DNA from: Parcubacteria group bacterium GW2011_GWC2_48_17
GTDB lineage: Bacteria > Patescibacteriota > Minisyncoccia > Phycocordibacterales > UBA10002
Assembly: GCA_001003605.1 (NCBI GenBank)
Contig: LCPL01000004.1
Coordinates: 1 to 54,158 of the forward strand
Reading direction: 5' to 3'
Length of the DNA stretch: 54,158 bases
The notes under the pieces are model-generated. The model was not told the origin of the DNA. It ran no database searches and saw nothing but the letters and a program-made list of their open reading frames with translations. The translations under genes were made by a program, and so were the position numbers. This document shows, piece by piece, positions 1 through 54,158 of the stretch (within the stretch, counting starts at the first letter, position 1; each line of letters begins with the position of its first letter).

Positions 1-43
1 ATGACAACTCTTGGAATGCCCGACAGTTACATTGTTGCCTAGA

Positions 44-80
44 TCCTGGCTACGACGGGTGAAAACCGTCGCGGACAGGA
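44..80. repeat. hairpin just past the truB stop
   Basis: Outer arms TCCTG/CAGGA and inner arms CGACGG/CCGTCG form one imperfect hairpin with a GTGAAAA loop. It lies directly after the stop codon of the truncated truB, so repeats occupy the place where the missing truB 3' end would be. Bases 1-43 show nothing I can identify. Confidence 0.6.
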
Positions 81-81
81 A

Positions 82-657
82 TTATTCAACAAAGCCATTA
101 ATTATTATTCTTTCTTTCGCCTTTTCATTTTGATTTTTTAGCATTTGCTCACGGCCGTGAGCAAATGCTAAATTTCGACTCGGCGCCATTCCAAGAAATT
201 CTACCGATAGCACTTCCATTATTTTCACGGGCGGTTCAACTTTCTCGCCACGCCTTGCTTTTTTGTAGAGTGGCTCTCCACCGCGTTTGATCGCTGAGTA
301 CGCGGGAACGGGCAACGAAAGCTTCCCCACCATTCCTTCTAGAATCTTCTTAATTTCTGCCTCTTTTCCCTTCCATAATTCATAATTCATACTTCCTAAT
401 TCCTTCAGGATTTTGCCCGTAATATCACCTGTATCAGTAGACACTCCCAGTAAAATCTCGGCTTTGTATGTTTTGTCCAACTTCAGAAAATCCTGAAGCT
501 TCTTCGTTCCTTCGCCTACCCCGATAATCATGAGGCCTGTCGCCATTGGGTCAAGTGTGCCGGCATGGCCCATCTTTCGTACGCCTAACTTACGGCGCAA
601 AATTCGTATGCAATCAAAAGAGGTGATGCCCTGTGGTTTGTCGACAAGCAGAATCAT
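82..657 (-). CDS. truB: tRNA pseudouridine-55 synthase TruB, C-terminally truncated
   Basis: Makes pseudouridine 55 in the T loop of tRNAs. Seen: the catalytic motif GHAGTLDP (nucleophile Asp36), the KTYKA segment (Tyr64) and the VPAYSAIKRGGEPLYKKAR segment, all typical of TruB. Homology stops near residue 160. The last 30 or so residues are encoded by a perfect 36-bp palindrome and following AT-rich sequence, then TAA. The usual SxGTYIRxLxxDLG segment that completes the active site is not recognisable. A second short tandem insertion lies near residues 85-95. The protein is 191 aa against roughly 220-300 in the family. It may be inactive or rely on another pseudouridine synthase. Family assignment is firm; function is doubtful. 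Confidence 0.85.
   Translation of the reverse strand: MILLVDKPQGITSFDCIRILRRKLGVRKMGHAGTLDPMATGLMIIGVGEGTKKLQDFLKLDKTYKAEILLGVSTDTGDITGKILKELGSMNYELWKGKEAEIKKILEGMVGKLSLPVPAYSAIKRGGEPLYKKARRGEKVEPPVKIMEVLSVEFLGMAPSRNLAFAHGREQMLKNQNEKAKERIIINGFVE
137..172. repeat. perfect 36-bp palindrome inside truB (family P1)
   Basis: Arms of 18 bp beginning TTTAGCATTTGCTCACGG meet with no spacer. The same left arm recurs at 22957, where the right arm is split by another element. Here it is translated as part of the aberrant TruB C-terminus. Confidence 0.9.
371..405. repeat. short-tandem ATTCAT-type insertion in truB
   Basis: Repeats of ATAATTCAT/ATTCATACTT occur in frame in truB, adding residues around SMNYELW. 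Closely similar sequence is found in thrS (35083-35121) and between genes near 830-850. Confidence 0.6.
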
Positions 658-666
658 AAGTTAAGC

Positions 667-822
667 AAACTTGCCAAAACACAGTATCCAAAAATCCAAA
701 CAATACACAGTCTTTCAAAACACAAATTAAGAGGGTACTTGTTTGTTTGTTTGTTTGTTTGTTTGTTTGAATTCTTGTGCTTTGTTTGGTCTTTGTGTAC
801 TGTGTTTTGTGCTTTATACTAT
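667..822. repeat. intergenic AAAACACA/TGTGTTTT repeat, copy 1, with (GTTT)7
   Basis: The left half is rich in CAAAACACA and ATCCAAACAA, the right half in TTTGTGTACTGTGTTTTG, so the whole is an imperfect inverted repeat. A GTTT tetranucleotide run of about seven copies sits at 741-769. Similar units lie at 1107-1237, 13403-13565 and 45605-45825. Confidence 0.75.
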
Positions 823-852
823 TGGTAATCCATTATTCATAATTCCATTTTT

Positions 853-1107
853 ATGAGTGACAAAATCTCACGCGAAGAGTTTAAGAAAGCATTATGGAAA
901 TTGCGCGGAGACGGGTTTTCTAACCATGAAGTCGATGAGGTGGAAAACGTCTTTCGCGGCGATATGCGGGAAGGCGGTTCGAGCGCGGGTATGAGTAAGG
1001 ATGAGATGAAGCAAGGTCTTCATTACCTTCGGCATCATCCTGAAAATCATCATCTCTCGCACGACGAAATAAACAAACTGGAGGAGCATCTGAAACACTA
1101 CCTCTAA
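853..1107 (+). CDS. small hypothetical protein
   Basis: 84 residues, highly charged, with two similar halves: KISREEFKKALWKLR near the N-terminus and MSKDEMKQGLHYLR near residue 47. This suggests a duplicated helical unit, distantly reminiscent of an EF-hand pair but without clear calcium loops. No membrane segment or signal peptide. I do not recognise the family. It sits between two AAAACACA-type repeats. The composition is much more protein-like than the opposite-strand frames over the same bases. Confidence 0.6.
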   Translation: MSDKISREEFKKALWKLRGDGFSNHEVDEVENVFRGDMREGGSSAGMSKDEMKQGLHYLRHHPENHHLSHDEINKLEEHLKHYL

Positions 1108-1237
1108 AGCAAAGCACAAACTATCAAAAATCCAAACAAAGAAGGCAAACTCCCAAATTTCATCAAACATCTCATCTGTGTTTTGTTTGTCTTAAAATTG
1201 TGTTTTGTCTGGGTTTTTGGGTACTGTGCTTTGTGTT
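1107..1237. repeat. intergenic AAAACACA/TGTGTTTT repeat, copy 2
   Basis: Imperfect inverted repeat of AAAGCACAAA/ATCCAAACAAA with TGTGTTTTGTTTG and GTACTGTGCTTTGTGTTT. Its right part overlaps the 3' end of the next minus-strand gene and supplies that protein's last residues. Confidence 0.7.
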
Positions 1238-1626
1238 TCTGATGTACCATGCTTCAGGGTTCGGACCGCCCGCAGTGCGCACTTAAGGTGGCGTACGGCG
1301 AAGAAACCAATTGCGCCGAGAACCACAAGCAATAACTTGGTCTGAAGTTCGGTTGCCGAAAATGCAGACAATGAGAAATTGGAAAGATTGCCGGAGTTTT
1401 GCGCGGTGGATAGGTTTAGAAGAACATCATTAACTGAAACAAAAAGCGTGGCTATGAATGCGACTATTACTATCGCAAGACAATCAAACGCGAACGGCGA
1501 AAGGTTACGGACCATAAACACAAAATAAATGCGGCGCATAATCCGCTGTTTAAAAGTTTTTGTTGTGGGCTTTATATCTTGTTTATATGCGGGGTGCATA
1601 GGTGTAGTGGCAATTCTAATTTTCAA
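1192..1626 (-). CDS. two-TM membrane protein downstream of sigma factor
   Basis: 144 residues with two hydrophobic segments, about residues 45-68 and 96-112, and a basic N-terminus. It lies 87 bp downstream of the ECF-type sigma gene on the same strand. A membrane partner there could be an anti-sigma-like protein, but no known anti-sigma motif is visible, so this is only positional inference. The true start may be a later Met (residue 10 or 30), because the upstream bases are repeat sequence. The last residues (STVPKNPDKTQF) are encoded by the AAAACACA-type repeat, so the element seems to have rewritten the C-terminus. Confidence 0.6.
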   Translation of the reverse strand: MKIRIATTPMHPAYKQDIKPTTKTFKQRIMRRIYFVFMVRNLSPFAFDCLAIVIVAFIATLFVSVNDVLLNLSTAQNSGNLSNFSLSAFSATELQTKLLLVVLGAIGFFAVRHLKCALRAVRTLKHGTSETQSTVPKNPDKTQF

Positions 1627-1713
1627 GTTTCAATTCTCAATTTTCAATTAATTTCCAATTCTGAAAATTAGAAGATTTCGGGCTTTATTTGAAAATTGAT
1701 AATTGGAAATTGA

Positions 1714-2319
1714 TCATTGGGCGGTCCTCCTCTTTCTTTCTTCTATGACCGCTTTTAACTCCTGCTTGGCCCTATGCACCCTAGCGCGAACTGCTCCTTC
1801 GGAAATGCCCATAATCTTGGCGACATCCGCGTGTGGTTTCCCATCGATGAAATGAAGGCGCATTGGTTCGGAAAGCCCTTCTGAAAGCTGCGATAAAAAT
1901 GATTCTACCTCATCGCGATTGAGCTCCTGCTCACGTTGCTCTATGGCTCCTTTGTCCGACACGAGCTCCTGAAATTCTGGGTCAAGGTCGGCAAGAAAGT
2001 TGGCCGCGTTCTTGGTTTTTTTATATGCCGTAAAACAGGTATTCACGAGAATTCTATAACCCCATGATTTGAATCCGGCTCCAGGTTGAGGTTGGAATCT
2101 TCGCGCGTTTTTGTAAATCTTTACAAACGCGTCTTGCACCGCATCCTGCGCCGCTTCCTTAGTACCCAGAATGTAGTATGCCTTGCGAAGAAAAGCCTCT
2201 TCATAACGGTCAAGTAACCTCTCAAAAAGATGCGGGTTGTCAAATGAGCGTTTCAGCAATTCCTCATCCGACAAGCTCGCTATTAGGTCCTTCTTCGTGT
2301 TTTGTTCCTCCAAAAACAT
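1714..2319 (-). CDS. RNA polymerase ECF-type sigma factor
   Basis: Directs RNA polymerase to a subset of promoters. Region 2 is visible at about residues 30-100 (AAQDAVQDAFVKIYKNARRF, then FKSWGYRILVNTC). Region 4 is a helix-turn-helix at about 145-195 (PHADVAKIMGISEGAVRARV). The length of 201 aa fits a group 4 sigma factor with an extended linker. Transcribed ahead of the two-TM protein, possibly as an operon. The 2320-2581 stretch upstream shows no gene; it holds only weak promoter-like AT tracts. Confidence 0.92.
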   Translation of the reverse strand: MFLEEQNTKKDLIASLSDEELLKRSFDNPHLFERLLDRYEEAFLRKAYYILGTKEAAQDAVQDAFVKIYKNARRFQPQPGAGFKSWGYRILVNTCFTAYKKTKNAANFLADLDPEFQELVSDKGAIEQREQELNRDEVESFLSQLSEGLSEPMRLHFIDGKPHADVAKIMGISEGAVRARVHRAKQELKAVIEERKRRTAQ

Positions 2320-2581
2320 AGTAAGTGGCGCTTATTGCCTCACTATGATAGTACCCACCTTTGCCGTCTTCTGCAACTCAAATCAATGGCGGTACGTTAT
2401 GCCTCGGACAGCGTCTTTGTGTGGCCTGCGTAGGGAGTTCTCCACAGCACCCCTTTATCTGGAGCGCGCGCCGTGAGATAATTTATGGGACTAGCCTTAA
2501 TCGCGGTTCACGCCAGTAAGCTTCTTTCGTGAAGGGAAGGCGGAAGACAAGAGAAAGGCACAAAGGTCGAAGGTCATTTCA

Positions 2582-2779
2582 ATGTCTCAATCATCCAAAA
2601 CATCTATGCGAAATAACTCTTCCAGTGGATTTCGTCACCTTATTCCGATTCTTCTTATCCTTCTCGCTCTTACATTTCTGCTTAAAGCTACGGATACGCT
2701 ATCTGCTCCAGTTGTTGCCGTAGTCTGGCCAATACTCCTCGGACTTATCGGACTCGTAAAACTCGAGGAAGCAAGATAA
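2582..2779 (+). CDS. small membrane protein
   Basis: 65 residues with a polar serine-rich N-terminus and two hydrophobic stretches, FRHLIPILLILLALTFLL and PVVAVVWPILLGLIGLV, ending KLEEAR. Predicted as a two-helix membrane protein of unknown function. The stop codon TAA is the first base group of the composite palindrome that follows. A longer upstream frame from 2529 overlaps in another frame and looks non-coding. Confidence 0.55.
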   Translation: MSQSSKTSMRNNSSSGFRHLIPILLILLALTFLLKATDTLSAPVVAVVWPILLGLIGLVKLEEAR

Positions 2780-2870
2780 TATAGTCCCTCGGGGCAAGCC
2801 CCGAGGTAATATTGGAACTCGCTCCGCTCGTTCTCTAGCGCGGCAGAGCCGCGCAGTATTGGACTATATT
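2779..2870. repeat. composite cloverleaf-type palindrome
   Basis: Outer arms AATATAGTCC/GGACTATATT enclose two internal hairpins, CCTCGGGGC-aa-GCCCCGAGG and GCGCGGC-aga-GCCGCGC. TATTGGA occurs twice inside. The architecture (one outer stem, two inner hairpins) matches 46148-46211 without sharing sequence. Confidence 0.75.
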
Positions 2871-2960
2871 AGCTCCTCGGCTCGGAAATGAAAAATCAGA
2901 ATTTTTCATTTCTCTCGCTCTACGTCGCTAATAGAAATGGATTTTCTATGTTGCTACAAA

Positions 2961-2999
2961 GAACCGACTCCGGGATTTTCGGAGTCGGTCTTCGTTTTT
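2961..2999. terminator. strong rho-independent terminator, probably bidirectional
   Basis: Stem CCGACTCCG/CGGAGTCGG with a 7-base loop. It is followed by TCTTCGTTTTT on the plus strand and TTCTTTG on the minus strand. It closes the RRM gene on the minus strand and could also stop plus-strand transcripts. Confidence 0.8.
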
Positions 3000-3018
3000 C
3001 TGATTTCTCGAACGTGAG

Positions 3019-3318
3019 TTAGAAGCTTCGGCGTTCGGAAGAACCGTGGTCAAATCGCCGCGGAGGGCGTTCGGCCATCGGACGTGCTTCATTGACGCGA
3101 AGTTTCCTTCCGTCAAGGTCTTTGTCGTTCCACATTTCGATGGCTTTTGCCGCATCGGCATCTTCCATCTCAACGAAACCGAACCCGCGTGAACGGCCGC
3201 TCATCCTGTCGGAGAGCACGGTTGCTGAAACAACTTTTCCAGCCTGGGCAAAAGCGTTTTGCAAACTGTCGCTCGTAGTGTTGTACGACAGGTTGCCAAC
3301 GTAAAGCTTGGTTGCCAT
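3019..3318 (-). CDS. RRM-domain RNA-binding protein
   Basis: A single RNA-recognition motif, 99 aa. RNP2 is LYVGNL (residues 5-10) and RNP1 is RGFGFVEM (44-51); both are intact. A short Arg-rich tail follows, as in the small RRM proteins of cyanobacteria and many Patescibacteria that bind single-stranded RNA, often with cold-shock roles. This gene has a real 5' leader with strong secondary structure (3340-3475), unlike most genes here, and a strong terminator. The start at 3318 follows GGGACTCAAT, a weak ribosome-binding context. Confidence 0.93.
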   Translation of the reverse strand: MATKLYVGNLSYNTTSDSLQNAFAQAGKVVSATVLSDRMSGRSRGFGFVEMEDADAAKAIEMWNDKDLDGRKLRVNEARPMAERPPRRFDHGSSERRSF

Positions 3319-3339
3319 ATTGAGTCCCTAGCAATCAAT

Positions 3340-3475
3340 AGTTAACGATTACTAACTACTAGGACATATTACTAATTAACTGTCTCCGACCTTGGGCGAC
3401 CCGACTTTGCGGGTTTAGCCCCTTCCTCAATACGGCTACACCTTCTAGGCAAACACCTCCTTGAGAAAAAAGACA
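3340..3475 (-). promoter_or_regulatory. structured 5' leader of the RRM gene
   Basis: On the transcribed strand an ACCCG/CGGGT hairpin with a CAAAGT loop is nested inside GGGC/GCCC pairs with a TAA bulge. It is preceded by AAGGAGGTG and followed by AAGGTCGGAGACAG. The layout suggests a cis-acting RNA such as a thermosensor or autoregulatory binding site. I could not match it to a named riboswitch class. Confidence 0.4.
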
Positions 3476-3598
3476 CAACTACTATAGCAAAACGGATTAA
3501 AAAGGCAACACAATGTATAAGGTCTTGTGGAAGCATCTGTTTTCTCTAGTCTACGACTACTATGCAGTCTAAGACTGCTGCGCTACAATAGCGTGACT

Positions 3599-4915
3599 AT
3601 GGCTGAAGCTAAAAAGAAGCTTTCAACGGAACCGTACAAGGGCGTACGGGATTTCTATCCGCAGGATTTTGCTATAGAAAAATACATTTTTGACGTTTGC
3701 CGCAAAACGGCGGAAAGTTTCGGTTATGAAGAGTATGCCGCGTCGCCGCTCGAGAACGCCGAGCTCTACCGCGCCAAAAGCGGAGAAGAACTCGTGAACG
3801 AGCAAACCTACACTTTTGTGGACCGCGGCAAGCGCGAGGTGACTCTCCGGCCGGAGATGACTCCGAGCGTCGCGCGCATGATTGCGGCAAAGCGAAAGAC
3901 GCTTTTCTTTCCGGTTCGATGGTATTCTATACAGAATTTCTTCCGCTATGAACGTCCACAAAAGGGGCGTTTGCGCGAACACTTTCAGCTCAACGCCGAT
4001 ATATTCGGCGTTAATGGCATTGAAGCGGAAACGGAGATTATCGCGCTAGCGTATGAGGTCTTAAGGAATTTCGGCATGAAGGATTTAGATTTTGAGATTC
4101 GCGTTAACAGCCGCAAAGTAATGAATTATATTATCGGTACGCTACTTGCCCTTAGCGAGGATTCGGCGAAGAAAACTGCCCAGCTCATTGACCGTCGCGC
4201 AAAAATGGAAAAAGGCGTATTCGAGCAAAGTCTTCGCGAGCTTGTCGGAGAAAAAAATCCGTTGATGCTCACATTGCTCAATTCACAAAATTTTGAGGAA
4301 TTTATTTCGCATCTTCCTGAGGAAAAAGGGCTTACGGAAAATCTTGAGGAAATCAAAAATCTCATCAGCGCTCTCAATTCTCTTGGCATAACAAATGTAA
4401 TCTTTGACCAAAGTCTTATGCGCGGTTTTGACTACTACACTGGGTTAGTCTTTGAAGTGTACGACAAACATCCTGGAAATCTTCGCTCAATGTTCGGCGG
4501 AGGACGCTACGATGATTTATTGGACATTTTCGGCGTTGAGAAAGTGCCGACCGTTGGGTTTGGCATGGGAGATGTAACTGTGAGGGATATGCTTTTCGCA
4601 TACGGTCTTCTTCCTAAGGAACTTCCTAGGGCGGCCGAACTCTATATGTCCGCGACAGGAAAGGAATACAACGGATACGTGAACGACCTTGCCCAAACTT
4701 TGCGGCGTCAGGGCATCCGTGTCATTGTTGATTACAGCGAAGGAAAAGTAAGTACCAAAATCAAAAACGCGGACCGCGTGAAGGTCCCCTACGTTTCCAT
4801 AATCGGCGAACACGAGAAGGCAAGCGGTGAGATTAAAGTTAAAGAGCTGGCGACGGGAAAAGAAGTTGCACTAGCGGAAGATAAAATAGCAACATTCATT
4901 AAAAATAATATATGA
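3599..4915 (+). CDS. hisS: histidyl-tRNA synthetase
   Basis: Charges tRNA-His; class II synthetase, about 438 aa. Seen: LRPEMTPSVARM near residue 83, motif 2 FRYERPQKGRLREHFQ (115-130), the FDQSLMRGFDYYTG signature, GGGRYDDL, and a C-terminal anticodon-binding domain. The frame is open from 3527, but the ATG at 3599 is favoured because family homology starts at TEPYKGVRDFYP and a TACAAT -10 lies 9 nt upstream. The upstream extension runs through an AGTCTACGACT-type repeat. Confidence 0.97.
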   Translation: MAEAKKKLSTEPYKGVRDFYPQDFAIEKYIFDVCRKTAESFGYEEYAASPLENAELYRAKSGEELVNEQTYTFVDRGKREVTLRPEMTPSVARMIAAKRKTLFFPVRWYSIQNFFRYERPQKGRLREHFQLNADIFGVNGIEAETEIIALAYEVLRNFGMKDLDFEIRVNSRKVMNYIIGTLLALSEDSAKKTAQLIDRRAKMEKGVFEQSLRELVGEKNPLMLTLLNSQNFEEFISHLPEEKGLTENLEEIKNLISALNSLGITNVIFDQSLMRGFDYYTGLVFEVYDKHPGNLRSMFGGGRYDDLLDIFGVEKVPTVGFGMGDVTVRDMLFAYGLLPKELPRAAELYMSATGKEYNGYVNDLAQTLRRQGIRVIVDYSEGKVSTKIKNADRVKVPYVSIIGEHEKASGEIKVKELATGKEVALAEDKIATFIKNNI

Positions 4916-4921
4916 TACCAA

Positions 4922-5012
4922 TCTACGAATGAATGCGACTGCTACGAAAAAATACTAATTTCTTATTCGTATGTTTTCGTTGATTCGTATCTTTAATTCG
5001 TTGTTTAGTATC
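4922..5012. repeat. intergenic CGTATT/AATACG-type repeat
   Basis: Alternating CTACGAA and TTCGTAT words (ATTCGTATG, TTGATTCGTAT, AATTCG) make a loose inverted repeat. A matching unit lies at 19127-19218 between rpoC and rpoB. Confidence 0.5.
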
Positions 5013-5020
5013 ATGGTGCT

Positions 5021-5596
5021 ATGCGAAAGATAGTTTTTGACATCGAAACAACAAACTTCTTCACAGACACCGGGTCGAACGACCCGGCTTCCCTCTCGCT
5101 CGCCTGCGTCTGCGTCCACGATTCTGCGACTGATGCGTACAGTAGTTTTTTTGAGGAAGACCTTCCGAAGCTCTGGCCGATACTTGAGGGGGCGGATATT
5201 TTGATCGGATATAATTCTGATCATTTTGATATACCGATTTTGAATAAGTATTATCCGGGCGACCTTAGGGCCATAAAAAGCATAGACCTTATGAAGGAAA
5301 TACAAAAAGCGCTCGGTAGGCGCATCGGCCTTGGCGCAATAGCATCGGCTACGCTCGGGAAAAAGAAGTCCGCGGACGGCGGACTTGCAATACAATGGTG
5401 GAGGCAGGGAGAGAAGAAAAAAGTGGTGGATTATTGCATAGACGACGTTCGCATCACGAAGGAACTCTACGACCACGCGCTCCGACACGGAAAAGTGAAA
5501 TATGTGGACGGTAAGATGCCTCACGAACTTCTGCTGAATACATCAGATTGGGAAATGAAAAAGGAGCATGTACTCACACATACATTGCCGTTCTAA
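5021..5596 (+). CDS. DEDD-superfamily 3'-5' exonuclease-like protein
   Basis: Ribonuclease H-like fold nuclease, 191 aa. The Asp-Glu pair of motif I is in VFDIETT (D7, E9); motif II is LIGYNSDHFDIPIL; motif III is the VDYCIDDVRITKELYDHA region. This order fits the predicted DEDD exonucleases (YprB-like) that act on single-stranded DNA or RNA. The substrate is unknown. Transcription likely starts at the gene itself, since TAGTAT lies 9 nt before the ATG. Confidence 0.8.
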   Translation: MRKIVFDIETTNFFTDTGSNDPASLSLACVCVHDSATDAYSSFFEEDLPKLWPILEGADILIGYNSDHFDIPILNKYYPGDLRAIKSIDLMKEIQKALGRRIGLGAIASATLGKKKSADGGLAIQWWRQGEKKKVVDYCIDDVRITKELYDHALRHGKVKYVDGKMPHELLLNTSDWEMKKEHVLTHTLPF

Positions 5597-5760
5597 TTTC
5601 TAAGTTCTAAACTCGAAACTCTAATCAAGTTCAAAGTCCAAAACGCAAATTGTAGCAGTTTCATTCTTACTGTCCGTTACTGTTTTTGAACTTTGATTTT
5701 TAGGTTTTGAGCTTGATTAGAACTTAGGTCTTAGATTTTTGAATTTGAATAGCAGAGGCT
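5597..5760. repeat. intergenic TCTAATCAAGTTCAAAGTCC-type inverted repeat
   Basis: The left part has repeated TTCTAA words, then CTAATCAAGTTCAAAGTCC. The right part has TTGAACTTTGATTTTT and TTGAGCTTGATTAGAACTTAG, its inverted counterpart. The left half recurs with few changes at 40655-40710 upstream of gyrB. Confidence 0.65.
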
Positions 5761-5796
5761 GTACAAATCTGGAAACTACATTTATACTCTCACCAT

Positions 5797-6615
5797 ATGG
5801 AACCAACCCAGACAAAAAACCCGATTACCATTCCTATAGCAATCGTGATTGCCGGAATACTTGTGGCAGGGGCGATATTCCTCAAAGGAAACTCGAGTGA
5901 AGACGTTCGAACTCCACCCGCTCCAAAAGTAGCGATGCCGCCTCTCCCTTCTCTCGATACGATTACACTAAAACCAATAGACGAAAAGCGGGACCATATT
6001 CGCGGCAATCCAAACGCGGATATTGTGTTCGTGGAGTTTTCAGACACCGAATGTCCGTTTTGCAAACGTTTTCATGCGACAATGCAACAGATACTCGCCG
6101 AATTCGGCAAGTCTGGGAAAGTCGCCTGGGTTTATAGGCAGTTCCCAATCGTGCAACTGCACTCAAAAGCGCCAAAAGAATCGGAAGCCCTTGAATGCGC
6201 GGCGGAACTTGGAGGAAATATCAAGTTTTGGGAATATATTGACCGCGTTTTTGAAATCACACCTTCTAATGACGGACTAGACCCAAGCGAGCTTCCGCGC
6301 ATAGCATCTGAAATAGGCCTGAATGAAGGATTGTTTAACGATTGCCTTTCAAGCGGACGAACCAAGCAGCTTGTAGAGAGCGATTATAATGACGGCGTCG
6401 CGGCCGGCGCTGAGGGAACTCCGCATAGCGTTTTAGTGCTTAAGAGCCCTATTGGAGAGGCGGACACAAAAGCGTTACTTGAACTCATGGAACAATTCCG
6501 CGATTCGCGCGGGGAACTTCCCATTAACTTTTCAGAGGACGGTCTGCGCTTCAGTCTCACTGGCGCGCTTCCCTACCAGATTCTAAAGTCAACCATAGAT
6601 ATTCTGCTAAAATAG
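5797..6615 (+). CDS. membrane-anchored DsbA-like thiol-disulfide oxidoreductase
   Basis: 272 aa. An N-terminal membrane anchor (about residues 10-28) puts the rest outside the membrane. The thioredoxin-fold domain follows, with CPFC active-site cysteines (86 and 89) in the EFSDTECPFCKRF context and a cis-Pro region near GAEGTPHSVLV. This is the DsbA/Com1-like family, which oxidises or isomerises disulfides in exported proteins. Its clients could include the secreted proteins encoded elsewhere here. TATACT lies 8 nt before the ATG, so the mRNA is probably leaderless. Confidence 0.9.
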   Translation: MEPTQTKNPITIPIAIVIAGILVAGAIFLKGNSSEDVRTPPAPKVAMPPLPSLDTITLKPIDEKRDHIRGNPNADIVFVEFSDTECPFCKRFHATMQQILAEFGKSGKVAWVYRQFPIVQLHSKAPKESEALECAAELGGNIKFWEYIDRVFEITPSNDGLDPSELPRIASEIGLNEGLFNDCLSSGRTKQLVESDYNDGVAAGAEGTPHSVLVLKSPIGEADTKALLELMEQFRDSRGELPINFSEDGLRFSLTGALPYQILKSTIDILLK

Positions 6616-6829
6616 GCCTATAGAGATACGATTTAAGATTTATGAACAAGCAAAGCAATTCCAACTCGCGGTGAGTTTGAGTTTTCCTGCGAAGTCTGGA
6701 TTTGCATGATTCAGACTGGTACCGTTACAACTTAAAACTGAACCTGTCCGATGCACTATTTCTCCTTATTCCGCATACGTCTCGTTGAATCTTTATGGTC
6801 TCAAAATTAAGCTGTAACGGCACTAGCAG
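6616..6829. repeat. intergenic region with inverted repeat
   Basis: No gene seen. Two nearly inverted segments, TACCGTTACAACTTAA near 6718 and TTAAGCTGTAACGGCA near 6808, flank about 75 bp. An AGCTAAAAGCTAG cluster lies at the helicase 3' end. It may be another palindromic element or a terminator region shared by the two convergent genes. Confidence 0.45.
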
Positions 6830-9769
6830 CTAAAAGCTAGAACCTAGCAGCTTTTTCAGGCGGCACCACTCGCAGTCGGGTTCGGCGCAGGTTTTATCCC
6901 AAAATGACAGTGAGAGAATTTGTTTGGAGACATCAATTATAAGTGTCTTTAGATCGGCGACTTCGACATCGGTTATTTCAAAGACTTCGCGGCGGTAATG
7001 GCCTCGCTGGTCGGGTTTGATAAAGTCAATCGTGCCGGTTTTCATTCGCCACTTCCCGATTCCCTCAATGAGAAGCCGATAAAAGACGAGCTGGCGTTTG
7101 TAATTGCTATCGCTCCCTTTTGTTTTACCATCAATTTCATTTCGGCTTTTCGGTTTGCCAGTTTTATAATCAACGACATTAACCGAACCGTCGGGTAAAA
7201 GTTCCACTTTGTCCAATTTGCCATTCAAAGAAATTTCCCGGCTGGCCGAAATCTTAAGCGGTATGCCGGCAATTTTGTACTCATTCCAAATTGTTCGTGA
7301 AAAATTAAAGTGGGAAAGATATCCTTTAAGTTCCCGCTCACCTTCTTTGAGATGAGTTTGAAATTCTCGCTCGCTTAAATGGGTACGGCGAAGAGTTCCT
7401 TTGAAAAATTCAAGCGTCTTTTTAATGGATAGGTCTTCTTCCCTTCGGTAAGCGTCAAAATAAACTTTGAGGGCGCCGTGAATCGCCGAGCCGTAGAGAA
7501 GCGCCGGAGTTTTGGACTTCGGGAGCCGAATTAAATCCATGAAGAAATACCGCCACGGACATTTGAGAAAATTGTTTAGGTGGGTTACTGACAGTCCTCT
7601 CTCCACAAAAAGCGTCTGGAGGTATTTTTTGTCGGCAAAAAGTTTTGGCGGAGAGACGACAACTCTACGGTGAAGCGGTTTCGGACTGATTGTTTTCTTC
7701 GTTTGATGTTTCTCCGAAATTTCCTCCAAAAACCGGCTGGGCAAACGCTCCCGACCGTCGTCGCCGCGAAGATGATATGAAACCGTTACATCCTTTCTTG
7801 CTCTCGTAAGCGCCACATAAAATAGCCGTCGTTCGTCTTCCGTTTCGTGGTCTTCCGCGCCACCCGGAAGTGGCAGTTTGAAAATCTCGCGGCTTCGTCT
7901 GCCGCCCCACACACCATCGTTCGCGTGTAAAATAAAAACGCTCTCAAACTCAAGTCCCTTGGCGCGGTGGGCGGTCATAACGACAACGCCGTCTAAAATT
8001 CCCGCCTCGGCCGATATGGATAAGCCATGCTCGCGCGCCTCCGCCAAATATTCCAAAAAATCTTTCACGAGCGCGAGTTTATTTCGCTCGGCAAATCGCT
8101 CAACCGCGCGGAGCAAACTTTCATAAAGCGGAAGAAGTTCGGAACTCTCGTTTAACGAAATAAGATGGAAAAGATAGCCGGATTCTTCAGCGATTTTGCT
8201 CCAGCCGGCAACCAGCGGTTCATTGCGAGCTATTGACGCGAAACGGGACAGTTTAGCGACGAATCCGCCTAACGCACCGCGTTTCATTTCAAAAATAACT
8301 CCGCGCCGATTTTCCCTCGCATTTTCCAGAAGGGCAAAAACCTCGTGGGGCTCAAGATTAAGAAAATCAAAGAAAAGAACTGGCGCCAGTTTTTCGTCGC
8401 TCGGCGCAATCACTGCCTCTAAAAATTTTAAGAACGCGTCAAGCCGAACGTGGGAAAGCGCGTCGGCATTTGAAAATTTCGCTACTGGCACGCCCGCAGC
8501 TCGCAGTACCCGCTCAACCGAATCGGCGTTTTTGTTTTCGCGGACGAGAACGGCGATTTCTCTCGGCTCCGCACCGCCTTTGATTCGCTTTTTTATTTCT
8601 TCCGCGACGAACGCGAGCTCTCCGACTTCATCGGCTACCTCCAAAACCAAAACGCGGCGCGGCGCGAAGTTAACCCCGTCAGAAGCAAAGGCACGCTGCG
8701 AGCCCTCGCGGCTTCTAACGGGGTTAACGGCGGAACGAAGCGGGAAATGGGTTTCTCCAACAGCTATTTTGTTTTGGCTGATAAGCGAATGAGCGGCGTC
8801 AAGAATTTTCTGATGGGAGCGGTAATTTTCCTCAAGGGTAATTATCTGCGCTTTCGGAAACAATCGCCTGAAATACAAGAAGTTTTCAAGCGAGGCGCCC
8901 TGAAATCGGAAAATTGCCTGCTTCTCATCTCCGACGATAAAAAGGTTTGGGCTTGCGTGATAACTCGCCAAAAGCTCGAGAAGCCGATTTTGCGCGTTGT
9001 TGGCATCCTGATGTTCGTCGGCAAGAAGGTAGTGATAATTTTCCTGCAGGAGAAGGAGCAACTTCTTGTCGCGCTCAAGCACCCGAACCGTTTCCATAAT
9101 CATATCCTCAAAGTCATAGAGCCGCTTTTTTGCAAGCGTGCGCTCGTAAGCGGCGTATACGCGGGCAAGTTCCTTGTTTTTGTCCTTGTTGCGTTGTCTC
9201 TCGGCGCGCTTCCCAGGCGCGTTCCTTTGATTCGCTTCCATCGTCTCCGTACGCACGAGCGCTTGAAATTGCTTCGGAGAAATGTTTTCCCGCTTGAGTT
9301 CCTTTATGGCCGATATCACCGGCTTGACATAGTACGACGGGTCGTTTTTAGGGCGCAATATGCGGAGCGGGAGCGTGTTTAAGAGCTCCTGGACAATCCG
9401 AACCTGCTCTATCTCCTCCATGTGAGAGGCGCCGATAATGCGCGCAAAGCGATCGGGATGCTCCTTAATCACGCCATTGCAAAAACTGTGAAAGGTGTGA
9501 ATCGGCACCTGATACGCCACGGGGCCCACGAGGCGCGAGAGTTTCTCGCGCATCGCGTGCACCCCGGAATCGGTAAAGGTGAGCGCGAGAATAGCGTCCG
9601 GCGGCGTGTCGGTCTTTCGGAGAATGTTTGCGATGCGAAGCGTGAGCACCGTCGTCTTCCCCGTCCCCGGGCCCGCGATTACCATCACCGGCCCCTCAAT
9701 CGCCTCCATTGCTTCCTTTTGCTTCGGATTCAGCTTTTTATATGCCTCTTTGAATGCAGTCTCGGACAT
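6830..9769 (-). CDS. UvrD/PcrA-type helicase with C-terminal PD-(D/E)XK nuclease domain
   Basis: Superfamily 1A DNA helicase, 979 aa from the ATG at 9769. Seen: Walker A GPGTGKT (about 33-39), motif II DEHQD, EENYRSH, MTAHRAKGLEFE and YVALTRARK, then a C-terminal RecB/Cas4-like nuclease domain with VVDYKTGK. The last segment has a Cys cluster, CAEPDCEWC, as in iron-sulfur RecB-like nucleases. A role in recombination or repair is expected. The 39 upstream codons pass through a palindrome and are not part of the protein: TATACT lies 6 nt before this ATG. Residues 348-367 are encoded by an in-frame 60-bp palindromic insertion. Divergent from the LexA-methyltransferase gene. Confidence 0.93.
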   Translation of the reverse strand: MSETAFKEAYKKLNPKQKEAMEAIEGPVMVIAGPGTGKTTVLTLRIANILRKTDTPPDAILALTFTDSGVHAMREKLSRLVGPVAYQVPIHTFHSFCNGVIKEHPDRFARIIGASHMEEIEQVRIVQELLNTLPLRILRPKNDPSYYVKPVISAIKELKRENISPKQFQALVRTETMEANQRNAPGKRAERQRNKDKNKELARVYAAYERTLAKKRLYDFEDMIMETVRVLERDKKLLLLLQENYHYLLADEHQDANNAQNRLLELLASYHASPNLFIVGDEKQAIFRFQGASLENFLYFRRLFPKAQIITLEENYRSHQKILDAAHSLISQNKIAVGETHFPLRSAVNPVRSREGSQRAFASDGVNFAPRRVLVLEVADEVGELAFVAEEIKKRIKGGAEPREIAVLVRENKNADSVERVLRAAGVPVAKFSNADALSHVRLDAFLKFLEAVIAPSDEKLAPVLFFDFLNLEPHEVFALLENARENRRGVIFEMKRGALGGFVAKLSRFASIARNEPLVAGWSKIAEESGYLFHLISLNESSELLPLYESLLRAVERFAERNKLALVKDFLEYLAEAREHGLSISAEAGILDGVVVMTAHRAKGLEFESVFILHANDGVWGGRRSREIFKLPLPGGAEDHETEDERRLFYVALTRARKDVTVSYHLRGDDGRERLPSRFLEEISEKHQTKKTISPKPLHRRVVVSPPKLFADKKYLQTLFVERGLSVTHLNNFLKCPWRYFFMDLIRLPKSKTPALLYGSAIHGALKVYFDAYRREEDLSIKKTLEFFKGTLRRTHLSEREFQTHLKEGERELKGYLSHFNFSRTIWNEYKIAGIPLKISASREISLNGKLDKVELLPDGSVNVVDYKTGKPKSRNEIDGKTKGSDSNYKRQLVFYRLLIEGIGKWRMKTGTIDFIKPDQRGHYRREVFEITDVEVADLKTLIIDVSKQILSLSFWDKTCAEPDCEWCRLKKLLGSSF
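8669..8728. repeat. 60-bp palindromic insertion inside the helicase gene
   Basis: Arms GTTAACCCCGTCAGAAGC and GCTTCTAACGGGGTTAAC match at 17 of 18 positions. The unit is exactly 20 codons long and in frame (residues 348-367). It falls between helicase motifs, in a region where family members normally have a short loop. Confidence 0.8.
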
Positions 9770-9776
9770 ATCGGGA

Positions 9777-9823
9777 GTATACCCCCACACCAACTTTGTT
9801 CCAAAGTTGGTGTGGGGGTATAC
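9777..9823. repeat. 47-bp perfect inverted repeat between divergent genes
   Basis: 22-bp arms with a 3-base loop; each arm starts GTATACCCCCACACC when read from outside. The left end contributes to the TATACT -10 of the helicase (9776-9781). It fills the divergent promoter region between the helicase and the LexA-methyltransferase gene, so it may act as an insulator, terminator or operator. Confidence 0.9.
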
Positions 9824-9873
9824 CTGTGGACAACTGCTCGTGTTTTGCTCGGTTATTTTGCTATACTGGTTGC

Positions 9874-11382
9874 ATGCTGACCGCACGACAAAAACAGATA
9901 AAAGATTTTGTCACCAAAATCATTAAGCAAAAAGGTATAGCACCTTCAGAGCGTGAAGTTGCCCGTCATTTTCGTATTTCCGCCTCCACCGCACATCAAC
10001 ATCTGGAAACATTGAAAGAGAAAGGGTACCTGCAAAAAGACCCGCGTCGCGCACGGGGAATTGAGGTTACAGAACCGAACAACGAGAAGTTAGTTCTTAT
10101 TCCTTTACTTGGCTACATTACCGCAGGACAATTACAAGAGGCTATTGAGACTCGAGAAACTATCGCCGTGCCGCAAAGCAAACTCCCCTTCCCCAGCGGA
10201 AATTACTACGGGCTGCGCGTTTCCGGCGACAGTATGGTCGGAAAAAACATTAGTGACGGAGATATAGCGCTTGTTAAAAAACAAAACACGGCTAAGAACG
10301 GAGAGAATGTGGTGGCGCTTGTTGATAACACTGAAACAACTCTTAAAACCTTCTACAAGGAGAGAGGCCGTATTCGTCTCCAACCGGCAAACAAAAATCA
10401 CGAACCGATTATTGTGGAAAAAGATACCCCGTTTGAGATTCAAGGGATAGTAGTTGATGTGATTGGTCGTGAACCTCCTAAATATGAAGTGGGGAATGTT
10501 TCTATACAGTCTACGATTCAAAACAAAAAACTACCGCTCAACAAGATAATTCTTGGAGACGCTATAAAAGAACTTCAGAAGCTACCCGATAATAGTTGCG
10601 ACATTGTTATTGCCGACCCCCCTTACAACATTGGTAAAGATTTTGGAAATAATCTGGACAAAAGAGAACTGACAGAATATGTAAGGTGGTGTAAAAGCTG
10701 GATTAATGAATGCATTCGGACGATGAAGCCGTCAGGTACAATGTTCATTTATGGCTTTAGTGAAATCTTAGCCCACCTTTCCGTTGAGATTCCTTTGCAA
10801 AAACGCTGGCTGATTTGGTACTATACAAATAAAAACGTTGCTTCGCTTAATTTTTGGCAAAGAAGTCACGAAGCTATAATTTGTGCATGGAAGGAAAAGC
10901 CTGTTTTCAACAGGGACGAGGTCAGAGAGCCTTACACGGAGGGCTTTTTGAATGGAGCGGCTGGAAGGATGCGGAAAGGAACTTTAGGAAGATTTAGTAG
11001 CAGCGGATTAGAAACTGTCTATAAAGCACACGAGGGTGGAGCCTTACCGAGAGATGTCATAAAGATTCCTGCTCTCGCCGGTGGAGCCGGAATGATCGAG
11101 AGGTGGTTTTTGTGCAAGACTTGCGATGGTGTCTACGAACCACGACAATTAAAAAATCATGACGGGCATGAAATCTTGAAACACCCAACACAAAAACCAC
11201 TTGAGCTATCTAAAAAATTGATAAAATCCGCTATGCCGAAAAAAGAGGGTGTTGTGCTTGTGCCGTTTGTTGGTAGCGGTTCGGAATGTGTCGCAGCAAA
11301 AGAATTGGGACAATCATATCTTGGCTTTGAAATTAATCCGGATTACATCAAGATTGCCAAGCGTGTAATTTCCTCAATGTAG
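9874..11382 (+). CDS. LexA repressor fused to a site-specific DNA methyltransferase
   Basis: 502 aa in one uninterrupted frame. Residues 1-65 are a LexA winged helix (MLTARQKQIKDFV...). Ala84-Gly85 matches the self-cleavage site. The S24 peptidase domain has SGDSM (Ser120) and a Lys at 158. A linker of about 20 residues (200-220) leads to a DNA N-methyltransferase: catalytic DPPY at 249-251 and flanking residues, HPTQKPLELSKKLI at 437-450, and SAM-binding PFVGSGS at 464-470, with DPPY first as in the beta class. A CKTC/H/H cluster (414-432) may bind zinc. Start: ATG with TATACT 6 nt upstream. LexA represses SOS genes until RecA triggers cleavage; here cleavage would separate the DNA-binding part from the methylase. 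I infer coupling of methylation to DNA damage. Confidence 0.9.
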   Translation: MLTARQKQIKDFVTKIIKQKGIAPSEREVARHFRISASTAHQHLETLKEKGYLQKDPRRARGIEVTEPNNEKLVLIPLLGYITAGQLQEAIETRETIAVPQSKLPFPSGNYYGLRVSGDSMVGKNISDGDIALVKKQNTAKNGENVVALVDNTETTLKTFYKERGRIRLQPANKNHEPIIVEKDTPFEIQGIVVDVIGREPPKYEVGNVSIQSTIQNKKLPLNKIILGDAIKELQKLPDNSCDIVIADPPYNIGKDFGNNLDKRELTEYVRWCKSWINECIRTMKPSGTMFIYGFSEILAHLSVEIPLQKRWLIWYYTNKNVASLNFWQRSHEAIICAWKEKPVFNRDEVREPYTEGFLNGAAGRMRKGTLGRFSSSGLETVYKAHEGGALPRDVIKIPALAGGAGMIERWFLCKTCDGVYEPRQLKNHDGHEILKHPTQKPLELSKKLIKSAMPKKEGVVLVPFVGSGSECVAAKELGQSYLGFEINPDYIKIAKRVISSM

Positions 11383-11405
11383 CAACTTTGCAAAATATCT
11401 TACCC

Positions 11406-12008
11406 TTATCCGATTGTCTTAATATCTTCCATTCTGATTGACAACCGTTTGTTGTAAACAAGGAGTTGTTCCAAAAGCAATTTACTACTCTTACCAGGAG
11501 GAACAAGGACTGAAAAACCCCATTCTATTAACTTTTCTATCCCGACATTTTGGGTTGAACGGCTACCCTTTTTCCTGTTTTTAACTCTCTTGAGAAGATA
11601 CTCTCCCAATTTTTCACTTTGGCCAAAGACAATAAACTGTAAATCACTAGCGCCACGCCAGACAGCAATCGCTGTAAAAAGTCTCTTGTCAGAGAATGCT
11701 TTTGCTTTCTCTATATTTGTATCGTTCCAAGTTCCTCCCCACCTTTTAGCAGATAAGCTACACTGCTTTACCTCAAGAAATTCACCAGTTCGGTTCCTTT
11801 TTGCGTCAAAACCGTGTTTCTCAGTGTTAATGAGCTCGAAACCTAAATAACTTGCGACGATAGTATCTCGAATTGAGTTAATAGTCGTGTCAGTGTCGTA
11901 AACACTAAATTTTTCCTGAAATTCAGATAATTGTTGTAGTGCTAATAGACCTTGCTGTTTAAATTCATTTGACAAGGATTCAAATTTTCCCTTTTCGAAA
12001 ATGTGCAT
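11406..12008 (-). CDS. probable type II restriction endonuclease
   Basis: 200 aa, convergent with the methyltransferase gene and ending 23 bp from it. A PD-(D/E)XK-like core is seen: GFDAKR (Asp68), then GEFLEVKQ (Glu79, Lys81), preceded by a helix with TINSIRDTIVASYLGFELI. Position next to a solitary DNA methylase, small size and the D-ExK pattern support a restriction enzyme. I cannot assign recognition sequence or subtype. Base composition is more AT-rich than the neighbouring housekeeping genes, consistent with horizontal gain. It could instead be another PD-(D/E)XK nuclease. Confidence 0.6.
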   Translation of the reverse strand: MHIFEKGKFESLSNEFKQQGLLALQQLSEFQEKFSVYDTDTTINSIRDTIVASYLGFELINTEKHGFDAKRNRTGEFLEVKQCSLSAKRWGGTWNDTNIEKAKAFSDKRLFTAIAVWRGASDLQFIVFGQSEKLGEYLLKRVKNRKKGSRSTQNVGIEKLIEWGFSVLVPPGKSSKLLLEQLLVYNKRLSIRMEDIKTIG

Positions 12009-12038
12009 ATCTTTAGTTCCTAACCGCTACACGCCCCC

Positions 12039-13244
12039 CTAATATCCCTGCAACTTCTTCGCCTTTTGATGCTGGCGGATCTTCTCATGCGCCTTCGCTT
12101 CAATCTGGCGGATGCGTTCGCGGGTAACGCCGAACTTTTGACCTACTTCCTCAAGCGTATGAGTAACGCCATCGAGAAGCCCGTGTCGGAGCTCCAAGAT
12201 TTTTCTCTCTTTCTCGGAAAGGTCGCCCAAAATCTCCTTCACTTGGTCGCCTAAAATGCGGCGCGAAGATTCTTGGTCGGGAGAAAGGATTTTGTCGTCG
12301 TGGAGAAAATCTCCAAGCGTTGACTTGCCGTCGTCTCCCTCATCCCCTACAGGACTTTCGAGAGATACGGTGTCTTGGTCTATCTTTTCAATCTGATACA
12401 CCTTGTCAGTTTCAATACCCATCTCAACGCCGATTTCCTCCTGAAGCGGGTCGCGTCCGAGGTCCTGGGAAAGCCTTCGAACAACTTGCTTGTATTTGGC
12501 GATGGTTTCCACCATGTGTACCGGCACGCGAATCGTCCGCGACTGGTCGGCGAGTGCGCGAGTAATGGCTTGTCTAATCCACCATGTCGCGTAGGTTGAA
12601 AATTTGTAGCCCCTTGTCCAATCAAATTTGTCCACCGCCTTGAAGAGGCCGAGATTCCCTTCTTGAATGAGGTCAAGGAGCGTGAGGTCGGGACTTCGGC
12701 CGACGTATTTTTTGGCGATTGAAACAACGAGTCTGAGGTTCGCTCGAGCAAGCAGATTCTTTGCCTCCATATCGCCGGCTTGAATGCGCTTGGCGAGTTC
12801 TTTCTCGTCTTTCGCGTTGATGAGCGGGTACTGGCCAATTTCCTTCAAATACATTTGTATGGAATCGTAAGACGAGTCGCCTCCTTTTCCAAGGTATACA
12901 TTCTTCGCGCGGTGCGGTTCATCCGCTTCCTTTTCGAGCATGCCGCCTCCTTCGTGCACGGCAATGCCCATGCTGTGAAATTTCGTGTAGAGCTCGTCAA
13001 GAAAAACTATATTCTCCTCTATTGTGGGAAATTCCTTGAGGATTTCATCAAAGGTAACGAAACCGCGCTCCTTGCCTTTCGCAAGCAGGCGTCCAGCTTT
13101 TATATTGCGCTCGTCTCTGCCCTTCTTGAGCTTCTCTCTTCCTGGCGCGCTTCTTTTTGGCAGATGATGCTTTTTCGCGGCTCCATTCCTGGAAGCAATT
13201 TTCTTTTTCTTCTTACTCTTTGATGGGTTCTTTGTTTTTGACAT
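12039..13244 (-). CDS. rpoD: primary sigma factor RpoD
   Basis: Main promoter-recognition subunit of RNA polymerase, 401 aa. After a Lys-rich N-terminus comes a region 1.1-like segment, then region 1.2 (YDSIQMYLKEIGQYPLI), region 2 (FSTYATWWIRQAITRALADQ), region 3 (VETIAKYKQVVRRLSQDLGR) and region 4 (TLEEVGQKFGVTRERIRQIE). It forms a minus-strand group with dnaG, rpoC and rpoB. The large non-conserved region of proteobacterial sigma-70 is absent. Confidence 0.97.
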   Translation of the reverse strand: MSKTKNPSKSKKKKKIASRNGAAKKHHLPKRSAPGREKLKKGRDERNIKAGRLLAKGKERGFVTFDEILKEFPTIEENIVFLDELYTKFHSMGIAVHEGGGMLEKEADEPHRAKNVYLGKGGDSSYDSIQMYLKEIGQYPLINAKDEKELAKRIQAGDMEAKNLLARANLRLVVSIAKKYVGRSPDLTLLDLIQEGNLGLFKAVDKFDWTRGYKFSTYATWWIRQAITRALADQSRTIRVPVHMVETIAKYKQVVRRLSQDLGRDPLQEEIGVEMGIETDKVYQIEKIDQDTVSLESPVGDEGDDGKSTLGDFLHDDKILSPDQESSRRILGDQVKEILGDLSEKERKILELRHGLLDGVTHTLEEVGQKFGVTRERIRQIEAKAHEKIRQHQKAKKLQGY

Positions 13245-13402
13245 GGTGGAAATAGTCCCAATAGAATTCTACTGTTGCTGACGCGAATACCTTATCATGC
13301 TTACACCGATAGTGCTACTTTATTTGTGATTACTCGTTTTGAATTCGAACGGGATAAATATAGCTAAAAATGGCTTAATGGCAACCGCCGTCCGGAAACT
13401 TT

Positions 13403-13565
13403 ACAAAACACAAACCGCCCAATATCCAAACAAGACTTCAAACTTCTCAAAACACAAATGGCTTAGTTTGTGATTGTTTGAGTCTCTGTGCTTTGTTTGG
13501 CTTTTTGTGTACTGTGCTTTGTGTCTTTCCCAACTATGCTTTGTGTTTTACGACACTGTGTTTTG
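13403..13565. repeat. intergenic AAAACACA/TGTGTTTT repeat, copy 3
   Basis: The 13245-13589 gap holds no gene. It contains CAAAACACAAA, ATCCAAACAAG, then TTTGTTTGGC, TTTTTGTGTACTGTGCTTTG and TTTTACGACACTGTGTTTTG, an imperfect inverted repeat of the same family as 667-822, 1107-1237 and 45605-45825. Confidence 0.75.
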
Positions 13566-13589
13566 CGAAGTTTTGAATAATTACCAATC

Positions 13590-15314
13590 TTAGGGAAGGA
13601 ACCTTGCGGATTTAAGACCAGCCAGTTTTTGCGTAAGCTCTTTACATGTGTTTAGAAGGCGGTTAGCTTCGTCCTTCCTCCCTTCCCGCTCGGCATTCGC
13701 GAGTGCGTCCATCGCGCCGGAAAGAAGTCTTGTTATGTGGTCTTCCTCCAAGTGGCGGATAAGTTCCTCTTCTTCATTTGGGCCGAGTGCGCCCTCTCCA
13801 TAAAGAGTTTCGGCTTCGAGAAGAAGTACGTCGTGAAGCGCCTCATACTGCTTTACCTTTTTGTCAAAAAGTTCCTGTCCCAATGCGCGAATGAGATTCC
13901 CTCTTACACGACCAAGAAGAGTAGCGTCATTTCGAGATTCCGCGAGAAAATAAACGCTAAACACTCTTCTCTCTAGTGTATTCGAGCGAACGGTTCCACT
14001 CGCTTTCGGCGATTCTTGCTGCTCCTTTCCCTGAAACGAGGTCGGAATTTTCTTGAACGCGGTCCACAGCGCTTCTTCGCGAAGACCGCTTTTCTCGGCA
14101 ATTACTTTCAAAAAGTGAGATTGCTCGACGCTCGATGGAAGCAGGCGAAGAAGCGGAAGGAGTGTTTTTTCAATCGCGAGCGCTCGTTCTCTGCCCTCTT
14201 TCGCTGAATGAAGAAGATTCTCCAGCAAGAAATCAATTATGTGTTTGGCCCCCTTTACCGCGCGCTCCCATTCGCCAGGCTCCTTTAAGATGAGATCTGC
14301 GGGGTCTTTTTCACGAAGCGAGATGACCTTCACGTTCACGCCGAGAGCGAGAGCGAGCCTGATGGCGCGCTCCGATGCCACAAGTCCCGCTTTGTCGGAG
14401 TCAAAAGCAATTAGAAGATTTTCCGAAAGTCGCTTTAGTCGCGTAAGTTGCTCCTCCGTGAGCGCGGTGCCGGAAGACGCGACGGTGTTGCCGTAACCCG
14501 CCTGATGCGCCATAAGGAGGTCCATTTGTCCCTCGACAAGAATAGCGGCGTCAAGCTCCCGGATTATGAGTTTGGCCTTGTCGAAACCGTACAGCGTATT
14601 GGACTTGCTGAAAAGAACGGTCTCGGGACTGTTGATGTATTTACCGGTTTTTCCGTCATCAAGCGTTGGAAGAATTCGCCCGGAAAACGCTATAACGCGC
14701 CCGGCGCTGTCACGAATCGGATACATTACGCGGCCGCGAAATGTATCATAAAACTTTATTGCTTCTCCTTCTGTTTGGGCGCGTTTGATAAGCCCAACCT
14801 TCCCCATCTCTTCGGGCTTAAAACCTTCTTTCAGCAAATGCTCAAAAAGTTGCCTCCAGTCGTTTGGAACAAAACCGAGTCGCCACTCTTGTATTGTTTT
14901 TGGCGTAAGTCCTCGTCCTTCTATATACGCTTTTGCTTCCGAATTATTTTGAAGCGCTTCTTCATAAAATCGCGTTGCCTTTTCAAGGCACAGGTACAGC
15001 CGCGCGTGCTCGCTTTTAACTTTCGGGTCAATCTTCGTAAGGGTAACGCCGGCGCGCTCCGCAAGCACCCGAAGCGCGCCTATAAAGTCGAGTCCCTCAA
15101 ATTCCTGCACGAAGGTGAAGATGTCGCCCTTCGCCTGGCAGCCGAAGCAATAATAACCGCCTCGGGCCGGCGAAACGAAAAATGACGGGGTTTTTTCGTT
15201 GTGGAACGGACACTTCGCTTTAAGCGAGCTTCCAGCGCGCTCGAGCTTCAGATACGAACCCACGACATCCGCGATGCCGAGTCGTTCTTTTATTTGTTCA
15301 ACCGGTGTTGACAT
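13590..15314 (-). CDS. dnaG: DNA primase
   Basis: Synthesises RNA primers at the replication fork, 574 aa. Seen: CHC2 zinc finger (CPFHNEKTPSFF, then YYCFGC, about residues 38-62), a catalytic core with TOPRIM motifs (ILVEGQMDLL, IAFDSDKAG), and a C-terminal helicase-binding region of low conservation. The start at 15314 (MSTPVEQIKERLG) is where homology begins; the 14 codons before it are intergenic repeat. Lies between rpoC and rpoD on the same strand. Confidence 0.97.
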   Translation of the reverse strand: MSTPVEQIKERLGIADVVGSYLKLERAGSSLKAKCPFHNEKTPSFFVSPARGGYYCFGCQAKGDIFTFVQEFEGLDFIGALRVLAERAGVTLTKIDPKVKSEHARLYLCLEKATRFYEEALQNNSEAKAYIEGRGLTPKTIQEWRLGFVPNDWRQLFEHLLKEGFKPEEMGKVGLIKRAQTEGEAIKFYDTFRGRVMYPIRDSAGRVIAFSGRILPTLDDGKTGKYINSPETVLFSKSNTLYGFDKAKLIIRELDAAILVEGQMDLLMAHQAGYGNTVASSGTALTEEQLTRLKRLSENLLIAFDSDKAGLVASERAIRLALALGVNVKVISLREKDPADLILKEPGEWERAVKGAKHIIDFLLENLLHSAKEGRERALAIEKTLLPLLRLLPSSVEQSHFLKVIAEKSGLREEALWTAFKKIPTSFQGKEQQESPKASGTVRSNTLERRVFSVYFLAESRNDATLLGRVRGNLIRALGQELFDKKVKQYEALHDVLLLEAETLYGEGALGPNEEEELIRHLEEDHITRLLSGAMDALANAEREGRKDEANRLLNTCKELTQKLAGLKSARFLP

Positions 15315-15424
15315 ACAGATAACTGTAACACGTAACAAGTAACCGGAACCAGACAAGGCCGTTTCTACTGTCCTGTTCTTTCAGTTCCAGTTACAAGTGA
15401 CAGTCACAAGTTCCAGTGATTGTT

Positions 15425-18400
15425 CTACTGTTCCAGTTCCTCCGAAGCCATTTCCGTACCATCAAGTTCCCTCTGTAGTTTTTCTATCATGGCGGCCTTT
15501 GTACTGCCTTTGAAGCCGGTGCCGGCGGGAATGAGACGCCCTATGATGACATTTTCCATGAGGCCTCGCAGTGTGTCGGTGCTTCCACGCACGGCGGAAT
15601 TGATAAGCACCCGTGTCGTGTGTTGGAAGGATGCCGCGGAGAGGAAGCTTCGTCGCGAGAGCGAAACCTCAGAGATACCCATGACGAGCGATTCCGCCTT
15701 GGCCTCGTCCCCGCCGCGTTCCTTGGCATTTTCGTTCTCGCGATGGAGCGTCTGCGGGTCAACTATATCTCCCACGGAGAGCGTCGTACCGCCTTTGTCC
15801 TTCACTTTCCTCCTGAAAAACATTTGGCGAACGATTGTTTCTATGTGCCTTCTAGCGACAGTTTCTCCCTGAAGGTCATACGGCTTGGTAACTTCAGTGA
15901 TTATATATTCTTGAGCTCGTTCGCGTCCTCCGTATTTGAAGAGCTCATCAATATCGGCGGCCCCGTCCGTGAGAAGTTCACCTTTTTTGACTCTGTCTCC
16001 GACTTTAACGAAAGGAATGCGGTTGTAGCTTGTGACATATTCGGACTCGCTCTTCTTTTTTGTTGTCTTTGCTTTATCGGCGATATCTGGAAGGACGGTA
16101 ATGACTTTTTCCTTGCCGAGGTCTTTTATCTCGGAAACGACGCCATCAACTCGCGATACGACGGCCGGACTCTTGGGAGCTCGTTTTTCAAAAAGTTCTT
16201 CCACGCGCGGGAGACCTTGCGTTATATCGCCGCCTAGGGACGATACTCCACCGGTGTGGAATGTGCGCATGGTAAGCTGTGTTCCAGGCTCTCCGATAGC
16301 TTGCGCGGCAACCGTTCCTACGGCTTCGCCAAGTCCGACAACTTCGTGCTTTCCGAGGTCGAGTCCGTAGCACTTCTGACATATTCCGGATACGCTCTTG
16401 CAGGATAGAGGGGAGCGCACAAACACCTCGTCTACTTTGGCGTTCTGGACCTTCTGCGCGTCGAGTTTCGAGAGAAGGTCTCCCTTTTTGAAGAGTACTG
16501 TTCCATCTTTATCTATGATGTCAGCCGCGAGAAAACGCCCGCGGATATTCTTGCCAAGCTGTATGTCGATTCCAGAAGCGCTGCTTCTACCGATTTTGAT
16601 GCTATCCTTCGTCCCGCAATCCTCTTCAGTAATCATGACATCCTGCGCCACAACGAAAAGTTTTCTCGTTAGATAGCCGGCCTTCGCGGTATTGAGTGCG
16701 GTATCGGTAAGGCCTTTTCTTGAGCCGTGCGTAGTAATAAAATATTCAATCGGCGTAAGGCCTTCTTTCATGCAAGAGAGAATTGGAAACTCAATCGTTT
16801 CGCCTGCGGTGTTTTGGATAAGACCCTTCATACCCGCCATCTGGGTAATTTGCGAGAAAGAACCGCGGGCGCCGGAATAGACCATGTTGTACACCGAGCC
16901 ATTCTGGTCGAGCGATTCTTGAACGAGTTTCTCAACCTCGCCTTTGGCGGCATGCCAAATTTCAATATTCTTTCGCAGACGCTCTTCTTCTGATAGGAGT
17001 CCGCCACGCCACTGCGAATAGGCGAGTTCTGATTTCTCCTTTGCCTTCTCGACGACACTGGCTTTGCCCTCCGGGACCTTCACGTCATCTATACCCCATG
17101 TAATTCCCGAATATGTCGCGTATTTGAAGCCAAAAGCTTTAATTCTGTCCATGATGGACGGGATTTCAGAGATACCGTAACGGTTGATGAGGTCATCAAC
17201 AAGCGCCGCCATTCCTTTACGCTCTATTTCTTTGTTGATGAAAGCGTAATCGTTAGGAAGCACCGAGTTAAAGAGAAGCCGTCCCACGGTCGTTTCAAAT
17301 ACTTTGCCGTCGTATTCCTTGTATTTCTTCTGGTCTGTGGTAAGCACCTTGATTTTCGCCCGGAAATCTACAATGCCGAAATCCCACGCTGTGATGGCGT
17401 TGTTGGGACGCGCGAATATTTTACCCTCGCCTAAAGCTCCAGGGAGCACCTTGGTCATCCACCAACAGCCGAGCACGATATCGAGCATCTTTCCTGACAC
17501 AATCGGGTCACCAGAACCCGGTTTCAAGATATTCTTATGCGCGGCCATAATTTCGCTGGCCTCAAGCTGCGCCTCTTCGGAGAGAGGAACGTGAACAGCC
17601 ATTTGATCGCCGTCGAAGTCCGCGTTAAAAGCGGTGCAGACGAGAGGATGCACATGAATCGCGTTTCCTTCGATAAGCACCGGTTGGAAAGCTTGAATGC
17701 CGAGGCGGTGAAGGGTAGGCGCGCGATTAAGAAGCACATATTTATTCCGAATGACATCCTCAAGAATTGCCCAGACTTCCGGCACTCCTTCCTCAATTAG
17801 GCGACCAGCGCCGCGAATATTGAACGCGAGTTCCTTCTCTAGAAGTTTGCAAATAACGAACGGCCGGAAGAGTTCGAGAGCCATATGTTTCGGAAGGCCG
17901 CATTGATGCAGTTTGAGGTCGGGACCGACTACGATAACAGAGCGGCCGGAGTAATCTACGCGTTTCCCGAGTAGGTTCTGACGGAAAAGTCCTCGTTTCC
18001 CTTTTAAGTTGTCCGACAGAGATTTGAGCGGACGCCTTTGCGACGCCGTAAGAGCTCCCGCGGTTCCCGCGCCGTGGCGAATAGAGTTATCTATGAGAGA
18101 ATCGACAGCTTCTTGAAGTATACGCTTTTCATTGCGTAAAATGACATCAGGAGCGCTGATTTCCTTCAGTTTGCGAAGACGGTTGTTTCGATTAATGACG
18201 CGCCGATACAAGTCGTTCACATCCGAAGTGGCGTAGCGCCCACCGTCAAGCGGAACCATGGGGCGGAGTGCCGGAGGAATTACAGGAATGCTTGTGAGGA
18301 ACATCCATTCTGGGCGAATCTTGGCTGATATCATGGAACGCAGTAGTGAGAGCCGCTTATTCATGCGGTCTCTTTCTACAGAGCTTACATTGTCGATTTC

Positions 18401-19117
18401 CGCTTCGAGTGCTTTGCGCAAGGCTTCAAGGTCAAGCGCCAAAAGGAGCGCGTAGATTGCTTCCGCGCCAACGCCTGCTTCAAAAAGCGCTCCATATTTA
18501 AGTGAGAATGAATGGTACTCTATTTCATCCAGTACAGCGCCTTTAACTATATCTTCAATTTCGCGCTTCGCGGATAGGTAGCGTTCTTTTAGCTCGTCAC
18601 GGTCTTTTTCAGTCGCGAGAGCTTTTACTTTGGAACGGTATTCGCCGTCGAGCTCGCGAAGTAGTCTTGCGCGTTCAAGCGGCTCCACCTTCGTAATGAG
18701 GTATCCGGCAAAGTAGATGACTTTTTCAAGGTCGGCGCTTGACATGCCGAGAAGAAGACCGAGTCGCGATGGCATGCTCCGCAAGAACCAAATATGGGAT
18801 ACTGGCGTCGAGAGGTCGATATGACCCATGCGCTCCCTCCTTACTATGGAGCGAGTAAGTTCAACTCCGCATTTTTCGCAGACTATCCCTTTGTAGCGAA
18901 CACCTCGGTATTTTCCGCAGTAACATTCATAGTCGCGGTCGGGACCGAAAATGCGCTCGTCAAAAAGACCGTTTTTTTCGCTTCTCTGCGTTCTGTAGTT
19001 TATTGTCTCTGGCTTCGTCACCTCGCCGAAAGACCACTCTTTGATATCGCTAGGCGAGGCGAGTCTGATGAACACGGAGTCGAAGTCGTTGATGTTGGAG
19101 ATGGTTTTTGATTTCAT
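15425..19117 (-). CDS. rpoC: RNA polymerase beta' subunit
   Basis: Catalytic subunit, 1230 aa. Seen: N-terminal zinc-binding CYCGKYRG and CEKCGVEL, the Mg-binding [12 protein letters not shown], the trigger-loop/bridge region with [14 protein letters not shown], and a second Cys cluster near [17 protein letters not shown]. Full length for the short bacterial type. Lies 106 bp after rpoB; the gap is CGTATT-type repeat. Confidence 0.99.
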
Positions 19118-19126
19118 AAATGTGCT

Positions 19127-19218
19127 ATACGAAAATACGAATTAAAGTCCTACGAATGGCAACGAATAAGAATTCTTCATTTGTAGCAATTCGTATATTC
19201 GCATAATTCGTATCTTCG
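19127..19218. repeat. CGTATT/AATACG-type repeat between rpoC and rpoB
   Basis: ATACGAAAATACGAATT on one side, AATTCGTAT and TCGTATCTTCGTATG on the other. Same word content as 4922-5012. It sits inside the presumed rpoB-rpoC operon. Confidence 0.5.
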
Positions 19219-19223
19219 TATGA

Positions 19224-22200
19224 TTAGGCGGTCCTTCGTTCCCTTCGCCTCTCATAATTACTCGACCGTTTGGCAGGAAGTTCATGTCCCGTTTCTCCTT
19301 CTTTCCGTAGCTCGACATCAAGCGCGAGTCCGCGAAGGGTATTTAGGAGTACGCTCCATGACGCGGGTGCGTTCATTTGTTTTATTCGCTCGCCTTTCAC
19401 AATCGCGTCAAACGCCGCGGAACGTCCCAGTATGTCGTCTGATTTTATTGTAAGCATTTCACGCAAAGTATAGGCGGCTCCGTGTCCGAGAAGAGCCCAG
19501 ACCTCCATTTCACCGAAGCGTTGTCCTCCGCCCTGCGCTTTTCCACCAAGCGGCTGTTGCGTGATAAGGGAGTAGGGCCCGATGGAACGCATATGGATTT
19601 TGTCTTCAACCATGTGATGCAGTTTCATGATATACATATAGCCCACGGCGACATCCTGGCTAAAGCTCTCTCCGCTTCGTCCGTCGAAGAGCTTCATCTT
19701 TCCGCTCGCGGAAAAACCGGCCTGTACCAATTCTCCCTTAATTTCGGTGTCGGTAGCGCCGGCAAATGGCGGCACGATTGCCTGATAACCTAAAGTATGA
19801 GCGGCAAGCCCAAGATGCAGTTCCAAAATTTGTCCGAGATTCATACGTGAAGGCACCCCGAGCGGAGTGAGAATCATATCAACCGGCCGGCCATCCGCCA
19901 TATACGGCATATCCTCTTCCGGAAGTACTCGCGAGATGACACCTTTGTTTCCGTGCCGTCCGGCGAGTTTGTCTCCGACGGAAGCGGCGCGAAGTTCGGC
20001 AACTTCTATATGAATGCGTTTTATGATGCCGGAATCGAGTTTATCGCCTCTTTCGCGAGAAAATACTTTTACACCAATGACGCGCCCGCGCTTGCCGTTC
20101 TCCATGCGCTTTGACGTGTCTTTTACATCGCGCGCCTTTTCCCCAAAGAGAGACCGAAGAAGGCGCTCCTCCGGCGTAAGTTGCGTCTCTCCTTTCGGAG
20201 TTATCTTACCTACAAGAATATCGCCGGGACGAACCTCGGCGCCGATGCGCACGACGCCGTCTTCATCAAGATTCTTTAGTTTGGCTTCACCAACATTTGG
20301 TATGTCATGAGTCGTAATTTCTGGACCAAGTTTTGTATCGCGCACGTTCACTACAAACTCCTCGATATGAACGCTGGTAAATCTGCTGTCTTTGACCAGT
20401 CGTTCAGAAATAATGATGGCATCTTCATAGTTAGAACCTGACCACGACATAAACGCCGTAAGAATATTCTGGCCAAGCGCCATCTGTCCCCTGTCGCTCG
20501 AGGATGTGTCGGCGAGTACATCTCCGAGCTTCACGTTCTGTCCGAGCGCGACAGTCGGTCGCTGGTGGGACGATGTGAAGCCGTTAGTTCTGGAAAAATT
20601 GACAAGCTGGTATTCCTTTTCCTTTCCTTTGGCATTTTTGATTATGACGCGACGAGCATCCACGCGGCTTACCACTCCATCCTCCGCTCCAATAACGAGC
20701 CTCCCGGTATCGCGCGCCGCGGCTTCTTCAATGCCTGTCGCGACAAGCGGGGCCTCAGGTATAAGACACGGGGTCGCTTGTTTTTGCATATTCGAACCCA
20801 TGAGCGCTCTGTTCGCGTCGTCATGGTTAAGGAACGGAATCATGGAGGTAGCCACGGAAAACGCCTGGTTGGTCGCCACGTCAATATAGTCGACGTCAAT
20901 GCGCTTCACGAGCTCTGGCTTGCCGTTTAGGCGCACTTCTACCTCTTCCGAAAGGATGCTCCCATTTTTGTCATACCTTATAGCGGCATGCGCGATTTTA
21001 AAATTCTCTTCCTCAAGCGCGTTCAGAAACTCCACTTCCTTGGTAATCTTTCCGTTTTTAACTTTCGCGTACGGCGTTTCTATCATGCCGAAATTGTTGA
21101 GCCGCGCGTATGTTGAGAGGCGAAGAATAAGACCTATGTTCGGACCTTCAGGCGTGTGAATGGGACAGAGCCGCCCATAGTGGGACGGATGCACGTCGCG
21201 GACTTCAAACCCCGCGCGCTCGCGAGTAAGCCCGCCCGGACCGAGCGCCGAAAGAGTGCGCAAATGCTCGAGCTCCGAGAGAATGTTCTCCTGTTGCATG
21301 AATTGCGAAAGCTGGTTCGTGGTGAAAAACTCCTTAATGCGAGCCTGTAATGGTTTTGGCGAGATGAAATTGACCGGAAGCGTAACATCCGATTCTACAG
21401 TGGACATGCGGTCTTGCACGTTGCGCTTTATTTGCGCCATACCGACGCGAATTTTCTGCTGAAAAAGCTCTCCGACGAATCTGACGCGCCTCGAGCCGAG
21501 ATGGTCTATGTCATCTTCCATGGCCTCGGCATTGTTATTGAGTGAAACCACGTGCGAGATAATCGTCACTAAATCGTCGAGCGAGATGGTTCGCCGTTCC
21601 ATCTCTTTGTCGCCCATTGATTTCCCGAAACGCTTGTTGAAGCGGAACCGGCCGACTTTTGAGAGGTCATAGCGTTCGGATTCGAAGATAGAGTTGATGA
21701 ACTCCTTCGCGTTTTCAACACTCCCGATTTCCCCGTCGCGGAGGCGCTTGTGAATCTCGATAAACGCTTCGTCGCCTGTCTTCGCGTGGTCCTTCGCGAA
21801 AGTGGCCGTAAGATGCGGGATTGCCTGCGGAAACGATTCAAATAGGCCAAGGATATGTTTTTCATCTTTCCCTCCGCGAATACGAAGTAGTGACGTGATG
21901 GGAAATTTTCTCTTTCGGTCAATGCGCACGTAGAGAGCGCCGTCAATGTCCGTCTCAATTTCTATCCACGCTCCGCGTGAAGGAATGATTTTCGCGCCGA
22001 AATATTTTCGTCCTTTTATTTCATCGGCGGTAAAAAATACGCCAAATGAGCGCGCGAGTTGAGGCACGATGACGCGTTCAATGCCGGAGATTATGAACGT
22101 GCCGTGAGCTGTCATAAGCGGAAAGTCCGCCATAAAAATCTCCTGTTCCTTCACGGAGCCGACAATTTTGTTTTTGAGTCGTACCGTTACTTTCAACGGA

Positions 22201-22475
22201 GCTTCATACGAGAGTTTGTTTTGCTTCGCGTAAAACTCGTCATACTTGGCTTCGGAAAGTTTGAAACCGGCGAAATCAAGCTCAAACTTTTTGCGGGAGT
22301 AGTCATTGATAGAAGAAAATTCCGAGAAGACCTCCTTAAGCCCTGTTTCGAGCAGCCACTTGAATGAATTGACCTGCGGCTCAACTAGGTTTGGGAGCGT
22401 GGTGAGCGGGGGAGCATACGCGCCGAAATATTTCTTCGGCCAGATTTGTAATTCCTGATTGTTTTCTTTGCTCAT
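19224..22475 (-). CDS. rpoB: RNA polymerase beta subunit
   Basis: Forms the catalytic cleft with beta', 1083 aa. Seen: the fork region MQKQATPCLIPEAP, GRHGNKGVIS, the switch region HTPEGPNIGLI, and the C-terminal GEMEVWALLGHGAAYTLREM. The rifampicin region (FMQQENILSELEHLRTLSAL) carries QENILSE where Q-NPL-E is common, so it diverges from the drug-binding consensus. It is preceded by a leader of about 370 nt with a promoter at 22851-22879. Confidence 0.99.
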   Translation of the reverse strand: MSKENNQELQIWPKKYFGAYAPPLTTLPNLVEPQVNSFKWLLETGLKEVFSEFSSINDYSRKKFELDFAGFKLSEAKYDEFYAKQNKLSYEAPLKVTVRLKNKIVGSVKEQEIFMADFPLMTAHGTFIISGIERVIVPQLARSFGVFFTADEIKGRKYFGAKIIPSRGAWIEIETDIDGALYVRIDRKRKFPITSLLRIRGGKDEKHILGLFESFPQAIPHLTATFAKDHAKTGDEAFIEIHKRLRDGEIGSVENAKEFINSIFESERYDLSKVGRFRFNKRFGKSMGDKEMERRTISLDDLVTIISHVVSLNNNAEAMEDDIDHLGSRRVRFVGELFQQKIRVGMAQIKRNVQDRMSTVESDVTLPVNFISPKPLQARIKEFFTTNQLSQFMQQENILSELEHLRTLSALGPGGLTRERAGFEVRDVHPSHYGRLCPIHTPEGPNIGLILRLSTYARLNNFGMIETPYAKVKNGKITKEVEFLNALEEENFKIAHAAIRYDKNGSILSEEVEVRLNGKPELVKRIDVDYIDVATNQAFSVATSMIPFLNHDDANRALMGSNMQKQATPCLIPEAPLVATGIEEAAARDTGRLVIGAEDGVVSRVDARRVIIKNAKGKEKEYQLVNFSRTNGFTSSHQRPTVALGQNVKLGDVLADTSSSDRGQMALGQNILTAFMSWSGSNYEDAIIISERLVKDSRFTSVHIEEFVVNVRDTKLGPEITTHDIPNVGEAKLKNLDEDGVVRIGAEVRPGDILVGKITPKGETQLTPEERLLRSLFGEKARDVKDTSKRMENGKRGRVIGVKVFSRERGDKLDSGIIKRIHIEVAELRAASVGDKLAGRHGNKGVISRVLPEEDMPYMADGRPVDMILTPLGVPSRMNLGQILELHLGLAAHTLGYQAIVPPFAGATDTEIKGELVQAGFSASGKMKLFDGRSGESFSQDVAVGYMYIMKLHHMVEDKIHMRSIGPYSLITQQPLGGKAQGGGQRFGEMEVWALLGHGAAYTLREMLTIKSDDILGRSAAFDAIVKGERIKQMNAPASWSVLLNTLRGLALDVELRKEGETGHELPAKRSSNYERRRERRTA

Positions 22476-22520
22476 GATTGATTTTTAAAACGAATGATAA
22501 TGAGTTTATAAAAATCTTCA

Positions 22521-22625
22521 CCCAGCACCATTTTCACCAAACAATAAATTTCACTTGCTTAAGATAATGCGTGAAAAGGGCTTCACTTCCTGCAATTGAT
22601 TTCTGCTCCGCAAAATGGTGCTGGG
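22521..22625. repeat. CCCAGCACC element, copy A, in the rpoB leader
   Basis: Inverted ends CCCAGCACCATTTT and AAAATGGTGCTGGG enclose about 77 bp. The left neighbour ends TCTTCA and the right neighbour begins TCTTCC. A nearly matching direct repeat is present, but offset by one base from the pattern of the other copies. Confidence 0.75.
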
Positions 22626-22674
22626 TCTTCCAAAATCATAGTCGCTACGCTCCTTGATTTTGTGGATACGCACA

Positions 22675-22705
22675 AAAAGAAAAAGGCCCTCGGTCTTTCG
22701 GGTCT
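22675..22705 (-). terminator. attenuator-like hairpin in the rpoB leader
   Basis: On the minus strand GACCC and GGGCC pair around a 10-base loop and are followed by TTTTTCTTTTTG. It sits between the likely promoter and rpoB, so it could set how much transcription reaches rpoB-rpoC. Confidence 0.45.
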
Positions 22706-22850
22706 TTCTTGTTTTGAAGATTGCTAGTTTATGCTTAGCAAGATATTTAGGACAAAGCCTTTAACACTTGCCCGCAGGCCCTACGCAACTTTTGCTATGC
22801 AAAACTTGGACGGGCAAGGACGGAACTCACTCATTCCGCAGGTGCAAAAG

Positions 22851-22879
22851 AGCATATACTAAGCCCTCTTTTTTGTCAA
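22851..22879 (-). promoter_or_regulatory. likely rpoB promoter
   Basis: On the minus strand TTGACA (22879-22874), a 17-bp spacer, then TATGCT (22856-22851). This is the best sigma-70 match in the 635-bp gap upstream of rpoB and implies a leader of about 370 nt. Confidence 0.6.
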
Positions 22880-22956
22880 CAACGACCTTGTCCACAGGCG
22901 TCCTTTTTGACTACTTACTCCAGGAAAAGGATAATCTGGGAATCAACTGAAAGCTT

Positions 22957-23115
22957 TTTAGCATTTGCTCACGACCGCGAGTAAACCCAGCACCTTGACC
23001 ACAGGGCATTAACCCTGTGGTCAAGGCCAGCACTAACTTTCCGTTAGTGATGACCAAGGAAGACCCGAACCCTGCGCGGAGCGCAGGGCATTCAAGGTGC
23101 CAGGTAAATGCTAAA
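22957..23115. repeat. P1 palindrome split by a nested element
   Basis: The left arm TTTAGCATTTGCTCACG and the right end AAATGCTAAA belong to the same palindrome family as 137-172. They are separated by a 119-bp insertion (22986-23104). The right end supplies the stop codon of the metallopeptidase gene. Confidence 0.8.
22986..23104. mobile_element. CCCAGCACC element, copy B, nested, with TAAA flanks
   Basis: The ends are CCCAGCACCTTGA and TCAAGGTGCCAGG. Inside are three hairpins: CCTTGACCACAGGG/CCCTGTGGTCAAGG, CACTAAC/GTTAGTG and CCCTGCGC/GCGCAGGG. It is flanked on both sides by TAAA (22982-22985 and 23105-23108), which looks like a target-site duplication inside an older palindrome. No coding capacity. 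Confidence 0.7.
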
Positions 23116-24082
23116 TCGATTCTCCCGCCTCCGGATATATGTCCTTGTAATAATCATGGCCTGTTTCTTCCACCCATCGGCTCCACGCTATATATTCATC
23201 TGAATATTCTTTGAGGTTTGCATAGTCGGGCGTTTCTTTCCATTTTTTGAAGGCATTGGTTTTTCGCCATTTCTCAAAATCATCAAAACGCGCTCTTTCT
23301 TCGTCCTCGCGGGGACTTACCATATAGTAATCATACTCGGACCGAAGGTGATGCGACATCATCGCATCATGCGCGACATCAGCTTTGATAGACGCTTGAT
23401 AACTTTCCAAAGCATAACTCTTTAAAAAAGTTCGGGCGTCGTTTCGCAGTTGCCCTTCCGGAACCACCGATTTGATAGCTTTAAATGCAAACGCGGAAGC
23501 AGAGCGCTCCGTGCGCAATTTTTCTGCTCTGTAGGCATTCAATTGCGTGTCCATCATGTCTTCGCGTCCTAGTTTTTCAAGATTTGCGTCATCAAACACA
23601 TGACCCGCCTCATGAAGCAGTGTTACGAGGGAGCGCGGAGTGGTAATATCACCTAAAATGTATATTCGAACTGGCGGTCTGCTCACTGAACCGTGAAATT
23701 TTGCGCTGGTAGGGCAAAAAAAGATCTGGGTGTCGGGGGGCAGTTTATCGAGCAAATCTATGTGTTTCCCTTTTACTTCAAAAATGAGCATATCAAGTTT
23801 CCTCCAATTTTCAGGATTGGCATATGCAACTTTTTGGTCGATTTGAAGTCTTCGAAGGTTTTCAGCGATCTCTTCCTTCTGACTTGAGTCATGAATTGAG
23901 GAATAGGAAAATTCAAAAGAAAAGTTTTCTACGTTCACTTTTTCCTTCCCTTCTGCCCCATAGGTAACTTCTCTGAAAGGAGTACTAAGACGAGCAAGCG
24001 CAGTATCAATTTCTGATTCGGGAAGCTTGTCTTTTTCGTTCGCTATCCGTTTCAAGTACTGTTCCGAATTTATTTCTCTCAT
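23111..24082 (-). CDS. putative zinc metallopeptidase (HExxH)
   Basis: 323 aa, no signal peptide or membrane helix, so likely cytoplasmic. HEAGH at 157-161 supplies two zinc-binding histidines and the catalytic Glu. Downstream, TERSASAFAFKAIK (Glu192) resembles the third-ligand ExxA(F)A helix of gluzincins such as M48-type peptidases. The rest is not recognisable; the C-terminus is rich in aromatic and charged residues. The start is supported by TATACT 6 nt upstream. The 3' end overlaps a palindromic element. Substrate unknown. Confidence 0.7.
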   Translation of the reverse strand: MREINSEQYLKRIANEKDKLPESEIDTALARLSTPFREVTYGAEGKEKVNVENFSFEFSYSSIHDSSQKEEIAENLRRLQIDQKVAYANPENWRKLDMLIFEVKGKHIDLLDKLPPDTQIFFCPTSAKFHGSVSRPPVRIYILGDITTPRSLVTLLHEAGHVFDDANLEKLGREDMMDTQLNAYRAEKLRTERSASAFAFKAIKSVVPEGQLRNDARTFLKSYALESYQASIKADVAHDAMMSHHLRSEYDYYMVSPREDEERARFDDFEKWRKTNAFKKWKETPDYANLKEYSDEYIAWSRWVEETGHDYYKDIYPEAGESI

Positions 24083-24127
24083 CTTGCTAGTATATCAGAT
24101 GACAAGGTACATGCTAGAATAATCAGA

Positions 24128-25294
24128 ATGAAACGTATTTTCGGCGTTGAAAAGAATGTCTTTTTCATGGGGCTTGTCTCCTTCTTCAACGACTTCTCCA
24201 ACGAGATGATTATTTCGGTCTTCCCGGCTTTTTTCAGTTCAGTATTAAAATCAGGAGCCGCTTCCCTAGGATTCATTGAAGGTGTTGCCGACGGGCTCTC
24301 AAACATCACCAAGATATTTTCTGGACGCCTCTCCGACAGACTTCAAAAAAGAAAATTGTTGGCTTTGTCGGGATACATCTTGTCGGTCGCGACGAGGCCG
24401 TTTTATCTCATTTCGTCATCGGTGGGACATGTTCTTGGCATTAGAGTGATTGACCGCATCGGAAAAGGCATCCGCGAGGCGCCTCGAGACGCTCTCCTTT
24501 CCCTTTCGACAACGCAGGAATCGGTAGGCCGTTCCTTCGGCTTCCACCGAGCGATGGATTCTGCGGGGGCAATCCTCGGTCCACTCGTTGCGTTTCTCAT
24601 ACTTTCAGCGTTTCCCGGAGCGTTCAATAAAGTGTTTCTGACTGCTTTCTTTGTCGGAATTCTCGCGTTGTTCTCGTTTGTATTCATAAAGGAAATACAT
24701 ACGGTACACAAAATGGGAGGGAAAATCCGTTTTAGACTGAAGGCTCATACAAAAGAGTTTAAGCGATTTCTTGTGATTATCTTCATACTATCACTGGCGA
24801 ATCTCCCTATCGCGCTTCTTCTCCTGCGAACAGTGGACATTGGTCTTACGCCGAGTTTTATCCCGCTCTTTTATCTCTTTTTCAATATCTCGTATACCCT
24901 CTTCTCAATTAAAGCCGGCCGCATGGCGGACAGGGTCGGCGACAAGCCGGTGATTCTCGGCGGGTATCTTCTAATCGCGCTCGGCTATCTTTTCATGATT
25001 TATGACCATACGCTAACCGCGCTCGCCTTCGGCTTTATGATTCTCGGTATTGGTAGCGCGTTCACCGATGGCGTACAACGTTCGTTTGCCGCCCGATTAA
25101 CTTCTCCAGAAGAGCGCGGCAACGCATATGGGCTTCTCAATGCCGCCATCGGATGTGGAGTACTCATCTCCGGCGTTGTTGGGGGACTCCTCTGGCAGAA
25201 CTTCGGAGCGACGAGTGCGCTCACGCTTTCGCTCGGCCTCATTCTCGTCGCGCTCATTGCCTTCGGCCTCCTAGACGGCAAACGCGCCAGTTGA
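24128..25294 (+). CDS. major facilitator superfamily transporter
   Basis: 388 aa with about 12 hydrophobic segments. The loop between helices 2 and 3 reads GRLSDRLQKRK, a form of the MFS GxLaDrxGrrk signature; KGIREAPRDALLS follows. Members of this subgroup (YfcJ/Bcr-like or UMF-type) export small molecules, but the substrate cannot be told. TAGAAT lies 7 nt before the ATG. Divergent from the metallopeptidase gene. Confidence 0.92.
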   Translation: MKRIFGVEKNVFFMGLVSFFNDFSNEMIISVFPAFFSSVLKSGAASLGFIEGVADGLSNITKIFSGRLSDRLQKRKLLALSGYILSVATRPFYLISSSVGHVLGIRVIDRIGKGIREAPRDALLSLSTTQESVGRSFGFHRAMDSAGAILGPLVAFLILSAFPGAFNKVFLTAFFVGILALFSFVFIKEIHTVHKMGGKIRFRLKAHTKEFKRFLVIIFILSLANLPIALLLLRTVDIGLTPSFIPLFYLFFNISYTLFSIKAGRMADRVGDKPVILGGYLLIALGYLFMIYDHTLTALAFGFMILGIGSAFTDGVQRSFAARLTSPEERGNAYGLLNAAIGCGVLISGVVGGLLWQNFGATSALTLSLGLILVALIAFGLLDGKRAS

Positions 25295-25323
25295 CCTCTT
25301 CTGTTTATTATTTGCTTATCTTC

Positions 25324-25357
25324 TCTATTCCATTATTCGCGCGAATAATGGAATAGA
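25324..25357. repeat. 34-bp perfect palindrome downstream of arsR-like gene
   Basis: Two 17-bp arms beginning TCTATTCCATTATTCGC with no spacer. It has the same outer and central bases as 25677-25716 but ATT/AAT in place of ACC/GGT, so both arms changed together. Probably a terminator shared by the MFS and ArsR genes. Confidence 0.85.
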
Positions 25358-25381
25358 CAAGACGTAGCCAGGCCGAAACTA

Positions 25382-25654
25382 CTACAGAGATTTAAATACC
25401 GCTTCAACAATGGGATGCGGAGCAGGGGCGAGTCTGTAAAAAACCTCAAGACTTCTCTGCTCCCAAAGTACCAGGTCGGAGGCGCGAAGCACGCCAAGAT
25501 GCTGCGAGGTCGCCTTAAGGGAAAGTTTGATTGCTTCAGCGATATCCCAAACGGCGGCCTCCCCTTCTTTTTTAAGATACGCCAAAATCGCAAGTCGTCT
25601 TCGGTTCGCTACCGCTTTGTTAAGTCTTTCCAACTTCTTGAAATCAGCAGTCAT
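25382..25654 (-). CDS. ArsR-family transcriptional regulator
   Basis: 90-aa winged helix-turn-helix. Recognition region: VWDIAEAIKLSLKATSQHLGVLRASDLV, followed by the wing (EQRSLEVFYRLAP). No Cys-based metal site (no CxC) is seen, so it is likely a metal-independent or differently sensing member. Flanked on both sides by related palindromes. A GATAAT lies 8 nt before the ATG. The target is unknown; the neighbouring MFS transporter, which ends convergently, is a candidate. Confidence 0.85.
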   Translation of the reverse strand: MTADFKKLERLNKAVANRRRLAILAYLKKEGEAAVWDIAEAIKLSLKATSQHLGVLRASDLVLWEQRSLEVFYRLAPAPHPIVEAVFKSL

Positions 25655-25676
25655 GCAACCTTATTATCTCACAGCA

Positions 25677-25716
25677 GTATCTATTCCACCATTCGCGCGA
25701 ATGGTGGAATAGATAC
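25677..25716. repeat. 40-bp perfect palindrome upstream of arsR-like gene
   Basis: Two 20-bp arms (GTATCTATTCCACCATTCGC) with no spacer. It lies between trmD and the ArsR promoter, so it may end trmD transcription or be an operator for the regulator. Confidence 0.85.
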
Positions 25717-25726
25717 AGGGTATAGA

Positions 25727-26425
25727 TTATTTCTTGCGCTTGAGTTTCCACTCGTCGATTTTCGAGTGGTGACCGGAAAGGAGAATTTTTGGTACGCGGA
25801 GTTTTTTGCCTTTGTATTCAAACACTTCTGGGCGAGTATAGACATCGGGGCTTGCAACACGGGATTCCTCGCGGGAATTAAAATCGCCGAGTACGCCAGG
25901 AACTTGCCGCGAGATAACATCGATCATAAGCATAGCCGGCAATTCCCCACCAGTAAGCACGAACGGTCCGGCGGAGATTTCTTCAACCTTGAATGCCTTT
26001 TTCACCCGCGCGTCTATTCCCTCATACCGCCCGCAAATGATGATGAGGTCAGACTGTTTGGCGTATTTCATTCCACGCTCGTTGGTGAATTGTTTTCCGC
26101 TGGGGCTTAACCAAACGACAGGAACGTGTAGCGTGTAGCGTGTAGCGTGTAGCGTTTTTTCCGGACGTTTTGCGTTTTGCGTTTTGCGTTTTGCGCTCGC
26201 AAGCGCTTTCTCTATTGCCCTAATGACTGGAAGCGCCTGAATGACCATTCCCGGACCGCCGCCGTACGGCGCGCGGTCAATGCGCTTGTGCTTGTCTTTC
26301 GTAAAATCGCGCGGGTTGTAAAACTTCACCCGTATTTTTTTATCCTCAATCGCGCGTTTCAAGATGGACTCTCCAAGGTAGGAATCGAATGCGTGCGGGA
26401 ATAAGGTGATGATGTGAAAAGTCAT
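25727..26425 (-). CDS. trmD: tRNA (guanine37-N1)-methyltransferase
   Basis: Methylates G37 of tRNAs reading CNN codons, preventing +1 frameshifts. 232 aa from the ATG at 26425 (MTFHIITLFP). Trefoil-knot SPOUT motifs are seen: LSPSGKQFT, CGRYEGIDARV, GPFVLTGGELPAM, and the catalytic Asp at 169 in MIDVISRQVPG. Residues about 77-100 (between AIEKALAS and VPVVWLSP) are an in-frame insertion encoded by two heptamer arrays. The C-terminal domain is short. The upstream open frame to 26656 is not part of the gene. Confidence 0.95.
   Translation of the reverse strand: MTFHIITLFPHAFDSYLGESILKRAIEDKKIRVKFYNPRDFTKDKHKRIDRAPYGGGPGMVIQALPVIRAIEKALASAKRKTQNAKRPEKTLHATRYTLHVPVVWLSPSGKQFTNERGMKYAKQSDLIIICGRYEGIDARVKKAFKVEEISAGPFVLTGGELPAMLMIDVISRQVPGVLGDFNSREESRVASPDVYTRPEVFEYKGKKLRVPKILLSGHHSKIDEWKLKRKK
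26126..26198. repeat. two heptamer arrays inserted in trmD
   Basis: GTGTAGC is repeated about four times, then TTTTTTCCGGAC, then GTTTTGC about four times. The same CGCTACAC/CGCTAAAC words occur between genes at 27903-27935, 31478-31513 and 43690-43770. In frame, adding about 23 residues. Confidence 0.8.
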
Positions 26426-26589
26426 GGAGGGGCAGTTAGTAGCAAGTAGATAGTAGTAAGTAGTAAGAAAAAAGGCAAGAAAATGTATAAGGCCACCCAC
26501 TTTTGCGCTCCTCCTCGGATTTTTTCTGCTTAGAAAAAAGGCCGCTTTCCACCCGAAAATGAAATAGCGACCATTGACCACAGTATTTA

Positions 26590-27747
26590 CTATTGTGATG
26601 CTTCCTGGACCCGAAAGAACTGCGCCTTCAAATCGGCCGGTAGAGAAACAGACCACTCGTTTCCGATTCGTCCCGGCACTACAGCGAGTGGCGCAAACGA
26701 AGCGACGTTTAGATTTGAACTTGCCAAAACTCGGTAAGATTTATCCGACTGACCCGACCATCTTATGACAACGGTTTTGCCACCTTTTGCGATTGAAAGC
26801 GAAAGCGCCTCAGGCGGAGTTGCATTAAGAGCCGAGAGAGCCGGAAAAATCCGATTGGCCATAAGCTTGTAACCTTCCTTGTTTGGGTGAACGGCGTCGC
26901 TTAACAAGAGTGGGTTCCCGATAATACCTCGCAAAATGTTTGGCACATAAGCTACTTTGGTTTCCTCAACAAGTTTATGCAGTCCGTCACGGAGACGGTC
27001 GGTAAACAATCCTCCCTGAACGCCGACCAAGATGACAGACGCTCCACTTTCATGCACGCGCTCAATGATTACTTTGAGATTGCTGACCGCTTCGATGGGC
27101 GATCTGCCGTCCAATATGTCTCCGCCACCGAGAAGTATGACGACCAACCTCGGCTCCTTATCAAGAACATCTGTCTGGATGCGTTTGAGCGCGTCATCGG
27201 TCGTATCGCCGACGACACCAGCGTTGATGATTGGTTTGCCGAGGAGGCGGCTAAGTTCCGACGGAAAGTCATCGCCTTGCGCTACTCCCTTTCCGATAAC
27301 TAAGCTGTCGCCGAATGCGATGATGTTCCTGCCACGAGGCGGATAGTTTCGGACTGCAAACGGGTTTTCCACCGACAAACGCACGCGAAGCGTTTCGCTT
27401 GTCGCGACATGGCGCGAGCCGCCAAACAGACTCCATTCAAAGTAGCGGCACTCGTAATCACCGCGGTTATCTGGAGCATCAAAAACAGTTTCTCCTGCGC
27501 GGAAGGCCGCATACTTCCATACAACAGTATCGTTTGCCGAGGCGGAAACAAGAAAAATGCCGAGCCAGTCGTCAAAGGTGAATGTTCCTAAAGGTACTGT
27601 CCATTTTACGACGAACTCTTCGCCGACCACAAGATTGGTTGGCGACGCGGTAATGGTGTAACCCGTATCAGCGGCTCGCAAGGATAGAGAAAAGGCAGGC
27701 AGTGCAAATGACAAGACCAGAACGACGGAATGAAAGGATTTCTTCAT
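26590..27747 (-). CDS. secreted SGNH/GDSL-type hydrolase
   Basis: 385 aa. Signal peptide about residues 1-25. A beta-rich domain (about 30-125) has DDWLGIFLV and DNRGDYECRYF. The SGNH hydrolase domain (about 138-295) has FGDSLVIGKG (nucleophile Ser), a Gly block GGGD and the catalytic DAVHPN. The C-terminal beta domain (KSYRVLASSNL... QFFRV) resembles domains common in Verrucomicrobia and Planctomycetes secreted proteins. Such enzymes cleave ester or acetyl groups on lipids or polysaccharides. It lies where rimM would be expected between khpA and trmD, so it has probably been acquired by transfer. Confidence 0.85.
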   Translation of the reverse strand: MKKSFHSVVLVLSFALPAFSLSLRAADTGYTITASPTNLVVGEEFVVKWTVPLGTFTFDDWLGIFLVSASANDTVVWKYAAFRAGETVFDAPDNRGDYECRYFEWSLFGGSRHVATSETLRVRLSVENPFAVRNYPPRGRNIIAFGDSLVIGKGVAQGDDFPSELSRLLGKPIINAGVVGDTTDDALKRIQTDVLDKEPRLVVILLGGGDILDGRSPIEAVSNLKVIIERVHESGASVILVGVQGGLFTDRLRDGLHKLVEETKVAYVPNILRGIIGNPLLLSDAVHPNKEGYKLMANRIFPALSALNATPPEALSLSIAKGGKTVVIRWSGQSDKSYRVLASSNLNVASFAPLAVVPGRIGNEWSVSLPADLKAQFFRVQEASQ

Positions 27748-27859
27748 GGGTATTCGGTATGTTGATTGTTTACCCTGCCACTTAAAGTGATAGGGTTTGT
27801 GTACTCTGAAAAGACTTTACCTTACTCTCCGGATATTTTCAAGGAAAAGCACGCATTAC

Positions 27860-27897
27860 AAAAAACCCGCCACGACTTTCGTCGGGACGGATTTTTT
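27860..27897. terminator. bidirectional terminator between khpA and the SGNH gene
   Basis: AAAAAACCCGCCACGAC-TTTC-GTCGGGACGGATTTTTTG: an imperfect stem with A and T runs on both sides. It can end khpA transcripts on the minus strand. Confidence 0.65.
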
Positions 27898-27935
27898 GTT
27901 TACTAGACGCTAAACGCTATACGCTTAACGCTTCT

Positions 27936-28250
27936 TCAAATCTTCAGGTCTTCCATCGCCTCATCAACGCTCTTCGTAGAACGCTCCCTCGGGGCCGCCC
28001 CTTCAGGTTCGTTAATCTTGAGGTTAACGCGTGCGTTGTTCTTCATGCCGACGACGCGGAGTAGCGTCCTTATTGCCTTGGCCGTATTGCCACTGCGTCC
28101 GATTACTTTGCCCATATCCGCCGAACCGATAGAGAGCGTGAGAAGGACTCCCATCTCATCAACTGTGCGATTGATTTTGACTTCATCAGGAGCGTCAACT
28201 AGCGCCTTGATGACATATTCGAGAAACGCAACATCACTTTCTTGTGCCAT
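27936..28250 (-). CDS. khpA: KH-domain RNA-binding protein KhpA-like
   Basis: 104 aa. A single KH domain with the GxxG loop GKVIGRSGNTAKAI (about 47-60). The family binds RNA and, in Gram-positives, partners with KhpB to affect small RNAs and cell division. The position next to rpsP is the conserved bacterial arrangement. The C-terminal tail is acidic. Confidence 0.93.
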   Translation of the reverse strand: MAQESDVAFLEYVIKALVDAPDEVKINRTVDEMGVLLTLSIGSADMGKVIGRSGNTAKAIRTLLRVVGMKNNARVNLKINEPEGAAPRERSTKSVDEAMEDLKI

Positions 28251-28315
28251 GATTCTTTCACTAAATATACTGATAATTCTTTCCTACTGAACGACCTTCC
28301 ATAATCCTACGACAG

Positions 28316-28717
28316 TTACGCCGCCTGCGCAACCGGCGTTTCAGCCGGTTTCTCTGCGGAACCTTTTGTTTTCACTTCTTCTTTTCCGCCGGAGGCGGAC
28401 CCGTCTTGGACGGGCTTTTCCTCCGGCTTCGCCTCTTTCACTATTGGGCGCCTTCTGGGAAGCACATTTATCTTCTTCCCCGGAATGATGCGCTCGCCGA
28501 CGAGAAAATTATGCACCGTTCCTGACGGCTGTGCTCCTTTTGAAATCCAATATTTGACGCGTTCGGCGTTGACTCGCTTCTCGTCCGTCACAAGATTATA
28601 GGTTCCCAGCACCTCATGGAATTTGCCGCTCTTCGTGGAATTGCGGGAATCGGTCAAAACCACCCGAAAAATCGGGATGTGCTTCCGCGCCACTCGCTGT
28701 AATCTGATTTTTAACAT
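28316..28717 (-). CDS. rpsP: 30S ribosomal protein bS16
   Basis: Small-subunit assembly protein. The conserved N-terminal part is MLKIRLQRVARKHIPIFRVV, followed by the HEVLGTYNL and RVKYWISKGAQPS segments. The usual length is about 80-90 aa; here a C-terminal low-complexity tail brings it to 133. Part of the tail is encoded by two G/C hairpins (28381-28430). TACTAT lies 7 nt before the ATG. Confidence 0.97.
   Translation of the reverse strand: MLKIRLQRVARKHIPIFRVVLTDSRNSTKSGKFHEVLGTYNLVTDEKRVNAERVKYWISKGAQPSGTVHNFLVGERIIPGKKINVLPRRRPIVKEAKPEEKPVQDGSASGGKEEVKTKGSAEKPAETPVAQAA
28381..28430. repeat. G/C hairpin pair in the rpsP 3' end
   Basis: CCGCCGGAGGCGG and CCCGTCTTGGACGGG hairpins lie in frame and encode VQDGSASGGK of the S16 tail. 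CCCGCAGG and GGACGGGC words recur in the rpoB leader near 22768-22820. Confidence 0.6.
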
Positions 28718-28740
28718 GGGGGTTATAGTATCAGCAAACT

Positions 28741-28775
28741 AAAAAAAGTCAAAGCGGTTTCGTTCCGAAACCGCT
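28741..28775 (-). terminator. terminator after the 114-aa minus-strand gene
   Basis: 10-bp stem AGCGGTTTCG/CGAAACCGCT with a 3-base loop, followed on the minus strand by TTGACTTTTTTT. It separates that gene from rpsP. Confidence 0.85.
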
Positions 28776-28798
28776 CGAGGGAAATTGTACTCATTTTT

Positions 28799-29143
28799 CT
28801 ATCGCTTGGGTTCAAGACAGAGAATGTTTACATCGACTACTCTGATGACCAGCGCATCGAATCCACACCGAAACAATACGCGAGCCGCGGAAAATAGGTG
28901 CTCGATACGTGCTGGTTTTGTTTCATGCGTAAAGGATACTTTAGCGATCGGGATGTCTGCAAAAAAGTTCACCCACCCATCAAGTGAGGGGAGGTATTCC
29001 ATTAGAAAGATGCGCATATCAGAGCCTAGCATTTCAAAACCGATGGAACCGAAGTGCGTGCCGTGAAGTTTTTGCAGGATCCTAACGAACTCACTGAGGA
29101 CAAGGGGCTGTGCCAAAGGTATTGAGAGCAGTTGTGCGTTCAT
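28799..29143 (-). CDS. hypothetical protein, 114 aa
   Basis: No recognised family. It has mixed alpha/beta character with alternating hydrophobic strands (DALVIRVVDVNILCL at the end), one internal Cys, and no signal peptide or membrane helix. Its own strong terminator follows 25 bp downstream on the same strand, which supports the reading direction. It is divergent from rnr, whose -10 is about 60 bp away. Confidence 0.55.
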   Translation of the reverse strand: MNAQLLSIPLAQPLVLSEFVRILQKLHGTHFGSIGFEMLGSDMRIFLMEYLPSLDGWVNFFADIPIAKVSFTHETKPARIEHLFSAARVLFRCGFDALVIRVVDVNILCLEPKR

Positions 29144-29213
29144 ACTAAATCACACCCTACCTGACCTTCCACTGAAAAGCAAACAAAAATAATGAATATG
29201 CTATAGTACCTTC

Positions 29214-31244
29214 GTGAAAAATAAACGATTTTCAGAAAAGCAACGCGTCCCTGCTATCCGCGGCATTTTAAGCGTGAATTCCCGCGCAGTTGGTTTTATT
29301 GAAGACCAACAGAAGAAGGATGATGTGATGATTGAAACGCCGAATTTGAATACCGCGCTCAACCGCGATGAAGTGGAAGTGGAAATGCTCAAAGGAAAGG
29401 TTCGGGGCCGCCACATTGGACGAGTGGTGCGAATTGTTAAGCGCGCCAAGACGCGCTTTGTCGGCACAATTGAGGAGCGCGGCACGAAGCTTGTACTCGT
29501 GCCGGACGATTTTCGAATGTACGCGCCTATCGTCATACCGCGGCCACCGAAGGACGCACAAAACGGATACAAAGCCCTAGCTCTAATCAAAGAGTGGAAA
29601 ACGAGAAAAGAACCGCAGGGCGAAATTGTGAAAGTCATCGGCAAAAAGGGCGGACACGAGGTTGAGATGGAATCCATCATTCTGGAACGAGGGTTTGAGA
29701 GCTCGTTCTCGCGAGAAGTTGAAACTGAAGCGGAAAAAATCGCCGAGGAAGCAAAGCGGCTGATACGGGAAACGGGCTCCCCTATTCCGAAAGATGAGAT
29801 TAAAAAGCGTCGCGACTTTCGCGAAACTACCCTGTTCACCATTGACCCTGCTAATGCGAAAGATTTTGATGACGCACTGTCGTTTAGAAAGTTGCCATCC
29901 TTCGCTAAAGCTACGGCGGGCGAATCTGGAGACAGATTCGAGATTGGAATTCATATCGCCGATGTATCGCATTATGTCCGTGAAGGGACTAAGCTCGACC
30001 GCGAAGCGCGCGAACGCGGCACCTCCGTCTATCTTGTGGACCGTACCATTCCGATGCTCCCGCACGCGCTTTCAAACGATTTATGTTCTCTAAATCCTAA
30101 TGTAGACCGTTTGTCCTTCTCCGCCGTCTTTGTGATGGATGAGGGCGGGCGTGTGTATACACGCTGGTTCGGCAAGAGTGTGATTCATTCACAGATGCGG
30201 TTCACTTACGAGTCGGCGCAAGAGCTGATTGACGCGGGTTCTACAAGGTCCGACCTTGTATCGGGAAAAAGGTCGGACCTTGTAGAATGCCTCTGTATTT
30301 TGAATTCCATCGCCAAAAAGCTCCGCGCCGAGAAAACACGGCAAGGTGCGATTGATTTTGAACAGGATGAAATTGGTTTCGAGCTGGATGAGAGCGGACG
30401 CCCTGTCCGTATCTTCAAGAAGAAACGTCTTGATACCCATAAGCTTATCGAAGAGTTTATGCTACTCGCGAACCGCGAAGTCGCTCACTTTTTTTATAAA
30501 GCGGCATCGAAATCAGGCAACAAATTAAAATTCATTTATCGCACTCATGATGTGCCAGACCGGGAGAAATTGGATCAACTGCGTGTTTTCGTGCGGGCTC
30601 TTGGGCATGAGCTCCCGGCGCGAGAAGGAGGAGGAGTGCATGGCAAAGACCTTCAAGCATTGTTTTCCGCGATAGAAGGACATGCCTCCGAATCCCTAAT
30701 AAAAACTGCCGCGATACGAAGCATGGCTAAAGCGATTTACTCTACCTCCAATATCGGACACTTCGGCTTGGCCTTTGAATACTATACTCACTTTACCTCG
30801 CCAATTAGACGTTACCCTGACCTTCTCGTGCATCGCTCGCTCTTTTCTATTCTAGAGCAGCATAAGTTTGACCCTCAAAAGCTCGCGCGACTCGAAGAGT
30901 ATGCGCGTAATGCCACGCAAAAAGAAATTGCCGCGGCGGAGGCGGAGCGCGAATCCATCAAATTGAAACAGGTGGAATATATGAAGGAACGTATCGGCAA
31001 GGAATTCGAAGGAATCATTGCTGGAGTGACCGAATGGGGCATCTACATAGAGGATAAGGAAACGCGGACGGAAGGTATGGTGAAGCTCCGCGACCTAAAA
31101 GACGACTACTACGTCCTTCAGGAGCGCAGTTACGCGGTTGTCGGCGAGAAGACAAAGAAGAAATACGCGCTTGGCGACAGCGTGCGCTTTAGAGTGGCCT
31201 CGGCCGATGTGGAGAGAAAGACGCTGGATTACAGATTGGTATAA
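29214..31244 (+). CDS. rnr: RNase R/RNase II-family exoribonuclease
   Basis: Degrades RNA 3' to 5', 676 aa. Cold-shock-like RNA-binding domain at the N-terminus, RNB catalytic domain with FTIDPANAKDFDDAL (the four-Asp centre) and HFGLAFEYYTHFTSPIRRYPDL, and a C-terminal S1 domain (GIIAGVTEWGIYIED). Starts with GTG, with TATAGT 6 nt upstream, so it is probably leaderless. Two in-frame repeat insertions interrupt the RNB domain, at about residues 227-242 and 342-358, but both fall where loops are expected and the catalytic residues are intact. Confidence 0.97.
   Translation: MKNKRFSEKQRVPAIRGILSVNSRAVGFIEDQQKKDDVMIETPNLNTALNRDEVEVEMLKGKVRGRHIGRVVRIVKRAKTRFVGTIEERGTKLVLVPDDFRMYAPIVIPRPPKDAQNGYKALALIKEWKTRKEPQGEIVKVIGKKGGHEVEMESIILERGFESSFSREVETEAEKIAEEAKRLIRETGSPIPKDEIKKRRDFRETTLFTIDPANAKDFDDALSFRKLPSFAKATAGESGDRFEIGIHIADVSHYVREGTKLDREARERGTSVYLVDRTIPMLPHALSNDLCSLNPNVDRLSFSAVFVMDEGGRVYTRWFGKSVIHSQMRFTYESAQELIDAGSTRSDLVSGKRSDLVECLCILNSIAKKLRAEKTRQGAIDFEQDEIGFELDESGRPVRIFKKKRLDTHKLIEEFMLLANREVAHFFYKAASKSGNKLKFIYRTHDVPDREKLDQLRVFVRALGHELPAREGGGVHGKDLQALFSAIEGHASESLIKTAAIRSMAKAIYSTSNIGHFGLAFEYYTHFTSPIRRYPDLLVHRSLFSILEQHKFDPQKLARLEEYARNATQKEIAAAEAERESIKLKQVEYMKERIGKEFEGIIAGVTEWGIYIEDKETRTEGMVKLRDLKDDYYVLQERSYAVVGEKTKKKYALGDSVRFRVASADVERKTLDYRLV
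29895..29940. repeat. in-frame insertion 1 in rnr
   Basis: Encodes PSFAKATAGESGD between FRKL and the conserved EIGIHIADVSHY. Its right part is a perfect hairpin, CGAATCTG-GAGA-CAGATTCG (29921-29940). Confidence 0.65.
30239..30287. repeat. in-frame palindromic insertion 2 in rnr
   Basis: Perfect 19-bp arms TTCTACAAGGTCCGACCTT and their inverse, with an 11-base spacer. It encodes about 16 residues including RSDLV twice. Confidence 0.85.
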
Positions 31245-31274
31245 GAATTTCGTATAACAAAAGTGGCAATATCA

Positions 31275-31427
31275 ATGTTCGAGATTGTAGCTATGAACGC
31301 AATCGACATAACGCTAGATGGGTGGTCAAACGGCCCTGCTCCAGAATCGAAAGATATTGCCGCGCAAACGCAAAGGCGAAAAAAGCGCGGAAGTATCGTG
31401 AAGTTGGGGAAAGGGCTCTTGGACTAA
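31275..31427 (+). CDS. small protein, 50 aa
   Basis: A short frame from ATG 31275 to TAA 31427, below usual gene-finder limits. N-terminus hydrophobic (MFEIVAMNAIDITLDGW), centre basic (QRRKKRGS), C-terminus IVKLGKGLLD. It lies 30 bp after rnr and is followed by a strong terminator, so the transcript unit ends right after it. I do not recognise it. It could equally be the tail of the rnr transcript. Confidence 0.45.
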   Translation: MFEIVAMNAIDITLDGWSNGPAPESKDIAAQTQRRKKRGSIVKLGKGLLD

Positions 31428-31444
31428 TCCAAGAATCGGGTGCG

Positions 31445-31474
31445 GGCCGCGCGGGAAATGCGCGGCCTTTTTTT
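31445..31474 (+). terminator. rho-independent terminator after rnr and the 50-aa ORF
   Basis: Stem GGCCGCGC/GCGCGGCC, 7-base loop, then seven T. Textbook form on the plus strand. Confidence 0.92.
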
Positions 31475-31512
31475 CACTAAACGCTAACCGCTACACGCTA
31501 CACGCTACACGC

Positions 31513-33792
31513 TTACTTGGCCACCGCAACCGCCTCGTCAAACGCAATGGAAAGAAGTTTGGAAACTCCGCTCCTGTCCATCGTGACGCCGTAGATGACG
31601 CCTGCGCGGGACATGGTTTCGCGGTTGTGGGTAATGAGAATCAGCTGTGAGTGCTTGGAAAGATTCTCTACCATATCTCCATATTTCTTGGAGTTTGCCT
31701 CGTCGAGGGCGGCATCCGTTTCGTCAAGGATAATGAACGGCGGCGGCTTCACTTGCGACATGGCAAAGAGGAGCGCAATGGAGGTGAGCGCTCTTTCGCC
31801 TCCAGAAAGCATCATCAGAGACTTTATTTTTTTCCTTGGTAGATTGACTTCAATGTCAATACCGGTCTCTTGTTCTCCGCGCTCGCTGTCGCCTGCATCT
31901 TCGACAATCCCGGTATCTAGAATATCATCAGCTTCGCGCCGCGTTTTCTTTTCTGGTTTCCTAATTGAAAGCCTTGCGGTACCACCGCCGAACATAAGTG
32001 TAAAGAAATTCTGGAACTCTTCATTTATCTTCTCTATGCCGCCGCAAAATTCTTCATCCAGCTTCTGCTCAAGTTCAGAAATAAGCTCGCGAAGCGTTTC
32101 GGCGCTTTTCTCGAGGTCGCCGATTTCGCGCCCGAGAAACTGGTCGCGTTCGGTCACTTCCCCAAATTCCTTAAGCACTTCTGTCCCGCTCCCGCCACCA
32201 GCGTCTTCAATGCGAATCTTGAATTTCTCCACTTTTCTCCGACGTTCTTCCTGTCTCAGCCGATCTTCATGAGTCATGTCATGAAGATTTAGGCTTTTGC
32301 CAGACTCATCTTTCACCTCCACCTTTTCGTATTCTAAAATCTCTCTGCCGATGAGCAGAACCCCCTCCGTAAGCTCGCGCTTAAAATCTCCCTCGAGGTG
32401 CAGGAGCGCCTGCGTGCGAGCGCGTAGCGCGTTTAGCGCGCCTTGAAGTTCGTTTTGACGGGCTAAAATGCGGAATACTTCTTTTTCCGCGTCGCGGCTT
32501 GAGTCCTTTTCTTTGTCAATCTCCGCGCGAAGAGAATGTTCTTCTTGCTGCGCGGCAAGTTCGCCGTCCTGAATTAAGAGAAGCTTTTGCTCAAGAACTT
32601 TTTTCTTCTCGGAAAGTCTATCGATTTCTTTCGCCATATCGATAGTGTCTTGGTTTTTCTTTCCACGGTGGCGTTCAAGAAAAATGTGCATGACCTCCTT
32701 AATCCGCCCTATCGTGGCAAGAAGAATACCGGAATCCATTTCATCTTCTGGAGCGGAAACTGCGTCTATCTGTCGCACCAATCCTTCAACCTCGGAAAGC
32801 GGAATCACTACACTACCCTGCTCTTGCGCTTCTTTTAGTTTCTGCAGACGCCGCGCTCCAGCGATTTCTCCCTCGAGGCGCCCCACCTCTCGTGATAGTG
32901 CCTCACGTTCGCTTCGGAGGCCGCGAAGCTTTTGCTCAATCGCGATAACGGCTCTGGTTCTTTCATCTTTATTGTGCGTTTTTTCAAGGATTTTTCTTGA
33001 AACGGCGATTTTCCTCTCCAGGTCAAGAAGTTCCGATTTCGGAGCGCGTTCTTCTTCCGCGATTCTCTGCTTTGAAAATGTGATATATGAATGTTCCCGC
33101 TTCAGATATTCGCCGTATAATGCCCGAAGTTCTTCCTTGATTTCCCTTGTTTTTTCTATCTTCTCAACCTGCTTTTTGAGAAACAAGATGTGCGGCGCTA
33201 TTTCACGACGCAGTAAATTAACCTGCTTCATGTTCTCTTCGGTCTTTTCGAGTTTCTTTTGCGACTCCTCGCGTTTCCACTGATATATCTTAAGACCGAG
33301 AGCGTCTTCAATAATTTCTCGGCGCTCGCGCATATTCGCGCTCAAGATTCTGTCAGCTTCGCCTTGGGAGATGATGTGATGCCCCGACGCGCCAATGTGC
33401 GCTCCGGAAAGGAGTTCCACGATGTCGCGCAGACGCGAGGGTGAGCCGTTCACGAGATATTCACTCACCGAGTCGCGATAAATTACACGCTCAACCGTCG
33501 CTTCATCAACGTCTATATCAAGCAATCTTTTGCGGTTATCGAACAGGAGTTTTACCGAGGCTCTGCTTTGGCGTCCGAGCTCCCCCGAGCCGTTCCAGAT
33601 AAGGTCTTCTGTGCGTTTGCCACGCATACTCTTGATAGATTGCTCGCCAAGCGCAAAGCTAAACGCCTCCGCTATGTTGGATTTCCCGGAGCCGTTTGGT
33701 CCCACGATTGCCGTAATCGGGGTATTGAAGAGAATTTCCGTCTTCCGGGCAAATGATTTGAAACCGGCAAGTTCTAATGACTTCAGATACAT
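31513..33792 (-). CDS. smc: SMC-type chromosome segregation ATPase, short, no visible hinge
   Basis: 759 aa against about 1150-1200 in ordinary bacterial SMC. N-terminal head with Walker A GPNGSGKSN (31-39) and a C-terminal head with the ABC signature LSGGERALTS and Walker B FIILDETDAALDE, so the composite ATPase is intact. The middle is coiled coil (about 165-330 and 370-590). I see no globular SMC hinge with its conserved Gly pairs; a short non-coil stretch (about 325-365) could be a minimal turn. The family holds DNA loops together through hinge and kleisin; loss of the hinge implies a different dimer mode, or a Rad50-like/RecN-like use. Confidence 0.9.
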   Translation of the reverse strand: MYLKSLELAGFKSFARKTEILFNTPITAIVGPNGSGKSNIAEAFSFALGEQSIKSMRGKRTEDLIWNGSGELGRQSRASVKLLFDNRKRLLDIDVDEATVERVIYRDSVSEYLVNGSPSRLRDIVELLSGAHIGASGHHIISQGEADRILSANMRERREIIEDALGLKIYQWKREESQKKLEKTEENMKQVNLLRREIAPHILFLKKQVEKIEKTREIKEELRALYGEYLKREHSYITFSKQRIAEEERAPKSELLDLERKIAVSRKILEKTHNKDERTRAVIAIEQKLRGLRSEREALSREVGRLEGEIAGARRLQKLKEAQEQGSVVIPLSEVEGLVRQIDAVSAPEDEMDSGILLATIGRIKEVMHIFLERHRGKKNQDTIDMAKEIDRLSEKKKVLEQKLLLIQDGELAAQQEEHSLRAEIDKEKDSSRDAEKEVFRILARQNELQGALNALRARTQALLHLEGDFKRELTEGVLLIGREILEYEKVEVKDESGKSLNLHDMTHEDRLRQEERRRKVEKFKIRIEDAGGGSGTEVLKEFGEVTERDQFLGREIGDLEKSAETLRELISELEQKLDEEFCGGIEKINEEFQNFFTLMFGGGTARLSIRKPEKKTRREADDILDTGIVEDAGDSERGEQETGIDIEVNLPRKKIKSLMMLSGGERALTSIALLFAMSQVKPPPFIILDETDAALDEANSKKYGDMVENLSKHSQLILITHNRETMSRAGVIYGVTMDRSGVSKLLSIAFDEAVAVAK

Positions 33793-33910
33793 AAAAGCAG
33801 AATTATGCGAAGTAGTCGTAGACTAAAGTATGAATCAAGAATCATGAATATGAAAAAAGCACCTCTAATGATAACATCTTACGGAAAACAAAAAAATGAT
33901 TATTCGCGGT

Positions 33911-33950
33911 AAAAGAAAATCCCCTCTACCGGTCTTTGGCAAAGAGGGGA
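33911..33950 (-). terminator. terminator on the minus strand
   Basis: Stem TCCCCTCT/AGAGGGGA with a 15-base loop, then TTTTCTTTT on the minus strand. It supports a minus-strand gene upstream (34038-34376). The rest of 33793-34037 shows only an AGTCGTAGACT repeat and AT-rich sequence. Confidence 0.7.
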
Positions 33951-34037
33951 ATTTGTTGAAACTTTGGCGAGCAAGCTGGTGGACTGACCTAGGACGATTA
34001 GTCGCTAGGAATAGCAAGACTTTGATGATGTCGCCAA

Positions 34038-34376
34038 TCATGCATGAAGACGACGCAATGAGCACCATACATATACGACGAAGGCACCGAGCGAAACTAT
34101 CGTCATACTGAGGCTGAACACCGCGACAACCGCCACTACTTCACTGAAGGAAAGTTGCAACTCGCTAACGAGCGGCACCGCTACAAATTGACAAGTGATG
34201 TAGGTTAGCCAGCTCGCCACAAAAAAGAGTAGCGCGCCTAAACCAAGCCACCAACCCCACTTTTTGTTCTTTCTTTTCCGAGATATAACTTCCCCTTTCC
34301 CAATTCCCGGGATTCTAATGCGACTGCAACCTTTGCTGCCTACGAAGGTAAAATCTTGGCTTGTCAATATGTCCAT
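34038..34376 (-). CDS. small two-TM membrane protein
   Basis: 112 aa with two hydrophobic helices, about residues 41-66 and 76-104, after a basic N-terminus (ISRKRKNKKW). Function unknown. The start is unsure: the ATG at 34376 gives a long polar lead-in and may be replaced by a later non-ATG start. A terminator lies downstream on the same strand. Confidence 0.45.
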   Translation of the reverse strand: MDILTSQDFTFVGSKGCSRIRIPGIGKGEVISRKRKNKKWGWWLGLGALLFFVASWLTYITCQFVAVPLVSELQLSFSEVVAVVAVFSLSMTIVSLGAFVVYVWCSLRRLHA

Positions 34377-34717
34377 ACGTCAAACTGTTTCCGAATTGAC
34401 TCTGTCGCAGTTTCTTAATCTGCGCCATGCGCAGCTTCACGGAAGTGAGGCCTTTTTGCGCAAGGTACCTCTCCCATAATCTCATACGCCGTGTTTGCGT
34501 CAAGGGAAATGCTCTTCGCAAATAGCACCGATAGGTATTACTTACTAAGATGTAAAAACATGCGTCTTTAGGCCATGCTTGAAAGTTCTCCAACTTCTTC
34601 TCTTCGAAACCAAATCCCATAATCCTGCTGTCCAGTTTCCTGTCTCGACAAACCTTCTCCTTCCATTACGAGTTGGCTGGAGATGCAAAAAAATCCAATA
34701 ATGCTACTATAGATCTC

Positions 34718-36523
34718 ATGGGAGAAAATGAGAGCCTCGCTAATATCCGCCACACGCTTGCCCATCTTTTGGCGCAGGCTGTTTTGGAACACTACAAAGA
34801 CGCGAAACTTACTTTGGGGCCGGCGATAGACAACGGATTTTATTACGACATAGATTTTGGAGAGGAAAAGATTGCGGACGCCGACCTTTCCCTCATTGAG
34901 AAAACGATGCGCAAGAACTTGAAACATTGGGAGATGTTCTCTGAAATTCCAGTAACGGCGGGCAAGGCAGAAAAGCTGTTTGCAGGTAATCCGTACAAGC
35001 TTGAAATGATTAGTGAAATAGAGAAGCGTGGAGAAAAAATAACCCTGTATTATTCCGGTCCCAAGTCTGGCATCCCCTCTTCTCATGATTCATTATTCAT
35101 ACTTCATAATTCATCCTTCATAGATTTGTGCAGAGGCGGGCATGTCAATAATCCCAAAAAGGATATTCCGGCAAACAGCTGGAAGCTCTCCCACATCGCC
35201 GGAGCATACTGGCACGGCGATGAAAAAAATAAAATGCTCACCCGTATCTACGGCTTGGCGTTTGAGAACGAAAAAGCGCTCAGAGAATATGAGGACATGA
35301 TGGCCGAGGCGGAAAAGAATGACCATCGTAAACTCGGAAAGGAACTTAAAATCTTCGCGTTCGATGATGATATAGGGCCAGGACTTCCGCTGTGGCTTCC
35401 AAACGGAGCGATAATTATTGAAGAGTTAGAAAAACTGGCAAAGGATAAGGAACGCGAGCGCGGGTATAAGCGCGTGCGGACTCCGCACATCGCGAAGGAG
35501 TCGCTCTACCAAACGAGCGGACATCTTCCGTATTACAAGGACTCGATGTATCCTCCGATGGAGTGCGAGGGAGGCAGATATTACCTGAAAGCGATGAACT
35601 GTCCGCATCACCACAAGATTTACCTCGCCGAGGCGAAGAGCTATCGTGACCTACCACTCCGCCTCGCGGAATACGGCACCTGTTATCGCCACGAGAAATC
35701 TGGCGAGCTGTTTGGGCTGATGCGCGTACGCTCAATGCAGATGAATGACGCTCACATTTACTGCGCCGAAGAGCAGTTTGCGGATGAGTTCAAAAAAGTA
35801 AATGACCTGTATTTGGAATATTTCAAAATCTTTGGTATCGAAAAATATGTCATGCGTTTCTCAACCCACGACCCGAAGCGGTTGGGAGAAAAATTCGTTG
35901 ATGAGCCGGCTCTGTGGAAGAAAACAGAAGATATGGTGCGCGAAACGCTCACTTCGTCAAAGATTCCATTTGTGGAGGTGCCGAATGAGGCAGCGTTTTA
36001 TGGACCGAAAATTGACGTGCAGGTATGGAGCGCGATTGGCAGAGAGTTCACGCTTGCCACCAATCAGGTAGACTTCGCCCAGCCGCGCCGATTTAATTTA
36101 ACCTACACGGACAAACACGGTAAGCCGCAAACACCGCTCATTATTCATCGCGCCCCGCTTTCAACTCATGAACGATTTATCGGATTCCTTATTGAGCACT
36201 ATGGTGGGGCGTTTCCATTTTGGCTTTCGCCGGTGCAGGTGAAGATATTGCCAGTTGGAGAGAAATTCTTGGCGTACGCGAAGAAAGTAAATCAGGAGCT
36301 TTTGTCCGCAGACATTCGCTCTGAACTGGACGAATCAAACGAAACCCTCGGCAAAAAAGTGCGTACGGTAAAACTAGAAAAAGTCCCTTACTGGATTGTG
36401 GTCGGCGGGAAGGAGGAAGCGGAAAAGACGGTTACGCTCGAAGGCCGAGCTGGAGGCAAGGAGACCTTAGTATTGAGTAGTCTTGTTCCGCGACTGGCAA
36501 AAGAGATTCAGAAAAAGAAATAG
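34718..36523 (+). CDS. thrS: threonyl-tRNA synthetase, lacking TGS domain
   Basis: Charges tRNA-Thr, 601 aa. It begins directly with the editing domain: HTLAH near residue 11, and CRGGH (a CxxxH site). The class II catalytic core follows, with zinc ligands MNCPHHHKIY and later His residues, motif 2 TCYRHEKSGELFGLMRVRSM, then the anticodon-binding domain. The N-terminal TGS domain of typical ThrRS is missing. The ATG at 34718 is chosen because TACTAT lies 7 nt upstream; the ORF opens at 34673. An insertion of about 13 residues (SSHDSLFILHNSS) just before FIDLCRGGH comes from a short-tandem repeat. Confidence 0.96.
   Translation: MGENESLANIRHTLAHLLAQAVLEHYKDAKLTLGPAIDNGFYYDIDFGEEKIADADLSLIEKTMRKNLKHWEMFSEIPVTAGKAEKLFAGNPYKLEMISEIEKRGEKITLYYSGPKSGIPSSHDSLFILHNSSFIDLCRGGHVNNPKKDIPANSWKLSHIAGAYWHGDEKNKMLTRIYGLAFENEKALREYEDMMAEAEKNDHRKLGKELKIFAFDDDIGPGLPLWLPNGAIIIEELEKLAKDKERERGYKRVRTPHIAKESLYQTSGHLPYYKDSMYPPMECEGGRYYLKAMNCPHHHKIYLAEAKSYRDLPLRLAEYGTCYRHEKSGELFGLMRVRSMQMNDAHIYCAEEQFADEFKKVNDLYLEYFKIFGIEKYVMRFSTHDPKRLGEKFVDEPALWKKTEDMVRETLTSSKIPFVEVPNEAAFYGPKIDVQVWSAIGREFTLATNQVDFAQPRRFNLTYTDKHGKPQTPLIIHRAPLSTHERFIGFLIEHYGGAFPFWLSPVQVKILPVGEKFLAYAKKVNQELLSADIRSELDESNETLGKKVRTVKLEKVPYWIVVGGKEEAEKTVTLEGRAGGKETLVLSSLVPRLAKEIQKKK
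35083..35121. repeat. ATTCAT-type short-tandem insertion in thrS
   Basis: TCATGATTCATTATTCATACTT and ATAATTCATCC words, in frame, next to the conserved editing-site motif. The same words occur in truB (371-405). Confidence 0.65.
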
Positions 36524-36550
36524 GGTACCGAAGTTTGCACTTGGTACCCT
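36522..36550 (+). terminator. terminator overlapping the thrS stop codon
   Basis: AGGGTACC/GGTACCCT stem with a 13-base loop, followed by CTTTG. The stem begins inside the TAG stop codon. Confidence 0.6.
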
Positions 36551-36567
36551 CTTTGTGCGCTGGGGAA

Positions 36568-36741
36568 TCATGAAAGTTCCTCCATGAGCTTCTTCCCGGA
36601 CTGTATCGCTTCGTCGTGAGAGCAAGCAAGTTCGGCGAGAATCAGCTCCATTTCCCTCTGACACTCCTGCCCACAGGCGTTCCTCGAATCTCGCGCGGCC
36701 AACTCAATGTATCGCAATAGTTTCTTGTTTCTTTCTTCCAT
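36568..36741 (-). CDS. small protein, 57 aa
   Basis: Complete frame from ATG 36741 to TGA 36568. It is charged and helical (MEERNKKLLRYIELAARD...HDEAIQSGKKLMEEL) with three Cys. It starts 5 bp after the stop of the 142-aa gene, so the two form a tight operon. No family recognised. Confidence 0.5.
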   Translation of the reverse strand: MEERNKKLLRYIELAARDSRNACGQECQREMELILAELACSHDEAIQSGKKLMEELS

Positions 36742-36746
36742 AGCTT

Positions 36747-37175
36747 TTATGTTTGAGGTTGCAGTGAGTCAAAGGTAAGCGTGATGGCAAATTTCATGTA
36801 TGCTGTTCGATTTCCAGCAAATCTTTCAACGAAAGAGCCGTCCCGACCTCGTCGAGAAAGTTCTCGGGCCAAAATATTTATGCTGTCAATCGTGGCATCG
36901 TGCGTTCGTGTCCGTTTGGCATCAATCTCGTAATATTCACCGCTTTTCTTTGACTCCTCTCCTTCCGCTTCAATCTGCAGGAAACGAGCAACATCTTCAG
37001 TGTACCTCGCACATTGCTCCAAGGTGCCGTGAAGCAACTCGGTAAGATGTTCATCTCCCGCGCACAGTTGCAGAAGCCGCTCTACAGAGATAGCGGGCGC
37101 AAGCATCTTTTCGCTACTTACACTTCCGCGTAATTCTCTGAATTCATTTGAAAAGTCAAAGGAGTCTTCACGCAT
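36747..37175 (-). CDS. hypothetical protein, 142 aa
   Basis: Soluble, mostly helical protein with no signal peptide. The segment RTRTHDATIDSINILARELSRRG is the most conserved-looking part (I recall similar 'HDATID' proteins in other Patescibacteria but cannot name the family). First gene of a pair with the 57-aa ORF, between thrS (convergent) and gyrB (same strand, downstream of its stop). Confidence 0.65.
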   Translation of the reverse strand: MREDSFDFSNEFRELRGSVSSEKMLAPAISVERLLQLCAGDEHLTELLHGTLEQCARYTEDVARFLQIEAEGEESKKSGEYYEIDAKRTRTHDATIDSINILARELSRRGRDGSFVERFAGNRTAYMKFAITLTFDSLQPQT

Positions 37176-37227
37176 ATCTACGGTTGATTATGACACGACG
37201 AGGAAATAATAACAAGTCCTGCTATAT

Positions 37228-40200
37228 CTATATATCAAGCGTTGCCTTCGTCGCGTTAGATTGGATAAAGCTTTTGCGTGATGGGACATCCTCGCCCATG
37301 AGGATATCAAATATCTTATCTGCTTCCTGCGCGTCTTCAACCGTCACTTTCTTGAGGGTTCTCTTTTCCGGGTCCATAGTCGTCTCCCAAAGCTCTTCTG
37401 GATTCATCTCACCGAGGCCTTTGTAACGCTGGATGGAAACCCTGAGAGAGCGTTTAGCGTTTAGCGTGGAGCGGTTAGTGTCAGCTTCTGCAGTTTCTGC
37501 CTCAATTTCTTCTTCACCATCTTCCACGCCTTTCTCCTCGAGTTCCTTTACTTCAACTCCTTCTTTTTTCAAAAACGCGTTCTTTTCTTCGTCGGAATAG
37601 AAATAGTGGAACTCTTTTCCGCGCTTCACCTTGTAGAGCGGCGGCTTGGCGATGTAGATGAATCCTCCATCTATGAGTTGTCGGAAATAACGAAAAAAGA
37701 GCGTGAGAAGGAGGGTACGAATGTGCGCGCCGTCAACATCCGCATCGGTCGCAATGATTACTTTGTGGTAGCGAAGTCTCGAAATGTCAAAACTGTCCGA
37801 AATGCCGGTACCAAGAGCAATGACTAGCGCTTTTATTTCCGCAAATCCCAGTATTTTGTCGAGCCGCGCCCGTTCTACATTCAGAATCTTGCCTTTGAGT
37901 GGAAGAACCGCCTGCGTTCTTCGATCTCGCCCCTGTTTGGAGCTATTGTGTACAAATATGCCGCTCGCAAGCCCAAAATTGTGAGTTTCGGGTACTTCTA
38001 GATCATATACGTCAATACGCTCTGAAAGAGGTAGTATCGCTTTAATGCGGTGGTTATAGTTCACGACCGCCTCTTGAAGTTTGCGACGATCGTCCTCGAA
38101 AAAGCGTTGCGCGATAGTTTGCACTTTGATTAAACTTCTGTCTCTTCGCTCTTTTCGGATTCGGTCATAGGTATGCTCGTCTATGACACCCGAGTCCTTC
38201 CATATCTCATGGAGGAGAGATATGGCTTTTCGGAGATAGGTACGATTGTATGCCGCTTTCCGCCGCTCGCGAAATTCGGGTGTCCATTGCTTTCTTGTTT
38301 CCACCTTGCGCCATGCTCGAAGTCTCTCATCATTCCACTGCAATACTGCAGATGTTCGAAGCGCTTTTTTTTGTTCGGGGTGGTCAACGAAAAATTGTTC
38401 GATTCGCTTTGACTGCGCTTGTCGATTAGCTTCTTCGCTCCAGTATTTCTGCTGTGCCTCATTAAGCAGAGCGTTATTTCGCCCTCGATACTCTGCATTT
38501 TCTCGATAAAACGCAAGAAATTTCTCGGTCATATATTTTTTGTATTCAGGGTTCTCCCATTGCTTCTTGGCATTAGCACTGAAAAGCTCACGTTTCTCAA
38601 GACTCTTCTGTCTAGCAGCTTCTCGATATTTTAAAGTTTGCTTAGCCTTAATAGACCTTAACTTAACATCCGGCCGATGTAGGGCGCCTTTCATATAGGC
38701 ATAATGCAATGCCATGTGTTCTTCGTAAGTTACGCGTTTGATATTGGTTGGACTGTTGTTTCTCTTATTAAAATCAGAGTGATGCCGATGGTCTCCTTTA
38801 TACGATTTATAAGCACCATTTTCTAGGTTATAGATATCAGCTAATATGTGAGTAAACATCCACCCTTTCTTTTTTGGATCGAAGACCATTTCATATCCAT
38901 TTAAATTTGTTCCGTCGCCTTTTTTTGAGATTTTACGATATAAGGGCGAGATACTTTGAGAAGGTGTTAGTTGAGATGCTTGAATATAACTTCCGTCAAC
39001 AAGTCTAAAAAGATGGTCGGGGGTGCAAATTAATTCTTCGCCTGTATCAAGAATTATCTTGATTACAGAAGCATTATGTTTAGTACATCGCGGATTTAAT
39101 ATCGGAGCAATGCCTACATGTCCATCGTTTCGCATTGTATAACAAAAATTTTGCCTGCCGTTTTCGCTTTCTTTAACTAAATCTATAAAACTTAATTCCC
39201 TTCCATCCACTAAAGAGATTCTTGTGTTTCCACTCCAACAGCCTCCGGCCGAATCGCCTTCCACCAGAAATAATTCAGCTTCGTCCGCGCTCTTGGTTTC
39301 GCAGTCAGCGAGCTTCCCCGGAAGCGTCATACCTTCAAGCGCGCCTTTTCTAAGCACCGAATCTTTGGCCGCCTTCGCCGCTTTGCGCGCTTTGAGCGCC
39401 AGAATGACTTTGTTCACCATCGCCCGCGCGTCATCTGGATTCTCCTCGAGAAACGCGGAAAAAGATTCCCCGAAAATCGCTGCGACGGCGGATTGCGCCT
39501 CCATACTGCCGAGCTTGGCTTTGGTTTGTCCTTCAAACTGTATCTCACGGAGCTTGACTGATATTACAGCAGTGAGACCTTCGAGCACGTCCTCACCGGT
39601 GAAATTTTCTTCGCTCTCCTTGATGTAGTTGTTATTTCTGGCATGGGTGTTGAGCGTTCGCGTCAGCGCGGTTTTAAAACCGGTGAGATGCGTTCCTCCT
39701 TCAGAATTGTAGATATTGTTCGCGAACGGCATTACGCGGGATGATATATCGTCCACATACTGAAGAGCAATTTCAACCCCCTCACTACCTTCAGTTTTTC
39801 GCTCGACATAAAAGATGTTCTTATGTACCACTTTGAAATGCGCGTTGTAATGCTTTACGAGTGAAAGTAATCCTCCGTCAAAATAAAAAGTCTCCGACGG
39901 CGCGTCGATTTCAAGTTCGCGAAAGTAGAACACATCCGCAAGGTCTATGTTCCCAAAGCTTCTGGCATCAATGACACTGATGCGTAAGCCTTTTACCAAG
40001 TACGCCTGCTGGCGCATATGATTCACGACTTTGCTAAAGTCGAATGCAATGCCTTCCTTAAAGATTTCGGCATCCGGCTCAAAAGTAACAATCGTGCCGT
40101 GGAGGTCTGATTTGCCGATTTTCTTGACTGCCGCCTTTCGTTTGCCTTGCTTGTATTCCTGAAGGTAGATGCCCCCATCGCGATGTACCACGACCTCGCA

Positions 40201-40638
40201 ATATATAGAGAGAGCATTTACCACTGAAGCGCCTACGCCGTGAAGTCCTCCGGAAACTTTGTATCCTTCCCCGCCGAACTTGCCTCCGGCATGAAGTGTG
40301 GTCATGATTGTCTCAAGCGCCGAAACCTTGGTCGCCTTGTGCGTGTCAACGGGAATGCCTCGACCGTTATCCACTACGCGCACGCGATTATTGGGGAGAA
40401 GTACAATTTCAATGTCATTGCAAAAACCGCCCATCGCTTCGTCGCGCGAATTGTCAAAAATCTCGGTAATGAGGTGGTGCAGTCCGTCGGGACCTGTCGT
40501 ACCGATGTACATTCCCGGACGTTTCCGCACCGGCGCAAGACCCTCTAAAACGGTAATAGACGAGGCGTCGTAGTGATGCCCGCTGCCGTTTGCCGACTTC
40601 CTTGCCGCAATTTCTTTCTTACCCTTGTTTTTAGCCAT
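37228..40638 (-). CDS. gyrB: DNA gyrase subunit B, intein-containing precursor
   Basis: ATPase and TOPRIM subunit of type IIA topoisomerase. Precursor 1136 aa; mature protein after splicing about 704 aa. GHKL ATPase: EIFDNSRDEAMGG, VVDNGRGIPV, GGLHGVGASVVNALS. TOPRIM: VEGDSAGG, interrupted by the intein after Gly466, then SSKQGRDRRTQAVLPLKGK and ATDADVDGAHIRTLLL. C-terminus: RYKGLGEMNPEELWETTM. About 13 residues (1053-1065) just before IQRYKGLGEMN are encoded by an in-frame CGTTTAGC heptamer repeat. Confidence 0.98.
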   Translation of the reverse strand: MAKNKGKKEIAARKSANGSGHHYDASSITVLEGLAPVRKRPGMYIGTTGPDGLHHLITEIFDNSRDEAMGGFCNDIEIVLLPNNRVRVVDNGRGIPVDTHKATKVSALETIMTTLHAGGKFGGEGYKVSGGLHGVGASVVNALSIYCEVVVHRDGGIYLQEYKQGKRKAAVKKIGKSDLHGTIVTFEPDAEIFKEGIAFDFSKVVNHMRQQAYLVKGLRISVIDARSFGNIDLADVFYFRELEIDAPSETFYFDGGLLSLVKHYNAHFKVVHKNIFYVERKTEGSEGVEIALQYVDDISSRVMPFANNIYNSEGGTHLTGFKTALTRTLNTHARNNNYIKESEENFTGEDVLEGLTAVISVKLREIQFEGQTKAKLGSMEAQSAVAAIFGESFSAFLEENPDDARAMVNKVILALKARKAAKAAKDSVLRKGALEGMTLPGKLADCETKSADEAELFLVEGDSAGGCWSGNTRISLVDGRELSFIDLVKESENGRQNFCYTMRNDGHVGIAPILNPRCTKHNASVIKIILDTGEELICTPDHLFRLVDGSYIQASQLTPSQSISPLYRKISKKGDGTNLNGYEMVFDPKKKGWMFTHILADIYNLENGAYKSYKGDHRHHSDFNKRNNSPTNIKRVTYEEHMALHYAYMKGALHRPDVKLRSIKAKQTLKYREAARQKSLEKRELFSANAKKQWENPEYKKYMTEKFLAFYRENAEYRGRNNALLNEAQQKYWSEEANRQAQSKRIEQFFVDHPEQKKALRTSAVLQWNDERLRAWRKVETRKQWTPEFRERRKAAYNRTYLRKAISLLHEIWKDSGVIDEHTYDRIRKERRDRSLIKVQTIAQRFFEDDRRKLQEAVVNYNHRIKAILPLSERIDVYDLEVPETHNFGLASGIFVHNSSKQGRDRRTQAVLPLKGKILNVERARLDKILGFAEIKALVIALGTGISDSFDISRLRYHKVIIATDADVDGAHIRTLLLTLFFRYFRQLIDGGFIYIAKPPLYKVKRGKEFHYFYSDEEKNAFLKKEGVEVKELEEKGVEDGEEEIEAETAEADTNRSTLNAKRSLRVSIQRYKGLGEMNPEELWETTMDPEKRTLKKVTVEDAQEADKIFDILMGEDVPSRKSFIQSNATKATLDI
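37444..37480. repeat. CGTTTAGC-type insertion in gyrB
   Basis: GAGCGTTTAGCGTTTAGCGT and GGAGCGGTTAG words encode about NRSTLNAKRS, in frame, directly before a strictly conserved gyrase motif. Same words as the intergenic arrays at 43690-43770. Confidence 0.7.
37945..39240 (-). mobile_element. gyrB intein with HNH homing endonuclease
   Basis: 432 codons from Cys1 (39240) to the terminal Asn (37945-37947). N-terminal splicing block CWSGNTRISLVDG; block B-like region CTPDHLFRLVDG; C-terminal blocks IDVYDLEVPETHNFGLASG and IFVHN, then Ser as the +1 residue. The centre has an HNH-type endonuclease (GDHRHHSDFNKRNNSP) and a row of NUMOD-like helices with repeated W-N/PE-Y/F-R words. All splicing residues are present, so it should be active. 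It sits at the GDSAGG site, also used by cyanobacterial GyrB inteins. The DNA is AT-richer than the gyrB exteins, in line with transfer. Confidence 0.96.
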
Positions 40639-40654
40639 TTCGCGGTGTCAAAAA

Positions 40655-40740
40655 ACTCTAAGTTCTAAATTCTAAATTCTAATCAAGCTCAAAGTCCCAA
40701 ACCTAAAAAAACAAATAAAATAAGCCACTTTTGGCGTTTT
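40655..40740. repeat. TCTAATCAAG-type repeat upstream of gyrB
   Basis: TTCTAAATTCTAAATTCTAATCAAG followed by CTCAAAGTCC; closely matches the left half at 5597-5650. The remainder of 40639-40825 holds no gene. Confidence 0.6.
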
Positions 40741-40877
40741 TCTAACACTTAAAGTATACCAAATCCCCGTCCCTTTTGGAAGCGGCTTTTGAAGTAAAAA
40801 GTGGATAAAAGATTCGCCTGAAAAGTTGACGGTTCATTCTTTCTATGCTTCAATACATCCCAGGCCAAAACAACATC

Positions 40878-41060
40878 ATGACTATCATAACCGCAGTCCT
40901 TTCGTCATTCTCTTTCGGAATGGCAGCACTAGCGCAACACAACCTCGGTCGATCTCTGTGGATCTTCCTTGGGGCTTTCTGTGCACTAGCAACCGTCGCA
41001 ATGCAAATCATTATTGCTACGCGAGAAATCAAAAAGGCGATCAAGGAGCAACAGGGGTAA
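40878..41060 (+). CDS. small membrane protein, 60 aa
   Basis: Two hydrophobic segments (MTIITAVLSSFSFGMAAL and RSLWIFLGAFCALATVAMQII) and a basic-acidic tail (REIKKAIKEQQG). The frame is open from an ATG at 40845, but a TTGACG (40826-40831) with 17-bp spacing to TTCAAT (40849-40854) would place transcription start near 40861, so the ATG at 40878 is preferred. A clear terminator follows. Function unknown. Confidence 0.6.
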   Translation: MTIITAVLSSFSFGMAALAQHNLGRSLWIFLGAFCALATVAMQIIIATREIKKAIKEQQG

Positions 41061-41086
41061 GAATTTCAGTAATCCCTGCCACCACG

Positions 41087-41115
41087 CGCCAGACACACAA
41101 AGTGTTTGGCGTTTT
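41087..41115 (+). terminator. terminator of the 60-aa membrane protein gene
   Basis: CGCCA-G-ACAC/GTGT-T-TGGCG stem, 4-5 base loop, TTTT tail. Confidence 0.75.
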
Positions 41116-41214
41116 CATATCTACGACTGTCCGTAAGGTTGAGCCTTTCGGTTCCGTAAGGTTCAACCTTACGGCTGACACGAAACAACGCCAGCCTTCT
41201 TGAGTTGGTGTTTA

Positions 41215-41272
41215 CCCATCCTCTTTCAACGCCCTGTGGTCAAGTCGAAGACAGTCGTAGACTGGTGCTGGG
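41215..41272. mobile_element. CCCAGCACC element, copy D, with TTTA flanks
   Basis: The right end GGTGCTGGG is intact; the left end CCCATCCTC is decayed. Internal AACGCCCTG is shared with copy C at 47702-47738. TTTA flanks both ends (41211-41214, 41273-41276). The 41116-41210 stretch holds CCGTAAGGTTGAGCC/GGTTCAACCTTACGG inverted repeats and no gene. Confidence 0.55.
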
Positions 41273-41309
41273 TTTACTTTTTATAAATTCTTAACTAAAC
41301 TATTAAAAT

Positions 41310-42455
41310 ATGAGAAGGACCACTTATTTTGCAAGTCGTAGCGAAGAAAAGAAACTTCTAAAGAGTTTGGAAAAAAGAAGTGACAGTGAAAGCAGTAGAA
41401 TAAAACGCTACTTGGCTATGCCAGATTTATCACGCAGAGCAGGCAGTCCTATTGCCGAAGTTGTTGAACGAATACTTTCTTTGCCAGATTTCAAAGATCT
41501 TGATGTTATTGAAGTGCCGGAAATAGTACCAGCCGACATAAGTTTCGACTTGTTTGATTTCCCCTCCGACCATCCCGCGCGCGGAAAGTCTGATACATAT
41601 TATGTAGACGACAGACATATTCTTCGTACCCACACAACTGTGATGTGGTTCTACTATCTGCAAGAGCCCGATGTAAAGCGCAAAATGGAGGCAAATGAAC
41701 CAGTTGGCTGTTTTTCTTATGGCAAAGTCTATCGTAAAGACGAGATTGACAGAAACCATATGAATGTCTTTCATCAAATTGACGGCTGGTATTTGGCGCC
41801 AAAAGATAAAAAAATAATTGGCAAGGAAGAGTTAAGTGATGCGTTGCGTGGTATCGCACGAGCCGTATTCGGCCCTGATGCCAATCTAAAAATCTTTCCT
41901 GATACATTTCCCTACACCGACCCGTCACTTCAAATGGAGGTTGAGAAAAACGGTAAATGGCTGGAGGTGCTCGGTAGTGGCGTGGTAAAGTCAAGTGTTT
42001 TAGAGAAATTCGGTGTTGATTCATCAAAGTGGAACGGGTGGGCATTTGGACCTGGAATCGAGCGTTTAGCGATGGTTTCCATGGACCTACCGGATATTCG
42101 CTTACTCTGGTCAGAGGATCCAAGAGTAAAAAAACAGCTAAGAATTGGGAGTAAGTTTTTTGAGGTTAGCAAATACCCGCCAATTGTTCGCGATATTTCT
42201 TTTATTGTCCGTAAAACCTTCATCCCAAATGACTATTTTGATTTAGTGCGAGACACTGGCAAAGATTTGGTAGAAGAAGTGGTGTTGCTAGATAAATACG
42301 AAAATGCTGATAAGTTTGGAAAAGATAATATAAGTTACGCATACCGAATCACGTATCGCTCTCTAGTTAGAACTTTAACAACGCCAGAAGTGGACGCTAT
42401 TCACAAAAAACTAGAGGCGGTGACAGCAAAAGTATTTGAAGCTAAAATACGATAG
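41310..42455 (+). CDS. single-chain (mitochondrial-type) phenylalanyl-tRNA synthetase
   Basis: Charges tRNA-Phe, 381 aa. The PheS-like class II core is seen: FDFPSDHPARGKSDTYY, LRTHTTVMWF, GKVYRKDEIDRNHMNVFHQ, and GWAFGPGIERLAMV with DLPDIRLLWSEDPR. Directly fused is an FDX-ACB anticodon-binding domain (about residues 290-381: SKYPPIVRDISF...YAYRITYRSLVRTLT), which in ordinary bacteria ends PheT. This core plus FDX-ACB order is that of the monomeric mitochondrial enzyme. No pheT is adjacent. Composition is more AT-rich than its neighbours. Confidence 0.93.
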   Translation: MRRTTYFASRSEEKKLLKSLEKRSDSESSRIKRYLAMPDLSRRAGSPIAEVVERILSLPDFKDLDVIEVPEIVPADISFDLFDFPSDHPARGKSDTYYVDDRHILRTHTTVMWFYYLQEPDVKRKMEANEPVGCFSYGKVYRKDEIDRNHMNVFHQIDGWYLAPKDKKIIGKEELSDALRGIARAVFGPDANLKIFPDTFPYTDPSLQMEVEKNGKWLEVLGSGVVKSSVLEKFGVDSSKWNGWAFGPGIERLAMVSMDLPDIRLLWSEDPRVKKQLRIGSKFFEVSKYPPIVRDISFIVRKTFIPNDYFDLVRDTGKDLVEEVVLLDKYENADKFGKDNISYAYRITYRSLVRTLTTPEVDAIHKKLEAVTAKVFEAKIR

Positions 42456-42483
42456 CTATTTTATAGAGTGTCTTGTAGAAAAC

Positions 42484-42559
42484 TGGAGCCGCCTCCCAGA
42501 TTCGAACTGGGGACATCCACTTTACAAAAGTGGCGCTCTACCAACTGAGCTAAGGCGGC
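42484..42559 (-). tRNA. tRNA-Thr (anticodon UGU)
   Basis: Acceptor arm GCCGCCT/AGGCGGC, D arm AGCTCAGTTGGTAGAGC, anticodon stem CCACT/AGTGG with loop TTTGTAA (anticodon TGT), T arm CCCAGTTCGAATCTGGG, and an encoded CCA end. All arms pair. Confidence 0.97.
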
Positions 42560-42560
42560 A

Positions 42561-42654
42561 TATGTGCGGGACAGGCAAAAGCGTTGTTTGCCAACTGCTT
42601 GCCCCGTAGTGAACCGAGTCTCCGAGGTTCCACTACTGGGGAGCTAAGGCGGCA
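42561..42654. repeat. palindromic insert with duplicated tRNA 5' end
   Basis: The 14 bases of the tRNA 5' end (TGCCGCCTTAGCTC on the minus strand, 42547-42560) occur again at 42641-42654. The 80 bases between hold two hairpins: an imperfect one around CCGAGTCTCCGAGG, and GGGACAGGCAAAAGC with GCTTGCCCC. It looks like an element that entered at, or copied part of, the tRNA gene. Confidence 0.7.
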
Positions 42655-42698
42655 TTCCTGAGGAAAAGAATATCGGTTGCGCGCCGACCTGTCAAAAA

Positions 42699-43091
42699 TT
42701 AATGCGAGCCGGATTCTTTGCTGTCTTTCTCCGTCTTTTCGAGGACTGTTTTAAGATGAGCGGAGACTTCGTTTCCGTGGCGTATGTGTAGACGACGCGT
42801 CCGAAGATATCGATTTAGACGCGCCGTTATGCCATGCACAGTAGCGTAGAATGCAACTTCAATTTTCCGAACCGTTGTGCTGACCCAAATTACTGATGCG
42901 TGAAAACCTGCGGACACTGCTTTGCGTAAGCGGTCTCTACAATACACCCAGCCGTGAGTTAAAATAGGGTCTGCGACGCGTCGGAGTGGAGTAAGAGGAG
43001 TTTTGGTGTTCCAGTTAAGCTCCAGCATTTTGAAACCAAAGAGCGCCAAGAGCCCCAAAAGAGAAATCGCGAATACTGCAGTAGATAACAT
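42699..43091 (-). CDS. single-TM hypothetical protein after tsf
   Basis: 130 aa: an N-terminal hydrophobic helix (about 2-22), then a basic cytoplasmic or external domain and a charged tail. It begins 8 bp after the tsf stop, so it is co-transcribed with tsf. Unknown family. Confidence 0.65.
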   Translation of the reverse strand: MLSTAVFAISLLGLLALFGFKMLELNWNTKTPLTPLRRVADPILTHGWVYCRDRLRKAVSAGFHASVIWVSTTVRKIEVAFYATVHGITARLNRYLRTRRLHIRHGNEVSAHLKTVLEKTEKDSKESGSH

Positions 43092-43098
43092 GATGGTG

Positions 43099-43689
43099 TT
43101 ATGTCCGATTGCCTGCCGCTAATCGCGCGAAACGTGTCACCTCAATCTTCTCGCCAAACTTCTGCGTAGCGTTTTCTATAAGAGAGCGAATCGTCTGGTC
43201 AGGGTTCTTAATGAATGGCTGCTCCAAGAGTATCCTCTCGGCAAAGTATGAATTAAGTTTGCCTTCAAGGATCTTTTCTTGCATTTCCTTGGGTTTCCCT
43301 TCCACCTCCTTTCTGAGTACTTCCTTAGCGCGCGCGAGTGTTTCTTCGCTCACATCTTCGCGCCTCACAAATTCTGGTCTTGAAGCCGCGATATGCATGG
43401 CAATATCATGCGCAAGAGCTTTGAACGCTTCGTTCCCAGAAACGAAATCTGTTTCCGAAGACAGCTCGACAAGCGCGCCAACTGTGCCGCCGTGATGAAT
43501 ATATGCCGAAACAGTGCCAGCTCCGAGCGTTCTGCTTGCTTTCTTTTCCGCGGCGTCGGCGCCTTTTCTTTGCAAGACCACTTTGGCTTTTTCAATATCG
43601 CCATTTGCTTCCTCCAGCGCTTTCCTACAGAGTATGATGGAAACACCGGTTTGGTCACGCAACGTCTTAATTTGTTCGGTAGTTACCAT
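43099..43689 (-). CDS. tsf: elongation factor Ts
   Basis: Nucleotide exchange factor for EF-Tu, 196 aa. N-terminal UBA-like domain (TLRDQTGVSIILCRKALEEANGD) and the conserved HHGGTVGALVELSSETDFVSGNEAF; one core subdomain, as in short EF-Ts forms. It follows rpsB, the standard order. The start is directly preceded by a CGTTTAGC array. Confidence 0.97.
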   Translation of the reverse strand: MVTTEQIKTLRDQTGVSIILCRKALEEANGDIEKAKVVLQRKGADAAEKKASRTLGAGTVSAYIHHGGTVGALVELSSETDFVSGNEAFKALAHDIAMHIAASRPEFVRREDVSEETLARAKEVLRKEVEGKPKEMQEKILEGKLNSYFAERILLEQPFIKNPDQTIRSLIENATQKFGEKIEVTRFARLAAGNRT

Positions 43690-43770
43690 AGCGTTTAGCG
43701 TTTAGCGTTTAGCGTTTAGAAAAAGACACGGAAACTGTTTTCCCGAATCTTACTAACCGCTAAACGCTAA
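43690..43770. repeat. CGTTTAGC array between rpsB and tsf
   Basis: GCGTTTA is repeated four times just before tsf, and CGCTAAACGCTAACCGCT lies at the rpsB 3' end, forming inverted arms around about 35 bp. Related arrays: 27903-27935, 31478-31513, and those inside trmD and gyrB. Confidence 0.75.
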
Positions 43771-44479
43771 CCGCTTCTTTAGACTTCCCCGCCTGATATG
43801 CTTCTACTATTCTCTCCACAAAATAGGTGATGCTTTGGCGGGAAGCGTCGTTCCCTGGAATCACGTAATCTATTATAGACAGATCGCAATCGGAGCTTGC
43901 AAGAGCGATTACTGGAACACCTTCTTTTTTTGCTTCTACAACGGCAATATGTTCCTTGCCGGGGTCAACGACGAATATAGCCCCTGGAATAGCTTTGAGC
44001 GGAACAAGGCCGCCGAATAGTGTTTCTAGGCGAGTAATTTCACGGTCAATGAGCAGGCGTTCTTTTTTGGTGTATTTCGCAAGCTCTCCTTTCTCGCGCT
44101 TCGAAGTAAGGTCGAGCATTTTGTCGACACGAGCGCGGATATTCGCAAAGTTGGTGAGTGTGCCTCCAACAAAACGGCCGAACACGGAAGGCATACCAAG
44201 CTTTTGCGCTCCATTCTTTATCGTGTCGCTAGCTTCGCTTTTTCCTCCAACGAACAGAAGCACTTTCCCTGATTGCGCGAGATTTTTTACAAATTCCTCC
44301 GCTTTCTGGAGGGCTGGCTTGGTCTTTTCGAGGTCAAAAATCTCAACGCCATTTTTGGCGCCGAAAATGAATGGAGCTGCTGTCGGATGCCGCTTTGAGC
44401 GCCGGTAGCCATAATGAGCGCCGACCGCGAATAGGCCGTCGATAATGGGGTCGCTTGCTGTCTTCAGACTCTTATCCAT
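43760..44479 (-). CDS. rpsB: 30S ribosomal protein uS2
   Basis: 239 aa from ATG 44479 (MDKSLKTASDPIIDGLF). Seen: AHYGYRRSKRHPTAAPFIFG, NGVEIFDLEKT, VGGTLTNFANIRARVDKM and the C-terminal NDASRQSITYFVERIVEAY. The 28 upstream codons in the open frame are not conserved; TACACT lies 8 nt before this ATG. Some usual bulk between residues 100-140 is present, so it is near full length. Confidence 0.97.
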   Translation of the reverse strand: MDKSLKTASDPIIDGLFAVGAHYGYRRSKRHPTAAPFIFGAKNGVEIFDLEKTKPALQKAEEFVKNLAQSGKVLLFVGGKSEASDTIKNGAQKLGMPSVFGRFVGGTLTNFANIRARVDKMLDLTSKREKGELAKYTKKERLLIDREITRLETLFGGLVPLKAIPGAIFVVDPGKEHIAVVEAKKEGVPVIALASSDCDLSIIDYVIPGNDASRQSITYFVERIVEAYQAGKSKEAVSV

Positions 44480-44514
44480 GGTGTGTGAGTGTAACAAATG
44501 TTTTGTGAAGAAGC

Positions 44515-44642
44515 AACTTTGAAATAACCAATCACCAAGAAACAAGCTCCAAACAATAACCAATCACCAAATTCTAAAGAGTTTTTTTGTTTGAGTTTTG
44601 TGTCATTGAAATTTGTTTGGTTATTGTATCTTGGTTATTGTT
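44515..44642. repeat. intergenic AACCAATCACCAA/TTGGTTATTG inverted repeat
   Basis: AATAACCAATCACCAA occurs twice on the left; GTTTGGTTATTG and CTTGGTTATTG lie on the right. Separate in sequence from the AAAACACA family but with the same layout. Confidence 0.7.
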
Positions 44643-45597
44643 TTTTTAACTCCCTGTCTGCCGCTTCAAGCGCTTCCAAAATCAGGTCGAGATTCCCCTC
44701 AAATATCGCCTGTAAATTGTGCCACGATTCTTTGATACGGTGGTCGGTTATCCGGTCCTGCAGGATATTGTAGGTGCGAATCTTTTCTGACCTGTCCGCT
44801 GTTCCAATTTGCTCCTTTCTCTTTCCGGCGTATTTTCTCGCTTCTTCTTCTTCTTTTTTCTGCTGGAGCTTGGAGAGAAGAATGCCCATGGCTTTCTCGC
44901 GATTGCGCCCTTGACTTCTCTCCGAAGTGCACCGCACGACAATGCCGGTGGGTTTGTGCGTAAGGCGCACGGCTGTTTCAACTTTGTTGACGTTCTGTCC
45001 TCCCTTGCCGCCGGCTCTTGAAAATTCTATCTCTATATCAGACGGCGGTACTTCAAAATCCGTTTTCTTCCTTATCGGCAGTATAGCTACTGACGCTGTC
45101 GAGGTATGCACACGGCCTGATTTCTCGGTATCGGGTACCCTTTGAATGCGATGCACGCCAGTTTCGAATCGCAGCGCCTTATACGCGTTCTTTCCGCTTA
45201 TCTCAAATGACGCTTCCTTGTATCCGCCGATGGAAGTGGAAGATTCATACATGAGAATAAACGCCCAGCCCTGTCTTTGCGCATAGGCTTTGTACATATC
45301 GGCGAGCTTTCGCGCGAACAACGCGGCTTCATCGCCTCCGACTCCGGCTCTTACCTCCAGTACGAGTTCGTTCGGAAATGTATCTTCTTCCTCTGCTTCC
45401 CTAAGGACTTCTTCCATCTGCACTTTGAGGGTGCTTTTTTGTACCTCAAGGTCTGCAAGCTCTTTTTTCGCAAGCTCGGCCATGGAAGAGTCTGTCTTGA
45501 GCATTGCCTTTATTTCCTCTTCCTCCTTCTGAAGCCGCTCTAAACTCTCGGCTAGATAGGCCGTCCTGTGGTTTGATTTGTATTTTTCTAAATCCAT
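44635..45597 (-). CDS. prfA: peptide chain release factor 1
   Basis: Terminates translation at UAA and UAG, 320 aa. Start [14 protein letters not shown] at 45597. The stop-codon recognition tripeptide is PDT (in [14 protein letters not shown]), an RF1-type PxT. The peptidyl-hydrolysis loop is [17 protein letters not shown] with GGQ intact. Somewhat short at the N-terminus, as is common in reduced genomes. TGA stops in the window imply RF2 elsewhere. Confidence 0.97.
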
Positions 45598-45604
45598 CTT
45601 AATA

Positions 45605-45825
45605 AGCTTCACAAAACACAGACTGCACAAAGTCCAAACAAAACACAAACTTTTTCAAAACACAAACTCATCCCGTCCACAGGTGTCGACATTGACCCTG
45701 TCGACTTCCTTTTTGGGTTTTTGTGAACTGTGTTTTGGGTAGTTTGTCTTCATTGTTTGGCTTTTTGTGTACTGTGCTTGAAATGTTTGTTTGGGTTTTT
45801 GGACACTGTGCTTTGTGTTTTAATG
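45605..45825. repeat. intergenic AAAACACA/TGTGTTTT repeat, copy 4
   Basis: The longest copy: CACAAAACACAG, CCAAACAAAACACAAA, CAAAACACAAAC on the left; TTTTTGTGAACTGTGTTTTGGG, TTTTTGTGTACTGTGCTT, GGACACTGTGCTTTGTGTTTT on the right. A GTCGAC-containing hairpin near 45684-45710 lies at the middle. Confidence 0.75.
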
Positions 45826-45874
45826 CACGCCAACACACCGGCCTATACCGGGCTGGAATAAAACAGGAAATACA

Positions 45875-46108
45875 CTACGCTTTCTTTTTGGTAGCTTTCT
45901 TCGCGGTGCTTTTTGACGCGCGCGTTTTAAACCGTTCAACGCGGCCCGCGGCGTCAATCATCTTGTCATTGCCGGTGTAGAACGGATGGCAGGCGCTGCA
46001 GATTTCAACTTCAATCTTTTCTTGGGTTGAACCAACGGTGAACTTATTACCGCAAGCGCAGGTTACTTTGGCTTCGGGAAAATATTGTGGGTGGATGTCC
46101 TTTTTCAT
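45875..46108 (-). CDS. rpmE: 50S ribosomal protein bL31
   Basis: 77 aa, zinc-binding (C+) type: Cys17-x-Cys19 and Cys37-xx-Cys40 ([19 protein letters not shown]). Basic Lys/Ala tail. First gene of the rpmE-prfA-rpsB-tsf cluster. A TATAGT lies about 24 nt before the ATG. Confidence 0.97.
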
Positions 46109-46147
46109 GGCTGATTTGTAAGGAGCGAAGCGACTATATAAATCGCC

Positions 46148-46211
46148 ACCCCGTTAAGTAAAAATCGTTCTTACGATTTTTCCGCCTTCTTAAGGCGGAC
46201 TTAACCGGGGT
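46148..46211. repeat. composite cloverleaf-type palindrome upstream of rpmE
   Basis: Outer arms ACCCCGTTAAGT/ACTTAACCGGGGT and inner hairpins AAAAATCGT-TCTT-ACGATTTTT and CCGCCTT/AAGGCGG. Same architecture as 2779-2870. Position and orientation also fit an RNA leader of rpmE. GATTTGGG and GATTTAGG tandem words follow at 46294-46350. Confidence 0.75.
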
Positions 46212-46361
46212 TATTTCGCTCCTTCGTACTCCGTAACCCTACCAGAAAATCCAGAAATTGACAAATTGAAGTAAGGGTCTTCGCTTTTTTTAAATTGGGA
46301 TTTGGGATTTGGGATTTGTCTAGAATTTAGAGTTTAGGATTTAGGATTTGGCAGTTCGCTC

Positions 46362-47648
46362 CTACGAACTGTTCAATATATCTATCTGTCGCTGATATTT
46401 TTCCGCGAGTTCCATCACATCATCTCCATAAAATGCGTAGGCTTTTTTTCCGGCGTTCGCCCACCCCGCTAGATAGCGAAGAGCAGCCAGGCGCTCGGCC
46501 GCTGGCGTACCCTTATCAGCTCCGTTATCCATGAGCAGTAGAGCCGAGGCCAGAAACGCGTCAAATGGTTCCCATGGATTCGGCGGATTATGTCCAGTCG
46601 CTTTTGCGATGCGCTCTTCATAGAGTACCCATGTGGAAGGGATGAATTGCGCTGGCCCCATGGCGCCACCATAGCCGTACCACGGCTTCTTTGAGACGGG
46701 CATTTTGTCCGGGTCAAACCCGAGCCTCCTTGTAATATCAAGGAAGGGTTCCGTATCTCGGGGAGCCTTCATGTCTACGCGCCAGTTTCCGGTGCCGACG
46801 TTTTCTCCAAGGTTGGACTCTTCGGCAATTATGCCTAAGATTAACGCGGGACGGACTCCGGTCTTTTTGCCGGCCAAGGTTGCGTATTCTAGCGCCTTGC
46901 CGAACGGAATCGCGGCGGAGCCGCGCAGGGTGAAAAGCTCGGCGCGTATCTGCGCGGCGCTAAGCTGTTTTATTTTTATAATTTTCTGATACTCCGCCTC
47001 AATCCCCTTGGAAATCTTCAGAATTCGTTTTTTCTCCGCTTCTTGCGCCTCTATCTTCTTTTTTTCTAGCTCTTGAAGTTTGCGGAGCTGCACTTCTTCT
47101 GTCTGCCTTAGGTCGAGCGCCTCCTGTTCCTCCTCGGTTTCTTTTTTATCGGTTGCAAGCTCTTTGTATGAATCGCGAAGCGCTCCCTTTATCACCTGAT
47201 ATTCTTCTATATCTTGAAAAAATTCTGAAAAGTTCTTGCCACCCAGAATTATTTCAGGGAGTGAGAATGAATCGGCTTTGTCGGCTTTTCTGATAAGCTC
47301 TCCTATCGACTCTTTCTCCCGCTCAATCTTGGCGCTAAGTCTTTTTATGACAACTTGTTTTTCTCCAGACTCCTTGCCCAGTCGCTCGATTTCAAGGCTC
47401 CTCGCGCGAATCGAGAGTTTTGCTTTTTCGATGGTGGCATTGAGAATCGCGATATCGCGTTCGAGCGTGACCGATTCCCTGGCGCGAGCATTGAGTATAT
47501 TTTGCTGCTCTTCTATCTGCGCTTCCACCTCTTTGAGCTCTTTTTCAAGCAGCGCGCGGCGCTCTGCAACATTTTGCGCGAAGACCACAAGAAACGGCGA
47601 CAAAATAAGTGCCGTTACTATGCCCGTCATACAGAAATTTCTCCGCAT
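46362..47648 (-). CDS. lytic transglycosylase with N-terminal coiled coil
   Basis: 428 aa. N-terminal hydrophobic signal or anchor (about residues 7-25), then a long coiled coil (about 28-225) as in EnvC/CwlO-type cell-wall proteins. The SLT-type/MltB-like domain (about 245-420) has ILGIIAEESNLG (catalytic Glu), GYGGAMGPAQFIPSTW and NPWEPFDAFLASALLL. It should cut peptidoglycan; the coiled coil may dock to a division complex. Start: TATAAT with an extended TG lies 7 nt before ATG 47648, so the longer frame to 47858, which runs through repeats, is rejected. Confidence 0.9.
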   Translation of the reverse strand: MRRNFCMTGIVTALILSPFLVVFAQNVAERRALLEKELKEVEAQIEEQQNILNARARESVTLERDIAILNATIEKAKLSIRARSLEIERLGKESGEKQVVIKRLSAKIEREKESIGELIRKADKADSFSLPEIILGGKNFSEFFQDIEEYQVIKGALRDSYKELATDKKETEEEQEALDLRQTEEVQLRKLQELEKKKIEAQEAEKKRILKISKGIEAEYQKIIKIKQLSAAQIRAELFTLRGSAAIPFGKALEYATLAGKKTGVRPALILGIIAEESNLGENVGTGNWRVDMKAPRDTEPFLDITRRLGFDPDKMPVSKKPWYGYGGAMGPAQFIPSTWVLYEERIAKATGHNPPNPWEPFDAFLASALLLMDNGADKGTPAAERLAALRYLAGWANAGKKAYAFYGDDVMELAEKYQRQIDILNSS

Positions 47649-47655
47649 GCGTGCC

Positions 47656-47664
47656 ATTATAACA
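47656..47664 (-). promoter_or_regulatory. extended -10 promoter of the transglycosylase gene
   Basis: TGTTATAAT on the minus strand is a perfect -10 with extended TG. The spacing to the ATG (7 nt) predicts a leaderless mRNA. Confidence 0.65.
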
Positions 47665-47701
47665 TGCAGGAAAAATGTGCGCGGTCTCCAGGAGAAATTT
47701 A

Positions 47702-47738
47702 CCCAGCACCTTGAACGCCCTGCGTAGAAGGTGCTGGG
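47702..47738. mobile_element. CCCAGCACC element, copy C, minimal form with TTTA flanks
   Basis: 37 bp: CCCAGCACCTT/AAGGTGCTGGG with a 15-base loop containing AACGCCCTG. TTTA directly flanks both ends (47698-47701 and 47739-47742). Smallest copy seen. Confidence 0.65.
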
Positions 47739-47750
47739 TTTACACGGGTT

Positions 47751-47839
47751 GTCATTCCCGTGGAAACTTGTCCTCGGCCCGATCGGGGACGGGAATCCAG
47801 ATTGAATCTTTTCTGGACCCCCGCCTGCGCGGGGATGAC
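47751..47839. repeat. GTCATTCCCG...GGGATGAC repeat, copy 1
   Basis: The ends GTCATTCCCG and CGGGGATGAC are inverted; GGGAATCCAG and CTGGACCCCCG lie inside. Similar to 53862-53931 and to widespread dRS3/REP-like ATTCCC...GGGAAT repeats. Confidence 0.75.
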
Positions 47840-47879
47840 ACAAAGAAACCTGTGGCACACCACAGGTTTCTTTGTGTCA
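47836..47879 (-). terminator. bL25 terminator, 20-bp perfect stem
   Basis: Arms TGACACAAAGAAACCTGTGG and inverse with a 4-base loop, starting inside the bL25 stop codon. No clear T run follows, so it may act as a processing or stability hairpin. Confidence 0.65.
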
Positions 47880-48584
47880 CTTTTTCGCGGCTTTCTTTTC
47901 TTCCTTCTTTGGCTCCGCGGGAGAGCCAGCTGGCGCTCCTTCGGCGGCTGCATCCGCTTCGCCAGGAACGGGTTCTTTGCCTTTCTTCGCAACTTCAATG
48001 GTTGAGAGGTCAACCGGCGCTTCCTCCACGACCTCCTCTTTGGGCTCGTAGACGGACGCGATGACATCATCGGGAGAAACGACGAGACCGACACCTTCCG
48101 GGAGTTTTATTTCCTTCGCCGTAATGACATTGCCAAACGCCGCAAGGGAAGAAATATCCACCTGAATTTTCTGCGGAAGGTCCTTGGGGGCGGCTTCAAC
48201 TTCCAAATCGTGTACCACCTTGACGAGCACAGCGCCCAGGTCTTTCACCGCCGGAGACACGCCCGTAAATTCTATGGGAATCTTAATCTTAAGCTTCTGT
48301 CCCTTTTCAAACACATAAAAATCTGCGTGCCTTGGCGCTCCGGTAACCGGGTGCTTGTCCACGGCATGCAGAAGCGCTGGTATGTCCTCTCCCGCCCCGA
48401 GAAGGTTGACGACAGTGTGTTCCCCCGCCCTTTTCCAGACCTTTTCAAAATCGCGAGCGGCAATGGTAATGGGAGTGGATGTTTGTTTTCGTCCGTAAAA
48501 AACCGCCGGGATTTTGCCGGCCCTTCGTAGGGTGTTGGGGGACACTTTCGTGTCCCTCTTTTCAAACGGTAGCACAATGGCCAT
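47877..48584 (-). CDS. rplY: 50S ribosomal protein bL25 (CTC form)
   Basis: Binds 5S rRNA, 235 aa. N-terminal L25 domain (RRAGKIPAVFYGRK, ALLHAVDKHPVTGAPRHADFY), then the TL5/CTC beta domain (VDISSLAAFGNVITAKEIKLPEGV), then an Ala/Glu/Lys tail. TATAGT lies 8 nt before the ATG. Confidence 0.96.
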   Translation of the reverse strand: MAIVLPFEKRDTKVSPNTLRRAGKIPAVFYGRKQTSTPITIAARDFEKVWKRAGEHTVVNLLGAGEDIPALLHAVDKHPVTGAPRHADFYVFEKGQKLKIKIPIEFTGVSPAVKDLGAVLVKVVHDLEVEAAPKDLPQKIQVDISSLAAFGNVITAKEIKLPEGVGLVVSPDDVIASVYEPKEEVVEEAPVDLSTIEVAKKGKEPVPGEADAAAEGAPAGSPAEPKKEEKKAAKK

Positions 48585-48631
48585 AGGGCGATACTATAGC
48601 CAAAGCGCGGAAAAAATGCAAAGTGCGTGAA

Positions 48632-49150
48632 CTACCGAAGTTCTAAAGCGTAATTCTTGCCATAGTTTGTATAGGTGCCGTTCGAGCCGGTGCCGTTGCA
48701 GGTCGTTTGAATGTAGGCGATGTCCCCCGCAGAAGGATTCTCCAAGGTGGCGGAGATGGCCGCTCTTTTGTAACTGTCGCATAAGTAAATCATATAACCG
48801 GGTTTGGTTTTGGGGTCATCAATGAGGGGTGCGCCGAGAAATCCTTCATTATTAAGAACCCGCGTGACCGATGTTGGGTAATTTGCCCCATTCTCATAAC
48901 CAAGAAATCCCTGCCCGCCACCATTCCACCCGCTACCGGCAACTTTGTAGGTGCCGTATTTATCAAGGTAAAACTCCAGAGCCGTCCGAATCTCGTTCAA
49001 ATCCGACTTGCGCCTCGCGTCCCTCGCTTTTGACCTCGCAGTATTTAAACTCGCAAGTACTACCGACGATAAGAGGCCGATGATGGAAATCACCACCAGA
49101 AGTTCAATGAGAGTGAACCCGCGCATCTTTTTCACAGAAGCAGAGGTCAT
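48632..49150 (-). CDS. type IV pilin / pseudopilin
   Basis: 172 aa. Class III signal: KKMRG followed by FTLIELLVVISIIGLLSSVVLASL, cleaved after Gly11, with Glu at +5. The globular domain resembles other CPR pilins (ARDARRKSDLNEIRTALEFYL) and ends with a likely disulfide pair. It would be exported and assembled into surface pili for attachment or DNA uptake; no assembly genes are in the window. A longer start at 49264 (MKFLTSKNHRRG) is possible but includes repeat-like sequence. Confidence 0.88.
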   Translation of the reverse strand: MTSASVKKMRGFTLIELLVVISIIGLLSSVVLASLNTARSKARDARRKSDLNEIRTALEFYLDKYGTYKVAGSGWNGGGQGFLGYENGANYPTSVTRVLNNEGFLGAPLIDDPKTKPGYMIYLCDSYKRAAISATLENPSAGDIAYIQTTCNGTGSNGTYTNYGKNYALELR

Positions 49151-49279
49151 CACGGGTGAAGAATGCTGAAAGATTTCGGATTGTCCTCCTCCCCAAACGC
49201 GCCGTCCAAAAAAAGATGTTCGGGTGAAACCGCGTCGATGATTTTTGCTCGTTAAAAATTTCATACCTACTACACTTTG

Positions 49280-49410
49280 AATTACGAAACTCGTCGAAGG
49301 CGCGTGTTTTCGGGAACCTTGCGGAGCGCGACGGCGCGAGCAGAGCAAAAAATCAGCAGATGTTGATGCGTGCTCCCGAAAACACGCGCCGAGAAAAGAG
49401 TTTCGTAATT
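49280..49410. repeat. 131-bp inverted-repeat element
   Basis: Outer arms AATTACGAAACTC/GAGTTTCGTAATT (13 bp, perfect) and inner arms GGCGCGTGTTTTCGGGA/TCCCGAAAACACGCGCC (17 bp, perfect), with a 58-base centre. Between the pilin and the 88-aa gene. No coding capacity. Confidence 0.85.
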
Positions 49411-49417
49411 TACAGTG

Positions 49418-49684
49418 CTACAGAGAATAGGTCGGCTGCGGCGTATTGATAATGTCTTCAGGCACCGCGTGCGACTCCGACGCTCTGCCGAATACGAAAT
49501 ATACGGCGACGGCGGCAATCAAGAAAATCACAACGAGTATTATAGAGAGCGTGTTGACGCCGGATTCCGTCTTGACGAGACCTGTGCGCAGAAGAAATCT
49601 TGCCAAAAACCCTCCTTGGCCGGAGGCGGCATTCCCTAGCGGAGCGGACGGATATGTTTTGTCTTCTTCAAATACAACGCTCAT
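49418..49684 (-). CDS. single-TM hypothetical protein, 88 aa
   Basis: A polar Gly/Ala-rich N-terminus, one membrane helix (TLSIILVVIFLIAAVAVYFVF, about 48-66) and a short outer tail. The ATG at 49684 (MSVVFEEDK) is 14 bp after the dehydrogenase stop, suggesting one transcript; an in-frame TTG at 49702 is less likely. The ALARFLLR-like segment before the helix could be amphipathic. Unknown function. Confidence 0.6.
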   Translation of the reverse strand: MSVVFEEDKTYPSAPLGNAASGQGGFLARFLLRTGLVKTESGVNTLSIILVVIFLIAAVAVYFVFGRASESHAVPEDIINTPQPTYSL

Positions 49685-49698
49685 AATGGTTTGAGTTA

Positions 49699-50670
49699 TC
49701 AACTTACCAGATTTGGCGGCGTTTTCCCCTCAAGCGCCGCAATGATATTCTCCGCCGCCATGCGCGCCATGTCAAGGCGGGCCTCTGTGGTAGCGGACGC
49801 AATGTGGGGAGTAAGGACAACATTTGAAAGTTTTGCGAGACCTTTGGCAAGTTTCGGCTCATATTCAAAGACATCAAGCGCCGCTCCGCGAATGACGCCA
49901 GCGCGAAGCGCTCCCGCGAGCGCGTCTTCATCAATAACCGGACCCCGAGAAGTATTGATGAGATAGGCGGTCTTTTTCATGAGCGCAAGGCGAGCTTGAG
50001 TTATGAAGTGTCTTGTCTCCGGCAGGAGCGGCACATGGATTGAAACGACATCCGCCTCCCGAAGCACTTCCTCCGGTGTCTGCCGAAACTTGGCGCCGCA
50101 GGATTTCTCAAATTCTTCGCTTCGTTTTACATCATAGTAGATAACCGACATTCCCAGACCTTTCTTTGCTATGTCGGAAACTCTCCCGCCTATTCTTCCC
50201 GCGCCCAAAATGCCGAGCGTACGCCCCATAAGCTCATCCCCAAGAAAAAGCTCCGGTCCCCAGCCTTTGAACTTGCCCGTGCGCAGGTAGACATCGCTTT
50301 CTACGACACGTCGTACAAGAGAAAGCATAAGTGCAATCGTGTGCTCGGCAACCGCCTCTGTCAGCGCCCCGGGGGTATTAGTCACCGTAATGCCCCGCTT
50401 CTTCGCCTCCGCGACATCAATGTTATTGAATCCGACCGCATAGTTCGCAACAATCTTTATGCTCGGCGCGGCATCAAAGATATCTGTGTCTATCGTGTCG
50501 GTGAGAAGCGAGAGCACGCCGTCATAGGACTTCTTCTGGAGCGCGCGTATGAGCTCTCGCTTGGTGAGCGGCCGGTCTTTTGGCGACACATCTATTTCAA
50601 TCCCCTTCTCTTGAAGCAGGCGGAGGCCCAGCTCGGGAATCTTTCGAGTGATATAAACCAACTTTGGCAT
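49699..50670 (-). CDS. D-2-hydroxyacid dehydrogenase (NAD-dependent)
   Basis: 323 aa. Rossmann fold GILGAGRIGGRV (about 153-164), then INTSRGPVIDEDAL (catalytic Arg), a Glu in DVFEYEP, and the catalytic His in LTPHIASAT. The family includes glyoxylate/hydroxypyruvate reductase and phosphoglycerate dehydrogenase; there is no ACT domain, so the former type is likelier. It would reduce a 2-keto acid to a D-hydroxy acid. One of few metabolic enzymes in the window. Confidence 0.95.
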   Translation of the reverse strand: MPKLVYITRKIPELGLRLLQEKGIEIDVSPKDRPLTKRELIRALQKKSYDGVLSLLTDTIDTDIFDAAPSIKIVANYAVGFNNIDVAEAKKRGITVTNTPGALTEAVAEHTIALMLSLVRRVVESDVYLRTGKFKGWGPELFLGDELMGRTLGILGAGRIGGRVSDIAKKGLGMSVIYYDVKRSEEFEKSCGAKFRQTPEEVLREADVVSIHVPLLPETRHFITQARLALMKKTAYLINTSRGPVIDEDALAGALRAGVIRGAALDVFEYEPKLAKGLAKLSNVVLTPHIASATTEARLDMARMAAENIIAALEGKTPPNLVS

Positions 50671-50701
50671 ATGCGTATGGTATCACATGTTAAGCATAGA
50701 C

Positions 50702-50835
50702 AAAAAAGCCGCGGGTCTCATCATGAGAACCCGCGGCGCATCCGCCTGTTGCTAGGGCGGACGGAACCAATCTCGACGGATGCTTCAACCTCGAAAGCGA
50801 AAGCACCATCATGCATCCTCCTTAGTATTGATTGT
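50702..50835 (-). ncRNA. candidate small RNA or mini-gene ending in a terminator
   Basis: On the minus strand: a -10-like TATACA near 50834-50839, then AAGGAGG, then ATGCATGATG, and a perfect terminator stem (GCCGCGGGTT type, 50708-50737) with six T. A 31-codon frame (MHDGAFAFEVEAS...) would stop inside the hairpin loop, but its ATG touches AAGGAGG. It could be a leader peptide, sRNA or attenuator for the dehydrogenase. Confidence 0.4.
50708..50737 (-). terminator. rho-independent terminator upstream of the dehydrogenase gene
   Basis: GCCGCGGGT and its inverse with a short CTCATCATGAG inner stem-loop, followed by TTTTTT on the minus strand. Confidence 0.85.
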
Positions 50836-50878
50836 ATACTACATGGCGCGGTTGACACAAGAAAACAGTTTGTGTAGA

Positions 50879-53671
50879 TCATTTTTCCTGCACCACAAAC
50901 TTCTGCAAACGCATGGAACCTTTATTGCATTCAGTTGAACCTGGACCGAACCAGCACTTTTTGGAGCTGTCATACGTCCAGTCCCAGGAAGCGACGTAGT
51001 GGGTGCCACTGCCTCCGAGTTTGTCGGATATATATTCGGCATCAAGGACCAGAGATTTAATACCTTCGTTCATGGTACACCACGCGTCACTTCCGCAGTT
51101 GGGACCGTGGGGATACTCAACCCATGTCTTCGTTACAGGATTAGAAACAAAAATCTTTTTGTAGATATATTGCGCTGAATTCTGGGGAGCAAGAGTGATG
51201 ACAACGGGGTCGCCGGAATCAATGGGAGAGTTTGAAACCGAGAGCACGGGACAGGGGTCGGCGGTGGCATCCGCCAATGCGCTTTCCGAAGCGCCGAAGT
51301 ACGGAGGTGTGCACGAAGAACCAACGGAACCTACCGTGACGCTTATGAAAGCGGAGGCGCTCCCGCCTTGCAAGTCGTACGCGACGGCTTTAAGGATGTA
51401 TGAACCTGCCGTTAATCCGAAGTCGTAATTGAAAGGAGATGTGGTTTGATTAGCCGTACCTTGAAAAACATTGTTTCGAAAGAAATCAACGCGTTGTATT
51501 CCGTCTGAATCTGAAGCGGAGGCACTAACCCTGACAGTTGCCGGTGCTGTCGGGAAAGGAGCGCCGCTTTGTGGAGAGGTGATGGAAACCGAAGGCGGCT
51601 TATTTTCTCCGGAAGAATTCTTTAACATCTCGCTCAATTCTTCCGTCCAATATGTCGGAAGCGAATCCCACGGGTTTGAAGTGTACCAATCATTGGTAAC
51701 ATACACATAGCCGGCGTTCCGCTCCCGTGCCAGCCGCAGGGCGTCTGTCATATCGCTTGATGTTGGGGTGTCATGCACAAGATGAGCGATTTTACTTGAA
51801 GGATAGTTGCGCCCCCAAGACAGAAATTGGGCCGAACGATAGGCATAATAACTGCTCTCAAAAATCACCACGACATCCGCGACATTCATATATCCTTCCG
51901 CCGGAACTACTCCTGGATTAAGAACGACTATGCCTCCGCTTATCTTGCTTTTAACATAATTCGCCAGGTCTTGGTAAAACGGAATATGACCATCGTCTGA
52001 CGCCGCTTCGTCAAAAAAGATGCCGTCAACGCCATACCATGATGTATAGCTGTCAATTTCGGTTTTAATGAGATTGGCGCCTCGGACACGAGACATCGCA
52101 TCCATCGTCTCCACATACCCAATGACTTTTACGCCTTTGTCCTTCACAGAAGCGAGGACGGGCAAGTAATCTGCGTCAAGACTTGTCCCCGGACCATTAG
52201 AGGGATTCATAATCACGAATCCGGTCGCCGGTGGGGACTGGTTGACCATCCGACTCCACAAAGTCGTTGTCCGGTCATAAAGAGTCGTCGGACTAAAGTA
52301 CGCCGGCACGGCCATTTTCAATGCTGGCTGGCTTGGCGGAGGGGTGTCCCCACCACTACCACCACCGCCTCCCCCACCGCCGCTGATACTAATAGGACAA
52401 CTGCCGTCGCCGCCTCCGTATTCATACGCACCGATGTCATAGGCGCTCCCCTGGGGCCGCGCCTTACAGGTAATATCTTCCCGAACGCCTGATGGGGATG
52501 CGCCTTTATTTATACCCGGACTGCTTGCTGATAGATGAAAATCGGTTCCAGACACGAATTGAGGATTTTCTATCACACTACCGGTACCGCCGGGCAGTTC
52601 GCGGCTCGGAAAAGCAAGATTGTTACTGCTTACAAAACCTCCCGCCCCCGAATCAACCGTGTAGGCGGGGGCGGAACCGTCCGAGTAGCCGACATAATAA
52701 AAGATGTTATTTTGTATCCTTGAATTTGTTCCCAGACCTCGGCCGCTCTCGCTCCGTATCATCGCCGCCCGACCATTCCCCTCCCCCGAGTTGGCGAAGG
52801 TGTTATTGTAAATCAGCGTCCGCGGACAATAACTCTGGCCGGCGGAGTTTACATTTGAGAACACATTATTCCGAATGGTTATGAGCTCGTCTCTCCCCGC
52901 TTGAGGACAATCAATCATCCATGCTTGTCCCGGCCAGTCGCGCACGAAGTTCCGCTCAAAGGTGAGATTGCCGATAGGTCCCCACGCCTGGAAGATGTCC
53001 ATATGGCCGCCGGTGCCGCCGCTTCTGATGTCATGGAATGTGTTGCCCCGAATAATGTGGTTAAATCCAAATGGCCGGAAGGCATCTTCGTGCATCACAA
53101 GCGGTCCAAAATCATTTCCCTCAATAATGTGTCCTTGTCCGCCGAGTCCGACCATGACGCTGACCGTGGTGTTGCCGTAAAACTTATTTCCCCGTATGAG
53201 ACAACCACTGGGCCCTGTGGTATTGCCCCTGTCCATCTCTATGCCGTTTTCAACATTGCGGAAGTCGTTGTTGAGAATCTCACAATTATTTCCGCCGGGG
53301 TTAACCGATACGGAGGCGGCGGCACCGTCAATCATGAATCCGTCCACGACCGTGTACGCGTGGTTGATATTGAACCCGCTCGCGATGGGTTTGCCGCTCG
53401 CTCCTTTTATGTAGATTTTTCCTGACGCGGTGCCCGACCGAACTGTTGATATGTTCTCGTTATATGTTCCCGCGCTGACGAGGCAGGTATCTCCCGCCTG
53501 CGCTACATTCGCGCATCTCTGAATTGTCCTGAATGGAGCACTCTGGCTCCCCGAATTAGAATCATTTCCGTTGGTGGCGACATACCAATTCGCCGCAAAA
53601 GCGTCCTCGGCGCCGACAAATAAAAAGACCGCGAACAAAATCCCGAAAACAAAAAGCTTCTTCGTTTTCAT
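50879..53671 (-). CDS. secreted multidomain protein: beta-helix, spherulin-4-like, Ig-like
   Basis: 930 aa. Signal peptide residues 1-26 (..AEDAFA). A right-handed parallel beta-helix (about 28-425) has many N-N-x-F/I repeats such as IRNNVFSNV, IYNNTFAN and IQNNIFYYVG. A Gly-rich/Pro linker (about 428-455) leads to a spherulin-4-like TIM barrel (about 460-690: GVKVIGYVETM, YGVDGIFFDEAASD), a fold shared with GH135-type glycosidases, with acidic FFDEA residues likely catalytic. An Ig-like domain (about 700-790, PPSVSITSPQSG) and a Cys-containing C-terminal domain follow. It probably binds and cuts a polysaccharide, perhaps of the host cell or a biofilm. Confidence 0.85.
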   Translation of the reverse strand: MKTKKLFVFGILFAVFLFVGAEDAFAANWYVATNGNDSNSGSQSAPFRTIQRCANVAQAGDTCLVSAGTYNENISTVRSGTASGKIYIKGASGKPIASGFNINHAYTVVDGFMIDGAAASVSVNPGGNNCEILNNDFRNVENGIEMDRGNTTGPSGCLIRGNKFYGNTTVSVMVGLGGQGHIIEGNDFGPLVMHEDAFRPFGFNHIIRGNTFHDIRSGGTGGHMDIFQAWGPIGNLTFERNFVRDWPGQAWMIDCPQAGRDELITIRNNVFSNVNSAGQSYCPRTLIYNNTFANSGEGNGRAAMIRSESGRGLGTNSRIQNNIFYYVGYSDGSAPAYTVDSGAGGFVSSNNLAFPSRELPGGTGSVIENPQFVSGTDFHLSASSPGINKGASPSGVREDITCKARPQGSAYDIGAYEYGGGDGSCPISISGGGGGGGGSGGDTPPPSQPALKMAVPAYFSPTTLYDRTTTLWSRMVNQSPPATGFVIMNPSNGPGTSLDADYLPVLASVKDKGVKVIGYVETMDAMSRVRGANLIKTEIDSYTSWYGVDGIFFDEAASDDGHIPFYQDLANYVKSKISGGIVVLNPGVVPAEGYMNVADVVVIFESSYYAYRSAQFLSWGRNYPSSKIAHLVHDTPTSSDMTDALRLARERNAGYVYVTNDWYTSNPWDSLPTYWTEELSEMLKNSSGENKPPSVSITSPQSGAPFPTAPATVRVSASASDSDGIQRVDFFRNNVFQGTANQTTSPFNYDFGLTAGSYILKAVAYDLQGGSASAFISVTVGSVGSSCTPPYFGASESALADATADPCPVLSVSNSPIDSGDPVVITLAPQNSAQYIYKKIFVSNPVTKTWVEYPHGPNCGSDAWCTMNEGIKSLVLDAEYISDKLGGSGTHYVASWDWTYDSSKKCWFGPGSTECNKGSMRLQKFVVQEK

Positions 53672-53861
53672 TGCGTTAATTTTACCACAGTCGCCGAAAG
53701 AACCATGATGCTTCCCCTGTGCACAAGTTTATGGCACAGCACGAGACAATTTAATGGTTTGGAGGTTGGGACCTTCAATCGCCGAGTCGTCCGTCATTTT
53801 TGTAACTCTCCACACCTGCCGAAAAATCCTTAATTTTCGGTGCAGTTTTTCGTCTCAGTTT

Positions 53862-53931
53862 GTCATTCCCGCGCAGGCGGGAATCTAGAAAATCGTTGCA
53901 AATACTGGATTCCCGCTTGCGCGGGAATGAC
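53862..53931. repeat. GTCATTCCCG...CGGGAATGAC repeat, copy 2
   Basis: The ends GTCATTCCCGCG and CGCGGGAATGAC are inverted; GCAGGCGGGAATCTAG and CTGGATTCCCGCTTGC lie inside. Same family as 47751-47839. The rest of 53672-54063 shows no gene. Confidence 0.8.
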
Positions 53932-54063
53932 AGAGGTGTGGACACTTACACCCAAGGTCCTTGATTTATCTCCATGAGTGTGATATCCTGCCCGCAGGTT
54001 CTTTGAGATGCTTTAGTCACAAAGAAAGACTTCACACAGCAATTCCGACATACAGAAATAAAT

Positions 54064-54158
54064 ATGAACAGCAAAGCAGAGGCAGAACAAAATTACTGGA
54101 CCGCATCGGCCCAGAGCTTCAAGTGGCAGGTCAAAAGCCGGACGGTACAGGTGAGCGA
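54064..54158 (+). CDS. start of an unidentified gene (cut by window end)
   Basis: 31 codons from ATG 54064, open to the window end (MNSKAEAEQNYWTASAQSFK...). Soluble, polar. Too short to name. Confidence 0.45.
   Translation, partial: MNSKAEAEQNYWTASAQSFKWQVKSRTVQVS

Follow-up and report, generated by a model that had tools for sequence, protein, structure and literature searches.

The window analyzed in this study, a 54,158-nucleotide stretch from Parcubacteria group bacterium GW2011_GWC2_48_17 (contig LCPL01000004.1), contains a gene in which LexA is joined to a DNA methyltransferase and, tail-to-tail with it, a gene for a candidate restriction endonuclease. The features of the locus are listed in Table 1. 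The open frame of the fusion spans 9754 to 11382, and LexA homology begins at the ATG at 9874. An earlier note, made from the sequence, had described this frame as a complete LexA followed by a beta-class methyltransferase, and profile searches bear the description out. Specifically, Pfam assigned residues 2–62 to LexA_DNA_bind (2e-16), 77–194 to Peptidase_S24 (1.8e-27) and 243–496 to N6_N4_Mtase (1.3e-36), and all residues that the note had named were present. The NCBIfam model TIGR00498 (lexA) gave 169.9 bits against a cut-off of 110.95, which places the protein within LexA by a curated threshold, and PADLOC classified it as MTase_II (2.2e-49). The catalytic motifs of the fusion are intact, and the DPPY and FVG[ST]G methylase motifs are kept in orthologues. 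Note that the alignment-free AlphaFold model of the whole fusion had a pLDDT of 36.6.

Table 1. Features of the LexA-methyltransferase locus in the window
Feature	Position	Strand	Evidence
DnaA-box-like element TGTGGACAAC, just upstream of the operator	9825..9834	+	consensus TGTGGATAAC in 71% of relatives
Predicted LexA operator GCTCGTGTTTTGCTCGG, GCTCG-TGTTTT-GCTCGG, direct repeat of period 11	9836..9852	+	
-10-like box TATACT, 6 bp before the ATG	9862..9867	+	inferred
LexA-methyltransferase fusion, 502 aa, modification enzyme	9874..11382	+	domain matches, orthologues
LexA winged-helix DNA-binding domain, residues 1-62; recognition helix SASTAHQHLETL	9874..10059	+	Pfam LexA_DNA_bind, covariation
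S24 autoprotease domain, residues 77-194	10102..10455	+	Pfam Peptidase_S24
Cleavage site Ala84-Gly85	10123..10128	+	
Ser120	10231..10233	+	
Lys158	10345..10347	+	
Beta-class N6/N4 DNA methyltransferase domain, residues about 220-500	10531..11373	+	
DPPY, residues 248-251	10615..10626	+	
FVGSGS, residues 465-470	11266..11283	+	
Tail-to-tail junction of modification and restriction genes, 23 bp	11383..11405	.	
Restriction endonuclease candidate, 200 aa, PvuII-like PD-(D/E)XK	11406..12008	-	AlphaFold/Foldseek, family alignment
K81 (PD-(D/E)XK residue of the endonuclease candidate)	11766..11768	-	
E79 (PD-(D/E)XK residue of the endonuclease candidate)	11772..11774	-	
D68 (PD-(D/E)XK residue of the endonuclease candidate)	11805..11807	-	

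The protein encoded convergently to the fusion (family P0002) gave no match in Pfam, NCBIfam or PADLOC. An AlphaFold model built on an alignment of five relatives had a pLDDT of 84.9, and the twelve best Foldseek matches to it in the PDB were all PvuII endonuclease (best E 1e-4, probability 1.00), with TM by target of 0.30–0.62, a moderate structural match. As D68, E79 and K81 are invariant across the five-member family as well, the PD-(D/E)XK-like protein that had been noted 23 bp from the fusion is, by its predicted fold, a candidate PvuII-like endonuclease. All three P0002-type enzymes found in 384 genomes of the class face a LexA-methylase, and a search for P0002 in plasmids and viral contigs gave no match.

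The endonuclease gene follows rpoD by 30 bp. Because rpoD and a UvrD-family helicase-nuclease gene are adjacent in the relatives L232, L234 and L240, the cassette is read here as an insertion between these two genes, and a cassette acquired in this way would face an establishment problem, namely cutting of its own host. A 45-bp near-perfect inverted repeat (TATACCCCCACACCAACTTTG..CAAAGTTGGTGTGGGGGTATA) at 9778–9822 separates the helicase gene from the fusion promoter, and one similar copy of it was found elsewhere (G000:C2:12368); it could be either a terminator or a small mobile repeat. At G000:C28:1376–2554 the genome encodes another RpoD-like sigma factor, which has diverged to 56% identity with that of the window. 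The window is strongly depleted in GATC (observed/expected 0.19; ACGT 0.50), which suggests another restriction pressure in the genome. The value for TCGA is 0.69, a modest avoidance that is weak as a sign of specificity, and TCGA as the target of the window's pair is a low-confidence guess by analogy with the TaqI-type partners described below.

Distribution of the fusions and their partner genes

Searches of relatives and of GTDB contigs recovered about 17 full-length orthologues (65–71% identity) in independent Patescibacteria assemblies, the hosts including Giovannoni-, Taylor-, Campbell-, Yonath-, Nomura-, Kaiser-, Jorgensen- and Yanofskybacteria. Given these full-length orthologues, we regard the fusion as an evolved gene and not as a read-through. 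The note had named a frameshift or stop between residues 200 and 220, or homologues that are always separate genes, as observations that would speak against its reading; instead, the same in-frame fusion was found in about 17 assemblies. An assembly artefact or a chance read-through that joins two neighboring genes, a concern that draft metagenome assemblies raise, is ruled out by this recurrence and by about 100 further fusions.

To survey the class, a profile of the LexA part was run against 384 genomes (sampled by draw, with the longest ORFs as gene calls), and a fusion was counted when its frame had at least 440 residues. This search found 88 LexA fusions in 70 of the 384 genomes, with up to four in a single genome, and most of the genomes sampled were without any. 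Outside the class, about 17 more were found among 380 genomes spread over the phylum, and several of the genomes that bear them also hold a separate standalone LexA of about 200 aa. After removal of duplicates, 100 fusions were examined, 97 of which had the full LexA domain. Classified by motif, the C-terminal parts of these 97 were beta (66), TRM11-like N4 (11), C5 (11), D12/alpha (5) and gamma N6 (4). The class label switches at least 10 times on the LexA tree, indicating that LexA and methylase modules were exchanged repeatedly.

The next gene downstream is convergent in 86 of the 97 fusions having downstream sequence, at a spacing of -21 to +85 bp, and the commonest arrangement is an overlap by 4 or 9 bp, usually of the stops; in the other 11 loci the next gene lies on the same strand, without a convergent partner. 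The architecture and its convergent neighbor, which the earlier note had proposed to look for in other genomes, therefore do recur. The partners belong to 26 sequence families, and those that are recognizable are restriction enzymes: representatives above the Pfam cut-offs matched RE_TaqI (4.7e-38), MvaI_BcnI, BglII, BsaWI, endonuclease VII/His-Me and Bsp6I, and several of the representatives scanned had no Pfam match. In some loci the methylase chemistry presumably suits the nuclease family, as for C5 with Bsp6I and the N4 type with MvaI/BcnI. Of the 86 loci, 21 have a small C-protein-like HTH gene ahead of the endonuclease (HTH_3 1.9e-10 for L039). Methylases orthologous to that of the window stand convergent either to RE_TaqI enzymes or to members of the P0002 family. 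TaqI-type enzymes were present in 14 of the 384 genomes; in 12 of these the locus has a full LexA fusion, and in the other 2 the enzyme faces a methylase that has the LexA DNA-binding domain alone. The methylase motifs, the PvuII-like neighbor and the RE_TaqI partners of the orthologues uphold the view of the locus as a restriction-modification locus, and its assignment as a Type II cassette is well supported, with the window's own nuclease assigned by predicted fold.

When the fusion (P0001) was compared with phage and plasmid records, its methylase or LexA halves matched separately, and no record covered 80% of it. One viral-classed contig, L242 (IMGVR_UViG_3300045144_000341), has a LexA-methylase fusion whose convergent partner is 305 aa long, and given this contig such cassettes may travel on phages. 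Other arrangements of LexA proteins from the clade of the fusions were also seen, and standalone members, too, occur beside restriction-modification genes. The second LexA of the genome, L080 (G000:C11:35042-), is a standalone protein with its own TTAGG-type operator, and downstream of it stand a methylase gene of the Eco57I/TaqI type and a C5-methylase-like ORF. In L158 and L167, the place of the methylase is taken by a second C-terminal DNA-binding (excisionase-like) segment. At L171:1731–3110, the gene 18 bp behind a standalone LexA of the clade encodes DpnI (PF06044, 2.2e-77); this methyl-directed nuclease is possibly under damage control.

A predicted operator at the fusion promoter

Upstream regions of the fusions in relatives carry a period-11 direct repeat adjoining a TATAAT-like box. 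A repeat of this period matching at 6 or more of 7 positions was found in 95.3% of 107 fusion-clade upstreams vs 17% of 499 control upstreams, which had been cleared of duplicate fusion loci. Periods of 9, 10, 12 and 13 showed no excess over background in the same 107 upstreams, and upstreams of the endonuclease genes were at background for the period-11 operator (18%). Given the position of its -10-like box, the fusion transcript is possibly leaderless.

The half-site of the repeat follows residue 42 in the recognition helix: Phe or Tyr goes with TTCTA (44/45), Gln or Glu with TTCGG or CTCGG (41/41, counting sites of either type) and Lys with TTCGC (3/3), and the TTAGG half-site goes with helices having PT or VT instead of ST. 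Mutual information between helix and half-site was above that of all 20,000 shuffles, a statistic that is weakened by the relatedness of the sequences; about 7 independent switches were counted on the best tree, and the 2 on well-supported branches were both in the expected direction. That the LexA part binds its own promoter had been proposed before, and a predicted operator at the -10 box whose half-site covaries with the recognition helix supports the proposal. The LexA part thus very probably represses the fusion's own gene, as judged from these sequence patterns. The geometry of the operator resembles the direct-repeat LexA/SOS box of Caulobacter, GTTCN7GTTC (PMC9578287). For the Patescibacteria, a phylum of tiny uncultured bacteria on whose gene regulation hardly any data exist, it suggests a type of LexA box.

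The window operator is the single exact match in the 1.03-Mb genome, and a regulon search of the genome allowing 2 mismatches gave as many matches as a reversed-pattern control. The pattern expected of LexA as a global SOS regulator, with operators at several damage genes, is therefore not seen in this genome. The DnaA-box-like consensus TGTGGATAAC was present in 76 of 107 fusion-clade promoters vs 3 of 499 controls, mostly 11–12 or 20–25 bp upstream of the LexA operator, and may tie the supply of methylase to replication.

Conservation and loss of the autoprotease

Ala84, Gly85, Ser120 and Lys158 are intact in all 97 fusions, across the five methylase classes, while only 14 of 197 columns are invariant in the 107-member LexA set. 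That these four residues are kept while most columns vary is our main argument that self-cleavage matters. None of the 97 had a dead S24 domain; where the domain is not kept, it has been deleted whole. Specifically, in L209 and L217 the same methylase stands beside a TaqI-type enzyme with the LexA DNA-binding domain alone, the S24 domain being gone, and the operators fit their own helices (TTTCTA for HFH and TTAGG for PTIHEH). L045 is a methylase without LexA and without the operator. These patterns indicate that operator and DNA-binding domain occur together and that the S24 domain is a separable addition.

A recA gene is present in the genome, and the sequence is consistent with RecA-triggered cleavage of the fusion. 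At G000:C19:679–2562 (L048), RecA positions 3–198 and 195–262 lie about 1.1 kb apart in one 735-aa frame, so that this recA appears to carry an in-frame intein.

Discussion

We consider it likely that the fusion is an SOS-cleavable, autorepressing modification enzyme of a Type II system, in which damage feedback favors self-protection over cutting. A LexA dimer on the direct-repeat operator over the methylase promoter would hold methylase synthesis at a set level. RecA filaments, including those formed at breaks made by the cognate endonuclease in under-methylated host sites, would then induce LexA to cut itself at Ala84-Gly85. By analogy with LexA biology, the cut would part the DNA-binding domain from the S24-methylase and so break up the repressor dimer; repression of the promoter would then be lifted and methylase output would increase, and the released methylase domain would presumably stay whole. 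Since the endonuclease gene is convergent and abutting, the burst of methylase transcription might in addition run antisense into it and lower restriction, a conjecture from gene geometry. Convergent promoters that can repress are described for EcoRI and Eco29kI (PMC12707154). According to PMC3874152, restriction-modification imbalance and post-segregational killing induce the SOS response, and the loop would hence turn self-cutting into more protection.

The LexA part could instead be an autorepressor and dimerization domain alone, as in the EcoRII, SsoII and Ecl18kI methylases, with self-cleavage a relic that has no role. L209 and L217, which lack the S24 domain and keep the DNA-binding domain with a matching operator, fit this explanation, as does the point that known HTH-methylase fusions need no cleavage (PMC12707154). 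A relic, however, would hardly account for a cleavage site and Ser/Lys dyad intact in 97/97 fusions of five methylase classes among mostly variable columns, or for an S24 domain that is either kept or deleted whole, and we judge this explanation unlikely. Far less credence is due to the idea that the fusion acts as the general SOS repressor of the cell, with the methylase as a passenger. The full TIGR00498 equivalog and the Caulobacter-like operator geometry (PMC9578287) would favor it, but the genome holds one exact operator, with 2-mismatch matches at the control level; moreover, a separate standalone LexA exists beside the fusion in genomes outside the class, some genomes have up to four fusions, and the fusion is absent from most genomes of the class.

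A further alternative reverses the sign of the response: damage would signal infection, and loss of the intact fusion would unmask the endonuclease or lower methylation, so that cleavage turns restriction on. Other defense systems are induced by DNA damage, and in the apparent operon of standalone LexA and DpnI (L171) derepression would indeed raise a nuclease. In the fusion, however, the cut would leave the methylase domain whole, and because it is the methylase promoter that bears the operator, which the endonuclease promoter lacks, derepression should raise the methylase; this alternative therefore seems improbable to us. A wider form of the favored reading, that of a cleavable repressor-methylase, is that LexA serves Patescibacteria as a portable damage-sensing regulator for restriction-modification systems with at least five methylase classes, in which breaks made by the partner endonuclease would drive methylation up and, by convergent transcription, restriction down. 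We find this form plausible but stop short of favoring it. If true, it would amount to a rheostat of autoimmunity, which has not been described in any restriction-modification system. How restriction systems spare their own host on entry, after replication or after damage is a long-standing question, and an SOS-cleavable repressor-methylase would answer it directly, since cutting by the endonuclease would itself bring about stronger protection. The operator code is readable, and natural variants with a full LexA, with its DNA-binding domain alone or without LexA make the circuit testable in E. coli.

Comparison with known systems

A published description of a LexA-methylase fusion was not found among 5.39 million open papers searched in full text. 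The passages searched in reviews of restriction-modification regulation cover HTH-methylase repressors, C proteins, C-endonuclease fusions and antisense control, with no LexA fusion among them. The earlier note had called the arrangement unfamiliar, and to this extent it stands; the arrangement is, however, no one-off, as it recurs with methylases of five classes and with restriction enzymes of many families. Its statement that known restriction-modification control uses separate C proteins was incomplete, since autorepressing HTH-methylase fusions are known for EcoRII, SsoII and Ecl18kI (PMC12707154), as are C-endonuclease fusions of the PvuII type (PMC3850674).

Like the EcoRII, SsoII and Ecl18kI methylases, the protein studied here is a modification enzyme with a fused domain that has a predicted operator at its own promoter; unlike them, it carries a whole LexA with the autoprotease in place of a bare HTH, and its relatives extend over five methylase classes. 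L209 and L217, with the DNA-binding domain alone, most resemble that known type. With C-protein systems and C-endonuclease fusions, it shares a dedicated transcription factor and the fusion of a regulator to a restriction-modification enzyme, but here the regulator has a LexA fold instead of an XRE fold, is on the methylase and is potentially damage-sensing. No separate small XRE activator gene is present at the window locus, which accordingly does not qualify as C-protein-controlled. The winged helix, cleavage site and Ser/Lys dyad are those of LexA/S24 repressors such as host LexA and phage CI-like proteins, from which the fusion differs in its C-terminal catalytic methylase and in that it appears to control one locus, its own gene. 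As in TaqI- and PvuII-type systems, the partner nucleases are RE_TaqI enzymes or, by model, PvuII-like, whereas here the methylase carries LexA and the genes stand tail-to-tail. Since a methylase-repressor fusion as such was already known, the new part appears to be the self-cleaving LexA module.

Follow-up and report, generated by a model that had tools for sequence, protein, structure and literature searches.

A 119-letter non-coding piece of DNA from a tiny-genome groundwater bacterium, Parcubacteria group bacterium GW2011_GWC2_48_17, is inserted into a dispersed palindrome, and it belongs to a mobile, non-autonomous element family. It lies in a stretch of 54,158 nucleotides, which as a whole is called the window below. 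Mobile DNA is usually said to be scarce in the reduced genomes of CPR bacteria. Here a CPR element family shows empty sites, deletions of the core and nested insertions, has a candidate enzyme, and occurs in a distant phylum too. The family stands out by the small size of its elements, by their terminal repeats and by its presence in two phyla, and searches of open-access literature brought up no description of these elements in Patescibacteria.

A dispersed palindrome interrupted by a 119-bp element

At positions 22957-23115 of the window, TTTAGCATTTGCTCACGACCGCGAG (22957-22981) is followed by TAAA, 119 bp, a second TAAA and TGCTAAA (23109-23115). An earlier note on this DNA had claimed that the palindrome intact in truB at 137-172 is broken here by a TAAA-flanked 119-bp unit, and both the sequence and the rejoined 36-mer agree with this claim: the excision in silico of the 119 bp and one TAAA left 36 bp that match the intact palindrome at all but 3 positions. 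Moreover, a sister palindrome elsewhere in the same genome (C5:32101, locus L005), containing GAGTAAATGC, is the exact uninserted target, including TAAA. The features of this locus and the other copies in the genome are as follows.

137..172, no strand: uninterrupted palindrome (paralogous empty site) in the truB ORF (TruB_N)
22521..22625, no strand: CCCAGCACC...GGTGCTGGG hairpin directly upstream of rpoB, flanks TTCA/TCTT, membership uncertain
22957..22981, no strand: 5' portion of the split 36-bp palindrome, which differs from the copy at 137-172 at 3 positions once it is rejoined through a single TAAA
22982..22985, no strand: TAAA flank (TTTA in the element's own orientation)
22986..23104, minus strand (the element's orientation): 119-bp non-coding multi-hairpin element, outer stem CCCAGCACCTTGA/TCAAGGTGCCAGG
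22999..23020, minus strand: HP2, the element's right-end hairpin, CCACAGGGCATTAACCCTGTGG
23031..23049, minus strand: extra internal hairpin CACTAAC...GTTAGTG
23070..23088, minus strand: HP1, the left-end hairpin, CCCTGCGC-loop-GCGCAGGG, same as the hairpin beside a sister species' IS200-type TnpA
23105..23108, no strand: second TAAA flank
23109..23115, no strand: 3' part of the palindrome
41215..41272, plus strand: 58-bp copy, TTTA at 41211-41214 and 41273-41276
47702..47738, plus strand: 37-bp copy with the core between HP1 and HP2 lost, TTTA at 47698-47701 and 47739-47742
C1:50871-50907 (outside the window): further copy, 37 bp, TTTA on both sides

The unit, whose ends on the window strand read CCCAGCACC...GGTGCCAGG (22986-23104), folds far better than its shuffles, with z = -8.4 as RNA and z -8.4 as DNA in its own orientation, and a search of the window against Rfam at the gathering threshold returned nothing but a tRNA.

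The 36-bp near-perfect palindrome TTTAGCATTTGCTCACGGCCGTGAGCAAATGCTAAA is itself dispersed in the genus, with 13 places in the scanned sequence of this genome and its congeners (window 137-172; L005, L006, L009, L015, L021, L046, L050, L054, L055, L108, L109, L155); the loci of the genus Y1_Tnp genes held no copy of it. The window also has two near-identical 34-bp palindromes (TCTATTCCATTATTCGCGCGAATAATGGAATAGA) at 25324-25357 and 25680-25713, the latter within a 231-aa ORF without a Pfam match.

Copies, flanks and empty sites

Exact CCCAGCACC sites number 12 in the genome, 8 of them in five paired-end elements and 4 unpaired. The equal flanks described in the earlier note hold for four of these five elements, which have TTTA or TAAA on both sides and include the two copies it had reported as TTTA-flanked (41215-41272 and 47702-47738); they do not hold for the fifth, at 22521-22625, with TTCA and TCTT. 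The hairpin at 22521-22625 (CCCAGCACCATTTT...AAAATGGTGCTGGG) has the stem of the mobile element and could be an old copy or a leader structure. When 294 kb of this genome (the window plus the first 20 kb of 12 contigs) was scanned for any 10-bp stem with equal 4-base flanks, TTTA was the flank of 1 of the 12 stems found; the predicted excess of matching flanks is thus thin in this genome alone, and the case is carried by the family-wide evidence. A modular hairpin family in the same genome (G000) shares the CCCTGCGC and CACAGGG hairpins and has left ends TTTATTGTGTCATCCC or TAGTAGATACGCTTAACGAAT and right end CTCTTAAACTTTA(C) (C1:50975, C23:7577, C20:6853, C3:40969 and C3:67646; L013, L014, L023, L025-L027); one of its copies adjoins the 37-bp element C1:50871-50907, TTTA being common to both.

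Matches to the element were obtained in 10 of the 61 genomes searched (the window's and 60 relatives), and the loose pattern TTTACCCNNNCACC occurs, in some cases by chance, in 9 of the 13 genus genomes. The main form in the relatives has the outer stem CCCCCACACCTTG...CAAGGTGTGGGGG. A genome-collection scan recovered the sister records Parcubacteria Greene0416_79, Ca. Taylorbacteria RIFCSPHIGHO2_01_FULL_51_15 and Ca. Taylorbacteria NC_groundwater_419 and, outside the Ca. Taylorbacteria genus, homologues in the 'Deltaproteobacteria' groundwater MAG NC_groundwater_1018 (G061), which has 22 matches at up to 96% identity, several of them 95-96% over the full length. The flanks of the G061 elements match related genomes at about 80-91%, so the G061 contigs are not stray Patescibacteria. 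The family could serve as a marker of DNA passing between episymbionts and the organisms around them. In the collection scan, six stretches of other organisms were set aside as chance-like, with no right end near by. Viral contigs contained neither an exact TTTACCCCCACACCTTG nor a relative of the TnpA described below.

The elements share one order of parts: TTTA, the left outer arm, a short spacer ending in GAATG or AAATG, HP1, a linker ending in TTCCTTG, HP2, TCAAGG with the right outer arm, and TTTAC. HP1 is CCCTGCGC-loop-GCGCAGGG, and HP2 is either CCGCAGGGTATAATGCCCTGCGG or a nested CCCCCACACC hairpin; on the 5' side, the outer stem is tagged by TTTA(C) and HP1 by GAAT/AAAT. Nearly all copies have perfect or near-perfect terminal inverted repeats of 9-13 bp, through which the outer arms pair. 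The sequence of these arms differs by subfamily (CCCAGCACC, CCCCCACACC, CCCCGTTACTTG), and their complementarity and the internal hairpins are kept. Judging from their sequences, the copies 37-44 bp long seem to have arisen by deletion between the AATGCCCTGCG repeats in HP1 and HP2. The pair GTTAGA...TCTAAC was considered as an integron attC-like site and was rejected as its polarity is wrong.

To describe the flanks, we used a catalogue of 42 elements (41 rows less one duplicate register, plus two window elements), which was assembled from the fetched loci by their matches to known stems and is not exhaustive. TTTA stands on both sides in 33/42 elements, and L107 becomes a 34th if its boundary is shifted by one base. 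On the left, where the flank entered the search pattern for some loci, TTTA was found in 39/42; on the right, where it never did, TTTA was found in 36/42 and TTTAC in 35/42. In L098 the left flank is TTTA but the right one is TAAA. The background frequency of TTTA per strand in G061 DNA is 0.7%, and TTTA/TAAA flanked 15 of the 31 equal-flanked stems in 248 kb of this DNA, in stretches fetched because each holds a copy. Moreover, none of the 41 elements that could be oriented from their inside was reversed. Palindromic insertion sites made up 5/42 at score 8, compared with 2.3% of 1,253 control TTTAC sites, and 1/42 at score 10, compared with 1.4%; a preference for palindromes, weak at the lower score and gone at the higher, was not retained. 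Insertions on the C-rich (presumed lagging) strand numbered 12 of 16 (p = 0.08), a bias that is suggestive only.

The rejoined flanks of eight insertions (L165, L170, L172-L177) were searched against 97 relatives of G061, and the empty sites that the earlier note expected in relatives appeared for two of the eight, L173 and L176. At L173, the alignment of G072 runs through the junction without a gap at that point and contains TTTAC once. At L176, G064 and G067 align across the junction, with TTTC and TGAT at the site. L177 is the same filled site in G069, and for L165 the right flank alone aligned. Additionally, the flanks of L151 rejoin into a perfect 21-bp inverted repeat, GTTCAATTT-ACA-AAATTGAAC. 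As insertion is shown for the family and the palindrome at 22957-23115 is restored by excision, the window copy is, by homology, an insertion. The transposition-like insertion proposed in the earlier note is therefore supported by the conserved 4-base flanks, the restored palindrome and the empty orthologous sites of two other copies. The target duplication that it added is unproven, since the orientation is fixed and, as in IS200/IS605, one TTTA(C) may belong to the element as its site of cleavage; the empty sites show one TTTA, which fits a target duplication and an element-owned motif alike.

A candidate transposase and the route of movement

The element probably moves by the IS200/IS605 route (single-strand, HUH/Y1) as a non-autonomous element, and sequence comparison makes an IS200-type Y1 transposase acting in trans its likely mover. 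Transposases were searched for by the family PF01797 (Y1_Tnp), genes of which are present in 12/13 genus genomes and in 10/11 of the genomes of G061 and its near relatives. G066 encodes an IS200-type TnpA in a 162-codon frame (148 aa from the chosen ATG), and on both sides of this gene stands CCCTGCGC-TCTTG-GCGCAGGG, the HP1 of the G061 and G066 elements. A TnpA homologue in G009 (Taylorbacteria), 65% identical to the G066 protein, has CCCTGCGC-TCC-GCGCAGGG upstream, which is the HP1 of the window element; its downstream hairpin was not recognisable. TTTA and HP1 are separated by 16 nt both in the window element and in the left end of the G009 TnpA. The two TnpA proteins score 109.6 and 105.9 bits with NCBIfam transpos_IS200 (cut-off 55), and their PDB matches are solved IS200-type transposases, including the ISHp608 transposase. 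Their motifs NHVH/DHLH and YIR[KN]QG fit the HUH/Y1 signature as it is given in the available part of PMC6006769. In the G066 gene region, TTTA occurs before ATGACAGCC and after TATTCACA, a weak sign in a single copy in AT-rich DNA. A possible guide tetranucleotide, GAAT, lies 5' of HP1 in the elements, but on the other strand at the right-end hairpin of the TnpA gene.

Three elements of 155-199 bp in the window's genome open with the left end of the G009 TnpA and close with ...GGCGAGCGGAG-TTTAC. Their left flanks are TTTA, TTTA and ATTA, and their right flank is TTTAC in 3/3, so that a single genome links HP1 with a left site of the TTTA type and with TTTAC at the right end.

This TnpA subfamily was absent among the PF01797 hits of the window's genome (two hits) and of G061, and its profile at E <= 1e-30 matched 5/393 relatives of G061, G066 alone being close. 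We found no autonomous copy with CCCC/GGGG ends and no split copy with an ORF between its ends, either in eight fetched stretches or among the TTTACCCCGTTA loci, and CCCAGCACC/CCCCCACACC ends were recognised beside no PF01797 gene. At an IS200 pseudogene in G071, TTTACCC and GGGTTTAC stand 572 bp from each other; this was judged a chance pairing because the hairpins of the pseudogene are ordinary IS200 ones.

According to the available parts of PMC6006769 and PMC7290912, the IS200/IS605 enzyme attaches to subterminal hairpins, at whose foot a guide tetranucleotide base-pairs with the target. By analogy, a TnpA dimer would bind HP1 (left) and HP2 (right) on one DNA strand and cut after TTTA(C) at both ends, and the excised strand would be pasted 3' of another TTTA(C). 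Such pasting would leave TTTA on both sides and a fixed orientation, with no classical target duplication. The element ends (CCCC.../...GGGG) would pair to give a cloverleaf, and if the right cleavage site equals the target, the product would mimic a target duplication, which fits the flanks seen. The window copy would then be an insertion into a TTTAC-bearing copy of the dispersed palindrome near rpoB. We infer both the mobilisation by this TnpA or a relative and the single-strand steps. Against this route stand the terminal inverted repeats of the elements and the TTTACCCCGTTA family, whose TTTACCCC...GGGGTTTAC ends enclose no HP1, so that HP1 may be a passenger. Further points against it are the few genomes with this TnpA subfamily, the position of GAAT on the other strand at the TnpA gene, the weakness of the strand bias and the TTTA/TAAA flanks of L098.

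The terminal inverted repeats, the equal 4-bp flanks in 33/42 elements and the empty sites with one TTTA would also be expected of a classical MITE, on whose terminal inverted repeats a DDE transposase makes staggered cuts that generate a 4-bp TTTA duplication of the target. This reading is nevertheless rather unlikely, as 0/41 elements are reversed relative to an asymmetric target, which is unexpected with near-identical ends, and as the outer stem varies (CCCAGCACC, CCCCCACACC, CCCCGTTACTTG) while the internal hairpins persist. The fixed orientation, the fixed TTTA(C) site and the subterminal hairpins fit IS200/IS605-type transposition better than a DDE MITE.

We regard as improbable that the element is of the REP type and moved by a RAYT (TnpAREP), even though Y1_Tnp genes are present in 12/13 genus genomes and a hairpin with an adjoining short tag is REP-like. 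The partner with matching ends that the earlier note envisaged did not emerge among such genes: RAYT-like genes exist, but the flanks read hold other palindromes, the GT[AG]G tag is absent at the hairpin feet, and the matching hairpin adjoins an IS200-type TnpA gene that scores as IS200 and below the REP_Tyr_transpos cut-off. The Taylorbacteria RAYT-like genes have their own distinct palindromes or repeats beside them (L120, L123, L128, L132, L133, L187, L189-L191), which suggests many parallel RAYT/REP systems in very small genomes.

An equally small chance is given to another oriented enzyme, an unknown recombinase that would read TTTAC beside a CCCC/GGGG stem, HP1 being a captured passenger. 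It would explain the TTTACCCCGTTA family, which has the same ends without HP1 at 18, 15, 8, 7 and 4 sites in five related genomes, with 0-1 reversed in each; yet no such enzyme was identified, and TTTAC likewise closes the three elements that carry HP1 but have different ends. Strong folding and intergenic position would suit an immobile structured RNA or terminator duplicated by chance rearrangement, an explanation that is hardly credible as it is contradicted by the empty orthologous sites, the near-identical dispersed copies and the presence in two phyla.

Known systems and related hairpin families

PATEs, the non-autonomous derivatives of IS200/IS605 in Haloquadratum and Halanaerobium (PMC3119063, PMC7290912), resemble the elements studied here in being short, non-coding and oriented, with subterminal hairpins, a fixed 4-5-nt left site and an IS200-type TnpA with the same hairpin; core-deleted minimal forms (here 37-44 bp) are a further likeness (PMC3119063, available part). 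The accessible text of PMC7290912 and PMC3119063 describes IS200/IS605 elements and PATEs as lacking terminal inverted repeats, an absence that for PATEs is part of the definition (PMC3119063), whereas the ends here form an inverted repeat, with the same TTTA(C) at both.

Haloquadratum SMR-A shares a length of about 110 bp, prominent inverted terminal repeats and some insertions into palindromes. It differs in its strong targeting of PATE/IS605 palindromes and in that the available part of the source reports no target duplication, whereas the elements here have TTTA flanks and 5/42 palindromic sites (PMC3119063). The mobilisation of SMR-A is called enigmatic in the same text (PMC3119063), and the present family may help to explain SMR-A and similar elements. 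REP/REPIN elements with TnpAREP (RAYT), as far as the available part of PMC6006769 describes them, are alike in the hairpin with a tag, the Y1 enzyme superfamily and the many intergenic copies; unlike them, the elements here have no GT[AG]G tag, and the resident RAYTs whose flanks were read have other cognate palindromes. MITEs of DDE-type IS share terminal inverted repeats and equal short flanks and differ from the strictly oriented elements here.

It is conceivable, if doubtful, that these elements form a separate class of single-strand mobile hairpin elements, TTTAC-CCCC...GGGG-TTTAC, with stems free to vary and read by fold and TTTAC tag instead of end sequence. Such a class would have passed between Patescibacteria of the episymbiont type and a lineage of Deltaproteobacteria, the two being perhaps symbiont and host.

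The TTTACCCCGTTA family is a second abundant one, TTTAC-CCCGTTAGA...TCTAACGGGG-TTTAC, with elements mostly 25-170 bp long, many of them 74-77 bp (L295-L344). Its left-end sites number 15 in G061, 4 in G063, 7 in G066, 18 in G068 and 8 in G069, with 0-1 reversed, and single sites occur in G000, G010 and G062. Fully palindromic copies at L296/L304 (G066:C8) and L318/L322 (G061:C79) have TTTA...TAAA instead of TTTA...TTTA. Simple hairpins of the form TTTAC-CCCCACACC...GGTGTGGGGG-TGTA or TATA were found in G003, G005 and G008 (L077, L088, L093, L095, L097), and these are perhaps the single-hairpin ancestors of the composite elements.
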